Assembly (NCBI GenBank): GCA_029567505.1
Contig: JAKPXO010000070.1
Coordinates: 1 to 53,211, forward strand
Direction of reading: 5' to 3'
DNA length: 53,211 nt
DNA from: Acidobacteriota bacterium
GTDB lineage: Bacteria; Acidobacteriota; Thermoanaerobaculia; UBA5066
Below the pieces are notes generated by a model. It saw nothing but the letters and a program-made list of their open reading frames with translations, was not told where the DNA came from and did no database searches. Positions 1 through 53,211 of this stretch are shown piece after piece; positions within the stretch are counted from its first letter, which is position 1, and each line of letters starts with the position of its first letter. The position numbers were made by a program, and so were the translations under genes.

Positions 1-1408
1 ATGCCGCGAGAGAGACGATGACCTTCTCCGTCCCGCCTCCCGCGTCCAGCGTCAGGGCTTCGGGCGAGAGAGCCGGCGTGAAGCCCGGCGCCGCGACGTT
101 CACGGTGAACGAGGTGAGGGCGCCGGCGCCGAACGGGCTGGCCACCCGGACGACGACGACCTTCTGCCCCGGCGTCGCGTCCGGCCGGGCCGCGACGGCG
201 AACGACACCGTCTGCGCCGGCGGCATGGCATCCACGGGAACGGAGAGCGGAGTGACGACAAGCTCGGCGGGCAGGAGCGGGAACGTCACCTCCGCGCTCC
301 CCTCGAATCCATCAGCGGGGGTGACCGTCACGGCGTTCTCCACGGCGGCACCGCCCGGACAGAGGTCGAGCGAGGACGACGCGAGCGAGAGGTCGAGGCG
401 CCCCGAGGCGGCCACGACGAGCTCGAACGAGGCCGTCCCGGCGCTCGCCGGGCTCGTGCCGACGGTCACGACGTAGCTCCCCGGAGGCGTCGCCGCGCTC
501 GTCGCGATGGAGAACGGCACGGCGACAGTCGGGATCTGGCTGATGAAGAACGAGACCGGCGAGGGGACCGGAGCCGCTCCCGGCGGGAGCCCCGAGAAGA
601 CGAGCTGCTGTGGTCCGGTCGGCACCGGAGGACCGAAGGCGACGGTCGCCGTCAGCTCCGCCGTCGTCTCGCCGGGGAGCACCGTCGTGGAGGTCGGCGA
701 GATCGAGATGGAGCTCCCGGGGGCGACCAGCAGCTGGAACGTGTCGGTCCCGGTGGCCACGGGCGTCGTGCCGACGGTGACCGTGTAGTTTCCGGGAGGC
801 GTGGCCGGGCTCGTGGCGATGCCGAACCCGACGACCGCGCCCGTTCCCGTCACGGTGAACGAGACGGGTGACGGGACCGGGCTCGCGCCCGCCGGGAGGC
901 CGGAGAACGTGAGCTGCTGCGGCCCCGTCGGCGTGAAGTCGGGGTACGAGACCGTCGCCGTGAGCCCGCTCACCGTATTGCCCGCCCCGACGAGAACGGA
1001 GTCCGGCGAGACGGAGAAGGGCAGGATCTCGTAGTTCATCAGGCCGAAGGCGCCGGTGGTGGAAGCGCTCGCCTCGAAGGGTCCCGGAAACGCGTCGGCC
1101 GCCGCGACGAGCTGGAACAGGACCGTCGTCGGCCCCCCCACGACGGGAGTGAACGTGATCGTCGACGGGCTGGTCGTCGCGCCCGAGATCCCGTCGCCTC
1201 CGTTGAAGGACAGGGTCTGCGCGCCGCCCGGCGGCGTCCCGAGGTACTCGATCGTCGCAGTGACGACCTGCGAGATCTCCCCGACGCGGACCTGGACAGG
1301 GTCCGGCGCGAAGGTGATCGTCCCCGACTGCCCCAGGAGAGGCCGCCCGAACAGGAGGGCAAGGATGCAGAGGAAGAACCCGCGGAGAGCCGCTCTCTGC
1401 GACATCAT
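1..1408 (-). CDS. Secreted protein with tandem Ig-like/NEW3-like repeats (C-terminus beyond window)
   Basis: Reverse strand reads MMSQRAALRGFFLCILALLFG... (signal peptide) with SD-like GGAG upstream of ATG; internal repeats TGPQQLxFSGLPxGAxPVPSPVSF and ATPPGxYxVTVGTxPxxxGTxxFxLxVA. Missing from the ORF track because it runs off the window edge. Confidence 0.75.
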   Translation of the reverse strand, partial: MMSQRAALRGFFLCILALLFGRPLLGQSGTITFAPDPVQVRVGEISQVVTATIEYLGTPPGGAQTLSFNGGDGISGATTSPSTITFTPVVGGPTTVLFQLVAAADAFPGPFEASASTTGAFGLMNYEILPFSVSPDSVLVGAGNTVSGLTATVSYPDFTPTGPQQLTFSGLPAGASPVPSPVSFTVTGTGAVVGFGIATSPATPPGNYTVTVGTTPVATGTDTFQLLVAPGSSISISPTSTTVLPGETTAELTATVAFGPPVPTGPQQLVFSGLPPGAAPVPSPVSFFISQIPTVAVPFSIATSAATPPGSYVVTVGTSPASAGTASFELVVAASGRLDLSLASSSLDLCPGGAAVENAVTVTPADGFEGSAEVTFPLLPAELVVTPLSVPVDAMPPAQTVSFAVAARPDATPGQKVVVVRVASPFGAGALTSFTVNVAAPGFTPALSPEALTLDAGGGTEKVIVSLAA

Positions 1409-1533
1409 CGCTCCTTTCGCCTCCGGCATCCTCGCGGATGCACCGGGCGTCTCGAATCCATGGGCCGGTGGGACTTACTCTAGCAGCAACGGAGTAGACG
1501 GGAACCCCTCCGCGCGGTTTATTCTCGTGACGG

Positions 1534-2463
1534 ATGGCACGCACCCGTCGCTGGGCCGGAGCCCTCTCGCCCTTCCTCGCCGCCTCGCTCCTCGCTTCGG
1601 GCTGCTCGGTCCGAAAGGTCGCCGTGAACTCCCTCGCGAACGCCCTCGCGGCCGGCGGCGACACCTACGCCACGGATGACGACCCCGAGCTCGTCGCGGC
1701 GGCGATTCCGTTCGGCCTCAAGACGATGGAGGCGCTCCTCGCCGAGACGCCGAAGCACGACGGACTCCTCCTCGCCGCGTCGAGCGGCTTCACGCAGTAC
1801 GCCTTCGCGTTCGTCCAGGCCGAGGCCGACTTCGTCGAGGAGAAGGACCTCGCCCGGGCGACGGCGCTCCGCGCCCGGGCCCGGAAGCTCTACGCCCGAG
1901 CGCTCCAGTACGGCCTCCGGGGCCTCGAGGCCCGCCACCCGGGCTTCGAGGCGGGCCTGCGCGACGAGGCGCGCCGCGGGGCGACGCTCGCCGCGGCGAC
2001 GAAGACCGACGTCCCCCTCCTCTACTGGACGGGCGCGGCCTGGGGCGCGGCGATCTCCCTCTCCAAGGAGGACGCCGAGCTGACGGCCGACCAGGGGCTC
2101 GCCGAAGCCCTCGAGCGTCGCGCCCTCGAGCTCGACGAGGCGTTCGGGAAGGGCTCGATCCACGACTTCTTCATCTCGTTCGAGGGGGGCCGTCCGGCGG
2201 CAGCCGGCGGCTCCGTCGAGCGCGCCCGCAGGCACCTCGAACGCGCCGTCGCGCTTTCCGACGGCAGACGCGCGGCCCCGTACGTCTCCTTCGCCGAGAC
2301 CGTCTCCGTCGGCGCCCAGAACCGGCCCGAGTTCGAGGAGCTCCTGCAGAAGGCCCTCGCGGTCGACCCGGACGCCGTCCCCGAGCTTCGGCTCGCCAAC
2401 ACTGTCGCGCGGCGCCGGGCCGCCTGGCTCCTCGCGCGCGCCGACGAGCTCTTCCTGGAGTAG
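1534..2463 (+). CDS. TRAP transporter T-component (TatT-like) lipoprotein
   Basis: Lipobox LASGC; alpha-helical TPR-like sequence; directly upstream of a DctP-family gene. Confidence 0.8.
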   Translation: MARTRRWAGALSPFLAASLLASGCSVRKVAVNSLANALAAGGDTYATDDDPELVAAAIPFGLKTMEALLAETPKHDGLLLAASSGFTQYAFAFVQAEADFVEEKDLARATALRARARKLYARALQYGLRGLEARHPGFEAGLRDEARRGATLAAATKTDVPLLYWTGAAWGAAISLSKEDAELTADQGLAEALERRALELDEAFGKGSIHDFFISFEGGRPAAAGGSVERARRHLERAVALSDGRRAAPYVSFAETVSVGAQNRPEFEELLQKALAVDPDAVPELRLANTVARRRAAWLLARADELFLE

Positions 2464-2469
2464 AACGAA

Positions 2470-3510
2470 ATGACAGCTCGCAGCCCTCAGGCCGCCCGAC
2501 GGCGGCTCCTCCTCCCCGCGCTCGCCCTTTTCCTCGCGGTCGCCTCCCCGGCCCGCGCGCAGGTCGTCGTGAAGATGGCGACGCTCGCCCCCGACGGCTC
2601 GAGCTACCACCTCATCCTCAAGGAGATGGCCGAGAAGTGGAAGACGGCGACGCAGGGGCGCGTCACCGTCCGCCTCTACCCCGGGAGCGTCGCGGGCGAC
2701 GACGCGGACGTCGTCCGGAAGATGCGCCTCGGGAGCCTGAACGCCGGCCTCCTGACGAGCTCCGGCGTCTCCGCGATCGACCCGTCCGTCATGGCGCTCC
2801 AGGTGCCGATGCTCTACGCCTCGTACGACGAGGTCGACCACGTCCTCGCCGTCTACGGCCCGAAGCTCGAGGCGTCGATCGCCGCGAAAGGGTTCGTCGT
2901 CCTGAACTGGGCCGACGCCGGCTGGGTCCGCTTCTTCACGAAGACGCCCGTGAGGACGCCCTCCGACCTCAAGCCGCTCAAGCTCTTCGCCTGGGGGAAC
3001 GACACCGACGCCCTCGAGATCTGGAAAGGGGCCGGCTTCAACCCGGTGCCGCTCCCGTCGACGGAGATCTCGACGGCGCTCCAGACGGGCCTCGTCTCGG
3101 CGCTCCCGACGACGCCGACGGCGGCCGTCCTCCTCCAGTGGTACCAGCATGCAAAGAACCTGACCGACGTGAAGTGGGCCCTCCTCCTCGGGGCGACCGT
3201 CGTCAGCAAGGCGACGTGGGACAAGATCTCGCCGGAGGACCAGAGGGCGCTTCGGGCCGCCGCGGCGGAGGCGGGCGCGCGCCTCCGGTCCGAGAGCCGC
3301 GCGGCCGAGGCACGCGACGTCGCGGCGATGCAGAAGCGCGGGCTCAACGTGATCGCGATCGACGCGAAGACGGAGGCGCTCTGGCGGGCGGCCGCCGAGG
3401 CGGCCTATCCGAAGGTCCGCGGCAAGATCGTCCCCGAGGCCGCCTTCGACGAGGCACGGAAGATCCTGGCCGACTTCCGGGCGAAGAAGGCCGCGGCGCC
3501 GAAGAAGTGA
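2470..3510 (+). CDS. TRAP transporter substrate-binding protein, DctP family (TatP-like)
   Basis: Signal peptide then VVVKMATLAPDGSSYHLILKEMAEKWK... typical DctP fold sequence. Confidence 0.9.
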   Translation: MTARSPQAARRRLLLPALALFLAVASPARAQVVVKMATLAPDGSSYHLILKEMAEKWKTATQGRVTVRLYPGSVAGDDADVVRKMRLGSLNAGLLTSSGVSAIDPSVMALQVPMLYASYDEVDHVLAVYGPKLEASIAAKGFVVLNWADAGWVRFFTKTPVRTPSDLKPLKLFAWGNDTDALEIWKGAGFNPVPLPSTEISTALQTGLVSALPTTPTAAVLLQWYQHAKNLTDVKWALLLGATVVSKATWDKISPEDQRALRAAAAEAGARLRSESRAAEARDVAAMQKRGLNVIAIDAKTEALWRAAAEAAYPKVRGKIVPEAAFDEARKILADFRAKKAAAPKK

Positions 3511-5324
3511 GAGCCGGCGCGCTCCTCGGGAAGGCGGAGCAGTCGCTCCTCGTCGCGGCGCTCGCGGTCGCGACCGTCCTCCCGCTGATCGACGCGTTCG
3601 GCCGGCCGCTCGGGGGGTTCCACGTCCCCGGCTCCGGGTCGATCCTCCAGCTCGTCACGCTCTGGATCGCCTTCGTCGGAGGTCTCCTCGCGACGCGCGA
3701 GGGGACCCACCTGACCCTCTCGACCGCCGAGCTCCTCGGGAGCGGCCGGGCCCGGCGGCTGGCCCGGCTCTTCGCGTTCTCCGTCGCGGCCGCCGTCTGC
3801 GCCGTCCTCTCCTGGGCGAGCGTCGGCCTCGTGAAGGCCGACCGCGAGCAGGCGAAGGTCCTCTCCTTCGGCCTCCCGGAGTGGATCGCCGAGCTCGTCA
3901 TGCCGGCGGCCCTCCTCCTGATGGCGATCCGCTTCGCCTGGAAGGCCTCGGACGGGGCCAGGGGCCGGTTCGCCGCCCTCGCGGCGCTCGCCTCGCCCTG
4001 GCTCCTCTCCCTCGTGCCGGAGGCGAGCGCGCCGAAGCTCGTCCTTCCGCTCGCCGCGGTCATCCTCCTCGCGGCGCTCCTCGGAGCCCCCGTCTTCGTC
4101 GCAATGGGAGGGCTCGCCTGCCTCCTCTTCTGGAAGGACGCCGTCCCCGTCGCGGCCGTATCGGCAGAGGTCTACCGCCTCGTCGCCTCGCCAACGCTCC
4201 CGGCGATCCCGCTCCTGACGGCCGCGGGCTACATCCTGGCGGAAGGAGGCGCCTCCGCGCGCCTCGTCCGCTTCTTCCGCGCGCTCTTCGGCTGGATGCC
4301 GGGCGGCATCGCCGTCATGGTCGCGGCGGTCTGCGCCCTCTTCACGACGTTCACCGGCGGCTCGGGTGTCACGATCATCGCGCTCGGCGGCCTCGTCTAC
4401 CCGATCCTCCGCGACGACGGCTACCCGGAGGGCTTCTCCCTCGGCCTCGTGACGGCCGCCGGGAGCCTCGGCCTCCTCTTCCCGCCGTCGCTGCCGGTCA
4501 TCCTCTACAGCGTCGTCGCCTCGGTCCCGGCCGACTCGCTCTACCTCGCCGGGCTCGTTCCCGGATTCCTCCTCGTCGTCCTGACGGCGGCCTGGGGTAT
4601 CCGGCAGGGGCTGAAGCTGGACGCCGAGGGCCGGTCGCGGCCGCGCTTCGCGCTCCGCGAGCTGGGCGCCTCGTTCTGGGAAGCGAAGTGGGAGCTCGCG
4701 CTGCCCGTCCTCGTCGTCGTCCTCTTCGCGAGCGGCTTCGCCTCGATGGTCGAGGCCTCCGCCGCCGCCTGCGCCTACGCCGCGATCGTCGAGTGCTTCG
4801 TCACGCGCGACATCCACCCGTTCCGGCAGCTCCCCGGCGTCCTCGTGAAGGCCGGGGCGCTCATGGGCGCCGTCCTGATCCTCCTGTCGATCGCCATGGG
4901 GCTGACGAGCTGGCTCGTCGACGCGATGATCCCCGCAGCGCTCCTCGAGTACGTGAAGGCGCACGTCTCCTCGCCGCTCGTCTTCCTCCTCGTCCTGAAC
5001 GGGATCCTGCTCGTCCTGGGGAGCGTCCTCGAGATCTACTCGGCGATCGTCATCCTCGCGCCGCTCGTCGCTCCGATGGGCGCCGCGTTCGGGATCGACC
5101 CGATCCACCTCGGCGTCATCTTCCTCGCGAACCTCGAGCTCGGCTTCCTCTTCCCCCCCGTCGGCCTGAACCTCTTCCTCTCCTCCTCGCGTTTCGGCAT
5201 CCCGCTCCCGAAGCTCTACCGCCACGCGGTCCCCTACCTCCTGATCCTCGGAGCGGGCGTCCTCCTCATCACCTACGTCCCGGCGATGTCGACCGGCATC
5301 CTGACTCTCCTCGGGAAACGGTAG
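3507..5324 (+). CDS. TRAP transporter fused small/large permease (DctQM)
   Basis: GTG start overlapping the dctP stop (GTGA); about 605 aa, many TM helices; DctM-like FTTFTGGSGVTIIALGGLVYPILRDDGY and FLANLELGFLFPPVGLNLFLSSSRF. Confidence 0.85.
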   Translation: MRAGALLGKAEQSLLVAALAVATVLPLIDAFGRPLGGFHVPGSGSILQLVTLWIAFVGGLLATREGTHLTLSTAELLGSGRARRLARLFAFSVAAAVCAVLSWASVGLVKADREQAKVLSFGLPEWIAELVMPAALLLMAIRFAWKASDGARGRFAALAALASPWLLSLVPEASAPKLVLPLAAVILLAALLGAPVFVAMGGLACLLFWKDAVPVAAVSAEVYRLVASPTLPAIPLLTAAGYILAEGGASARLVRFFRALFGWMPGGIAVMVAAVCALFTTFTGGSGVTIIALGGLVYPILRDDGYPEGFSLGLVTAAGSLGLLFPPSLPVILYSVVASVPADSLYLAGLVPGFLLVVLTAAWGIRQGLKLDAEGRSRPRFALRELGASFWEAKWELALPVLVVVLFASGFASMVEASAAACAYAAIVECFVTRDIHPFRQLPGVLVKAGALMGAVLILLSIAMGLTSWLVDAMIPAALLEYVKAHVSSPLVFLLVLNGILLVLGSVLEIYSAIVILAPLVAPMGAAFGIDPIHLGVIFLANLELGFLFPPVGLNLFLSSSRFGIPLPKLYRHAVPYLLILGAGVLLITYVPAMSTGILTLLGKR

Positions 5325-5331
5325 AGACGAG

Positions 5332-5356
5332 ACGGCCCGCGCGGAGGGCGCGGGCC
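5332..5356. terminator. Hairpin between convergent genes
   Basis: CGGCCCGCGC-GGAGG-GCGCGGGCCG, 10-bp perfect stem; no U-tract. Confidence 0.5.
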
Positions 5357-5405
5357 GACCGGGGGCTCCGGTGCGCGGGCCGCGCCGCGGGCGCGGCGCC
5401 GCTCC

Positions 5406-6764
5406 TCAGCGCGGGTAGGGCTGCTGAGGCTGCTGCTGGGGGTAAGGCTGCTGCTGCGGCGTCTGCGAGATGACTCCCCACTCCAGGAGCCGCCTCTTCG
5501 CGTAGTCGGCCTGCTCTCCGGTCGCGCCGCTCTGGAGGATGAGCTTGTATTTCTCGGCCGCCTGGCCCCGGTCGCCGAGCGCCTCGAGGCTCCGGCCGAG
5601 GTAGTAGGTCGTCACGAGCTGGGCGCCGACGGACTTCTCCGCCGTCTCGAGCTCGGAGATCGCGTCGCGCCAGTCGGAGAGCCGGTAGGCCGAGAGCCCC
5701 CCCGCGAGCCGGCCGTGGAAGAGCGCCGGGTCGCGGCGGGCCGCCTCGCGCGCGGACTCCCGGGCGGACCGAAGCTCGTTCGCCTCGACGAGGGCGATCG
5801 CCTTCAGCGCGGGAAGGATCGCCTGCCGCGGCGCGAGGCGCGCCGCCTCGTCGAACTTCGCCGCCGCCGCGCGGGCGTCCTTCTTCGCGAGGAGCTTCTC
5901 CCCTTCGTCCATCAGCTTGAAGGCGGGGGCCTCCGACTTGAGGGCGCGGGTCGAGGCCCCGAAAGTCTCGGTGCGAACCGGCCGGCCGAGCTGCTCCGGG
6001 TACTTCTCCGCGGAGCGCCGGCGGGCCGTCTCGATCCGCTCCGAGGTCAGCGGGTGGCTCTGGAACATCGCCTCGAGCTTCGACGGCTCCGTGTCGTGCC
6101 CGGCCTTCAGGATCTCCATCGACTCGACGAAGCCCTTCGGGTTGTAGCCGGCGCGCGCCATGTACTCCATCCCGAGCTCGTCGCTCTGGCGCTCGTGATC
6201 CCGGGAGTACCGGAGGAGGACGAGCTGCCCGCCGATGCCGGCGGCCGCCATGATGAGCGGCGCGCCGCGGACCTCCTCCGCCTCGAGAATCATCCCGCCG
6301 ATCCCGAGGAGGCCGCCGATGAGCATCTGTTTCGTGTACTGCTGGGCGCCGTGCCGCGCGGTGACGTGCCCGATCTCGTGCCCGACGACGCCCGCGAGCT
6401 GGTCCTCGGTCGTCATCCGGGAGAGGAGGCCGCGCGTGATGCAGATCTTCCCGCCCGGCAGGGCGAACGCGTTGTCGTAGTTCGCGTTGACGACGGTGAA
6501 CTCGTAGTCGAGAGCGGGCCGGTGGGAGACCTTCGCGAGGCCCTGCCCGACGCCGTCGAGGAACTTCTGGAGGCCCGGGTCGTTGACCGGCCCGTACGAC
6601 TCCTGGATCAGCGGGCCGTACGCCTGGGCGCCGAGGGCCTTCTCCTCCTCCTCGCCCAGGAGCGAGAGCTGCGACTTCCCGGTGACGGGATTCGTGACGC
6701 AGGCCACCCCGAAGGCGGCCGCGACGAATACGGCGGCGATGCGGCGCGCGAGGACGTTCTTCAT
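5406..6764 (-). CDS. M48 family metallopeptidase with TPR-like C-terminal region
   Basis: HEIGH motif in GVVGHEIGHVTARHGAQQ; lipoprotein-like N-terminus ...FGVACVTNPVTGKSQLSLLGEEEEKALG; Pro/Gln-rich tail. Confidence 0.9.
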   Translation of the reverse strand: MKNVLARRIAAVFVAAAFGVACVTNPVTGKSQLSLLGEEEEKALGAQAYGPLIQESYGPVNDPGLQKFLDGVGQGLAKVSHRPALDYEFTVVNANYDNAFALPGGKICITRGLLSRMTTEDQLAGVVGHEIGHVTARHGAQQYTKQMLIGGLLGIGGMILEAEEVRGAPLIMAAAGIGGQLVLLRYSRDHERQSDELGMEYMARAGYNPKGFVESMEILKAGHDTEPSKLEAMFQSHPLTSERIETARRRSAEKYPEQLGRPVRTETFGASTRALKSEAPAFKLMDEGEKLLAKKDARAAAAKFDEAARLAPRQAILPALKAIALVEANELRSARESAREAARRDPALFHGRLAGGLSAYRLSDWRDAISELETAEKSVGAQLVTTYYLGRSLEALGDRGQAAEKYKLILQSGATGEQADYAKRRLLEWGVISQTPQQQPYPQQQPQQPYPR

Positions 6765-6833
6765 GTCCGGATCTTGCCCCTTCCCGGGCGAATCGTGAAG
6801 GGGCGGGGCAGCCCGGCGCGTCCCGAGGGGATA

Positions 6834-6872
6834 CGGAGGGCCGCGCACGCTCGCGGCGCGCGCGGCCCTCCG
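6834..6872 (-). terminator. Hairpin downstream of pta
   Basis: CGGAGGGCCGCGC / GCGCGGCCCTCCG 13-bp perfect inverted repeat just 3' of the pta stop. Confidence 0.55.
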
Positions 6873-6882
6873 GGAGGACCGG

Positions 6883-9048
6883 TCAGCCCCGGGTCGTGCG
6901 GGCGCGGGCGGCCTGCTGCGCCTGGATCGCGGTGAGGTTGATCGTGAAGACGATGTCCTCGACGAGGCAGCCGCGAGAGAGGTCGTTCACCGGCTTGGCG
7001 AGGCCCTGGAGCATCGGCCCGATCGAGACGACGTTGGCCGAGCGCTGGACCGCCTTGTAGGTGACGTTGCCCGTGTTCAGGTCGGGGAAGATGAGGACCG
7101 TCGCCTTGCCGGCGACGTCGGACTTCGGCGCCTTCAGCCGCGCCACGTCGGGCATGACGGCGGCGTCGTACTGGAGCGGCCCGTCGAGGGCGAGGTCGGG
7201 CCGGAGCTCCTTCGCGATCCGGGTCGCCTCCTTCACCTTCTCGACGTCCTCACCCGTTCCGCTCGTGCCGGTCGAGTAGGAGAGCATCGCGACCCGCGCC
7301 GGGACGCCGAACGCGATCGCCGAGTCGGCGCTCTGGATCGCGATGTCGGCCAGCTCGGCCGCCGTCGGGTTCGGGTTCACGGCGCAGTCGCCGAAGACGA
7401 GGACCTGGTCCGGCAGGCACATGAAGAAGATGCTCGACACGAGGTTGCAGCCCGGGACCGTCTTGATGATCTGCAGGGCCGGCCGGATCGTGTGCGCCGT
7501 CGTGTGGACGGCGCCCGAGACGAGGCCGTCGGCCTCGTCGAGCGCCATCATCATCGTCCCGACCATGATCGCGTCCTGGAGCTCCAGCTCGGCGCGCTCC
7601 GGGGTCATCCCCTTCGACTTGCGCCGCTCGACGAGCGGCGCGATGTAGCGGTGGGCGACGGAAGCGGGGTTCACGATCTCGACGGAGTCGGGAAGCGTCA
7701 GCCCCTGCCGCCCGGCAACGTCGCGTACCTCGTCGGGATTGCCGAGGAGGACGCACTTCGCGATGCCGCGGGAGGCGACGATGGAGGCGGCCGCGACGGT
7801 GCGCGGCTCGGCCCCCTCGGGGAGGACGATCCGCTTCACGTCGGCCTTCGCCGTCTCCACGAGGCGGTGGCGGAAGGCGGGGGGCGAGAGGCGCGGGACG
7901 CGCGCCGGCTTCGCGAAGGCGCGCGCCCAGGCGAGGTCGACGTGGTCGGCCACGAAGCTCATCGTCCGCTCGACGCGGTCCGCGTCGTCGATCGGGATCG
8001 TCGGGTTCATCGAGGCGACCTGCGCCGCCGCCCGGTAGCTCGAGGCCTTCACCTGCAGGAGAGGCAGGCCCGCGTCGAAGACCTTCCGGCAGAGGTCGAG
8101 GACGCCGCGGTCGGGGCCGAGCCCGCCCGTGAGGACGACGCCGGCGAGCGGCGTCCCGCTCTGGACCGTCATCGCCGAGGCGAGGAGTATGTCGCTCCGG
8201 TCGCCCGGTGTCAGGACGAGCGTCCCGGGCTTCATCGCCTTCATCGCGTTCGGGACCGTCATCGCGCAGATCGCGACGTCCCGCACGCGGCGGGTCGCCG
8301 CCTCTCCGGTGTAGAGGAACTGGGCACGGAGGGCGTCGCCGATGTCCTTCACACGGGGGGACATCAGGTCGGAGTTGCACGGGACGATCGCGATCGGGCG
8401 GATCCCTTCCGCCTCGAGCGCCGCATGGTGGTCCTTCATGCACGTCTCCGAGAGGCCCGCCGGCGCGCACGCGCCGCAGCCGCCGGCGCTCGGGCCGAAG
8501 GAGTCGACCTCCGGCTCGGCCGGCATCCCCCGGCGGTCGCAGACGCGGTTGAGGATGCAGCCGACGCCCCGTCCCTCCGAGAACGCCCCGTAGCCGCGCG
8601 CCGCGATGGCGACCGTCTCCGCGACCTCGGCGGCCGTCTGGTCGGACGGGGCCGCGACGAGGACGAGCTCCGCGTCGAGGGCCTTGAGCATGAGCGCGTT
8701 CACGCGCGCCGAGTGGACCATCCCCATCTCGGGGTGCATCCCCTGGACGATGAGGACGTCGACGTCCTCGCCCGCCTCGTTGGCGATGGCGACGACGCGC
8801 TCCATGAGAGTCTGGTCGTCGCCGTCGGCGAGGAGACCTTCCGCCTCGGCGCGGGGGACCGCCGGCGGGATCGCGAAGTGCGCGCCGAGCGAGAGGAGCG
8901 GGATGGTGTGGTCGGGCTCGCGGTTCGCGACGGGCTTGGCGAAGGCGACGCGGATCCCCTCGCGGTCGAGGGCGCGGACGATGCCGAGGCAGGCGGTCGT
9001 CAGGCCGACGCCGCGGCCGGCGGGGGCGACGAGGACGGTGGTGCGCAT
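6883..9048 (-). CDS. pta: Phosphate acetyltransferase
   Basis: 721 aa; BioD-like N-terminal domain, DRTGG-like middle, PTA C-terminal domain (LVSGAVHTTAHTIRPALQIIKT, SYSTGTSGTGEDVEKVKEAT); next to ackA. Confidence 0.93.
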   Translation of the reverse strand: MRTTVLVAPAGRGVGLTTACLGIVRALDREGIRVAFAKPVANREPDHTIPLLSLGAHFAIPPAVPRAEAEGLLADGDDQTLMERVVAIANEAGEDVDVLIVQGMHPEMGMVHSARVNALMLKALDAELVLVAAPSDQTAAEVAETVAIAARGYGAFSEGRGVGCILNRVCDRRGMPAEPEVDSFGPSAGGCGACAPAGLSETCMKDHHAALEAEGIRPIAIVPCNSDLMSPRVKDIGDALRAQFLYTGEAATRRVRDVAICAMTVPNAMKAMKPGTLVLTPGDRSDILLASAMTVQSGTPLAGVVLTGGLGPDRGVLDLCRKVFDAGLPLLQVKASSYRAAAQVASMNPTIPIDDADRVERTMSFVADHVDLAWARAFAKPARVPRLSPPAFRHRLVETAKADVKRIVLPEGAEPRTVAAASIVASRGIAKCVLLGNPDEVRDVAGRQGLTLPDSVEIVNPASVAHRYIAPLVERRKSKGMTPERAELELQDAIMVGTMMMALDEADGLVSGAVHTTAHTIRPALQIIKTVPGCNLVSSIFFMCLPDQVLVFGDCAVNPNPTAAELADIAIQSADSAIAFGVPARVAMLSYSTGTSGTGEDVEKVKEATRIAKELRPDLALDGPLQYDAAVMPDVARLKAPKSDVAGKATVLIFPDLNTGNVTYKAVQRSANVVSIGPMLQGLAKPVNDLSRGCLVEDIVFTINLTAIQAQQAARARTTRG

Positions 9049-9070
9049 CTGGGCTTCCCTTCCTTCCGTC

Positions 9071-10255
9071 TCAGGCGCCGCGGGCGATCTGCGCGGCGTC
9101 CTCGGCGATCATCAGCTCTTCGTTCGTCGGGACGACGAGGGCCTGCGGCTTCGTGCCGGTCGTGATCCGGCCGTGCTGCGCGCGGCCGTGCTTCGCGTTC
9201 GCCGCCTCGTCGAGCGCGAGGCCGAGGAAGCCGAGGCGGCCGAGCGTCATCGCGCGGACCGTCGTGGAGTTCTCGCCGATCCCGCCCGTGAAGACGAGCG
9301 CGTCGAGGCGTCCGAGCGGGACGACGAGCGCGGCGATCGTCTTGGCGAGGACGTAGCAGAAGATGTCGAGCGCGAGCTTCGCGCGGTCGTTCCCGTTCGA
9401 GGCGGCCTCCTCGACCGTCCGCATGTCGTTCGAGAGGCCCGAGACGCCGAGGAGCCCCGACTTCTTGTTCAGGGAGTCGAGGATCTCCTTCGCGCTCTTC
9501 CCCGTCGCGTCGGCAACGTGGCCGATGATCGCCGGGTCGATCGAGCCGCAGCGGGTCCCCATCATCAGCCCCTCGAGCGGGGTCAGCCCCATCGTCGTGT
9601 CGACGCTCTTCCCGTTCCGGATCGCCGCCGCGGAGCAGCCGTTGCCGAGGTGGGCCGTCACGATCGCGTGGTCGTCCGCCGGGAGCCCCGCGAGGCGAAG
9701 CGCCTCGCGCGCCACGAAGCGGTGGCTCGTCCCGTGGAAGCCGTAGCGCCGGACGGAGTGCTTCTCGAGCCACTCGAACGGCACCGGGTAGGTGTAGGCG
9801 ACGGGCGGCATCGTCTGGTGAAAGGCCGTGTCGAAGACGCCGACCTGCAGGAGGTCCGGGAAGAGGCTCTGCGCGATCCGGATCCCGACGAGGTTCGGCG
9901 GGTTGTGCAGCGGCCCGAGCGGGATGCACTCCTCCATCTTCGCGACGACCTCGGGCGTGATCGCCATCGAGCCGGCGAACTTGGATCCGCCGTGGACGAC
10001 GCGGTGCCCGACGGCGAGGAGGCCGTCGGCGAGACCGAGCTCCTTCAGGGCGTCGACGACGCCGTGGAGCGCTTCGTCGTGGAGGGCGCCCGGGATCGGC
10101 CGCGTGCTCTTCGTGCCGTTCCGCTTCACGTCGAGCGAGGCCTCGGGCGAGCCGAGCCGCTGCGCGATGCCGGAGACGTGCTCGACGGACGTGTCGGGGT
10201 CGATGACCGCGAACTTCAAGGAGGACGATCCGCAGTTGAGGACGAGTACGTTCAT
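9071..10255 (-). CDS. ackA: Acetate kinase
   Basis: MNVLVLNCGSSSLKFAVID start; GHRVVHGG, HNPPNLVGI, GYFHGTSH-type motifs. The ORF-track N-terminal extension is not part of the gene. Confidence 0.95.
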   Translation of the reverse strand: MNVLVLNCGSSSLKFAVIDPDTSVEHVSGIAQRLGSPEASLDVKRNGTKSTRPIPGALHDEALHGVVDALKELGLADGLLAVGHRVVHGGSKFAGSMAITPEVVAKMEECIPLGPLHNPPNLVGIRIAQSLFPDLLQVGVFDTAFHQTMPPVAYTYPVPFEWLEKHSVRRYGFHGTSHRFVAREALRLAGLPADDHAIVTAHLGNGCSAAAIRNGKSVDTTMGLTPLEGLMMGTRCGSIDPAIIGHVADATGKSAKEILDSLNKKSGLLGVSGLSNDMRTVEEAASNGNDRAKLALDIFCYVLAKTIAALVVPLGRLDALVFTGGIGENSTTVRAMTLGRLGFLGLALDEAANAKHGRAQHGRITTGTKPQALVVPTNEELMIAEDAAQIARGA

Positions 10256-10564
10256 GCCCTTCTTCCCGTGCCGGCCGCGCCCGGCCGGAGGCGGGAGAAC
10301 GTCTCCCCCCCATCCCCCCGAGCGGCGCACCGGCGTTTCGTTTCGCTTCTGATGTCGGACTCCGATGCCACCTCCTGGCGCCCGCCGGAAACGGTTCCGG
10401 GGCGCCCGCGAGGCAAGCGGGGCATCATAACGCCCGAAGGGCGGCCTTTCGAGCCGGGGAGCCTCGTTCCTCACGCCGGCTCCCGTCGCGACTCGGTTCC
10501 ATTTTCGCGGCCGCCGCCGGGAACCATCCTGCCGTCGGAAGGTCTCATCGGGCGGAGGACGCCG

Positions 10565-11356
10565 ATGAGAACCCGTACCGCCGCCGCGCTCGCCCTCGCC
10601 TTCGCCGCTTCCTTCCCTGCCGCCGCAGCGACGCGCGCCGGCTTCGAGCTATCCGTCCTCGTGGACGGAGAGGAGCGCCCCGAGCTCCGGAAAGGGGGCT
10701 CCGTCTACGTCGAGGCGCTGAAGGGGCACCCGTACGCCCTTCGCGTCACGAACCCGCTCGGCGTCCGGGTCGGGGTCGCCCTGGCCGTCGACGGGCTCAA
10801 TACGATCGACGCCTCCCGCCGGGATGCCGCCTCCGCCGTGAAGTGGATCCTGGAACCGTACCAGTCCGTCGTCCTCGACGGTTGGCAGGTCAGCTCGTCC
10901 CATGCCCGTCGATTCGTCTTCACGGGCGAGCGCGACTCCTACGGTGCCGCGCTCGGGAAAGTGGAGGACCTCGGCGTCATCGAGGCGGTCTTCTTCCGGG
11001 AGAAGGTCCGGCCCGCCCTCCCGGTCTCGCCGACGGCCTGCGCCCCGAAAGACGCCGCGCCCCGCTCCGAGGCGTCCCGCGCCAAAGGCGAGGCCGGCGC
11101 TCCGGCCGAGAAGATGGCCGCCGCGCCGTCCCTCTCCGACGAATACGCTGCGACCGGGATGGGGGACCGGACGCGGCACGAGGTGACCCGGGTCGACCTC
11201 GACCTCGAGCGCTCCCCCGCCGCGCGCCTCCGGATCCGCTACGAGTTCCGGCCGCAGCTCGTCCGGCTCGGCCTCCTCCCGCCCGACGGGGACCGGCTCG
11301 CCCGCCGCGAGCGATCCCGCGGGTTCGACCGCTACTGTCCCGAGCCGAACCGCTGA
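10565..11356 (+). CDS. Hypothetical secreted protein
   Basis: Signal peptide MRTRTAAALALAFAASFPAAAA; beta-rich sequence. Confidence 0.6.
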   Translation: MRTRTAAALALAFAASFPAAAATRAGFELSVLVDGEERPELRKGGSVYVEALKGHPYALRVTNPLGVRVGVALAVDGLNTIDASRRDAASAVKWILEPYQSVVLDGWQVSSSHARRFVFTGERDSYGAALGKVEDLGVIEAVFFREKVRPALPVSPTACAPKDAAPRSEASRAKGEAGAPAEKMAAAPSLSDEYAATGMGDRTRHEVTRVDLDLERSPAARLRIRYEFRPQLVRLGLLPPDGDRLARRERSRGFDRYCPEPNR

Positions 11357-11394
11357 CCGGTCGCCCGTCGCCCGGCCTCTGCCCCTTCCTGAGC

Positions 11395-11420
11395 CGCCCC
11401 GGGGCCCCCGCCCCGGGGCG
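11395..11420 (+). terminator. GC hairpin after hypothetical gene
   Basis: CGCCCCGGGG / CCCCGGGGCG inverted repeat followed by TTCCGTCT. Confidence 0.5.
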
Positions 11421-11526
11421 TTCCGTCTCCGTCGTTCGGCCGCCACCACGGGACGTAACGCACCCCGCCGCCCCGGGAGAAGCCGAGGAGGCTTCCGGTC
11501 CTTGACGAAGGCCCGGGACCGCAAAT

Positions 11527-11547
11527 ATCCTACTAATCCTGTAGGAA
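11527..11547 (+). promoter_or_regulatory. Putative Rrf2-type operator
   Basis: Near-palindrome ATCCTAC-taatcct-GTAGGAA just upstream of the Rrf2 gene; TTGACG at 11502-11507 could be a -35 element. Confidence 0.45.
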
Positions 11548-11551
11548 TACT

Positions 11552-12010
11552 TTGAAAGTCTCCCAGCGCGGCCTCTACGCCCTCAAGGCGCTCCTTCACC
11601 TCGCGGGACGTTGGGAGGAAGGGATCGTCGCGACGCGCGAGATCGCCGAGCGCGAGGAGATCCCGGAGAAGTTCCTCGAGTCGATCCTCGTCGTCCTCAA
11701 GAACGCCCGCGTCGTCGAGAGCCGCCGGGGACGCGAAGGGGGCCATCGCCTTCGCCGCCCGCCGGCCGAGATCGTCGTCGGCGACGTCGTCCGCCTCCTC
11801 GACGGACCGCTCGCGCCGTTCGGCGACGCCACCGAGCTCACCCGGCTCGTCGCGTCCGAGCCGCGGCACGCCGGGCTCTTCGACCTCTTCCTCGACGTGA
11901 GGAACGCCGCCGCGGCGATCCTCGACCACACGACGCTCGCCGACCTCCTCGAGCGCGACCGGAAGATCCTCGTCGCGCGCCGCAGGAGGGGCGGAGTCCC
12001 GGAGACGTGA
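11552..12010 (+). CDS. Rrf2 family transcriptional regulator (TTG start)
   Basis: [21 protein letters not shown]...[46 protein letters not shown]. Confidence 0.9.
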
Positions 12011-13047
12011 TGACCGATTCCCGACGCCCCGTCCGCTCCCTCCTCGGGTTCGCGGCCTCCGCCGCCTCGCTCCTCGCGATCCACGCTCTCGCCGGCGCCG
12101 CCGCGCGCGCCGCGGAGCCGGTCGAGATCCTGAACGTCTCCTACGACCCGACGCGGGAGCTCTACCGCGAGCTGAACGCCGCCTTCGCGAAGGACTTCCT
12201 CGCGAGGACCGGCCGCGCCGTCACCGTGAAGATGTCGCACGGCGGCTCGGGGAAGCAGGCCCGCTCCGTGATCGACGGCCTCCGGGCCGACGTCGTCACG
12301 CTCGCCCTCGCGTACGACGTCGACGCCCTCGCCGACCGCGGCCTCGTCGCGCGCGGCTGGCAGGCCCGCCTCCCCCACAACGCCTCCCCCTATACGTCGA
12401 CGATCGTCTTCCTCGTGAGGTCCGGGAACCCGAAGCGGATCCGCGACTGGAGCGACCTCGCGCGCCCGGGCGTCTCCGTCGTCTGCCCGAACCCGAAGAC
12501 GTCCGGCGCGGCCCGCTGGGGCTACCTCGCGGCATGGGGCTCCGTCCTCACGACCGGCGGGAGCGACGCGGCCGCGAAGGCCCTCGTCGGCGGGCTCTTC
12601 CGGAACGTCGCCGTCCTCGACACCGGCGCGCGCGGCTCGACGACGACGTTCGTCCAGCGGGGGCTCGGCGACGTCCTCGTCGCCTGGGAGAACGAGGCGC
12701 ACCTCGCGCTGGCCGAGACCGGGGCCGGGCGCGTCGAGATCGTCGTCCCGAAGACGTCGATCCTCGCCGAGCCCCCGGTGGCCGTCGTCGACGCCGTCGC
12801 GGACAGGAAGGGGACCCGCGCGGTCGCCGAGGCGTACCTCCGCTTCCTCTACACGCCCGAGGCGCAGGCGATCGCCGCCCGCCACCACTACCGGCCGCGC
12901 CTCGCCGAGGCCGCCGCGAAGGCCGGGCGCACCTTCCCGTCCGTCGCGACCTTCACCATCGACGCCCTCTTCGGCGGCTGGCGCGCCGCGCAGAAGCGGC
13001 ACTTCGACGACGGCGGCGTCTTCGACTCCCTCTTCACGACGAAGTGA
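12010..13047 (+). CDS. Sulfate ABC transporter substrate-binding protein
   Basis: [20 protein letters not shown] and [19 protein letters not shown] motifs; TGATG overlap with rrf2. Confidence 0.92.
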
Positions 13048-13874
13048 GCCGCCGCCGCGTCTCCCCGTCGCTCCTCCCCGGCTTCGGCCCGGCGCTCGGG
13101 GTGACGCTCCTCTTCCTCTCCCTCGTCGTCCTCGCGCCGCTCGCCGCGCTCCTGGCGACGACGCTCCGCGGAACGCCGCGCGAGTTCCTCGCCGCCGTCT
13201 CGACGCCGCGCGTCGTCGCCGCGGTCAGGCTCTCGGTCCTCGTCTCGCTCGGGGCGGCGGCCGTCTCGGCGCTCCTCGGCCTCCTCCTCGGCTGGGTCCT
13301 GGTCCGCTATCGCTTCCCGGGACGGCGCCTCCTCGACACCCTCGTCGACCTCCCGTTCGCGCTCCCGACCGCCGTCGCCGGGATCACGCTCACGACGCTC
13401 TACGCCCCGACCGGCTGGCTCGGAAGGCCTCTCGCCGCACTTGGCGTCCCGGTCGCGTTCACCCCGCTCGGCATCGGCGTCGCGCTCGTCTTCCTCGGCC
13501 TCCCCTTCACCGTGAGGACGCTCCAGCCGGTCCTCGCGAGCCTCGACCCGGAGGTCGAGGAGGCCGCGGCGAGCCTCGGCGCGACGCGTCTCGAGACCTT
13601 CCGCCGCGTCCTCCTCCCGGAGCTCCTCCCCGCGCTCCTCACCGGCTCGACGCTCGCGTTCGCGCGGGGCCTCGGCGAATACGGCTCGGTCGTCTTCATC
13701 TCCGGGAACATGCCGATGAGGACCGAGATCGCGCCGCTCCTCGTCATGACGAAGCTCGAGCAGTACGACGTGGCCGGGGCGACCGCGCTCGCGACGCTCC
13801 TCCTCGTCGCCTCGTTCCTCCTCCTCCTCGTCCTGAACCGCCTCGAGGCGTGGGCGGCGAGGGCCGTCCGGTGA
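13044..13874 (+). CDS. cysT: Sulfate ABC transporter permease CysT
   Basis: GTGA overlap; permease sequence with [23 protein letters not shown] and [22 protein letters not shown]. Confidence 0.9.
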
Positions 13875-14698
13875 CCGCCCCGCGGAGCCGCGAGCCGCGC
13901 GCCGTGCGGCTCCTCCTGATCGGCCTCGCCCTCGCGGCGTTCGCCCTCTTCCTCTTCGTCCCGCTCGCGGCGGTCTTCGTGGAGGCCTTCCGGGATGGCG
14001 CGCGCGCCTGGCTCGCCGCCGTCACCGAGCCCGACGCCCGCCACGCGCTGAAGCTGACGCTCCTCGTCGCGGTGATCGCCGTCCCCGTGAACGCCTTCTT
14101 CGGCCTCGCCGCGGGCTGGGCGCTCGGGAAGTTCCGCTTCCCGGGGCGCAGTTTCGTCCTCACGCTCGTCGACCTGCCGTTCGCCGTCTCGCCCGTCGTC
14201 GCTGGCCTCGTCTTCGTCCTCCTCTTCGGACGCACCGGCTTCTTCGGCCCCTGGCTCGCCGACCGCGGGCTCGAGATCGTCTTCGCCCTCCCGGGCATCG
14301 TCCTGGCGACCGTCTTCGTCACGTTCCCGTTCGTCGCGCGCGAGGTCGTCCCGCTCATGCAGTCGCAGGGGACCGACGAGGAGGAGGCGGCCCGGGTCCT
14401 CGGCGCCGGCTTCTTCACGACGTTCTTCCGCGTGACGCTCCCGAACGTGAAGTGGGCGCTCCTCTACGGCATCGTCCTCTGCACCGCCCGCGCCGTCGGC
14501 GAGTTCGGGGCAGTCTCCGTCGTCTCGGGGCACGTCCGCGGCGAGACGAACACGCTCCCGCTCCACGTCGAGACCCTCTACAACGAGTACGCCTTCCAGG
14601 GGGCGTTCGCGGCCGCCTCGCTCCTCACGTTCGTCGCCCTCGCCACGATGGTGGCGAAGGCGATCGTCTCGCGCCGCGCGAGGGAGGAGGCCCCGTGA
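13871..14698 (+). CDS. cysW: Sulfate ABC transporter permease CysW
   Basis: GTG at 13871 overlapping the cysT stop; [45 protein letters not shown]. Confidence 0.9.
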
Positions 14699-15765
14699 GC
14701 ATCGAGGTTCGGTCCGTCTCGAAGTCGTTCGGGAGCTTCCTCGCGCTCGACGACGTCTCCCTCCGCGTCGGCGACGGCGAGCTCGTCGCCCTCCTCGGCC
14801 CTTCCGGCGGCGGCAAGACGAGCCTCCTCCGGATCATCGCGGGCCTCGAGGAGCCCGACCGCGGCACCGTCCTCTTCCACGGGGAGGACGCCACGCGCCG
14901 CGACGCCCGCGAGCGGCGCGTCGGCTTCGTCTTCCAGCACTACGCGCTCTTCCGCCGGATGACCGTCTTCGAGAACGTGGCGTTCGGCCTCCGCGTCAAG
15001 CCGCGCGGCGAGCGCCCTTCGGAGGCCGACGTGAAGCGGCGCGTCGGCGAGCTCCTGAAGCTCGTCCAGCTCGACTGGCTCGGCGACCGTCTCCCGTCCG
15101 AGCTCTCCGGCGGCCAGCGCCAGCGTGTCGCGCTCGCCCGCGCCCTCGCCGTCGAGCCGAAGGTCCTCCTCCTCGACGAGCCGTTCGGTTCGCTCGACGC
15201 GCGGGTCCGCCAGGAGCTGCGCCGCTGGCTCCGCCGCCTCCACGACGAGATCCGCCTCACGAGCCTCTTCGTCACCCACGACCAGGAGGAGGCGCTCGAG
15301 GTGGCCGACCGCGTCGTCCTCCTCGACCGAGGGCGCGTCGTCCAGGACGGGACACCGGCCGACCTCTTCGAGCACCCCGCGGACCCGTTCGTCCTCGACT
15401 TCCTCGGCTCCGTGAACATCTTCCACGGCCGGGTGGAGAACGGCCGGGCCCACCTCGGCCCTCTCTCCGTCGCGTACCCCGACGCCCCCCACGACGGCGC
15501 GCTCCCGGCCTCAGGCTACGCTCGTCCCTGGGAGATCGACCTCTCGCGCGACCTCGAAGGGGTGGAGGGCTTCCCCGCCACCGTCCGACACGTCGCTGCG
15601 GCCGGCGCCGTCGTCCGCCTCGAGCTCGCCCCCGACGACGGGACGATCCTCAAGGTCGAGATCTCGAGGGAGCGCTTCGCCGAGCTCGCGCCCTCCCCGG
15701 GCGACCGGCTCCGTGTCGTGCCCCGAAACGTGAGGGTTTTCCTCGGAGGGCCGGGGCAGGGATAA
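14695..15765 (+). CDS. cysA: Sulfate ABC transporter ATP-binding protein
   Basis: Walker [40 protein letters not shown] overlap with cysW. Confidence 0.93.
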
Positions 15766-15772
15766 TCGCCCC

Positions 15773-16333
15773 GTGCCGGGAGAGACCGCACCGCTCGACA
15801 ACGTGGCCTGGGCGGCTTCGCGATTCGCTACGCCGAAGGAGGCGGAGCGACCGGCCGGCCTGGAGCCGAGCTACTGGGACTGGGAAGACCTCTACTCCCG
15901 ACTGGGACCGGGCCTCATCGTCCTCGGCGCGCGCCGCTTCGGGCTCAGCCGGGACGACGCGGAGGAGGCGCTCCAGATGGCGGCGACGGCCATCGTCCTG
16001 GCCGCTCCGTCCGTCCGGTCCCCCGAGGCCTACCTCACCTCGGTCTTCCTACGCGAATGCCTCGGAATCCTGCGGCGACGGAGCCAGCTCGCCCGGACGG
16101 AGGTCGCTCCGCCGGTCGGGTTCGATGCGGCCGACGACTCCTGCGAGCGGATCGAGGTCGCCTGCCGGTTCCGGCAGGCGTTCTCGCTCCTCTCTCCCGT
16201 CTGTCGCTCGATGATGCGGAGCTGCCTGCTCGGCGGCAGAAGTCGCGCCGGCTCCGATTCCTCGTCCGCCGCCCGCACCGTCTACAAGCGCTACCGGAAG
16301 TGCCTGAGGACGCTCGCCCATGCCCTCGGCTGA
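15773..16333 (+). CDS. ECF-like RNA polymerase sigma factor (divergent)
   Basis: DLYSRLGPGLIVLGARRFGLSRDDAEEALQMA...SPEAYLTSVFLRECLGILRRR, region-2-like; region-4-like C-terminus. Confidence 0.7.
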   Translation: MPGETAPLDNVAWAASRFATPKEAERPAGLEPSYWDWEDLYSRLGPGLIVLGARRFGLSRDDAEEALQMAATAIVLAAPSVRSPEAYLTSVFLRECLGILRRRSQLARTEVAPPVGFDAADDSCERIEVACRFRQAFSLLSPVCRSMMRSCLLGGRSRAGSDSSSAARTVYKRYRKCLRTLAHALG

Positions 16334-17615
16334 TCGTCATCTCGGAGAGCTGGAGCTGCTGGAGCGGGCGATGACGCCGGGACTGGCGCCCGACCCGCAC
16401 GCCGCGAGTTGCCCGACCTGCCGGGACAGGATCGAGGGGCTCGCGGCGGGCCGCGAGCACCTGGCCGATCTCGCCGCGCTCGCGACCAAAGCGGAATCGG
16501 GCCCCCGCGTTCCCGTGCCTGCGGCGCTCTCCCGCCTCTCCCGGACGCTCGCCCGGGCGGAGGAGCTCGTTCGCGCGGCGGAACGCGACGACGACGCTCT
16601 CCCGGCCTGGCTCGACGAGGCCTCCGCTCGCCCCGACTTCCCGGACGTCGCGCTGCACGCGCTCCAGATCGCCTCGAGGCTCACGTCCCGGCGACCATCG
16701 GTGGCGCTCTCGTTCGCCCGATCGATCCGCCAGCGTCTGCACGGAGACGTTGGAGGGGACCAGGCGCTTCTCGCGGCCGAGATCGGCCTCCTGGAGAGTC
16801 AGTCCTTCGTCTACGTGGGGCGGATCGACGAGGCGTGCGAGCGGGCACTCGCGGCCTCTTCGGCGATCGAGGCGGCCGACGCCCCCGCCCTGCTGCGCGC
16901 GCGTGCCAACTACTACGCCGGCTCGGCGCTCTGGGGGGCGGGTCGATCCGAGGCCGCGTTGAGCCGTCTCCTCGCGGCGCGCGAGGCGTTCGCCGCGGAC
17001 GGGCAGGACCCCTGGGTCGGCCGGGCCGAGGGAGCGATCGGACTCGTCCATTTCAGCGAGGCCCGGTTCCGCGAGGCCCTGCACGCCTTCGACGCCGCCC
17101 TCGAGCGCCTCGACCCGGACGTGGACCCCGGTCCCTGGGAGGCGATTCAGCAGAACCGCGCCGGGATCCTCATGAACCTCGGGCGTCTCTCCGAGGCGAG
17201 ATCGGCCTTCGGACAGGCCCTCGAGCTCGCGGTCCGGCACGGCCTCTCGGCGGCCGCGACGACGGTCCGGGTAAACCTGCTGAACCTCGGTCTCGAGGAG
17301 GGGACGTTCGAGGATGTCCGCGTCCGCGGGAAGAAGCTCGTCGCTTTCTGCGCCCGGGAGGGGCTCTCGGTCGACGCCTACTACGCGAGGCTCGCCCTGG
17401 CCGAGGCGCAGGCGGCCCTCGGGAATTACGGCGAGGTCCGGGCGCTGGTCGAAGCGATCCGTGGAGACGCTCCGCCCGAGGTCCGGGACGATCCGGACGC
17501 GACCGTTCTCCTGGACCGCCTCGACGCCGGGGACCACGAGATGGCCGGCCGGCTCAGACGGCTCCGCCACTACCTCTCCGGTCGAGACCGGTTCGAGGCG
17601 GCGAAACGGGCCTGA
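16320..17615 (+). CDS. TPR protein with N-terminal HxxxCxxC anti-sigma-type zinc motif
   Basis: Start overlaps the sigma stop by 14 nt; HAASCPTC motif; multiple TPR-like repeats; no obvious TM segment. Confidence 0.75.
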   Translation: MPSADRHLGELELLERAMTPGLAPDPHAASCPTCRDRIEGLAAGREHLADLAALATKAESGPRVPVPAALSRLSRTLARAEELVRAAERDDDALPAWLDEASARPDFPDVALHALQIASRLTSRRPSVALSFARSIRQRLHGDVGGDQALLAAEIGLLESQSFVYVGRIDEACERALAASSAIEAADAPALLRARANYYAGSALWGAGRSEAALSRLLAAREAFAADGQDPWVGRAEGAIGLVHFSEARFREALHAFDAALERLDPDVDPGPWEAIQQNRAGILMNLGRLSEARSAFGQALELAVRHGLSAAATTVRVNLLNLGLEEGTFEDVRVRGKKLVAFCAREGLSVDAYYARLALAEAQAALGNYGEVRALVEAIRGDAPPEVRDDPDATVLLDRLDAGDHEMAGRLRRLRHYLSGRDRFEAAKRA

Positions 17616-17627
17616 CAGAAGCTCCGG

Positions 17628-17786
17628 TCAACCGATCGGCTGCTTCCGCACGCCGTCCCCCCCATCGCTGAGCGTCGGTTCCGTCGTCGTGGACGATGTC
17701 GTGACCGAGGAGGTCTCCGAAGTGCCGTCCGTCGACGGCGCCCCGAGGCCGGTGACGAGAAGCAGGATCAACACCAGGACATCCAT
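17628..17786 (-). CDS. 52-aa hydrophobic/Ser-Thr-rich small peptide
   Basis: MDVLVLILLLVTGLGAPSTDGTSETSSVTTSSTTTEPTLSDGGDGVRKQPIG; upstream GGAGG-ATTC-ATG on the minus strand. Confidence 0.5.
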   Translation of the reverse strand: MDVLVLILLLVTGLGAPSTDGTSETSSVTTSSTTTEPTLSDGGDGVRKQPIG

Positions 17787-17909
17787 GAATCCTCCATTCC
17801 GGCCCTTTCGACCGGCCTTTGCCCAGGGGCCGAGACCCCATTCACTACGTATGAGGGGATTCGACCCCCGTAACTGCCCCCCCTCCCCAAAAAAAAGTGA
17901 AAAAAACTT

Positions 17910-17998
17910 CGGGGAGAGGGGCACTCGGACCCCCCTGAATCCCTCATCAGGAGTAGAGGGATGCCGAGACCGGGGTCCGTCCTCGGACCGGCTCCCCG
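17910..17998. ncRNA. Structured cloverleaf-like RNA element (leader of BRCT-like gene or minus-strand tRNA-like RNA)
   Basis: Closing stem CGGGGAG(17910-17916)/CTCCCCG(17992-17998) enclosing hairpins AGGGG/CCCCT, ATCCCTC/GAGGGAT and GGTCCG/CGGACC. Confidence 0.45.
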
Positions 17999-18012
17999 AA
18001 AGGGGGAGGTCT

Positions 18013-18393
18013 ATGAGAAGCGCGAACGGGACGGCACCTGAGGAGGACGTCCGGCCCCCCATCCGGTTCGCCGGGCGGTCTTTCGTCGTCGCCAGCAACC
18101 AGCCGACGGAGGTGCTTCGCGCGCTCGAGCGAGAGATCGAGGCACGTGGGGGGTCGATCCACCCGTTCCTGAACGCCGTGACCGAGGTCCTCGTCGTGGG
18201 AGACCTCGCCGGAATGGACTCGGGGGCTCACTGGGCCCGGGAGCAGGTCCGGAGGGGGACGATCTACCGGGATCGCTGGGGACACCTCGAGCTGATCAGC
18301 GAAGAGGAGCTCCGGGCCGCCCTCGTGGAAAGCCGGAGAGGTCGCGCGAGCGGGTCGCCGTTCGACGACCGTTCGATCGCCGATGGTGCCTGA
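18013..18393 (+). CDS. Small stand-alone BRCT-like domain protein
   Basis: GGGGGAGG SD; FAGRSFVVASNQPTEVLRALEREIEARGGSIHPFLNAVTEVLVVGDLAGMDSGAHWAREQ...LISEEELRAAL resembles BRCT. Confidence 0.6.
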   Translation: MRSANGTAPEEDVRPPIRFAGRSFVVASNQPTEVLRALEREIEARGGSIHPFLNAVTEVLVVGDLAGMDSGAHWAREQVRRGTIYRDRWGHLELISEEELRAALVESRRGRASGSPFDDRSIADGA

Positions 18394-18423
18394 GCCCCGC
18401 CGGCGTCTCGGCCCCGGCGGCCG

Positions 18424-20991
18424 CTACGTCTCCTCCCGGAGGACGTCGAACTCCACGTCGCCGTCACCCGGGATTCGCCCGCCGGTGCTCCGGTCGAGGG
18501 CGCGGCGGAGCGCGAGGACGCTGACCCAACGGTCTTCCGGGTCCATCGCCATCCCCTTGGCGAGGGAGCGGGCGTAGGTGACCGGGACCCCCGAGGCGAC
18601 GGTCGTCACGACCGAGACGACCTCCTCGACGAGGGACTTGAGCGTCAGGTCGGGTCGGTCGAACTTGAGCCGCACTCCGGTCAGGAGCTCCACGCCGGTC
18701 GCCGCGATCGCCCACTGGTCCGAGGCGGGCGTCGCCTCTCCGCCCGAGACGATCTCGGGCGCGATGTAGCCGGGCGTCCCCATCAGGATGCTCGCCGAGG
18801 AGATCGCCCCGCCGCTCTCGGCCCCGCCTTCCGCCTTCGTTTCCCGCGCCAGGCCGAAGTCGAGGAGCTTGAGCCTCGTGGCCCCCCCCGGCCCGCGCGT
18901 GACGAAGAGGTTGTCGGGCTTGACGTCGCGGTGAACGAGGCCCGCGGCATGCGCCGCCGCGAGGACGTCGAGCGCGCGGTCGAGCGCCCAGGCCGTCTCG
19001 AGGAAGGGGATCGGCTTCCGGAGGATCAGCTCGTTCCGTAGCGAGCCGCCCGAGAGGAGCTCCATTACGAGGAACGCGCCGCCGGGCCGGAGCTCGCCGT
19101 AGTCGTAGACGGCGACGGCATTCGGGTGTCCGAGGCGGGCCGTCAGCCGGGCCTCCCGCCGGAAGCGGGCGACGGCGCTCCGGTCGGCGAGGTGCTCGGC
19201 CCGGATCACCTTCACGGCCGCGTCGCGATTGCCCCGGATGTCTCGCGCGGCATAGACGGTCCCCATCCCTCCCTCGCCGAGCCGCCGGTCGAGCCGGTAG
19301 CGCCCGGCGAGGAGCCGAGGGACGGCCTGCGTCATCTTCACCGCGTGGCCGTCGGCCGTGCAGACGAGGTCGTCCTCGTCCGCGACCCGGCCGCAGAGCT
19401 CGCATTCGTAGAGCGCCCCGCTCCCGCCTTCCTGAAGGTGCCCGAGTACCTTCTCGCGAACGCGACGGTCCTCGTCCACCTGGCGCGTCAGGGCCGCTCT
19501 CTCGAGGGCGAGGGCGACGTGCCCCGCGACGGTCCCGAGGATCCTCTGCTCCTCCGGGACGTACGTCTCTCCCGTCCGCTTGGCGCCGAGCGCGATCAGG
19601 CCGAGCGGCTCCCCGTCGCCCGAGAAGAGCGGCAGAGCCGCGACGAACCCGGCGGCCCGAAGGCCGTTCGCGAGCTCTCCCTCGGCGTAGGGCGGGTCTC
19701 CGCCGTCGGCCGTCAGGGCGTGAAAGGAGTTGCGCGCCTCGAGAGGGTCCGACATCGGGAGGACGGCTGCGCGGTCCAGCCCGGGGACGTCCGCGAGGGC
19801 GCCCGTCGTCACGGGCCGCACGGCCGCTCCCGGCGCCTCGAGGGCGAAGACCCAGAAGGCCTGCCGGTCGGGCCGGTGCGCGGACGCGATCCGATGAAGG
19901 ACGACGCCCGCCAGGTCCTCCCCGGCGTCCCGGAGATCCCCGACGACGTCGGTCACGAGCTGCGCCGGGTCGTACGCGCCCTGCCGGAACTTCCGGTCGA
20001 GCGCGATCTGCGCCCTCTTTCGGAGCGGGTCGAAGACGAGGAAGAGGAGCACGGCGACGAGGGCCGTCGTGAGCGTCCCCTGGAGGGCGGGCGAGACGAG
20101 AGCCACGAGCGCCGTGAGCGCCGGGACCCCGGCCAGGAGGAGGACGACGAGGGCGCCCGAGGCGATGGCGTAGGAGGCGCTCCGGCGGATGAGGCGATCG
20201 ACCTCGAACAGGCGGAAGCGCGTCGCCGCGACGATGAGGGCGAGCGGCAGGAGGACCGAAAGCGTGGAGAGGACCGGCACCGGCAGAAGCGCGCTCCGAC
20301 CGGCGACCGCCGGGACGTCGCGCAGGAAGATGTAGAGGCCGAGGTAGAGAAGGACGGCCACGAGGACGACGCGTGCCCGCCGTCGCACGTCCTCCTTCCG
20401 GGCGACCCAGGCCAGGGAGAGGAAGTAGACGAAGACGAAGAGGTCGACCGCGAGCGCCACGATCGCCACTCCGGTCCTCCACGCGCCGCCCGGGGCCGCC
20501 GCCCCGCCGTCGAGCCACCATCGCCTGAGGTAGAAGGCCAGGGGCGCCATCGCGACGAGCGTGCCGACGAAGTAGGCCCGCCCCGGCCTGTGCAGGCGAG
20601 TCACCGGGAAGAAGCCGCCGATCGTCACGAGGATCCAGGCGATCGCGACGAAGTGCACGGCGGTCGAGCCGGCCCACGCGATCCGGTCCTGGAACGTGAC
20701 GCCGCCCGTCACGACTCCCAGGATGCGCCCCGCGTTCAGGACGCCGAGGAGGGTCAGGAACGGGAAGAGGGCCTGGTTCGCGGGGTCGGACGGGCGCTTG
20801 AGCAGGACGACGACCGCCCCCACGTAGTGGACGCCGAAGACCAGGAGCGCGAGCCAGAGTCGGGCGCGGAGGAGCGCGCCGCGCTCCACCCCGAGGTGAG
20901 CGAGCCAGGTCGTCCACGCCAGGGAGACCACGAGGGCCGCCCCGAGGGCGAAGAGGACGATCCGCCTCTGTCGAGGCTCGAGGTCGCGCAC
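18424..20991 (-). CDS. Membrane Ser/Thr protein kinase: N-terminal multi-TM region, GAF-like domain, Cys motif, C-terminal kinase
   Basis: LGEGGMGTVYAARD, VHRDVKPDNLF, LLDFGLAR, GTPGYIAPE; GTG start just after the upstream TAA. Confidence 0.88.
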   Translation of the reverse strand: MRDLEPRQRRIVLFALGAALVVSLAWTTWLAHLGVERGALLRARLWLALLVFGVHYVGAVVVLLKRPSDPANQALFPFLTLLGVLNAGRILGVVTGGVTFQDRIAWAGSTAVHFVAIAWILVTIGGFFPVTRLHRPGRAYFVGTLVAMAPLAFYLRRWWLDGGAAAPGGAWRTGVAIVALAVDLFVFVYFLSLAWVARKEDVRRRARVVLVAVLLYLGLYIFLRDVPAVAGRSALLPVPVLSTLSVLLPLALIVAATRFRLFEVDRLIRRSASYAIASGALVVLLLAGVPALTALVALVSPALQGTLTTALVAVLLFLVFDPLRKRAQIALDRKFRQGAYDPAQLVTDVVGDLRDAGEDLAGVVLHRIASAHRPDRQAFWVFALEAPGAAVRPVTTGALADVPGLDRAAVLPMSDPLEARNSFHALTADGGDPPYAEGELANGLRAAGFVAALPLFSGDGEPLGLIALGAKRTGETYVPEEQRILGTVAGHVALALERAALTRQVDEDRRVREKVLGHLQEGGSGALYECELCGRVADEDDLVCTADGHAVKMTQAVPRLLAGRYRLDRRLGEGGMGTVYAARDIRGNRDAAVKVIRAEHLADRSAVARFRREARLTARLGHPNAVAVYDYGELRPGGAFLVMELLSGGSLRNELILRKPIPFLETAWALDRALDVLAAAHAAGLVHRDVKPDNLFVTRGPGGATRLKLLDFGLARETKAEGGAESGGAISSASILMGTPGYIAPEIVSGGEATPASDQWAIAATGVELLTGVRLKFDRPDLTLKSLVEEVVSVVTTVASGVPVTYARSLAKGMAMDPEDRWVSVLALRRALDRSTGGRIPGDGDVEFDVLREET

Positions 20992-21002
20992 GGGCTCGGG
21001 GA

Positions 21003-23027
21003 TTATCCGCTCGGCGGGCGGGAAGGAGGCGGACCGGTCCGTCCGATCTCGCGGCCGTCGGCGGCGGCCCGGACGACGGCACCGGGCGGGAGCGAACGTG
21101 AAAGGCGCGTGCCCAGCTCGCCCGCGCCGACGACCGGGATCCGGAGGACGTCGGAGACGGGGCCCGCCGGCGACTCGACGACGACCGCGAGCCGCCCGCT
21201 CCCGAGACGGAAGAGGAGACGCCCCTCGGCCCGCGCGACGACGGCCGAGTCTCCTTCGAAGCTCAGCCCCTCGATCGTTCGGGGATCGACGAGGATCGGC
21301 GCCTTCGGCTCGAGGAGGAGGAGGAGCCGCGACCGGCTCCCCATCGCGGCTCGGACCCCGGGGAGGGCTCCCGACGCGAGGAGCGCCCCGAGGCGCTCGC
21401 CCGAACCGCGCGGGGCCGCCTCGAGGTCGACCTCGATCGCGGCGACGCCGAGCTCGGAGTACGCGGCGAACGCCGCCTCGAACGGCTTGTCCGAGAGGAA
21501 GGAGTCGAGCCAGAAGTGGATCGGCGGAGGATAGGTCTGGAAGCCGTTCAGGACACGGCGGCGGTGTGAGAGCTGCTCGGCCCACGAGCGTTCCGACGTG
21601 CCGCGTCGGAAGGGCCAGACCGCCACGATCGCGTCGCGTGGGAGCGCTCGAAGCTCCGCGTCGAACGGCGAAGGCGCGGGGACCGGTTGCGCCGGCACCG
21701 GCCTCGTCCAGAGGTCGAGGACGAGGAGAGGGGCGACGCCGACGAGGAGGAGCTGCCCCCGGCGCGCGGGAAGCGTGCGAAGGAGCCGGCCGAGGACGAG
21801 GGTCGCGGTGACGATCACCCCGAGGCCGAACCACTGGTCCCACCGGTGGATTCCTCGCATGCCGGAGAAGCCGGGCAGCTGGGCGAGGAGGGCGTACGGC
21901 CCGGGGCCGAGCGCGCGCCCCGCGAAACGGATCGTCGGCCCGAGAGCGAAGACGAAGGAGATCCCGGCGAGGAGGAGCCAGGGGGCGAGCGATCGCGCGG
22001 CGTGCCGCGCGTCCCGCCGCCTCCACGGGCCGCGCCGTCGAAGCAGGAAGGCGCCCGCGCCGAAGGCGGCGAGCGCGGTGAGCGTCGGGAAGAGCGCCGA
22101 GGCTCCCTCGGGGAAGACCGGGACGAGGCCGTCGAGAAGGTCCCGGAGCGGCCCGGCGAAGACGCCCGTGTGGAGAATCGAGAGGAGGTCGGCCGCGTGA
22201 ACCTCGATCGACCGCAGGCCGACGGGGGCGTCGAAGTCGCGGGCGAGGTGGAGGTAGGGGGCGTATGCGACCGCGAGGAGCACGATCGCGGCGCTCCCGC
22301 CGACCCCCAGGAGTACGGGACGTCGGAAGCTCCTCGCCGAGGCGGCGGCCACGACGGCGACGGAGACCGTTCCCATGACGAGCGGATACGGGCTCCCCAG
22401 CCCGACGACGAGGAGGGCGGCGGCGCAGGCGGCCGCGTCGCGGACACGCCCGCTCCGAAGGTACCGGAGCGCGAAGAGCAGGACGAGCGAGACGAAGCCC
22501 GCCCAGATCGTTCCGAGGACGCCGAAGTTGTTGAGTCGACCCGGGCTCCAGGCAAGAAGAAGCGCTCCGATGAGCGCGGCCCAACCCGGTCCGACGAGAT
22601 CGGCACAGAGGAGTCCTGCCGCGAAGCAGGCGACCGCGGTCGCGAGGAAGTACGGCACGTTGTAGCCGAGCGCGTCCGAGTCCGCGAGGCGGGACCAGGG
22701 GTAACCGATCGCCGACGGCAGGAGGAACGGTTCTCCGAGAGGCCAGGTATCGGGATACGGCGCGAAGACGCGGTCGTCGCGCCGCGAGAAGTCGCCCGAG
22801 TCCCATCGCGCCCACTGCCGGCCCATCACCGACAGGACGATGACCGGGTCTCCGAGCCGCTCGTTCGGGACGGGGCGGCCGCAGGGGATCCGCTCGAGCG
22901 GGTCGCGGACGGTCTCGCGGAAGACCAGAAGCGGCCCGAGGAGCGACGCGAACGCGAGGAGCGCGAGGAACGTCCGCCGCGGGAGGAGCCCCCCCTGGAA
23001 CCTCGAGCTACTCGCCGCCTCGAACAT
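21003..23027 (-). CDS. Polytopic membrane protein, glycosyltransferase-39/DUF2079-like
   Basis: MFEAASSSRFQGGLLPRRTFLALLAF...; about 10 or more TM helices; in frame within the ORF-track 1284-aa ORF whose N-terminal half is antisense to ggt. Confidence 0.75.
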   Translation of the reverse strand: MFEAASSSRFQGGLLPRRTFLALLAFASLLGPLLVFRETVRDPLERIPCGRPVPNERLGDPVIVLSVMGRQWARWDSGDFSRRDDRVFAPYPDTWPLGEPFLLPSAIGYPWSRLADSDALGYNVPYFLATAVACFAAGLLCADLVGPGWAALIGALLLAWSPGRLNNFGVLGTIWAGFVSLVLLFALRYLRSGRVRDAAACAAALLVVGLGSPYPLVMGTVSVAVVAAASARSFRRPVLLGVGGSAAIVLLAVAYAPYLHLARDFDAPVGLRSIEVHAADLLSILHTGVFAGPLRDLLDGLVPVFPEGASALFPTLTALAAFGAGAFLLRRRGPWRRRDARHAARSLAPWLLLAGISFVFALGPTIRFAGRALGPGPYALLAQLPGFSGMRGIHRWDQWFGLGVIVTATLVLGRLLRTLPARRGQLLLVGVAPLLVLDLWTRPVPAQPVPAPSPFDAELRALPRDAIVAVWPFRRGTSERSWAEQLSHRRRVLNGFQTYPPPIHFWLDSFLSDKPFEAAFAAYSELGVAAIEVDLEAAPRGSGERLGALLASGALPGVRAAMGSRSRLLLLLEPKAPILVDPRTIEGLSFEGDSAVVARAEGRLLFRLGSGRLAVVVESPAGPVSDVLRIPVVGAGELGTRLSRSLPPGAVVRAAADGREIGRTGPPPSRPPSG

Positions 23028-23093
23028 CCGCGAGAGTCTAGAACGCGGACGGGCCGGTGACCGCAGTCCTCCTTCGCCGCGTACGATCCCGGC

Positions 23094-24791
23094 ATGCGCG
23101 CCTCCCTCGCCGCCCTCCTCGCCCTCGCCATCGCCTTTCCTCTCCTCGCCGAGTGGCCACCGAAGGGGCGCGGCGCGGCGACCCGCTCGCCGGTCTGGGC
23201 GGAGCACGGCATGGTCGCGAGCGCGCAGCCGCTCTGCACCCAGGCCGGCGTCGAGACGCTCCGCAAGGGGGGGAGCGCCGTCGACGCGGCGATCGCCACG
23301 AACGCCTGCCTCGGCCTGATGGAGCCGACGGCGAACGGCCTCGGGGGCGACCTCTTCGCGATCCTCTGGGACCCCGCGCAGAAGAAGGTGGTCGGCCTGA
23401 ACGCCTCGGGGCGCGCGCCGCTCGCGCTGACCGCCGACAAGGTCCCGCCGCTCCCCGACGGGACGATCCCGCTCTTCAGCCCCTACGCCTGGAGCGTCCC
23501 GGGCTGCGGCGACGGCTGGCTCGAGCTCCACGCGCGGTACGGGAAGCTCCCGCTCGCCGAGGTCCTCGCCCCGGCGATCCGCTACGCGGAGGAGGGCTTC
23601 CCCGTCTCGCCCGTCATCGCGGGCAACTGGGCCGGGTCGGTGAACCGCTTCAAGGACAAGCCCGGCTTCGCGGAGGTCTTCCTCCCCGGCGGCCGCGCCC
23701 CGAAGGAGGGCGAGCGCTTCCGGAACCCGGCGCTCGCAAAGACGCTCCGGCTCCTCGCGACGAAGAAGAGAGCAGGCTGGGAAGGCGAGTTCGCCGACGC
23801 GATCGTCGCCTTCTCGAAGGCGAACGGCGGCTTCTTCGAAAGGGAGGACTTCGTCCGCCACCGCTCGACGTGGGACGCGCCGATGTCGACGGGCTACCGC
23901 GGCTACGACGTCTGGGAGCTCCCGCCGAACACGCAGGGGCTCGCGGCGCTCCAGATGCTGAACCTCCTCGAGGGTTTCGACCTCGCGAAGATGGGGAGGG
24001 ACAGCGCCGACTTCTGGCACGTGATGGTCGAGGCGAAGAAGGTGGCGTACGCGGACCGGGCCCGCTACTACGCCGACCCGGCCTTCGCGAAGCTCCCGCT
24101 CGAGCGGCTCCTCTCGAAGGAGTACGCGAAGGAGCGGGCGAAGAAGATCGACGTGAATCGCGCCTCCCGGGAGGACCCTCCCGACGAGGAGCTCGTCCTG
24201 AACCGGAAGGAGACAACCTACCTCTGTGCGGCCGACGCGTCGGGGCTCATGGTCTCCCTCATCCAGAGCAACTACACCGGCTTCGGCTCCGGATACGTCG
24301 TCCCGGCGCTCGGCATCGGCATCCACAACCGCGGCGCGCTCTTCTCGCTGAAGAAGGGGCACCCGAACGCCCTGGAGCCCGGAAAGCGGCCCTTCCAGAC
24401 GATCATCCCGGCCTTCCTGACGAAGGACGGGCAGCCTCTGATGGCCTTCGGCCTCATGGGGGGCGACATGCAGCCGCAAGGGCACGTGCAGGTCGTCGTG
24501 AATCTCGTCGACTTCGGCATGAACCTTCAGGAGGCGGGGGACGCGATCCGCTTCCACCACACCGGCTCGAGCGAGCCGACCGGGACGGTCATGAAGGACG
24601 GCGGAACGCTCTTCCTCGAGGAAGGGCTCCCCGAGCCCGTCCTCGAGGAGCTGATGAGACGCGGTCACCGGATCGCGCGGGAGCCCGTCGGCGCCTACGG
24701 CGGCTACCAGGCCGTCGCCCGTGACCCGGCGACCGGGTTCCTCCTCGGGGCGACGGAGAAGCGGAAGGACGGGGCCGCAGCCGGCTTCTGA
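23094..24791 (+). CDS. ggt: Gamma-glutamyltransferase family protein
   Basis: GGSAVDAAIATNACLGLMEPTANGLGGDLFAILWD; putative nucleophile Thr in KETTYLCAAD; signal peptide. Confidence 0.92.
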   Translation: MRASLAALLALAIAFPLLAEWPPKGRGAATRSPVWAEHGMVASAQPLCTQAGVETLRKGGSAVDAAIATNACLGLMEPTANGLGGDLFAILWDPAQKKVVGLNASGRAPLALTADKVPPLPDGTIPLFSPYAWSVPGCGDGWLELHARYGKLPLAEVLAPAIRYAEEGFPVSPVIAGNWAGSVNRFKDKPGFAEVFLPGGRAPKEGERFRNPALAKTLRLLATKKRAGWEGEFADAIVAFSKANGGFFEREDFVRHRSTWDAPMSTGYRGYDVWELPPNTQGLAALQMLNLLEGFDLAKMGRDSADFWHVMVEAKKVAYADRARYYADPAFAKLPLERLLSKEYAKERAKKIDVNRASREDPPDEELVLNRKETTYLCAADASGLMVSLIQSNYTGFGSGYVVPALGIGIHNRGALFSLKKGHPNALEPGKRPFQTIIPAFLTKDGQPLMAFGLMGGDMQPQGHVQVVVNLVDFGMNLQEAGDAIRFHHTGSSEPTGTVMKDGGTLFLEEGLPEPVLEELMRRGHRIAREPVGAYGGYQAVARDPATGFLLGATEKRKDGAAAGF

Positions 24792-24855
24792 TTGGTCGGG
24801 CGAGCCGCCCCGGCATGGCGGCGGGGACGCGGAACCGGGGTGTAACCTTCGCCCC

Positions 24856-26082
24856 ATGAGCGTCTCCGCCGAGAAGGCCGTTCCCCGCGTCTCCGAGCGG
24901 GGCCGGCGCGTCCCCGCCTCCCCGATCCGAAAGCTCGCCTCTTACGCCGACGCGGCCAAGAAGCGCGGCGTGAAGGTCTACCACCTGAACATCGGTCAGC
25001 CCGACCTCGAGACCCCCGCCCCGATGCGGGACCGGCTCGCGCAGATCAAGGACAAGGTCTACGCCTACACCCCGTCGAACGGCACCGCCGAGTGCCTCGA
25101 CTTCCTCGTCGGCTACTACCGCGGACGCGGCGTCGAGCTGACGAAGAGCCAGGTCATCACGACGACGGGCGGGAGCGAGGCGATCCAGTTCGCGTTCATG
25201 GCCTGCTGCGAGGTGGGCGACGAGGCCCTTCTCGTCGAGCCGTTCTACACGAACTACCGCGCCTTCGCGGCGATGGGCGGCGTCGAGCTGAAGCCGATCG
25301 TCACCCGCGCCGAGGACGGCTTCCACCTCCCCTCGCGCGAGGAGTGGGAGAAGGCCCTCACGCCGAAGACGAAGGCCGTCCTCCTCTGCAACCCGAACAA
25401 CCCGACCGGGACGGTCTACTCGAAGGAGGAGCTCGTCCTCGTCGCCGAGTTCTGCCGCGACCACGGCCTCTTCCTGATCGCCGACGAGGTCTACCGCGAG
25501 TTCGTCTACGACGGACGGCAGGTCGAGAGCGCCCTCTCCCTCGAGGGCTTCGAGGACGTCGTCGTCGTCGTCGACTCCCTCTCGAAGCGCTACAGCGCCT
25601 GCGGCATCCGCCTCGGCTGCCTCGCAACGCGCAACAAGGACGTCTACCAGGCCTGTCTCCACATGGCGCAAGGGCGGCTCTCCCCTCCCGGCCTCGCGCA
25701 GGCGATCGCGCCCGGCGCCGCGCTCCTCGGCCCCGACTACGTCGAAGGGGTCGTCAAGGAGTACGGCCACCGGCGCGACATCCTCTACGAGGAGCTGACG
25801 AAGATCCCCGGGATCTTCTTCCGCAAGCCCGAAGGGGCCTTCTACTTCGTCGCGCGGATCCCGGTGAAGGACAGCGAGGACTTCGCCCAGTGGCTCCTGA
25901 CCGACTTCCAGCTCGACGGCGCGACGGTCATGGTCGCGCCTGCCGACGGCTTCTACGCGACCCCCGGCCTCGGCAAGGACGAGGTCCGGATCGCCTACGT
26001 CCTGAAGGCCGAGGACCTGAAGGCCGCCTGCCGCGTCCTGGAGGCGGCGATCCCCGCCTACCGCGCCGCTCGGGGGCTCTGA
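24856..26082 (+). CDS. Pyridoxal-phosphate class I/II aminotransferase
   Basis: LNIGQPDLETP, TTGGSEAIQFAFMACC, NPNNPTGTVYSKEEL, DSLSKRYSACGIRLG. Confidence 0.95.
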   Translation: MSVSAEKAVPRVSERGRRVPASPIRKLASYADAAKKRGVKVYHLNIGQPDLETPAPMRDRLAQIKDKVYAYTPSNGTAECLDFLVGYYRGRGVELTKSQVITTTGGSEAIQFAFMACCEVGDEALLVEPFYTNYRAFAAMGGVELKPIVTRAEDGFHLPSREEWEKALTPKTKAVLLCNPNNPTGTVYSKEELVLVAEFCRDHGLFLIADEVYREFVYDGRQVESALSLEGFEDVVVVVDSLSKRYSACGIRLGCLATRNKDVYQACLHMAQGRLSPPGLAQAIAPGAALLGPDYVEGVVKEYGHRRDILYEELTKIPGIFFRKPEGAFYFVARIPVKDSEDFAQWLLTDFQLDGATVMVAPADGFYATPGLGKDEVRIAYVLKAEDLKAACRVLEAAIPAYRAARGL

Positions 26083-26115
26083 CCCGAGACCTCGCGGAGC
26101 ACATCGTTCGGGCGT

Positions 26116-26147
26116 GTGCCGGCTCATTCGAGCCGGCACTTGCTTTT
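26116..26147 (+). terminator. Rho-independent terminator
   Basis: GTGCCGGCTC-ATTC-GAGCCGGCAC followed by TTGCTTTT. Confidence 0.85.
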
Positions 26148-26278
26148 CTGCCGTCTGGGTCCCACCTTCTCGTCAAGGGACAGCCAACTCCAGAGAGTTC
26201 GTCTCATCGACAGACCTGATCTCCCCTGGCCGGCGAGGAACCACTCTCCGCCGCCCCCCTCCCCGCCAGGCCAGGGAC

Positions 26279-26312
26279 GCCGGGAGCGTCGCCCCATTGG
26301 CACGCTCCCGGC
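26279..26312. repeat. Second long hairpin
   Basis: GCCGGGAGCGT / ACGCTCCCGGC 11-bp inverted repeat followed by AGCTTTCTT. Confidence 0.5.
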
Positions 26313-26365
26313 AGCTTTCTTCGAGCGAGCGACGGACGGACAGTCTCCGATGTAAGGTCTGGCGC

Positions 26366-26959
26366 GTGTCGTACCCCGCTGCGCTCATCGTCGTGCTCGG
26401 GCTCCTGAGCGCCGCTTGCGGCCCCGCCCGGGTTCCGTCCGCTGGGCCACAATCGTCGCACCCCGGCTCAGAGAGCATTCAGCCCATACCGCCCCCCAGG
26501 CTCGCGACACCGACGGCACTCGCCGGGAGTCCGGCCGCCCGGCCCCTGGAGGCGCTCGACGCCGCCGGCCTTGCGCCGGTCGAGCTGACCGCCGTCGCCG
26601 TCGAGGGCTTCCCGCCGCTCCCGTCATACAGGGCGAAGGTCCGGAACCTCTCGGACCGCCCCGTCCGCCGCGTCCTCGCCACGGTCGTCTACCTCGACGC
26701 CGCCGACCGCCCGATGCCCGGCGAGGAGCATGACGTCTCCTTCGGGAGCCCGCTGAAAGCGATCGACCCCGGCGTCACGCTCGAGGCCAGCTTTCTCTCT
26801 CGCGTCGAACGGGCGCCGGGCGTGCGCCTCGTCGTCCGTTCGATCACGTTCCTCGAGAAGGGCTCGGGGGCCGAGCCGGGGACGCGCGAATGGGCGAACC
26901 CCCGCTACGACGCCGACCTCGCGGCGCTGCGCGGAGCGTCCCCGGGCGAGCCGCGCTGA
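26366..26959 (+). CDS. Putative lipoprotein with FxLYD-like domain
   Basis: GTG start; lipobox LLSAAC; AKVRNLSDRPVRRVLATVVYLDAADRPM. Confidence 0.65.
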   Translation: MSYPAALIVVLGLLSAACGPARVPSAGPQSSHPGSESIQPIPPPRLATPTALAGSPAARPLEALDAAGLAPVELTAVAVEGFPPLPSYRAKVRNLSDRPVRRVLATVVYLDAADRPMPGEEHDVSFGSPLKAIDPGVTLEASFLSRVERAPGVRLVVRSITFLEKGSGAEPGTREWANPRYDADLAALRGASPGEPR

Positions 26960-27105
26960 TCTCGGGCGACCGGACGAGGACTCGACGCGGGACGTCCTCT
27001 CGATCTCGACGTCGGTCCCCCGGCGCGACGCGCGGGCGGGCCTCGATCTCGGCGCGGCCGGCCGCGGGGTGGATGAACGCCCGCTTCGGGTCCGCGGCCC
27101 CTCGG

Positions 27106-29085
27106 TCAGCGCCGAACGCGGACGACGACGAACGTCATGTCGTCGTCCGGGGCACGGGCCCCTCGCCAGGCGGCGGCGCTCGACTGCAGCCCGGCCACGA
27201 CCCCGCGCGCGTCCGCAGCCCGGGCGGCGAGGCGGAACGCCTCCGCCGCCCCGAGGAATCCGAGGACCCTCTCGTCCTCGCCGACGAGCTCCGGGAACCC
27301 GTCACTCGCGAGAAGCAGGGTGTCTCCCGGACCGAGCCGCGTCCGCCGCTCCTCCCACGAAGGTCTCAGGCGGCTGCCCAGGGGAAGCCCGCCGGCCCCG
27401 AGCTCGTCGACGACGTCGCTCGCCGCGCGGTGAACGAGCGCCGGAGGCATCGCGGCCGAGACGAGGACGGCTTCGTCCCGCGTGATCCGGGCGAGCGCCA
27501 GGCACATGTGGACGTTCCGGAGGCGCATCGCGCCCAGCGCCCGGTCGCACGCGGTCAGCAGACGCGGGAGCGGCCCGTCCACGGGGACCGAGACGAAGAG
27601 GGCCTTCACCGCCGTCACGACGAGGCCCGAGGCGAGGCCGTGCCCGGTCGCGTCGCCGAACGCCACGAGGAGGCCCTCCCCGTCGCGGCGAAAGTCGTAG
27701 TAGTCGCCTCCCACCTCCGCGGCCGGAGCCGTCACGGCGGCGACGTCCAGCCCCGTTGCCGAGGGAAGCTCCGTCGGGAGCATCGAGAGCTGCAGTTCGC
27801 GGGCCCGCTCGAGCTCCCTCCCCTTGCGCTCGTTCTCCGCCTCGAGGAGACGGGTCTGTCCCAGCGTCCGCGCCAGGAAGAGCGACATGCCGATCGCCGA
27901 GCCGAGGGCTCCGAGGACGAACACGGTGCGCAACCCCGCGACGGACTCGATCCAGCCCCAGATCACCATCACCTGGAGCGCGATCGCGACGCCGAAGACG
28001 GCCATCCCCGCGAGGTAGAACCCCATCCCCTCGCGCGGGACGACGCGGCCTCGCCGCTCGAGCCTCACGACCTCGAGGACGACGGCGGCGAAGTAGACGA
28101 TCCAGCCGTGCTCGGCCGCGGGATCCCAGACGTAGGCCGCACCGAAAAGGACGACGCCGGCCGCGAGGAGCGGCCGAGCCGAGCGGGGGAACGGTCTCAT
28201 CCGGACCGTGTAGTAGGTGAGGAGACCGAAGAGGCTCGCGAGCGCCGGCAGGCCGCTCCCCCACCGGTCGAGCAGCTCCCTCTCCAGAAGGCCCGGGACG
28301 AGGCTCGCGCGGAACTCCCTCAGGATGAGGACGGCGGAGATCGCCATCTGGCCGGCGTAGTAGAGGTTCTCCCGCGCGCGCCGGTCGAACGCGAAGAGGG
28401 CCAGGTGGAGGAGCGTGACGAAGAGCGGGACCGAGACGGCCGCGCCTTCGAGGCCGATCCTCCAGGGCGAGGTCGAGGCCGGCCGCACGCCGGGGCGGTC
28501 CAGCGTCAGGAGGAAGCCGACCCCTTCGGGCGGGGACCGGCGCGCCGTGGAGACGGGCAGGACGTACCGGACGGCTAGGACGGCCGTCTCCCCGACGGGG
28601 AGCCTCGCGATCCACGCTTCGTGGCGCGGGAACGCCGTTTCCAGGGCGGCCGCGCTCGCGCCCTCGCGCGAGAGCCTCTCTCCGTTCAGGAAGACGGTCG
28701 CCTCGCCCGGCGACGCGATCCGGAGCGAGACCTCCCTCCCCCGGACGTCGGGGGCGAGCTGCAGGTGCCTCCGGAACCACCCGACCCCGCTCCAGCCGCC
28801 GGGAGGCCGTTCTCCCGCCATCGCCGGGCGAACGGGCTCCCAGGCGGCGTCGTCGAGGCCCGGCTCGGCCCAGGCCGGGTCGTCCCCCGCCCGGAAGCGC
28901 CACGCGAATCGGAGCTCGATCCCCTCCGGCCCGTCGAAGGACGCGGCGGAAAGAGAGACCGGCCTCGGCTCCTGCGCGGCGACCGGCCAGGCGCAGAGAA
29001 ACGTGAGGGCGAGCGCGAGACACGCCCCGGTAAGGCCCCCGGTCCGCCGAGACCGTCGCCACGGGGCAGAGCCGCCAGCCACCAC
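27106..29085 (-). CDS. SpoIIE/RsbU-type PP2C phosphatase with N-terminal extracytoplasmic and 7TM (DISM-like) domains
   Basis: Signal peptide; jelly-roll-like GWFRRHLQL...; TM block; SMLPTELPSATGLDVAAVTAPAAEVGGDYYDFRRDGEGLLVAFGDATGHGLASGL. Confidence 0.9.
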   Translation of the reverse strand: MVAGGSAPWRRSRRTGGLTGACLALALTFLCAWPVAAQEPRPVSLSAASFDGPEGIELRFAWRFRAGDDPAWAEPGLDDAAWEPVRPAMAGERPPGGWSGVGWFRRHLQLAPDVRGREVSLRIASPGEATVFLNGERLSREGASAAALETAFPRHEAWIARLPVGETAVLAVRYVLPVSTARRSPPEGVGFLLTLDRPGVRPASTSPWRIGLEGAAVSVPLFVTLLHLALFAFDRRARENLYYAGQMAISAVLILREFRASLVPGLLERELLDRWGSGLPALASLFGLLTYYTVRMRPFPRSARPLLAAGVVLFGAAYVWDPAAEHGWIVYFAAVVLEVVRLERRGRVVPREGMGFYLAGMAVFGVAIALQVMVIWGWIESVAGLRTVFVLGALGSAIGMSLFLARTLGQTRLLEAENERKGRELERARELQLSMLPTELPSATGLDVAAVTAPAAEVGGDYYDFRRDGEGLLVAFGDATGHGLASGLVVTAVKALFVSVPVDGPLPRLLTACDRALGAMRLRNVHMCLALARITRDEAVLVSAAMPPALVHRAASDVVDELGAGGLPLGSRLRPSWEERRTRLGPGDTLLLASDGFPELVGEDERVLGFLGAAEAFRLAARAADARGVVAGLQSSAAAWRGARAPDDDMTFVVVRVRR

Positions 29086-29209
29086 GAGGGGAAGATTGCC
29101 ACGGAGAGCCGGCGAAGGTCGTCGCGATCGCCTCTGCCGATGGTGGCCCTGACCTCGATTCGGAGACCGACGGGGCCGACCTCGGAGCAGGCCCCGCCCC
29201 GGCCGATCC

Positions 29210-29623
29210 TCACCCGCCGGGGCGGGCGTCGCGCGCGAGGACGCCGCGGAAGCTCCCTCGATACGCCCACAGCAAAAACCCCTCCAGCCCCACGACGAGC
29301 GGCACGAGCCAGAGGAACGCCGGGTCGAGCAGGAGGTGGTAGAGGGCGATCGAGCCGACGACCGGCGCGAGGAGGGCGAGCGCGAGCGGGACGAAGCGGT
29401 TCGAGAGGAGGAGGAGGCCGGCGGCGAGCTCGACGAGCTTCACGAACACCATCCAGCCGCTGTCGAGGAGGATCTGCTGAAACGCGTGCGGTGGCGCGAG
29501 CGGCAGGAGGCCGAGGAGCCCGCAGAGGCCCGTCGACGCGAAGAGGGTGCCGAGGACGAGGCGGGCGACCGTGATCGCCCGAGCTTCCGCGGTAGAGTCC
29601 TTCCCGCCCCTCCCGCCGCTCAC
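29210..29623 (-). CDS. DoxX-like small membrane protein
   Basis: 4-TM sequence ARLVLGTLFASTGLCGLLGLLPLAPP...FVKLVELAAGLLLLSNRFVPLAL. Confidence 0.75.
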   Translation of the reverse strand: MSGGRGGKDSTAEARAITVARLVLGTLFASTGLCGLLGLLPLAPPHAFQQILLDSGWMVFVKLVELAAGLLLLSNRFVPLALALLAPVVGSIALYHLLLDPAFLWLVPLVVGLEGFLLWAYRGSFRGVLARDARPGG

Positions 29624-30105
29624 ACGAGCCCCGACAGGACGGGGAACCGCTCCTGAAAACGCGCCGCCTCGTCCGGAAGCTCCGCGAGGAGCGCGAAGTC
29701 GGCGAAGTCGAAGCCGGGCCCCACGTCGCAGGCCACGAGGGCGTAGTCACCCAGCGGCCGCGCCGCCTGCCAGGCGCCGGTCGGAACGACGGCGAGGGGC
29801 TCGTTCCCGTCGCTCGCTCGCCCGAGGACGTGGCGCCTCACCTCCCCCAAGGCCGCGTCGACGACGAGAAGCTCGAGAGCGTCTCCCTCGTGAAAGTGCC
29901 AGACCTCGTCGGAGAGGACCCGGTGCCAGCGGCTCACCTCGCCCTCCGAAAGGAGAAAGAGGATCGACGTAAGCGCGGCGCGCTCGACGCCGCGCGACGG
30001 CACGTGGACGACCGACCCGGACCTGTGGAGCTGGCGATAGCGCCCCCCCTCGGGGTGCGGCTCGAGACCGAGGCCCGTGGCGAGACGGTCCGCGATCGAC
30101 GTCAC
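29620..30105 (-). CDS. Cupin domain (DUF985 family) protein
   Basis: LEPHPEGGRYRQLHRSG...LFLLSEGEVSRWHRVLSDEVWHFHEGDALELLV. Confidence 0.9.
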   Translation of the reverse strand: MTSIADRLATGLGLEPHPEGGRYRQLHRSGSVVHVPSRGVERAALTSILFLLSEGEVSRWHRVLSDEVWHFHEGDALELLVVDAALGEVRRHVLGRASDGNEPLAVVPTGAWQAARPLGDYALVACDVGPGFDFADFALLAELPDEAARFQERFPVLSGLV

Positions 30106-30106
30106 G

Positions 30107-30721
30107 TCAGCCCGCCTTCCCGACGACCCACGTCGTCATCGCACGCTGCCCCTGCACCACCGTCGTCTTGATCGGGTCGAGAAGCCGCCCTCCGAGCTCG
30201 GTCGTCCGCTCGAGCAGGTACGCCTCGTCGACGAGGAATCGGTCCGTCCCGTCGGGGAGCGCGAAGCGCCGCCCGCCGAGCGGTCGGACGAGCCGTTCGA
30301 TCCCGATCGTGGAGGCGAGGCGACAGAAGAGAAGCCCTCCCGGCGCGAGGAGCCGCCAGGTGCCGCGGAGCATCGCGAGGAACGTCTCCTCGTCGGGCGC
30401 GAAATGGAGGACGGCGTTCGAGATCACGACGTCGGCGCAGGCGTCGGGGAACGTCGACGCGTCGACCCGCTCGCGGCGGACGTTCGCCTCCGGGAGCACG
30501 GGCGCGAGCCGTCGCGCGAGCTCGCGCACCGCCGCGACGGCCGCCGGGTCCGGGTCGAGCGCGAGGACCTCGTACCCCTCGCGGAAGAGGAAGACGAGGT
30601 TCCGGCCCCGGCCGCAGCCCGCGTCGAGGACGCGCATCCCCGGCGCGATCCGCCCGCGTAGCAGCTGGTCGAAGAGGTAGACGTCGATGCCGCCGAAGAG
30701 GGCGGCGAGGTCGGTCGTCAT
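30107..30721 (-). CDS. Class I SAM-dependent methyltransferase
   Basis: GMRVLDAGCGRGRNLVFLFREGYEVLALDPD; DVVISNAVLHFA. Confidence 0.9.
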   Translation of the reverse strand: MTTDLAALFGGIDVYLFDQLLRGRIAPGMRVLDAGCGRGRNLVFLFREGYEVLALDPDPAAVAAVRELARRLAPVLPEANVRRERVDASTFPDACADVVISNAVLHFAPDEETFLAMLRGTWRLLAPGGLLFCRLASTIGIERLVRPLGGRRFALPDGTDRFLVDEAYLLERTTELGGRLLDPIKTTVVQGQRAMTTWVVGKAG

Positions 30722-31972
30722 TTACGGCGCTCCGTCGCTGCGGGGGGACCCGGCTCCGTCCGCCCCGGCCAGCCACTGCCAGACGCGTTCGAAGACCTCA
30801 GGGCTCCCGAGAAGGTCCAGGTGGCCCGTCCCCGGCGCGATCCACGTCCGGTCCCCGCCGAACGCCAGCGTCCGCTCCGGGTCGCGGTGGTGACCGAGGG
30901 CGCTCGCGACCGGGACGAGTCCGTCGCCGGGAATCCTCGCGCCCGACGCCCCCGGCTCCGCCGCGGTCGAGCCGGCGACGGCGAAGAACTCGATGCCGCC
31001 GGGGAGCGGGACGGGAACACGCGCGTCGCCGTGACGGGAGAACCGGTCGACATCCGCCCAGTCGTCGTCGACGACGTTCCCGTGGCGCAGGTCGGTGATC
31101 CCCGCGCTCCGGAGCCGCCCGAGGTGCGCGAACGGCCGCGCGTACGGGCTGGCGCCGAGGACCGCCTGCGCGAAGTGACCGAGGCGCTCCGCCGGCGCGC
31201 CGTGGTGCGGCGTCCCGAGGAAGACGACCGCCCGCACGAGAGCCGGCCAGCCGTGCCCGGCGCGAAACCCGGCCGCGAGCGCGCTCCTCGCGACGAGGCC
31301 GCCCATGCTGTGCGCCACGATCGAGATCTCCTTCGGCGGGCCACCCGACTCCCGGACGAAGGCCTCGAGGAGCTCTGCGAGCGAGCGTCCGTTCTCGGAA
31401 ACGTGGCGGCCCGTGTTGTAGACGACGTGGACCGCCGCGAGGCCGAGGTCGCGCTCGAGGGCGGCGCCGTGGTCGTGGCCCTCGCGGCTCCACCCGGCGT
31501 CGTTCATGCACAGGCCGTGGACGAGGAGAACGACCCGCCGGGACGACGGGGGGGGCTTTTCCGCGCCGGCCGGACGGTCGAGAGGGAGATCCTCGCTGTT
31601 TCGCCGCAGCCGCATCCGGATCGCGAGCGGGTTCCCGGTCTTCTCGAGGTGGTCGCCGAGAACGCCGTTCAGGGCCGCGACGAGGGCATCCCGGCGAGGC
31701 GACGGCGGAAGCTCGCCGAGGACGGGCGCGAGCTTCGCGAGCGCGGCGTCGAGCCCGCCCCCGACGAGCCGCGTCACGCCCCGGACGCTCGCGTAGACGA
31801 CACGGCGGAGGCCGCCCGCCTCCGCCACCGGAAGCGCGCCGAGGGGCGCCGGCGCGGCCGCAACCGTCGCGTGCAACGCCTCGACGAGCTCCGTCACGCC
31901 GAGCGTGGCCTCGGCCGCGAGGCGGCCGAGACCGCGCAGGTGGACGGACCGGGAGTGCGGGCTCATCGTCAT
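30722..31972 (-). CDS. Alpha/beta-hydrolase (PGAP1-like lipase/esterase)
   Basis: VVLLVHGLCMND and nucleophile elbow IVAHSMGGLVARSAL. Confidence 0.9.
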   Translation of the reverse strand: MTMSPHSRSVHLRGLGRLAAEATLGVTELVEALHATVAAAPAPLGALPVAEAGGLRRVVYASVRGVTRLVGGGLDAALAKLAPVLGELPPSPRRDALVAALNGVLGDHLEKTGNPLAIRMRLRRNSEDLPLDRPAGAEKPPPSSRRVVLLVHGLCMNDAGWSREGHDHGAALERDLGLAAVHVVYNTGRHVSENGRSLAELLEAFVRESGGPPKEISIVAHSMGGLVARSALAAGFRAGHGWPALVRAVVFLGTPHHGAPAERLGHFAQAVLGASPYARPFAHLGRLRSAGITDLRHGNVVDDDWADVDRFSRHGDARVPVPLPGGIEFFAVAGSTAAEPGASGARIPGDGLVPVASALGHHRDPERTLAFGGDRTWIAPGTGHLDLLGSPEVFERVWQWLAGADGAGSPRSDGAP

Positions 31973-32088
31973 CGGTCGATCAGGGTCTCCGGCGCGCAGA
32001 GTACCCCGCCGACCGATCGCCTCCCCGCCCCTCCGCTATCCTGCCTTCGCGGCCCGCGCGAGCCGGGTCCGCCCCGAGGAACTCACTC

Positions 32089-35000
32089 CTGAGCCACGAC
32101 TTCATCCGCCTCCGCGGCGCACGCGAGCACAACCTCGCCGGGTTCGACCTCGAGATCCCGCGGGGGCAGCTGACCGTCGTCACCGGCGTCTCGGGCTCGG
32201 GCAAGTCGTCGCTCGCATTCGACACGCTCCTTCGCGAGGGGCAACGGCGTTTCCTCGAGCTGATGCCGTCGTACGCGCGGCAGTTCGCGGGCGGGTTCCG
32301 AAGGCCCGACCTCCTCGGCGCCGAGGGGCTCGGCCCGGCGATCGCCGTCGCGCAGGACGTCTCCTCCTCGAATCCCCGTTCCACGGTCGGGACGCTCACC
32401 GAGGTCCACGATCTCCTCCGCCTCCTCTTCGCGCGCCTCGGGGAGCCCCCGGCGGGGGTGAAGCCGACGCGCGGCCTCTTCTCCTGGAACGGCTCAGGGG
32501 CCTGCCCCGCCTGTTGCGGCCTCGGCCTCGAGGATCGTCTCGACCCGGAGCTCCTCGTCGCGGACGCGGGCAAGACGATCCGCGAGGGAGCGCTCCGCGT
32601 CTCCACCCCGAACGGCTACCTGATGTACTCGCAGGTGACGCTCGCCGTCCTCGACGAGGTCCTCCGCGCGCACGGCGGCTCCGTCGACGTGCCGTGGCGA
32701 GACCTCTCCGACGAGGTCCGGGAGGTCATCCTGCGCGGCTCGGACCGCGTCCTCGTCCCGTTCGGGAAGCACCCGCTCGAGAACCGGCTGAAGTGGAAGG
32801 GGATCACCGCGCGGCCGCGGCAGGAGGGGCACTACCGGGGCCTCCTGCCGGTGATGGAGGAGATCCTCCGCGGCAAGCGGAACGACTCGATCCTCCGCTT
32901 CGTCCGCTCGACCGCGTGCGCCGCGTGCGGCGGGGCGCGCCTCTCGAAGGAGGCGCTCTCGGTCACCTGGCGCGGGGCGACGATCGCCGAGCTGTCCACG
33001 CGGACGGCCCGCGAGCTCCGGCTCCTCTTCGCCGACGTGGGAGACGGAGAGGTTCTCGGGCCGATCCGCGACGAGATCGTCGCGCGCTGCGGGCTGCTGG
33101 AAGACCTCGGCCTCGGCTACCTCTCGTTCGACCGCGCCGCGCCCACGCTTTCCCCCGGCGAGGCGCGCCGCCTCAAGCTCCTCTCGCTCGCGCTCGGCGA
33201 GCTGCGCGGTCTCGTCGTCGTCCTCGACGAGCCGAGCGCCGGCCTCCACCCGCACGACACCGCCCGCCTCCTCGGCGTCCTCCGGCGCCTGACCGCGCGC
33301 GGGCAAACGGTCGTCGTCGTCGACCACGAGCCGCTCCTCGCCCGGAGCGCGGACTGGCTCGTCGACCTCGGGCCCGGTCCGGCGAAGGAGGGCGGCCGGC
33401 TCCTCTTCGCCGGCCCTCCCTCGGACCTCCTCGGACCCGACGGCCCCGACACCCCGACGCGCCGCGCGCTGCGCGGAGAGGGGACGGTCCCGACCGCACC
33501 GGTGAGCGCGGCGGCCGCAGGCGACGACGTCGTCCTCGAGGGTCTGTCGCGGCACAACGTCGCCGGGGCGACGCTGCGCCTCCGTCCTCGAGCCCTCAAC
33601 GTCGTCACGGGAGTCGCGGGCGCGGGTAAGACGTCGCTGATCGACGCGGCCGTGACCCGGCTCCGCGAGGGGGGATCGTTCGCGCGCGTCGTCGCCGTCG
33701 ACGCCGAGCCGATCGGGCGGACGCCCCGATCGAACGCCGCGACCTACACGGGCGCCTTCGACGCGATCCGCGAGCTCTTCGCCGCGACGCCCGAGGCGAA
33801 GGCGCGGGGCTTCGGCAAGGGGCACTTCACGTTCAACACCGCGGGCGGGCGGTGCGAGTCGTGCGAGGGGGCGGGCGTCCACGAGGTCGGCATGCGCTGG
33901 CTCGGATCGGTCGACCTCGCCTGCGGAGCGTGCGGAGGGAGGCGCCTCCACGCCGACGTCCTCGCGGTCAAGCTCGACGGCCTCTCCGTGGCCGACGTGC
34001 TCGACCTGACCGCCGCCGAGGCGGAAGAGCGGTTCCGCCGCGAGAGGAAGCTCGCGCGGGTCCTCGCGGTGCTCGTCGACCTCGGCCTCGGTTACCTCCC
34101 GCTCGGCCAGAGTGCGACGACGCTCTCGGGGGGGGAGGCGCAGCGCGTGAAGCTCGCGACGGAGCTCGCGCGGGCCACGGGCCCCGCGCTCGTCGTCCTC
34201 GACGAGCCGACGACCGGCCTCCACCCCTCCGACGTCGCCGCCCTCGTCGAGGCCTTCCGCCGTCTCACTGCGGCCGGGCACACGCTCCTCGTCGCCGACC
34301 ACGATCTCGACCTCCTCCGCGCCGCCGACCGCGTCACCGAGGTCGGCCCCGGGAGCGGACCGGAGGGAGGCCTCGTCGTCGTGGAAGGGACCGCCGCCGA
34401 CCTCGCGGCCTGCGCAGCGTCGCCGACCGGCGCAGCGCTCCGGGGAGACCTCACCGCACCGCTCCCGGCGGTCGTCCGCGACGGACGCGAAGACGAGCCG
34501 CTCGCGCTCTCGGGCGTGGCGACGCACAACCTCCGTGGTGTCGCGGCGCGCTTCCCCTGCCCCGGCCTGACGGTCGTCACCGGTCCCTCCGGCTCGGGGA
34601 AGTCGTCGCTCGTCTTCGACACGCTCCTCGCCGAATCGCAGGCGCGCTTCGCCGACCTCCTCTCCCCGTGGGCGCGGCGCTTCCTCCCGATGAAGGGCGG
34701 CGCTGAGCTGGAGTCGGCCTCGGGGCTCCACGCCGCGGTCGCGGTGCCGGCCGAGGCGGCGCGCCGGAACCCGCGGTCGACCGTCGGAACGACGACGGGG
34801 ATCGACGAGCTCCTTCGCCTCCTCTTCGCGCGCGGCGGCTCGCGCCCCTGCCCCGCCTGCGGCCGCGACGCTTCCGGCTCGGCCTGCGCCTGCGGCACCC
34901 GGCTCGAGCCGCTCCTCGCCTCCGACTTCTCGCCCCACTCCGAGCGGGGCGCCTGCCCCGCCTGCCGAGGACTCGGATTCGTCGAGGTCTGCGACCCGGC

Positions 35001-36993
35001 GCGCCTCGCGAGCCGGCCAGACCTCCCGCTCGACGGCGGCGCGATCGGCGGCACCCGCTTCGGCGCCTACCTCGGCGAGACCGACGGCCAGCACGTCGCG
35101 ACTCTCCGAGCCGCGGCCGCCGCGCTCGGCCTCGACGTCTCCGGGCCGTGGAGCGCCCTCTCCCCGGAAGCGCGCACCCTCGCCATGGACGGCGCCGGAG
35201 AGCGAGCGTTCGTAGTGGACTGGAGCTGGAAGCGCGGGAAGCGCCGCGGCGTCCACCGCCTCGCGGCGCGGTGGGCCGGCTTCGCGCGGCTCGTCGAGGC
35301 CGAGTACGAGAGGGTCCACGCCGACGAACGGGGCGAGGAGCTCGAGCCGCTCCTCGTCGACCGTCCCTGCACCGCCTGCGGCGGCGAGCGGCTCGCACCG
35401 CCCGCCCGGGCCGTGACGTTCGCCGGGAAGCGGGCGCCCGAGGCCGCGGCCGCGGAGGCCGACGCGCTCGCCGCCTGGCTCGACGGAATCGCGGCCGGTC
35501 GCGCCGGCGTCGCGCCCGACCCGCTCGCCGCGACGGCCCCCGTCCGCGAAGCGCTCGTCCCTCGCCTCCGCGCGCTCCGCGACGCCGGCCTCGGCTACCT
35601 CTCCCCCGTGCGCGAGATGGCCTCCCTCTCCGGAGGAGAGGCGCAGCGCGTCAGGCTCGCCGCGGCGCTCGGCGGCGGCCTCGTCGGCGTGACGTACGTC
35701 CTCGACGAGCCGACGCAGGGGCTCCACCCGCGCGACACAAGGCGACTGGTCGACGTCCTTCGCTCCCTCGCCGACGCCGGGAACGCCGTCGTCGTCGTGG
35801 AGCACGACGCCGCGCTCGTCGCCGCCGCGGACCACGTCGTCGAGCTCGGGCCCGGGGCCGGCCCCGAGGGCGGCCTCGTCGTGGCGGAAGGTCCGCCCGC
35901 CGCTCTCCGGTCGGATCGTTCCTCCTACACGGGGCGACTCCTCGCCCGCGCCGACGCCCCGGCACCCCGCGCTCCTCGCGCCGTCGTTCGCGGCGTCACC
36001 GTCCGCGGCGCCGCTCGCCACAACCTCAAGGAGATCGACGTCGACTTCCCCGCGGGCGGGCTCGTCGTCGTCGCGGGCGTCTCCGGGAGCGGCAAGTCGA
36101 CGCTCGTCCTCGACGTCCTCGCCCCGTCGCTCCGCGCCGCGCTCCGGGGCGACGGGCCCGTCGGCTGCCGCGCGCTCGAGCGGCACGCGGAGATCGCCGA
36201 GGTCCTCGCTTCCGACCAGGACGGTCTCGCCGTGAGCGGCGGCAGCACCGTCGCGACGCTCTCGGGCTTCGGAGACGAGCTCCGACGCCTCTTCGCCGCC
36301 ACCCCGGAAGCGAAAAGGCGGAGGCTCGGCGCCGCGGCCTTCTCCACGAGCGTCCCGGGCGGGCGCTGCGAAGCGTGCGCCGGCCGAGGTGTCGTTCGCG
36401 TGCCGATGGACCTCCTTCCCGACGTGAACGTCGGCTGCGAGACTTGTGGCGGGCGCCGCTTCTCGGACGACGTTCTCGCCTGTCTCCTCGACGGGCGGTC
36501 GCTCACCGACCTCCTCGACGCGACGGTCTCCGACGCGACGTCGTGGCTCGCGTCGAGTCCCGCGCTCGCCCCGCCCCTCGCCGCGCTCCGCGACCTCGGC
36601 CTCGGCTACCTCCGGGTCGGGCAGGAAGGGGCGACGCTCTCCTCGGGCGAGCGGCAGCGTCTCCGCCTCGCGTGCCTCCTCGCCACGCCGCGCCGCGGGC
36701 GCGTCGCCCTCCTCCTCGACGAGCCGACGCGCGGCCTCGGCCTCGACGACGTCGACCGCCTCCTCTCTGCCCTCGGCCTCCTCGCCGACGAAGGGCACCT
36801 CGTGGTCCTCGTCGAGCACCACCCGGCCGTCCTCGCCGCGGCCGACCGGGTCGTCGAGCTCGGTCCCGATGGAGGAGCCGGAGGAGGACGGCTCGTCGGA
36901 GCCGGAGCACCGTCGACGGACGGCCTTCAGGGACGAGCGGAGAGCCGCCCTCCCCACGAACCGAGACGCGGCGCGGCCCGACGGTCCGGATAG
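32089..36993 (+). CDS. Double-length UvrA-like ABC ATPase with four ABC modules
   Basis: Likely CTG start with SD GAGGA (LSHDFIRLRGAREHNLAGFDLEIPR); Walker A motifs near 32184, 33610, 34580, 36076; four signature/Walker B sets; CxxC zinc motifs. Confidence 0.88.
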   Translation: MSHDFIRLRGAREHNLAGFDLEIPRGQLTVVTGVSGSGKSSLAFDTLLREGQRRFLELMPSYARQFAGGFRRPDLLGAEGLGPAIAVAQDVSSSNPRSTVGTLTEVHDLLRLLFARLGEPPAGVKPTRGLFSWNGSGACPACCGLGLEDRLDPELLVADAGKTIREGALRVSTPNGYLMYSQVTLAVLDEVLRAHGGSVDVPWRDLSDEVREVILRGSDRVLVPFGKHPLENRLKWKGITARPRQEGHYRGLLPVMEEILRGKRNDSILRFVRSTACAACGGARLSKEALSVTWRGATIAELSTRTARELRLLFADVGDGEVLGPIRDEIVARCGLLEDLGLGYLSFDRAAPTLSPGEARRLKLLSLALGELRGLVVVLDEPSAGLHPHDTARLLGVLRRLTARGQTVVVVDHEPLLARSADWLVDLGPGPAKEGGRLLFAGPPSDLLGPDGPDTPTRRALRGEGTVPTAPVSAAAAGDDVVLEGLSRHNVAGATLRLRPRALNVVTGVAGAGKTSLIDAAVTRLREGGSFARVVAVDAEPIGRTPRSNAATYTGAFDAIRELFAATPEAKARGFGKGHFTFNTAGGRCESCEGAGVHEVGMRWLGSVDLACGACGGRRLHADVLAVKLDGLSVADVLDLTAAEAEERFRRERKLARVLAVLVDLGLGYLPLGQSATTLSGGEAQRVKLATELARATGPALVVLDEPTTGLHPSDVAALVEAFRRLTAAGHTLLVADHDLDLLRAADRVTEVGPGSGPEGGLVVVEGTAADLAACAASPTGAALRGDLTAPLPAVVRDGREDEPLALSGVATHNLRGVAARFPCPGLTVVTGPSGSGKSSLVFDTLLAESQARFADLLSPWARRFLPMKGGAELESASGLHAAVAVPAEAARRNPRSTVGTTTGIDELLRLLFARGGSRPCPACGRDASGSACACGTRLEPLLASDFSPHSERGACPACRGLGFVEVCDPARLASRPDLPLDGGAIGGTRFGAYLGETDGQHVATLRAAAAALGLDVSGPWSALSPEARTLAMDGAGERAFVVDWSWKRGKRRGVHRLAARWAGFARLVEAEYERVHADERGEELEPLLVDRPCTACGGERLAPPARAVTFAGKRAPEAAAAEADALAAWLDGIAAGRAGVAPDPLAATAPVREALVPRLRALRDAGLGYLSPVREMASLSGGEAQRVRLAAALGGGLVGVTYVLDEPTQGLHPRDTRRLVDVLRSLADAGNAVVVVEHDAALVAAADHVVELGPGAGPEGGLVVAEGPPAALRSDRSSYTGRLLARADAPAPRAPRAVVRGVTVRGAARHNLKEIDVDFPAGGLVVVAGVSGSGKSTLVLDVLAPSLRAALRGDGPVGCRALERHAEIAEVLASDQDGLAVSGGSTVATLSGFGDELRRLFAATPEAKRRRLGAAAFSTSVPGGRCEACAGRGVVRVPMDLLPDVNVGCETCGGRRFSDDVLACLLDGRSLTDLLDATVSDATSWLASSPALAPPLAALRDLGLGYLRVGQEGATLSSGERQRLRLACLLATPRRGRVALLLDEPTRGLGLDDVDRLLSALGLLADEGHLVVLVEHHPAVLAAADRVVELGPDGGAGGGRLVGAGAPSTDGLQGRAESRPPHEPRRGAARRSG

Positions 36994-37005
36994 ACTCCAC
37001 GGTTC

Positions 37006-37842
37006 TTGAAGGCCCTCGCCGGACTCCTCTCTCGGACCCCTCTCCCGATCGCGGCTTTGGCGGCCTCGTTCCTCGCGTGGCTCTGGTGGACCGTCCTCCC
37101 CATCCGGAAGGGTCTTTCCTCGGCGAACCTCCGTCGGGCGCTGCCCGGAGTCCCACCGGGGCCGGCGCTGCGCCGGATGATGCGGGGGCTCGTCCTCGGC
37201 TACTTCGAGCTCTTCCGCGAGCTGCACCGGCCGGGGAGCGTCCACCTCGCGATCGAAGGAGCGGAGGCGATCGCCGCGCGCGTGAGCTCCGGGAACGGGA
37301 CGCTCGTCCTCGCGGGACACTTCGGCTCGTGGGACCTCGTCGGGCCGCTCATCGTCCGGCGCACCGGCTTCCCGACGACCGTCGTCGTCAAGGTCCCACG
37401 CTCGGCCTCGGTGGCGGCGCTGATGGAGCAGGTCCGGACCGGCTTCGGGATGGGGCTTCTCCCCAACCGCCGCGGCGTGATGCCTCAGGTCTACGAAGCC
37501 CTCGCGGCGGGGCACCTCGTCGTCTTCGTCCTCGACCAGAAGCTGGCCCGCGGCATTCCGGTCCCCTTCTTCGGCCGGCCCGCCCTCACCGCTCCTTCCC
37601 TCGCGGCCGCCGCCGTGAAGTCCGGCGCGCCGGTCCACTTCCTGGAGTACTGGAGGGACGGGACGGGCAGCCACGGCGCCCGCTTCTCGAGCCCCGTTCC
37701 CGTGACGGGACGGCTCGAGGACGACACGGCGGCGTTCACGACCCTCATCGAGGACGCGATCCGCCGCCGTCCCCACAACTGGCTCTGGATGCACGACCGA
37801 TGGAAAGGGGTCCCGGAGCCGGCACCGGCGCCCGTCCCGTGA
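37006..37842 (+). CDS. Lipid A biosynthesis-type (LpxL/HtrB) acyltransferase
   Basis: TTG start; LVLAGHFGSWDLVGPLI; FVLDQKLARGIPVPFFGRPA; HNWLWMHDRWKG. Confidence 0.9.
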   Translation: MKALAGLLSRTPLPIAALAASFLAWLWWTVLPIRKGLSSANLRRALPGVPPGPALRRMMRGLVLGYFELFRELHRPGSVHLAIEGAEAIAARVSSGNGTLVLAGHFGSWDLVGPLIVRRTGFPTTVVVKVPRSASVAALMEQVRTGFGMGLLPNRRGVMPQVYEALAAGHLVVFVLDQKLARGIPVPFFGRPALTAPSLAAAAVKSGAPVHFLEYWRDGTGSHGARFSSPVPVTGRLEDDTAAFTTLIEDAIRRRPHNWLWMHDRWKGVPEPAPAPVP

Positions 37843-37917
37843 CGCCTGCGGGAGCACACGACCGGAGCGGATGAGAGAATTCGGCCGGATCGCGGACGAG
37901 AGCATCCGACGACATCC

Positions 37918-40785
37918 ATGACCGAGCCAGGACAGTCGACAGGAAGCGGCTCCCGGGAGGAGGCCGAGAGCGTCCTGCGCGAGGAGCGGGCGCTCTACCG
38001 CGACCTCGTCGAGGCCCAGCCCCGCGGCATCTACCGGGTTCGCTCGCATCACGCCGAGGCCGATGCCGCCGGAGTCAGTCTCGAATCCGGCCGGGCGCGG
38101 TACGTCGTCGAGTTCGTCTCGAGCCGCTTCCTCCAGCTCCTCGGCATGGATCCCGAGGAGTTCAGCACGCGCCACGGCTCCATCGACCACCTGATCCATC
38201 CCGAGGACCGGCCGTCGTTCGTCCAGGCGAACGAGCGGGCGCTCACGGGGCAGCTCCCGCTGCAGTGGGAAGGCCGCCTCACGGTTCGGGGGGCCGTCCG
38301 CTGGTTCCGGTTCGAGTCCGTCCCGAGTGCCATCGAGGGAGGAGGAGCCGTCTGGACCGGCACGCTCGAGGACGTCACGGATCGGCGGCAGGCGGTCGTG
38401 GGCCTCCGCGAGTCCGAAGCGCTCCTCCGGAGCTTCTTCGAGATCCCGCTCGTCGGCGCCTGCATCACCTCCCCGACGAAGGGCTGGCTCGAGGTCAACG
38501 ACAGCCTCTGCCACATGCTCGGGTACAGCCGCGAGGAGCTGGTACAGCTCACCTGGTCCGAGCTCACCCATCCCGACGACCTCGCGACGGACGTCGACCA
38601 GTTCGACCGGGTGATCCGGGGAGAAGTCGACGGGTACTCGATGGAGAAGCGTTACGTCCGGAAGGACGGGAGCGCCGTTCCGGTCGAGCTCGCCGTCAGC
38701 TGCGTGCGTGGGCCGGACGGCAGCGTCAACCACCTGATCGCGCTCATCTCGGACATCACCGAGAGGAGGCGGGTCGAAGAGCAGCTCCGCTGTCACCGCG
38801 AGCGCCTCGAGGAGCTCGTTGCCGAGAGGACCGCCCAGCTCGAGAAGAACCGGGCGCTCCTCGACGCCACCTCCCGCCTCGCACGGGTCGGGGGCTGGGA
38901 GTACGACGTCGGGCGCGAGAAGCTCACCTGGACCGAGATGGTCCGGGAGATCCACGAGGTCGAGCCCGGATTCGACCTCACGGTCGCGGCCGGCCTCGGC
39001 TTCTACGCCCCGGCGTCCCGGCCCGTCGTCGAGCCCGCCCTCTCACGCGCGGTCACCGCAGGAGAGCCTTTCGACCTCGAGCTCCAGCTGATCACCGCGA
39101 GGGGACGGTGCGTGTGGGTTCGCGCGGTCGGCCGGCCCGTGGTCGAGGGCGGCGCCGTCGTCCGAGTCGTCGGAGTCCTCCAGGACATCGACGCCCGGAA
39201 GAGGAACGAGGAAGACCTGGCGCGCTACCGGGCCCGGCTCGAGGAGCTCGTCGCCGAGCGAACGGCCGAGGTCGAGAAGGCGAACGCCCGCCTCGTCGAG
39301 GCGCAGGCCGTCGCCCACCTCGGAAGCTGGGAGTGGGACGCCCTCCGCGACGAGGTCCGAGGGTCGGAGGAGCTGCACCGGCTCTTCGGCGATCCCCCCG
39401 AAAGGCTCACGAGTTACCGGCAGATCGTCGACTTCGTCCATCCCGACGACCGGGAGAGCGTGCGGATCGCGCTCGAGGAGGCCCGAAGTCGCGGCGACGG
39501 CGCCCTCTTCCAGGCGTCCTACCGCATCCTGCTTCCCGACGGCCGGCTTCGCTTCATCAACGGTCGCGGCGTCGTCAACGTCGACGGCGCCGGGCGGCTT
39601 ACCGGCATGCTCGGGACCTGCCACGACGTCACGACCATCCGCGAGGCCGAGGAGGCGCTGCGGGAGAGCGAGGAGCGCCTCCGCGGCATCGTTTCCGAGG
39701 CTCCCTTCCCGATCGGACTCTACGCCGACGACGGCGAGATCCTCCTCGTCAACAACGCGTGGTGCCGGATCACCGGGTACGCGCCCGAGGAGCTCCGAAC
39801 GGTCGGTGACTGGGTCGCGCGGGCCTACGGGGAACGCAGAGAGCTCGCCCGGGCCGACATCGAGTCGAGCTTCTCGTTCGCCGACGCGGCCCGGGAAGGG
39901 GAGTTCGCGATCCGGACGAAGAGCGGCGAGAGACGCTACTGGGACTTCAGCTCGAGCCCCGTCGGGCGACTCCCCGACGGCCGGCGGCTCGTGACGACGA
40001 TGGCGATGGACGTGACCGAGCGCCGGCACGCCGAGGAGGAGGTGTGGGCCTACCGGGAGCACCTCGAGGAGCTCGTTCGGGAAAGAACCGCCGAGCTCGA
40101 GGCCGCGAACCGGGAGATGGAGAGCTTCTCGTACAGCGTCTCCCACGACCTGCGCGCGCCGCTCCGGGCGCTCGACGGGTTCAGCGCGATCCTCGCGCAG
40201 GAGTATCCGGACCGGCTCGACGAAAGGGGGCGCGGCTACCTCGACCGGATCCGGGCCGCGGCCCGGACGATGGCGCTCCTCGTCGACGGCCTCCTCAGCC
40301 TCGCCCGCCTCAACCGGAAGGAGCTGACGGTGAGTCCGGTCGACCTCTCGGCCCTCGCGCGGCGGGTCTCCGTGGAACTGACGTCGCTGGAGCCGGGCCG
40401 GACCGTCCGGCTCAACGTGAGGGACGGGTTGACCGCGGACGGTGATCCCCGCCTCCTGCACGTCCTCCTCGAGAACCTGATCGGGAACGCCCTGAAGTTC
40501 ACCTCCTCGCGTCCGGAGGCGACGATCGAGGTCGGGTGCACCGAGCGGGACGGGGAGAGGGTCTTCTTCGTGAAGGACGACGGGGTCGGGTTCGACATGG
40601 CGTACGCGTCGAAGCTCTTCCTCCCGTTCCAGCGCCTCCACAGCGCGAGCGACTTCCCGGGAACGGGAATCGGCCTGGCGACCGTCCAACGGATCGTCGC
40701 GCGCCACGGCGGACGGATCTGGCCCGAGTCGGCCCCCGACGCCGGTGCGACGTTCTTCTTCACGCTCGGCGGCGGCGGAGGCTGA
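37918..40785 (+). CDS. Multi-PAS sensor histidine kinase
   Basis: About five PAS domains; SYSVSHDLRAPLRALDGFSAIL; N-box ENLIGNALKFTSS; GTGIGLATVQRIVARHGG. Confidence 0.93.
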   Translation: MTEPGQSTGSGSREEAESVLREERALYRDLVEAQPRGIYRVRSHHAEADAAGVSLESGRARYVVEFVSSRFLQLLGMDPEEFSTRHGSIDHLIHPEDRPSFVQANERALTGQLPLQWEGRLTVRGAVRWFRFESVPSAIEGGGAVWTGTLEDVTDRRQAVVGLRESEALLRSFFEIPLVGACITSPTKGWLEVNDSLCHMLGYSREELVQLTWSELTHPDDLATDVDQFDRVIRGEVDGYSMEKRYVRKDGSAVPVELAVSCVRGPDGSVNHLIALISDITERRRVEEQLRCHRERLEELVAERTAQLEKNRALLDATSRLARVGGWEYDVGREKLTWTEMVREIHEVEPGFDLTVAAGLGFYAPASRPVVEPALSRAVTAGEPFDLELQLITARGRCVWVRAVGRPVVEGGAVVRVVGVLQDIDARKRNEEDLARYRARLEELVAERTAEVEKANARLVEAQAVAHLGSWEWDALRDEVRGSEELHRLFGDPPERLTSYRQIVDFVHPDDRESVRIALEEARSRGDGALFQASYRILLPDGRLRFINGRGVVNVDGAGRLTGMLGTCHDVTTIREAEEALRESEERLRGIVSEAPFPIGLYADDGEILLVNNAWCRITGYAPEELRTVGDWVARAYGERRELARADIESSFSFADAAREGEFAIRTKSGERRYWDFSSSPVGRLPDGRRLVTTMAMDVTERRHAEEEVWAYREHLEELVRERTAELEAANREMESFSYSVSHDLRAPLRALDGFSAILAQEYPDRLDERGRGYLDRIRAAARTMALLVDGLLSLARLNRKELTVSPVDLSALARRVSVELTSLEPGRTVRLNVRDGLTADGDPRLLHVLLENLIGNALKFTSSRPEATIEVGCTERDGERVFFVKDDGVGFDMAYASKLFLPFQRLHSASDFPGTGIGLATVQRIVARHGGRIWPESAPDAGATFFFTLGGGGG

Positions 40786-40806
40786 CGCGGCGGAGCCGGC
40801 CGCCTG

Positions 40807-43800
40807 CTAGGACGGCCGGTCGAGGACCTCGCGGACTCGCCGCAGGAGGTCCAGGGGGGCGACGGGCTTCATGACGAGCTCGAAGCTCTCGCGGCCCGCT
40901 CCCCGGACCTCGGCGAGGTCGGGCGAGTAGCCGCTCGAGAAAAGCAGCTTCACGCCCGGCCGAAGCCTGCGGATCTCGTCCGCGGCCTCCCGGCCCCCCT
41001 TCCTCGGCATGATCAGGTCCATGAGGACGAGGTGGATGCCGTCACGCCGGGCCGCGAATTTCTCGATCGCGTCCTGGCCGTCCTCGGCCAGGACGACGTC
41101 GTACCCCGCCTCGGCCAGGACCGTGAGGAGAAGGTGCCGGACGCTCGCCTCGTCCTCCGCGACGAGGATCGTCTCGCTCCCGCCGCGGACGGGCGGAGAC
41201 GCCGCCACCTCGTCGTCCATCGCCGAGCCGGCCTCGTGGATCGGGAGGTAGACCCGGATCACGCTGCCGCCGCCGGGCTCGCTGTAGACGCTGAGGAAGC
41301 CCCGGTGCTGCTTCACGATCCCGTAGACGATCGACATCCCGAGGCCGGTCCCCTTCCCCGCCTCCTTCGTCGTGAAGAACGGCTCGAAGATCCTCTTGCG
41401 CGTCTCCTCGTCCATGCCGCAGCCCGTGTCGGCGACCGAGAGGACGGCGTATCTTCCCGGGGAGCCCCAGCCGTGGAGCGCCGAGAACCGCTCGTCGAGC
41501 ACCTGGACTCCCGTCTCGATCGTCAGGACGCCGCCCTTCGGCATCGCGTCCCGCGCGTTCGTCGCGAGGTTGATCAGCACCTGCTCGAGCTGGCCACCGT
41601 CGGCGAAGACGACGAGCGTCGCGTCGTTCGTCACCGTCCGGAGCCTCACGTCCTCTCCGATGATCCGGAGGAGGAGCTTCTGCACCCGGAGGACGACGTC
41701 ATGGAGGTTCAGGGCCTTCGGGGACATGGCCTGCTTGCGGCTGAACGCGAGAAGGGCCCGCGTCAGCTGAGAGGCCCTCTCCGCGGCCGCCACGACCTGT
41801 CCCAGCCGCTCGGCCTGCTTCGCGTCGGCCGAGAGCGCGGGGCCCAGGAGGTGGCAGTAGCCCAGGATCACGGAGAGGATGTTGTTGAAGTCGTGGGCGA
41901 CGCCCCCCGCGAGCTGCCCGATCGCTTCCATCTTCTGGGCCTGGAGGAGCTGGGACTCGAGCTTCCGTTGGTCCGAAACGTCCCGGAAGACGCAGGCCGC
42001 TCGCGTTACGACGTCCCCCTCTTGGACCGGGATGACGAGGACCGACAGGTCGCGAAGCCCTCTCCCCGGGGACTCCATCGTCATCCCGAACTCCCGCTCC
42101 TTCCCGGCGAAGCACGCGTCCAGCTCCGGCCCGAGCCTCGCGAGAGCCTCCTCCCCGAGCACCTCCCCGACCCCGCGTCCCGCGACCCTCTCGCCGGACG
42201 CGCCGCGGAACGAGAGGAGGGCGCCGTTAGCGAGGACGAACCGGCGGACGTCGTCGAGGACGCAGATCAGGTCCGTCGAGCTCTCGATCACCTTGCGGTA
42301 CTCGTGGAGCCGCGTCTCGGCCTCCCGCCGGTCCGTCACGTCCTCGAAGATCCCGAGGACGCCGTAGACCTCGCCCCCGCCGTTCGTGAGGGGGACCTTC
42401 GACGTGTCGAGCCACGTGGCCGAGCCGTCCGGCATTCGCTGGGACTCGAGGATGTGGAGCTTCGGTCGCCCGGAGGCGATGACCTCCCGGTCGTCGGCCC
42501 GGTAGGCCTCGGACTCGCTCCGCGTCCAGGGGAGGTCGAAGTCCGTCAGGCCCACGATCCCGGCCGGGTCCTTCAGGCCGGCTCGTGAGGCCATCTGCCG
42601 GTTGCAGCCCATGTAGACGCTCTCCCTGTCCTTCCAGAAGACCGACTGCGGGATCGCGTCCATCACGTGCGCGAGCATGTTGCGGCTCCGGCGCAGCTCC
42701 TCCTCCGCCGCCTCCCGGACCGCCACCTCCGCGACGAGGGCGGCGTTCGCCGCGGCCAGCTCGGCCGTCCGCTCCACGACGCGCCGCTCCACCTCCGCAT
42801 ACGCCCTCCTCAGCTCGTCCCGCGTCCTCTCGAGCGAAGCCTTCTCGTCCTCGAGCGCCCGGTTCACGAGGCGAAGCTGCTCCGGGCTCGGAAGCGCGAG
42901 GATCCTCGGGAGGAGCGGCCAGAGGACGACCGCGGTCGCCAGCGACGCGGCGGCGCAGATCGAGTCGACCGTCGCCTGCCACCAGTCCACCGGCCACCAG
43001 AGGCCGAGGACGTGGACGAAATGCGTCGTGCCGCACGCGAGGATAAAGAGGCCGAACAGGACGAGGACCCACGAGAACGGAAGGTCCTTCCTTCGGACCT
43101 TGAAGACGATGAGGAAGACCGGGATCGACGCATAGGAGACGGCGATCACGCCGTTGGCGATCGCCATGACCATCATCAGGGCCGGCGTCATCGTCCCGGG
43201 GAGGGCCCCTCGGATCTCGGCCCCGTCCGCCATCGCGAGCATCGGGACGACGATCAGCGCCGCGAGCGCCGCCGCCGGCGCGAGGACGCGCGGCACGAGC
43301 GCGAGGCCCCGCCGCCACGCCTCTCTCGGCGCGACGAACGCCTCGAGCGGCGCCTTCCGGAGGCGCAGGCTGTTCGTGACGACGAAGAGCGAGCTGAAGA
43401 CCATCGCTCCGGCCGCCACCATCGGGCTCAGGAGGCCGTAGGCCGCGACGGGGATCAGCGCGACGTTGTAGAAGAGCGCCCAGACGAGGTTCTGGTGGAC
43501 CGTCTGGAGGGACGCGCGAGAGAGGACGATCGCCCGTCCGACGCCCCGCAGGTCGCCGCTCATCAGCGTGACGGCGGCCGCCTCCTTGGCGACGTCCGTC
43601 CCGGTCCCGAGGGCGATGCCGACGTCGGCCTGAGCGAGAGCCGGCGCGTCGTTGATCCCGTCGCCGACCATCACGACGACGGGCGGGGGCGTGCCGGGCG
43701 CCCTCGGCGCCTCGCGGAGCCTCCGGATTGCCTCCGCCTTCTCCTCCGGCCTCACCTCCGCGCGCACCCGCTCGATGCCGACCTCGCGGGCGATCGCCTC

Positions 43801-45603
43801 GGCGGTCCGGAGGTTGTCTCCCGTCAGCATGACGACGTCGAGCCCGAGGGAAGCGAGCTCTTCCACGGCCTCGCGGGCCTCGGGCTTGACGGCGTCGGCG
43901 ACGGCCAGGACGCCGATCGCCACCGGCGCGCCCCCCTCCGGCGGCGCCGCGGCCACGACCATCGCGGTCTTTCCCTCAGCCTGGAGTCGGTCGACCTCGG
44001 GCGCCACCGCCTCCAGCGGGACTCCCGCCTCGCGCATGAGCCAGAGCGTTCCGACGAGGACCTCGCGGCCGTCCACGATCGCGCGGATCCCCGCGCCGCT
44101 CACCGCCCGAAGCTCGCGGGGCGCCGAGAGAGAGAGTCCTCGCGCCTCGCCCGCTCGCGCCAGCGCCCGGCCGGCCGGGTGCTCCGACCCCAGCTCGGCG
44201 CTCGCCGCGAGCCGGAGGACCTCCGACTCCTCGCCCCGTCTCACGGCGACGACGTCGGTGAGACCCGGCTCGCCGCGGGTGAGGGTTCCGGTCTTGTCGA
44301 GGACGACGACCGTCGCCGCCCCGACCCGCTCGAGCGCCTCGCCCGTCCGGAAGAGGAGGCCTCGGGAGGCGCCTCGCGTCGTCCCGACGAGGACGGCCAT
44401 CGGCGTCGCGAGGCCGATCGCGCACGGGCAGGCGATGATGAGGACGGCGACGGCGTTCATCAGCGCCCCCGGCACGTCGATCCGCGCGACGAAGAGCCAG
44501 AGGAGGAGCGTCCCGAGCGCCGACGCCAGGACGAGCGGGACGAACACGCGGCCGACGGCGTCGGCGACCTTCTGGATCGGGGCTCTCCGCGCCTGCGCCT
44601 CCTCCACGAGGCGGACGATCCGGGCGAGCGTCGCGTCGGCCCCGACCCGCGTCGCCTCGACCCGCACGAGGCCGTCGCGGTTGACGGTAGCGCCGATCAC
44701 CTCGTCGCCCGGCCCCTTCACCACGGGCATCGACTCACCCGTGACCATCGACTCGTCGAACGCGGAGCGCCCTTCGCGGACGAGACCGTCGACCGGCACC
44801 CGCTCGCCGGGTCGGACCACGACGGTCTCGCCGACCCGGACGTCCGCCGCGCCGACCTCGACCTCGACACCGTCCCGGACGACGCGAGCCCGGACCGGGC
44901 TCAGGTCGAGAAGCCCTCGGAGGGCCCGCGACGCCCGCCCGCGGACCCGCGCCTCCAGGTACCGGCCGAGCGAGACGAACGTGACGATCGCGGCTCCCGT
45001 CTCGAAGTAGACGTCGGAGCCCGGCAGGACCCCGAGAACGACGCCCGCGCTCGCCCCCCACGCGACGGTGGAGCCGAGCGCGACGAGGACGTCCATGCTC
45101 GAGGCGCCGGCCCGGAGGCTCCGCCAGGAGCGGACGTAGAACGGCGCTCCGACGACGAGCTGGACGATCGTCGCGGCCAGGAGCAGGACGAGCTGGTCAT
45201 ACGGGAAGGCCGGAAGGCCGAGGTCGCGGCCCATGCTGTAGACGATCAGCGGGCCGGTCAGGACGAGGCCGAGGACGAGGCGCGCCCGCGCGGGACCGGG
45301 GCGCTCGCCCCCCGGGTCTCCGTCGTCCTCGCCGGTTCCGACGCCGGGCGTGCCGAAGCCCGCCCTCCTCACGCACGCGGCGACCCGGCCGACGTCGACC
45401 CGGGCGGCGTCGAACTCGACGTGCAGCGCGTCGGTCGCGACGCTGACGCGCGCGGAGCGGACCCCCGCGAGCTGCCCCACCTTCCACTCGATCAGCCGGG
45501 CGCAGCTCGCGCAGGTCATCCCCGAGACGGTGAGGACGGCGCTCCCGCGAGGCGGCTCGGCGGCGGGTCGAGGCGAGGTCGGGACGCGGTCGGGCGGCGT
45601 CAT
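40807..45603 (-). CDS. Fusion: Cu+ P1B-type ATPase + ethylene-receptor-like TM domain + PAS + histidine kinase + REC
   Basis: Continuous 1598-aa [29 protein letters not shown]; then [12 protein letters not shown]...[70 protein letters not shown]...LVLMDLIMP. Confidence 0.92.
42880..43191 (-). other. Ethylene-receptor (ETR1)-like three-TM copper-site domain within the fusion protein
   Basis: Residues equivalent to ETR1 Y32, I35, P36, I62, C65, H69 conserved; D25 equivalent is Asn (codon 43153-43155); Cys codon 43033-43035, His codon 43021-43023. Confidence 0.8.
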
Positions 45604-45625
45604 CGTTCTCCTCTCCCGGCGAGCG

Positions 45626-46069
45626 TCAGCCCGCCTCGGCGCCCGGAGGCGTGCTCGGGCTCGTACCGCCCCGAAGAAGGGCGTCGATCGCGCGGACGAT
45701 CTCCTCGACGGAGGATCCCTTGGCCGCGAAGCCGAGGATCCCGATGGCGCGTCCGGCGGTCTCGTCCTCCTCCCGGACCCATCCGGACGTCAGGACGACC
45801 GGGAACTCCGGACGCACGCGAAGGAGACGCTCCGCGAGCTCGAATCCCGCGAGATGGGGCATCGAGAGGTCGGAGACGAGGGCGTCGAACGCGTCCGGCT
45901 CCTTGAGGAACGCCTCGAGCGCCGCACGCGCGTCGGTATGGCCCGTGACCCGGTACCCCAGGTCGCCCAGGGAGAGCGTCAGGAGCTCCACGAGAGGCTC
46001 CTCGTCGTCCACGAGAAGGACCCGCTCGATCGGCGCTCCCGGCCGTACGAGTCCCCGCCGGTCGCTCAT
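45626..46069 (-). CDS. Single-domain response regulator (REC)
   Basis: [23 protein letters not shown]...[21 protein letters not shown]; 22 nt upstream of the fusion gene. Confidence 0.88.
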
Positions 46070-46280
46070 GCCCCGTCTCTCGCGGCTTCCCACACGAGGG
46101 AACCGCCCGGCTCCGCCAGGCCGGGACCGCTGTCCCCGTCCATCACGTCGGCATTCTCCCTCCCACCGCCCGGATTGTCTCCTGCGGCGGGCTCCGGGCG
46201 ACACCGTTCCGGCGAAGCGCCGAGCCGGGAGCCCACGCGCACTCGCCGGGCGGAGCGACCCGCCGGCGTGCCCGGCTCGG

Positions 46281-47618
46281 TCAGGCCGGCTCGATGGGCT
46301 TCGATTCGGTCGCCGCCGTCGGCGTCACGGCGTCCAGGCCGTGCCCCTTCGCGCCCCGTTCGCTCCTCCAGAGAAGGAACGAGAAGACGAAGCCGACTGA
46401 GGCGAGGGCGCCGAGCGCAACCATCACGGGCGCCCAGCCGGCGGGGTGCGCGGCGCTCGCGCCGGACGCATCCTTCAGGAGGCCGAGGCCCCAGCTCATT
46501 CCGGCCCAGCCGACCTGCTGGCAGAACGTCATCAGGGCGTAGGCCGAGCCGAGACGCTGCTCGGGGACGAGGTAGGTCACGGCGGGCCAGAGGACGGCCG
46601 GGACGAGCGCGAAGGCGAGGCCAAGCATCGCCATGAGGAGCGTCGGCGGGGCGGAGGAGAACGCGAGGAGGAAGAACGGCGGGACGAGGAGCGCCGACCC
46701 GGCCGCCATCAGGAGCGCCCGCTTCCCGATCTTGTCGACGAGGAGGCCGAAGAGCGGCATCCCGATCATCGAGAGGAGCGGGAGGATCGACTTCAGATTC
46801 CCGGCGTCCTCGGGCGCGAGCCCCTTCGCCTCGATGAAGTAGAGGTTCGCGAAGGTCCGGAACGGGAAGATCGTCGAGTAGAACGCGACGCAGAGGCCGA
46901 CGACCCACCAGTAGCCGAGGTCGAAACGGACGAGGTCCTTCCAGACGAGCTTGTCGGTCGCGCCGGCCTTCTTCACGGCGTAGACGCGGGCCGCCCGCTT
47001 CTCGAGGCCAGCGTAGATCAGGGCGAAGACGAGCCAGACGACGCCGAGGACGGCCGCGAGGAGGAGGGGCGGCTGCCAGGTCTCGAAGAGCGACTTCGCG
47101 AAGTCGGGCGACTTGTCGGCGGCCCAGGAGCCGAGCCGGCCGACGAGGAGCTGGATCGCGAGGGCGAAGGAGATCTCCTTCCCCTTGAACCAGCGGCCGA
47201 CGACCGTCGTCGCGGCGACGATGAAGCATTCCGAGCCGACGCCGAGGAGGAACCGGCCCAGCATCATCCCGACCCACGGCGTGTCGGGAAGGAGCGCGGG
47301 GAGGACGGCGATCGCGATGCTCCCCGCGGCCCCGATCGCCCCGAAGAGGACGGCCGACGCGGCGACCCCCATCCGGTCGATCAGGATTCCGCCGGCGATC
47401 AGCGTCAGGAGCGCCGCGACGTTGTAGGCCGTGTCGAGGAGTCCGACCTGCGCGCCCGTGAAACCGAACGCCTTCTCGAGGAGCGGCGTGACCGGGTAGA
47501 GGGCGTCGAAGACGTAGTAGTTGCCGAACATCGCGACGCTGCACGAGAGGAGGACGAGCCAGCGGTAGGCGGTCGGCGGCAGGGGGCGCGGGTCGGCGGC
47601 CGGGAGGGCTTCGGACAT
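46281..47618 (-). CDS. MFS transporter
   Basis: 12-TM-like; MFGNYYVFDALYPVTPLLEKAFGFTGAQVGLLDTAYNVAALLTLIAGGILIDRMG. Confidence 0.88.
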   Translation of the reverse strand: MSEALPAADPRPLPPTAYRWLVLLSCSVAMFGNYYVFDALYPVTPLLEKAFGFTGAQVGLLDTAYNVAALLTLIAGGILIDRMGVAASAVLFGAIGAAGSIAIAVLPALLPDTPWVGMMLGRFLLGVGSECFIVAATTVVGRWFKGKEISFALAIQLLVGRLGSWAADKSPDFAKSLFETWQPPLLLAAVLGVVWLVFALIYAGLEKRAARVYAVKKAGATDKLVWKDLVRFDLGYWWVVGLCVAFYSTIFPFRTFANLYFIEAKGLAPEDAGNLKSILPLLSMIGMPLFGLLVDKIGKRALLMAAGSALLVPPFFLLAFSSAPPTLLMAMLGLAFALVPAVLWPAVTYLVPEQRLGSAYALMTFCQQVGWAGMSWGLGLLKDASGASAAHPAGWAPVMVALGALASVGFVFSFLLWRSERGAKGHGLDAVTPTAATESKPIEPA

Positions 47619-47673
47619 GCGGGGCGGACGATACTCCTTCCCCGCGTCGGGGAGCGGCGAGGCCCGTGTCCCG

Positions 47674-47931
47674 TCAGCCGGTCCGGCGGGCGAGGAGAGC
47701 CGAGACCTCCCGGCGGAGACCTTCGGGCAGCTCCTCGAGCCGAGACTCGACCTCCGCGCGAAGACGGCCCGCCTCCTCCCCGTCGAGCAGGGTTTCGGCG
47801 TCGAGGAGGTCGTAATCGAGCGTCGCACGGACGATGCCGTGGGCCGCGGGGGCGACCGCGCCGATGAGCGCCGCCGGCGTGCCCCGTCGCTGGAGGACGT
47901 CGAGGACCTCGTGGAGCAGCGTGTCGCTCAC
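47674..47931 (-). CDS. Short nucleotidyltransferase-like protein (possibly truncated)
   Basis: AALIGAVAPAAHGIVRATLDYDLLDAE resembles the MNT/AbiEii-type GGxAxxxHGxxRxTxDxD motif; GTGA overlap with upstream gene. Confidence 0.55.
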   Translation of the reverse strand: MSDTLLHEVLDVLQRRGTPAALIGAVAPAAHGIVRATLDYDLLDAETLLDGEEAGRLRAEVESRLEELPEGLRREVSALLARRTG

Positions 47932-48152
47932 GAGAGGCTCGCGTCCGACCGCCGCCGGCCGCGCCTCTTGATCCGCGCGGCGCGCGCCCTCGCCTCCTCG
48001 CGCGTCGTCCCGGCAGGAAGCGCGGCGAGGTAGACGTCGAGGCACGCCTCGCCCATCCGGAGCGCCTCGGCGATCCGCTGCTCCGCCGTCCGGCCGCGAG
48101 TCGGCCGAGAGGCGTTCGTCGCCGCGTCCCGCCGGAAGGCGTCGCTCACCAT
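47928..48152 (-). CDS. Small basic protein paired with nucleotidyltransferase-like gene
   Basis: RTAEQRIAEALRMGEACLDVYLAALPAGTTREEARARAARIKRRGRR. Confidence 0.55.
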   Translation of the reverse strand: MVSDAFRRDAATNASRPTRGRTAEQRIAEALRMGEACLDVYLAALPAGTTREEARARAARIKRRGRRRSDASLS

Positions 48153-48219
48153 TCGGGAGAAGTCTACCCGCCACCGCGGGACGAGCCGTCCCTTCGACCG
48201 GCCTTGCTACGATCGGCGG

Positions 48220-49659
48220 GTGACTCCCTTCAACTCGGCCTCCGACTTCGACGTCGTCGTCCTCGGCGGCGGGCCCGGCGGCGAGCGCGCCGCCATCCAG
48301 GCCGCCAAGGCGCGGAAACGCGTCGCCCTCATCGAGAAGGCCCCCGTCGTGGGGGGCGCCCGCGTGAACTGGGGGACGATCCCGTCGAAGACCCTTCGCG
48401 AGAGCGCCCTCTTCTTCCTCGGGATGACGCGCCACCGCCTCCACGGCTTCCAGGCCGAGGTGACCGACGACGTCACGGTGGCCGACTTCATGTACCGCGA
48501 GCGGCTCGTCGTCCAGCGCGAGCTGGACATGATCAACGCCTCGCTCGGCCGCTACCGGATCGAGATCTTCCGGGGCCACGGCCGCTTCCTCGACCCGCAC
48601 ACGATCGCCGTCGAGGGGAAGGACGGGAGGAGGAAGGGGTCGGTGCGGGGCGAGGTGGTCGTCATCGCGACCGGCTCCAGCCCGAACCGCCCCGCGGACG
48701 TGCCGTTCGACGCCGAGAGCGTCTTCGACAGCAACACGATCCTGAAGCTCCCGCGGATGCCGAAGACGATGACCGTCCTCGGCGCCGGCGTCATCGGGAT
48801 CGAGTACGCCTCGATCTTCGCGGCGCTCGGCGTCTACGTGACGCTCGTCGACACGCGCGACCGGCTCCTCCCCTACCTCGACCGCGAGGTCGTCGGAATC
48901 CTCGAGCGCGAGCTCGGGGAGCTGCACGTCGAGCTGCTCCACGACGACCGCTACGCGACGGTCGAGCCGGTCCCGGGCTCCCCCGCCCGCGTGACGATCG
49001 AGACGCGGAAGGGGCGGCGCCTCACCTCGGACGTCCTCCTCTACTGCGTCGGCCGCGACGGGAACACGAAGGACCTCGGCCTCGAGGCGATCGGCCTCGT
49101 CCCCGACAAGTACGGCCTCCTGAGCGTCAACGCCGACCTCCAGACGACCCACCCGCACATCTACGCCGTCGGCGACGTCATCGGCTACCCGGCCCTCGCC
49201 TCCACCTCGATGGAGCAGGGCCGCCGCGCGATGCGGCACGCCTTCGGCCTGACCGGCCCCTCGGCCTCGACCGAGAACCTCCCCTTCGCCATCTACTCGA
49301 TCCCCGAGGTGAGCTACGTCGGCGAGACCGAGGAGAAGCTGAAGGAGAAGGGGATCGACTACGTCGTGGGGCGCGGTCACTACGGGATGAACCCGCGGGG
49401 GCAGATCATCGGCGACCAGGACGGGCTCCTGAAGCTCCTCTTCGACGCGAAGAGCGGGCGGCTCATCGGGACGCACATCGTCGGACACTCGGCGAGCGAG
49501 CTCGTCCACGTCGGGCAGGCCTACATGAAGATGCAGGCGACGGCCCCCGAGATCGCCGAGTCGCTCTACAACTACCCCACCCTCTCCGACATGTACCGGC
49601 ACGCGGCCCTCACCGCCGTCACCGAGCTCGCGAAGCGGCGCGGGACGGACGCGGGCTGA
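48220..49659 (+). CDS. sthA: Soluble (Si-specific) NAD(P)+ transhydrogenase
   Basis: VVLGGGPGGERAAIQAAKARKRVALIEK; VNWGTIPSKTLRESALF lacking the redox CxxxxC; GAGVIGIEYASIFAALG; AVGDVIGYPALAS. Confidence 0.9.
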   Translation: MTPFNSASDFDVVVLGGGPGGERAAIQAAKARKRVALIEKAPVVGGARVNWGTIPSKTLRESALFFLGMTRHRLHGFQAEVTDDVTVADFMYRERLVVQRELDMINASLGRYRIEIFRGHGRFLDPHTIAVEGKDGRRKGSVRGEVVVIATGSSPNRPADVPFDAESVFDSNTILKLPRMPKTMTVLGAGVIGIEYASIFAALGVYVTLVDTRDRLLPYLDREVVGILERELGELHVELLHDDRYATVEPVPGSPARVTIETRKGRRLTSDVLLYCVGRDGNTKDLGLEAIGLVPDKYGLLSVNADLQTTHPHIYAVGDVIGYPALASTSMEQGRRAMRHAFGLTGPSASTENLPFAIYSIPEVSYVGETEEKLKEKGIDYVVGRGHYGMNPRGQIIGDQDGLLKLLFDAKSGRLIGTHIVGHSASELVHVGQAYMKMQATAPEIAESLYNYPTLSDMYRHAALTAVTELAKRRGTDAG

Positions 49660-49669
49660 GGAGGAACGG

Positions 49670-51019
49670 ATGGCGTCGATCGAGCAGCTCCTGGGGACCG
49701 TCAGCGGGTTCCTCTGGGGCTGGCCCCTCATCGTCCTCCTCTTCGGGACGCACCTCTTCCTGACGCTCCGCCTCGGCTTCCCGCAGCGGCACCTCCTGAA
49801 GGCGATCCGGATCTCCCTCCGGCGGGAGAAGGAGGGGGCGGGCGACGTCAGCCAGTTCGGGGCGCTGACGACCGCCCTCGCCGCCACGATCGGGACCGGG
49901 AACATCGTCGGCGTCTCGACGGCGATCGCCGCCGGCGGGCCGGGCGCCGTCCTCTGGATGTGGCTCACGGGCGTCTTCGGAATCGCGACGAAGTATTCCG
50001 AGGCGCTCCTCTCCGTGAAGTACCGCGTCACCGACCCCGACGGGACGATGTCGGGCGGGCCGATGTACGTCCTCGAGCGCGGCCTGAAGATGAAGTGGCT
50101 CGGCGTCCTCTTCGCCGCCTTCACCGCCGTCGCCGCGTTCGGCATCGGGAACACCGTCCAGGCGAACTCGATCGCCGTCCTCGCGAAGGAGACGTTCGGG
50201 GTCTCGCCATGGGTCAGCGGCGGCATCCTGACGCTCCTCACCGCTGTCGTCATCCTGGGCGGAATCAAGTCGATCGCCCGCGTCTGCGAGCTCCTCGTCC
50301 CGTTCATGGCGGGCTTCTACGTCCTCGGCTGCCTCTACCTCCTCGCGCTCCACTCGGAGACGCTCCCGGACGCGTTCCGCCTCATCGTCTCGAGCGCCTT
50401 CACCGGCCAGGCCGCGATCGGCGGCTTCCTCGGCGCCGGGATGAAGGAGGCGATCCGCTTCGGCGTGGCCCGCGGCCTCTTCTCGAACGAGTCGGGCCTC
50501 GGAAGCGCCCCGATCGTCGCCGCCGCCGCGATGACGAAGAACCCCGTGCGGCAGGCGCTCGTCTCCTCCACGGGGACGTTCTGGGACACCGTCGTCGTCT
50601 GCGCGATGACCGGCCTCGTCGTCGTGAACTCGGGCGACTGGCACGAGGGGCTCGCGGGCGCCGCGCTCACGAAGACCGCCTTCAGCCACATCCCGCACGT
50701 CGGCCCGGCGGTCCTGACGGTCGGCCTCCTGACGTTCGTCTTCTCGACCATCCTCGGCTGGTCGTACTACGGCGAGAAGGCCGCGGAATACCTCTTCGGC
50801 CCGAAGGTCGTCCGCCCCTACCGGCTCCTCTGGGTCGTCGCCGTCCTCGTCGGCTCCGTCGCGACCCTCCCCGTCGTCTGGTCCTTCGCCGACATCGCGA
50901 ACGGCCTCATGGCGATCCCGAACCTCATCTCGCTCCTCGCGCTGAGCGGCGTCCTCGCCGCCGAGACGCGGAAGTACCTCGCGCCCGGAATGATCGACAC
51001 CGCCGCCACGGAGGAGTGA
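49670..51019 (+). CDS. Alanine/glycine:cation symporter family protein
   Basis: FGALTTALAATIGTGNIVGVSTAIAAGGPGAVLWMW; FSNESGLGSAPIVAAAA. Confidence 0.92.
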   Translation: MASIEQLLGTVSGFLWGWPLIVLLFGTHLFLTLRLGFPQRHLLKAIRISLRREKEGAGDVSQFGALTTALAATIGTGNIVGVSTAIAAGGPGAVLWMWLTGVFGIATKYSEALLSVKYRVTDPDGTMSGGPMYVLERGLKMKWLGVLFAAFTAVAAFGIGNTVQANSIAVLAKETFGVSPWVSGGILTLLTAVVILGGIKSIARVCELLVPFMAGFYVLGCLYLLALHSETLPDAFRLIVSSAFTGQAAIGGFLGAGMKEAIRFGVARGLFSNESGLGSAPIVAAAAMTKNPVRQALVSSTGTFWDTVVVCAMTGLVVVNSGDWHEGLAGAALTKTAFSHIPHVGPAVLTVGLLTFVFSTILGWSYYGEKAAEYLFGPKVVRPYRLLWVVAVLVGSVATLPVVWSFADIANGLMAIPNLISLLALSGVLAAETRKYLAPGMIDTAATEE

Positions 51020-51142
51020 GCCGGCGACCGGCCAATTTCCTCCGCGCGGCCCCGACCGCCTTCCCCGTCGCCGTCGTCGGGACCCTTCCGTCCTAGAATG
51101 GCCGCTGGGCGCCCCGGCGCCCAGATCCACCAGGAGGAAGAG

Positions 51143-52018
51143 ATGAAGATCCTGATCGCCGACGCCTTCGACGACTCCCTCCCCGGCCGTCTCGCGCCGT
51201 TCGGAGAGGTGACGCAGGACGCGGCGAAGACCGCCGAAGCCGACGTCCTTCTCGTCCGCTCCAAGACGAAGGTCACGAAGGAGTACCTCGAGGGCGCACC
51301 GAACCTGAAGCTGATCATCCGCGGCGGCGTCGGCCTCGACAACATCGACGTCCAGGCCGCCCGCGAGAAGGGGATCGAGGTCAAGAACACCCCGCGCGCC
51401 TCGTCCATCGCCGTCGCCGAGCTCGCGATGGCCCTGATGCTGACGGTCCCGAACCGCGTCCTGGAGGGGCACAACGGCATCAAGGAGGGGAAGTTCCTCA
51501 AGAAGGAGCTGAAGCGGACCGAGCTCTACGGCAAGACCCTCGGCCTCCTCGGCGCTGGCCTCATCGGGACCGAGGTCGCCCGCCGCGCGATCGCCTTCGG
51601 GATGCGGGTCGTCGCGCACGACCACTACATCTCGAACCACGCCCTCGCCGACATGGTGGAGGACGACGACGAGCTCTTCGCGCTCTCCGACTACATCTCG
51701 ATCCACCTCCCGCTCACGCCCGAGACGAAGGGGATGCTCGACAAGAACGCCTTCGCGAAGATGAAGGACGGCGTCATCCTCATCAACACGGCGCGCGGCA
51801 AGGTCGTCGTGGAGGAGGACCTCGCCGAGGCGCTGAAGAGCGGGAAGGTGCGGGCCTACGCGACCGACGTCTTCTACAGCGATCCGCCCGACCCGTCCTG
51901 CCCCCTCCTCACCGCCCCGAACGTCGTCATGACGCCCCACATCGGCGGTTCCTCCAAGGAGAACCTCCTCCGGATCGGCGACAACGTCGTCGACATCCTG
52001 AAGAAGTGGAAGCGCTGA
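51143..52018 (+). CDS. D-isomer-specific 2-hydroxyacid dehydrogenase (SerA-like)
   Basis: SD AGGAGG; GLLGAGLIGTEVARRAIAFGMRVVAHD; LINTARGKVVVEEDLAEAL; TPHIGGSS. Confidence 0.92.
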   Translation: MKILIADAFDDSLPGRLAPFGEVTQDAAKTAEADVLLVRSKTKVTKEYLEGAPNLKLIIRGGVGLDNIDVQAAREKGIEVKNTPRASSIAVAELAMALMLTVPNRVLEGHNGIKEGKFLKKELKRTELYGKTLGLLGAGLIGTEVARRAIAFGMRVVAHDHYISNHALADMVEDDDELFALSDYISIHLPLTPETKGMLDKNAFAKMKDGVILINTARGKVVVEEDLAEALKSGKVRAYATDVFYSDPPDPSCPLLTAPNVVMTPHIGGSSKENLLRIGDNVVDILKKWKR

Positions 52019-52998
52019 CGGCGCGAATCGCAGCACGGTTCCTGGTCGGGACGGCGGCCCTCCTCGGGGCCGCCGTCGCCGTTTCGGCCCCGCCTCGCCT
52101 CGTCGTCGAGGCGCCCCCCTCTCTCGCCGCGTACGCCCGCGAGGTGGAGCGCCTCGACCCCGTGGCTTTCCTGCCGGCGATGGAGCTGACCGGCCTCTTC
52201 GAGCCGGGCGACGTCCGGGTCGTCGTGACCGGCGAAGGGAGCGCGCTCGCGACCCGGGCCCCCTCGTGGGCCGTCGCGTACGCCGCTCCGGCCGAGGGGA
52301 CGGTCGTCCTGATCCCGACGCGGACGCCCTCCTGGCCCGACGATGGCCTCCCCGACGTCGTCCGGCACGAGGTGGCGCACGTCCTGACGTTTCGCGCCGC
52401 GGGCGGCCGGCACGTCCCGCGATGGTTCGACGAGGGGCTCGCGATGGCGGCCGGACGCCGGCGGGTGATCGAGGACGACCTCCGGGAGGCGCTCGCGGTC
52501 CTGACCGGACCCCGTCTTCGATTCGCGGAGGTCGATGCCCTCTTCCTCGGCGGACGGAGCGACGCGAACCGCGCCTACGCCCTCTCCTCCGCGTTCTTCG
52601 GAGACCTCCTCGCCCGTCACGGGTCGGCCTTCCCGAAGCGGGTCCTCCGCCGGATGGCGGGAGGCGAGCTGTTCGAGGAGGCGTTCCGGAGCGCCACGGG
52701 AGTCCCCTTCCGGGACGAATCGGGGGCGTTCTGGGGGTCGAGAAGGAGCCTCGAACGGTGGCTCCCGATCGTGACGTCGACGGCGGCCGTCTGGACCGCG
52801 ATCGTCCTCCTCACGCTCTGGGCCGTTCGCGTCGCGCGCGGGCGGCGGCACGCGCGCCTCGCGGAGTGGGAGGCGGCCGAGCGCGCGGCGCTACAGGAGC
52901 AGACGCTCGAGCCCGGCCTTCCGGAGGACCGCGGGGACCTCGGACCGGAGGGGGACGAGGACCGGGAGGAGATCCAGAAGCCTCCTCTCGTTCACTGA
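52006..52998 (+). CDS. Membrane-anchored metallopeptidase (peptidase MA-like)
   Basis: VVRHEVAHVLTFRAAGGRHVPRWFDEGLA; C-terminal TM; GTG start overlapping upstream gene. Confidence 0.8.
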   Translation: MEALTARIAARFLVGTAALLGAAVAVSAPPRLVVEAPPSLAAYAREVERLDPVAFLPAMELTGLFEPGDVRVVVTGEGSALATRAPSWAVAYAAPAEGTVVLIPTRTPSWPDDGLPDVVRHEVAHVLTFRAAGGRHVPRWFDEGLAMAAGRRRVIEDDLREALAVLTGPRLRFAEVDALFLGGRSDANRAYALSSAFFGDLLARHGSAFPKRVLRRMAGGELFEEAFRSATGVPFRDESGAFWGSRRSLERWLPIVTSTAAVWTAIVLLTLWAVRVARGRRHARLAEWEAAERAALQEQTLEPGLPEDRGDLGPEGDEDREEIQKPPLVH

Positions 52999-53211
52999 CG
53001 GGTCGAGCGGCGAGAGCGACAGGTCGCCCCGGTCGAGGGCGAGGGCCGGGTTCTCCTTCCCCTGGCAGAGACGGTTCGCGACCGCCGACGGACAGGAGAC
53101 GAGGACCTGCGCCACGAAGCCCTTCGGCGCCGCCCCCCAGCTCCACGTGACGTGCACGCCGCGGGCGCGTACCTTCGTTCCGGCCGGCGCGACGTTCAGG
53201 ACGAGCTTCAG
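52891..53211 (-). CDS. C-terminal part of a protein of unknown function (start beyond window)
   Basis: Open frame to window edge: LKLVLNVAPAGTKVRARGVHVTWSWGAAPKGFVAQVLVSCPSAVANRLCQGKENPALALDRGDLSLSPLD... Confidence 0.5.
   Translation of the reverse strand: MKLVLNVAPAGTKVRARGVHVTWSWGAAPKGFVAQVLVSCPSAVANRLCQGKENPALALDRGDLSLSPLDPSVNERRLLDLLPVLVPLRSEVPAVLRKAGLERLLL

Follow-up and report, generated by a model that had tools for sequence, protein, structure and literature searches.

The window analyzed here, a 53,211-nucleotide stretch of an Acidobacteriota genome, contains on its minus strand a single open reading frame of 1598 aa with zero internal stops (40807-45603), encoding a CopA-type ATPase, an ETR1_N domain, and a hybrid histidine kinase. 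The first-pass annotation had proposed such a fusion at this position without indicating the strand. The domain scan that it named as a check, performed with Pfam and NCBIfam, returned HMA, Cu-ATPase, ETR1_N, PAS, HisKA/HATPase, and REC. The proposed layout thus held, but an additional transmembrane helix (aa 762-791) and substitutions in the ligand site had been overlooked.

All features described below lie on the minus strand. The chain starts with an HMA domain (PF00403, aa 23-83, 45355-45537) carrying the motif GMTCASC at position 28. It is followed by the actuator and membrane core of the ATPase (E1-E2_ATPase, PF00122, aa 234-413, 44365-44904) with CPC at 392-394, and by the HAD (P and N) domain (Hydrolase, PF00702, aa 432-660, 43624-44310) with DKTGT at 436. 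The extra helix, TM9 (aa 762-791, 43231-43320), was recognized by hydropathy, an AlphaFold2 helix, and alignment; it is located between TM8 of the ATPase and ETR1_N (PF25487, E=1e-29, aa 809-904, 42892-43179), within which residue mapping placed N817, C857, H861, H864, and D880. Next come a long helix in the AlphaFold2 model, probably a coiled coil (aa 907-959, 42727-42885), a PAS domain (PAS_4, PF08448, aa 982-1094, 42322-42660), and a partial match to a second PAS (PF13188, aa 1102-1139, 42187-42300). The C-terminal part consists of HisKA (PF00512, aa 1229-1291, 41731-41919), HATPase_c (PF02518, aa 1335-1455, 41239-41601), and a receiver (Response_reg, PF00072, aa 1479-1590, 40834-41169), the Pfam domain set of a hybrid histidine kinase. 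A single-domain response regulator (Pfam Response_reg, 45626-46204, minus strand) located 22 bp upstream is a probable operon partner, while the link of the MFS transporter gene found upstream of it (Pfam MFS_1, 46281-47828, minus strand) to the fusion is uncertain.

The ATPase part and the extra helix

The ATPase scored 542 bits against the NCBIfam model of Cu-translocating ATPases TIGR01511 (cut-off 397). The motifs named in the first-pass annotation are present in the reading frame, in which the ATPase motifs map as follows: GMTCASC (28), TGES (288), CPC (392), DKTGT (436), SEHP (473), GDGIND (647), YN (712), and MVFSS (734); the motif CGTTH, at 857, lies further downstream. The presence of CPC in TM6, YN in TM7, and MxxSS in TM8, together with DKTGT, HP, GDGxND, and TGE, assigns the protein to the P1B-1 (CopA) type by sequence. 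The closest solved relatives are Archaeoglobus CopA (3j09, E 3e-156) and Legionella LpCopA (3rfu). Aligned with 3rfu, the fusion matches exactly at the Met, Glu, and CPC/YN/MxxSS positions along the copper path, and every aligned transport residue is intact; by counting along the chain, we take the Met and Glu to be M148, E189, and E205 of LpCopA.

The fusion is the sole Cu-ATPase passing the TIGR01511 cut-off in three of the six fusion genomes checked (G411, G407, and G409), so the fused pump is probably active and predicted to pump Cu+. Alternatively, the ATPase part could be a non-transporting copper receptor that signals by ligand binding or its conformational cycle via ETR1_N to the kinase. 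Regulatory ATPases are conceivable, a long chain with a sensory output would suit this role, and G785 and G595 each encode another, separate Cu-ATPase that passes the cut-off. However, every catalytic and transport motif is invariant, and no second Cu-ATPase over the cut-off was found in G411, G407, or G409, which makes a purely receptive ATPase quite improbable.

TM8 of a P1B-1 ATPase leads into the cytosol, where the chain ends, while ETR1 begins outside the cell. The single inserted helix TM9, present in all 12 fusions identified (see below), therefore restores the usual orientation of ETR1_N, and the loop charges of the fusions obey the positive-inside rule. The AlphaFold2 model of aa 752-960, built from 66 rows, had a mean pLDDT of 87 (73-77 in the TM9 blocks) and comprised TM9, three ETR1-type helices (807-837, 844-869, and 874-902), and the long helix 907-959. 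A model of aa 1-937 based on the 12 fusion sequences was discarded because of the poor membrane part (pLDDT 61). A Foldseek search of PDB with the aa 752-960 model yielded zero significant matches, and no solved relative of ETR1_N was found with a sequence profile of the junction.

Occurrence, origin, and selection

The in-frame fusion was found in 12 genomes belonging to Acidobacteriota, Syntrophobacteraceae, Bacteroidota, and Chlorobiota, and including one unplaced MAG. The homologues of the same architecture, for which the first-pass annotation had suggested a search, are thus present in 11 further genomes; these share the junction with the window protein at 51-94% identity of the membrane part. 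Within the family of the window organism, the junction was present in three genomes, all of the same genus, and the other two (L039 and L040) showed 93-94% identity. A scan of about 85,000 genomes, one per species, followed by junction alignment, found it in a Syntrophobacteraceae MAG (73%), Bacteroidales/Bacteroidetes MAGs, a Chlorobiota MAG, the unplaced MAG, and Tangfeifania diversioriginum, where the fusion resides on a 176-kb contig. Two more genomes, with the fusion inside 0.67- and 1.9-Mb contigs, came from a sample of the phylum Bacteroidota. The fusion is therefore rare, with about ten loci among the ~85,000 species genomes, as counted with the single peptide pattern FI[LVF][AG]CGxTH[FVA], which fusions deviating at this site would escape. 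Its frequency was 3/396 in Bacteroidota (the seed counted). In the phylum to which the Syntrophobacteraceae MAG belongs, that MAG was the only carrier among 297 genomes, and of 396 genomes drawn from the phylum of the window, the window's own genome alone had the fusion.

The order of ATPase, one extra helix, ETR1_N, and coil was common to 12 of 12 fusions. The window protein and L041 continue into a hybrid kinase with a receiver, while the Bacteroidota fusions that reach the C-terminus carry PAS and a different HisKA type without a receiver; in G409, the chain stops after PAS and the histidine kinase is encoded by the next gene. Since the downstream parts vary between genomes, the conserved unit consists of the pump, TM9, and ETR1_N.

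The fusions have a single origin. In the ETR1_N tree, 10 fusion domains formed one clade (100/100) separated by a stem of 0.9 changes per site from 68 standalone domains, and in the ATPase tree the fused ATPases were likewise monophyletic (100/99), distinct from the remaining Cu-ATPases of those genomes. One row of the latter tree entered as a non-fusion protein, S_L178, turned out to be a piece of the fused reading frame F_L168 (same contig, open frame) and therefore does not break this clade. The simplest reading is that the fusion arose once and then spread between phyla by transfer, with the discordance between the trees and species relationships judged by eye and some MAG contigs possibly mis-binned. 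In within-genus comparisons, dN/dS was 0.09-0.10 for ETR1_N, 0.15-0.16 for the ATPase, and 0.14 for HisKA-HATPase; the HMA, PAS, and receiver parts had higher values, 0.30-0.53 in most comparisons. The whole chain is under purifying selection, which is strongest on ETR1_N.

These data bear on whether the fusion is incidental, joining two independent enzymes without functional coupling, or an assembly artefact. Such an origin would agree with the occurrence of only about ten loci in the species-level scan and with the neighborhoods of standalone ETR1_N genes, where one weak P-type-ATPase-like match was found in 70 loci, so that the two families are not generally linked. On the other hand, the junction and TM9 are shared by 12 genomes of several phyla, the fusions are monophyletic in both trees, and selection acts along the whole chain. 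A frameshift or assembly error, which the first-pass annotation had named as grounds for abandoning the fusion, is contradicted by the same in-frame junction in independent assemblies, some with contigs between 176 kb and 1.9 Mb long; an assembly chimera was rejected on this basis. Overall, an incidental fusion is highly improbable.

ETR1_N and the changed copper site

ETR1_N was recognized with 103 bits in the window protein and 103-112 bits in the other fusions scanned (PF25487 gathering cut-off 27), in agreement with the assignment of this membrane block to the ETR1 type in the first-pass annotation. The copper ligands Cys65 and His69 correspond to C857 and H861, which do not vary among the fusions; the AtETR1 numbering rests on the N-terminus of Arabidopsis ETR1. 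Ethylene binding by AtETR1 requires seven residues (D25, Y32, I35, P36, I62, C65, and H69); mutation of D25 or C65 abolishes it, and D25 was modelled as positioning H69 and pairing with K91 (PMC11819568). Six of the seven (Y32, I35, P36, I62, C65, and H69) are invariant in the fusions, but D25 is replaced by Asn in 12 of 12, so the complete ethylene-binding set is absent. K91 is likewise replaced by Asp in all 12.

Standalone relatives mostly retain both residues, D25 in 65/68 and K91 in 64/68 proteins. The pairs at positions 25/91 were D/K in 64 of them, D/H in one, N/E in two, and N/R in one; these positions covary in standalone proteins as well, according to an exact test ignoring kinship. 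The motif PHGxC preceding TM1, which 66 of the 68 standalone domains carry, was absent from the fusions, while His at residue 72 (H864) was found in fusions only. The complete list of fusion-only residues invariant in 12/12 comprises M791, M805, M810, M811, M813, N817, H864, and D880. At positions 805, 810, 811, and 813, where the fusions have Met, the standalone relatives (n=68) mostly have W, L, W, and H, respectively. The invariant Met residues may simply serve as hydrophobic filling; in this region, 5 of 7 Met-majority columns were invariant, versus 0 of 14 for Val. On helical wheels, M810, M813, N817, Y824, and P828 share one face, and C857, H861, and H864 share another. From these sequence patterns, we infer that the outer-half Met and His residues may form a Cu(I) relay in the outer half of the membrane.

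The first-pass annotation had offered two roles for the sensor part: a receptor of ethylene or another olefin, metallated by its own pump, or a monitor of the copper that the pump handles. The first would make the fusion a true receptor of ethylene (or of another olefin or CO) that loads its own copper and reports the gas through its kinase, that is, RAN1-ETR1 in cis. The confident PF25487 match and the six invariant residues are consistent with this role. In plants, RAN1 binds ETR1 directly with a KD of 33 nM and was proposed to be the main copper donor (PMC6656775), which makes the analogy drawn in that annotation apt; moreover, the bacterial ETR1_N proteins AzoEtr1 and SynEtr1 bind ethylene, and the AzoEtr1 gene is also neighbored by a small response regulator (PMC11819568). 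However, D25 and K91, mostly kept by standalone receptors, are changed in every fusion, PHGxC is lost, Met and His residues unique to the fusions have appeared, and some of the hosts are presumed anaerobes not known to be linked to ethylene. The fusion is therefore not supported as an ethylene receptor as such, and the second role fits better. Since six of the seven residues are kept, and our literature search found no test of Asn at ETR1 position 25, we consider gas reception unlikely rather than discarding it. The altered copper site suggests that the fusion now reads copper rather than ethylene.

Proposed function and comparison with known systems

A small response regulator directly adjoins the fusion gene in G595, G785, and G411. 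No classical copper-resistance genes were found next to the fusion at the loci examined; cydAB, encoding the copper-free bd oxidase, is located directly upstream of it in two genomes, G595 and G785. This location would be expected of a redox or respiration sensor, in which copper at the membrane site would respond to O2, CO, or the quinone state, the kinase would adjust respiration, and the pump would only load the site. Such a function is improbable, however, as G595 and G785 represent one pair of close relatives and cydAB is absent beside the fusion in the window, G411, and G407.

We propose that the fusion acts as a copper transceptor in which a P1B-1 Cu+-exporting ATPase and its own outer-side copper sensor kinase share one chain, and assign this reading a probability of about 0.5. 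Cytosolic Cu+ would be taken up by the ATPase via its HMA and CPC sites and released across the membrane. Through TM9, the chain would cross back, placing the ETR1-type bundle TM10-12 in its usual orientation. There, the Met cluster (M791, M805, M810, M811, and M813) and the C857-H861-H864 ladder may form a Cu(I) site, the filling of which would follow the pump output or outer-side copper. Export could either supply Cu(I) to the ETR1-type site or compete with it for Cu(I), and the occupancy would set the kinase, with the signal running along the coiled coil and through PAS into the kinase and on to its receiver and the small response regulator. A more specific version can be offered tentatively: export by a primary-active metal pump may load or set a covalently attached ETR1-type kinase, the fold having been re-purposed from gas to Cu(I) sensing through the swapped D25/K91 pair and the Met/His relay, which would define a new class of signalling proteins.

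The searchable literature yielded no report of a fusion between a P-type ATPase and a histidine kinase or ETR1_N, which is weak evidence given the poor coverage of subscription journals. As far as this literature shows, the protein would be the first P-type ATPase-histidine kinase transceptor. It bears on the copper route to ethylene receptors and on what the bacterial ancestors of this fold sensed, and directs attention to a branch of the ETR1 fold apparently tuned to copper itself.

Compared with known systems, the fusion shares with CopA (3j09, 3rfu) the HMA domain, the TGES, CPC, DKTGT, SEHP, YN, and MxxSS motifs, and the aligned copper-path residues, but its chain runs on into the extra helix, ETR1_N, and the kinase. 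A real transceptor precedent, with a transporter and a histidine kinase in a single polypeptide, is CbrA (PMC13022988; PMC7096432). However, CbrA and other SLC5-STAC histidine kinases combine a secondary transporter with STAC, instead of a primary P-type ATPase with ETR1_N, and no Pfam match to SLC5 or STAC domains was obtained for the window protein; the fusion would work like a transceptor but is outside the SLC5-STAC family. Escherichia coli CusS senses periplasmic copper via a region that contains His-rich and Met-triad sites (PMC10100754). Outer-side Cu(I) sensing through Met and His is proposed for the fusion too, but CusS is separate from the pump, and its sensing takes place in a periplasmic domain instead of a membrane bundle. 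AzoEtr1 and SynEtr1 have in common with the fusion ETR1_N with Cys65/His69, the PAS and kinase output, and an adjoining small response regulator. They lack the ATPase, and AzoEtr1 retains D25 (D35) and K91 (K98), while the fusion has Asn/Asp at positions 25/91, no PHGxC, and additional Met and His residues. Finally, Arabidopsis RAN1 and ETR1 are likewise a Cu-ATPase loading an ETR1-type copper site and are direct partners (PMC6656775), but they are two proteins acting in trans, whereas the fusion is one chain with an altered site. As a pump and receptor joined by nature, the fusion lends in-cis support to the RAN1-ETR1 handover proposed for plants and offers a single-chain system for following copper.

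Other genes in the window

A gene at 37918-40785 (+ strand) encodes a histidine kinase of 955 aa that contains five PAS_3 stretches; this gene is convergent with the fusion gene and ends 22 bp from the stop of the fusion. Its HisKA domain begins in a similar way to the HisKA domains in the Bacteroidota fusions. The window also encodes a 1,576-aa UvrA-like protein (32263-36993, + strand) with matches to ABC ATPase and UvrA DNA-binding domains, which is long enough to hold two tandem UvrA units.

Gene order and chain end in other fusion genomes

In two Bacteroidota genomes, cydAB, encoding cytochrome bd oxidase, was located immediately upstream of the fusion (loci L144, 12222-14614, and L145, 4812-7204). 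At locus L150 (152-7789), the fusion chain ends after a PAS domain and is followed by a separate 1,264-aa GAF/PAS histidine kinase.

Standalone ETR1_N proteins

A PHGxC motif immediately precedes the first ETR1_N transmembrane helix in 66 of 68 bacterial standalone proteins (loci L049-L118) and may represent an outer-side metal-acquisition site. In two standalone ETR1_N kinases (L058 and L106; Methylococcaceae, Methylovulum), position 25 is Asn and position 91 is Glu (AtETR1 numbering). They represent a second loss of D25 paired with an acid at position 91, besides that in the fusions, where Asn and Asp occupy these positions (12/12).
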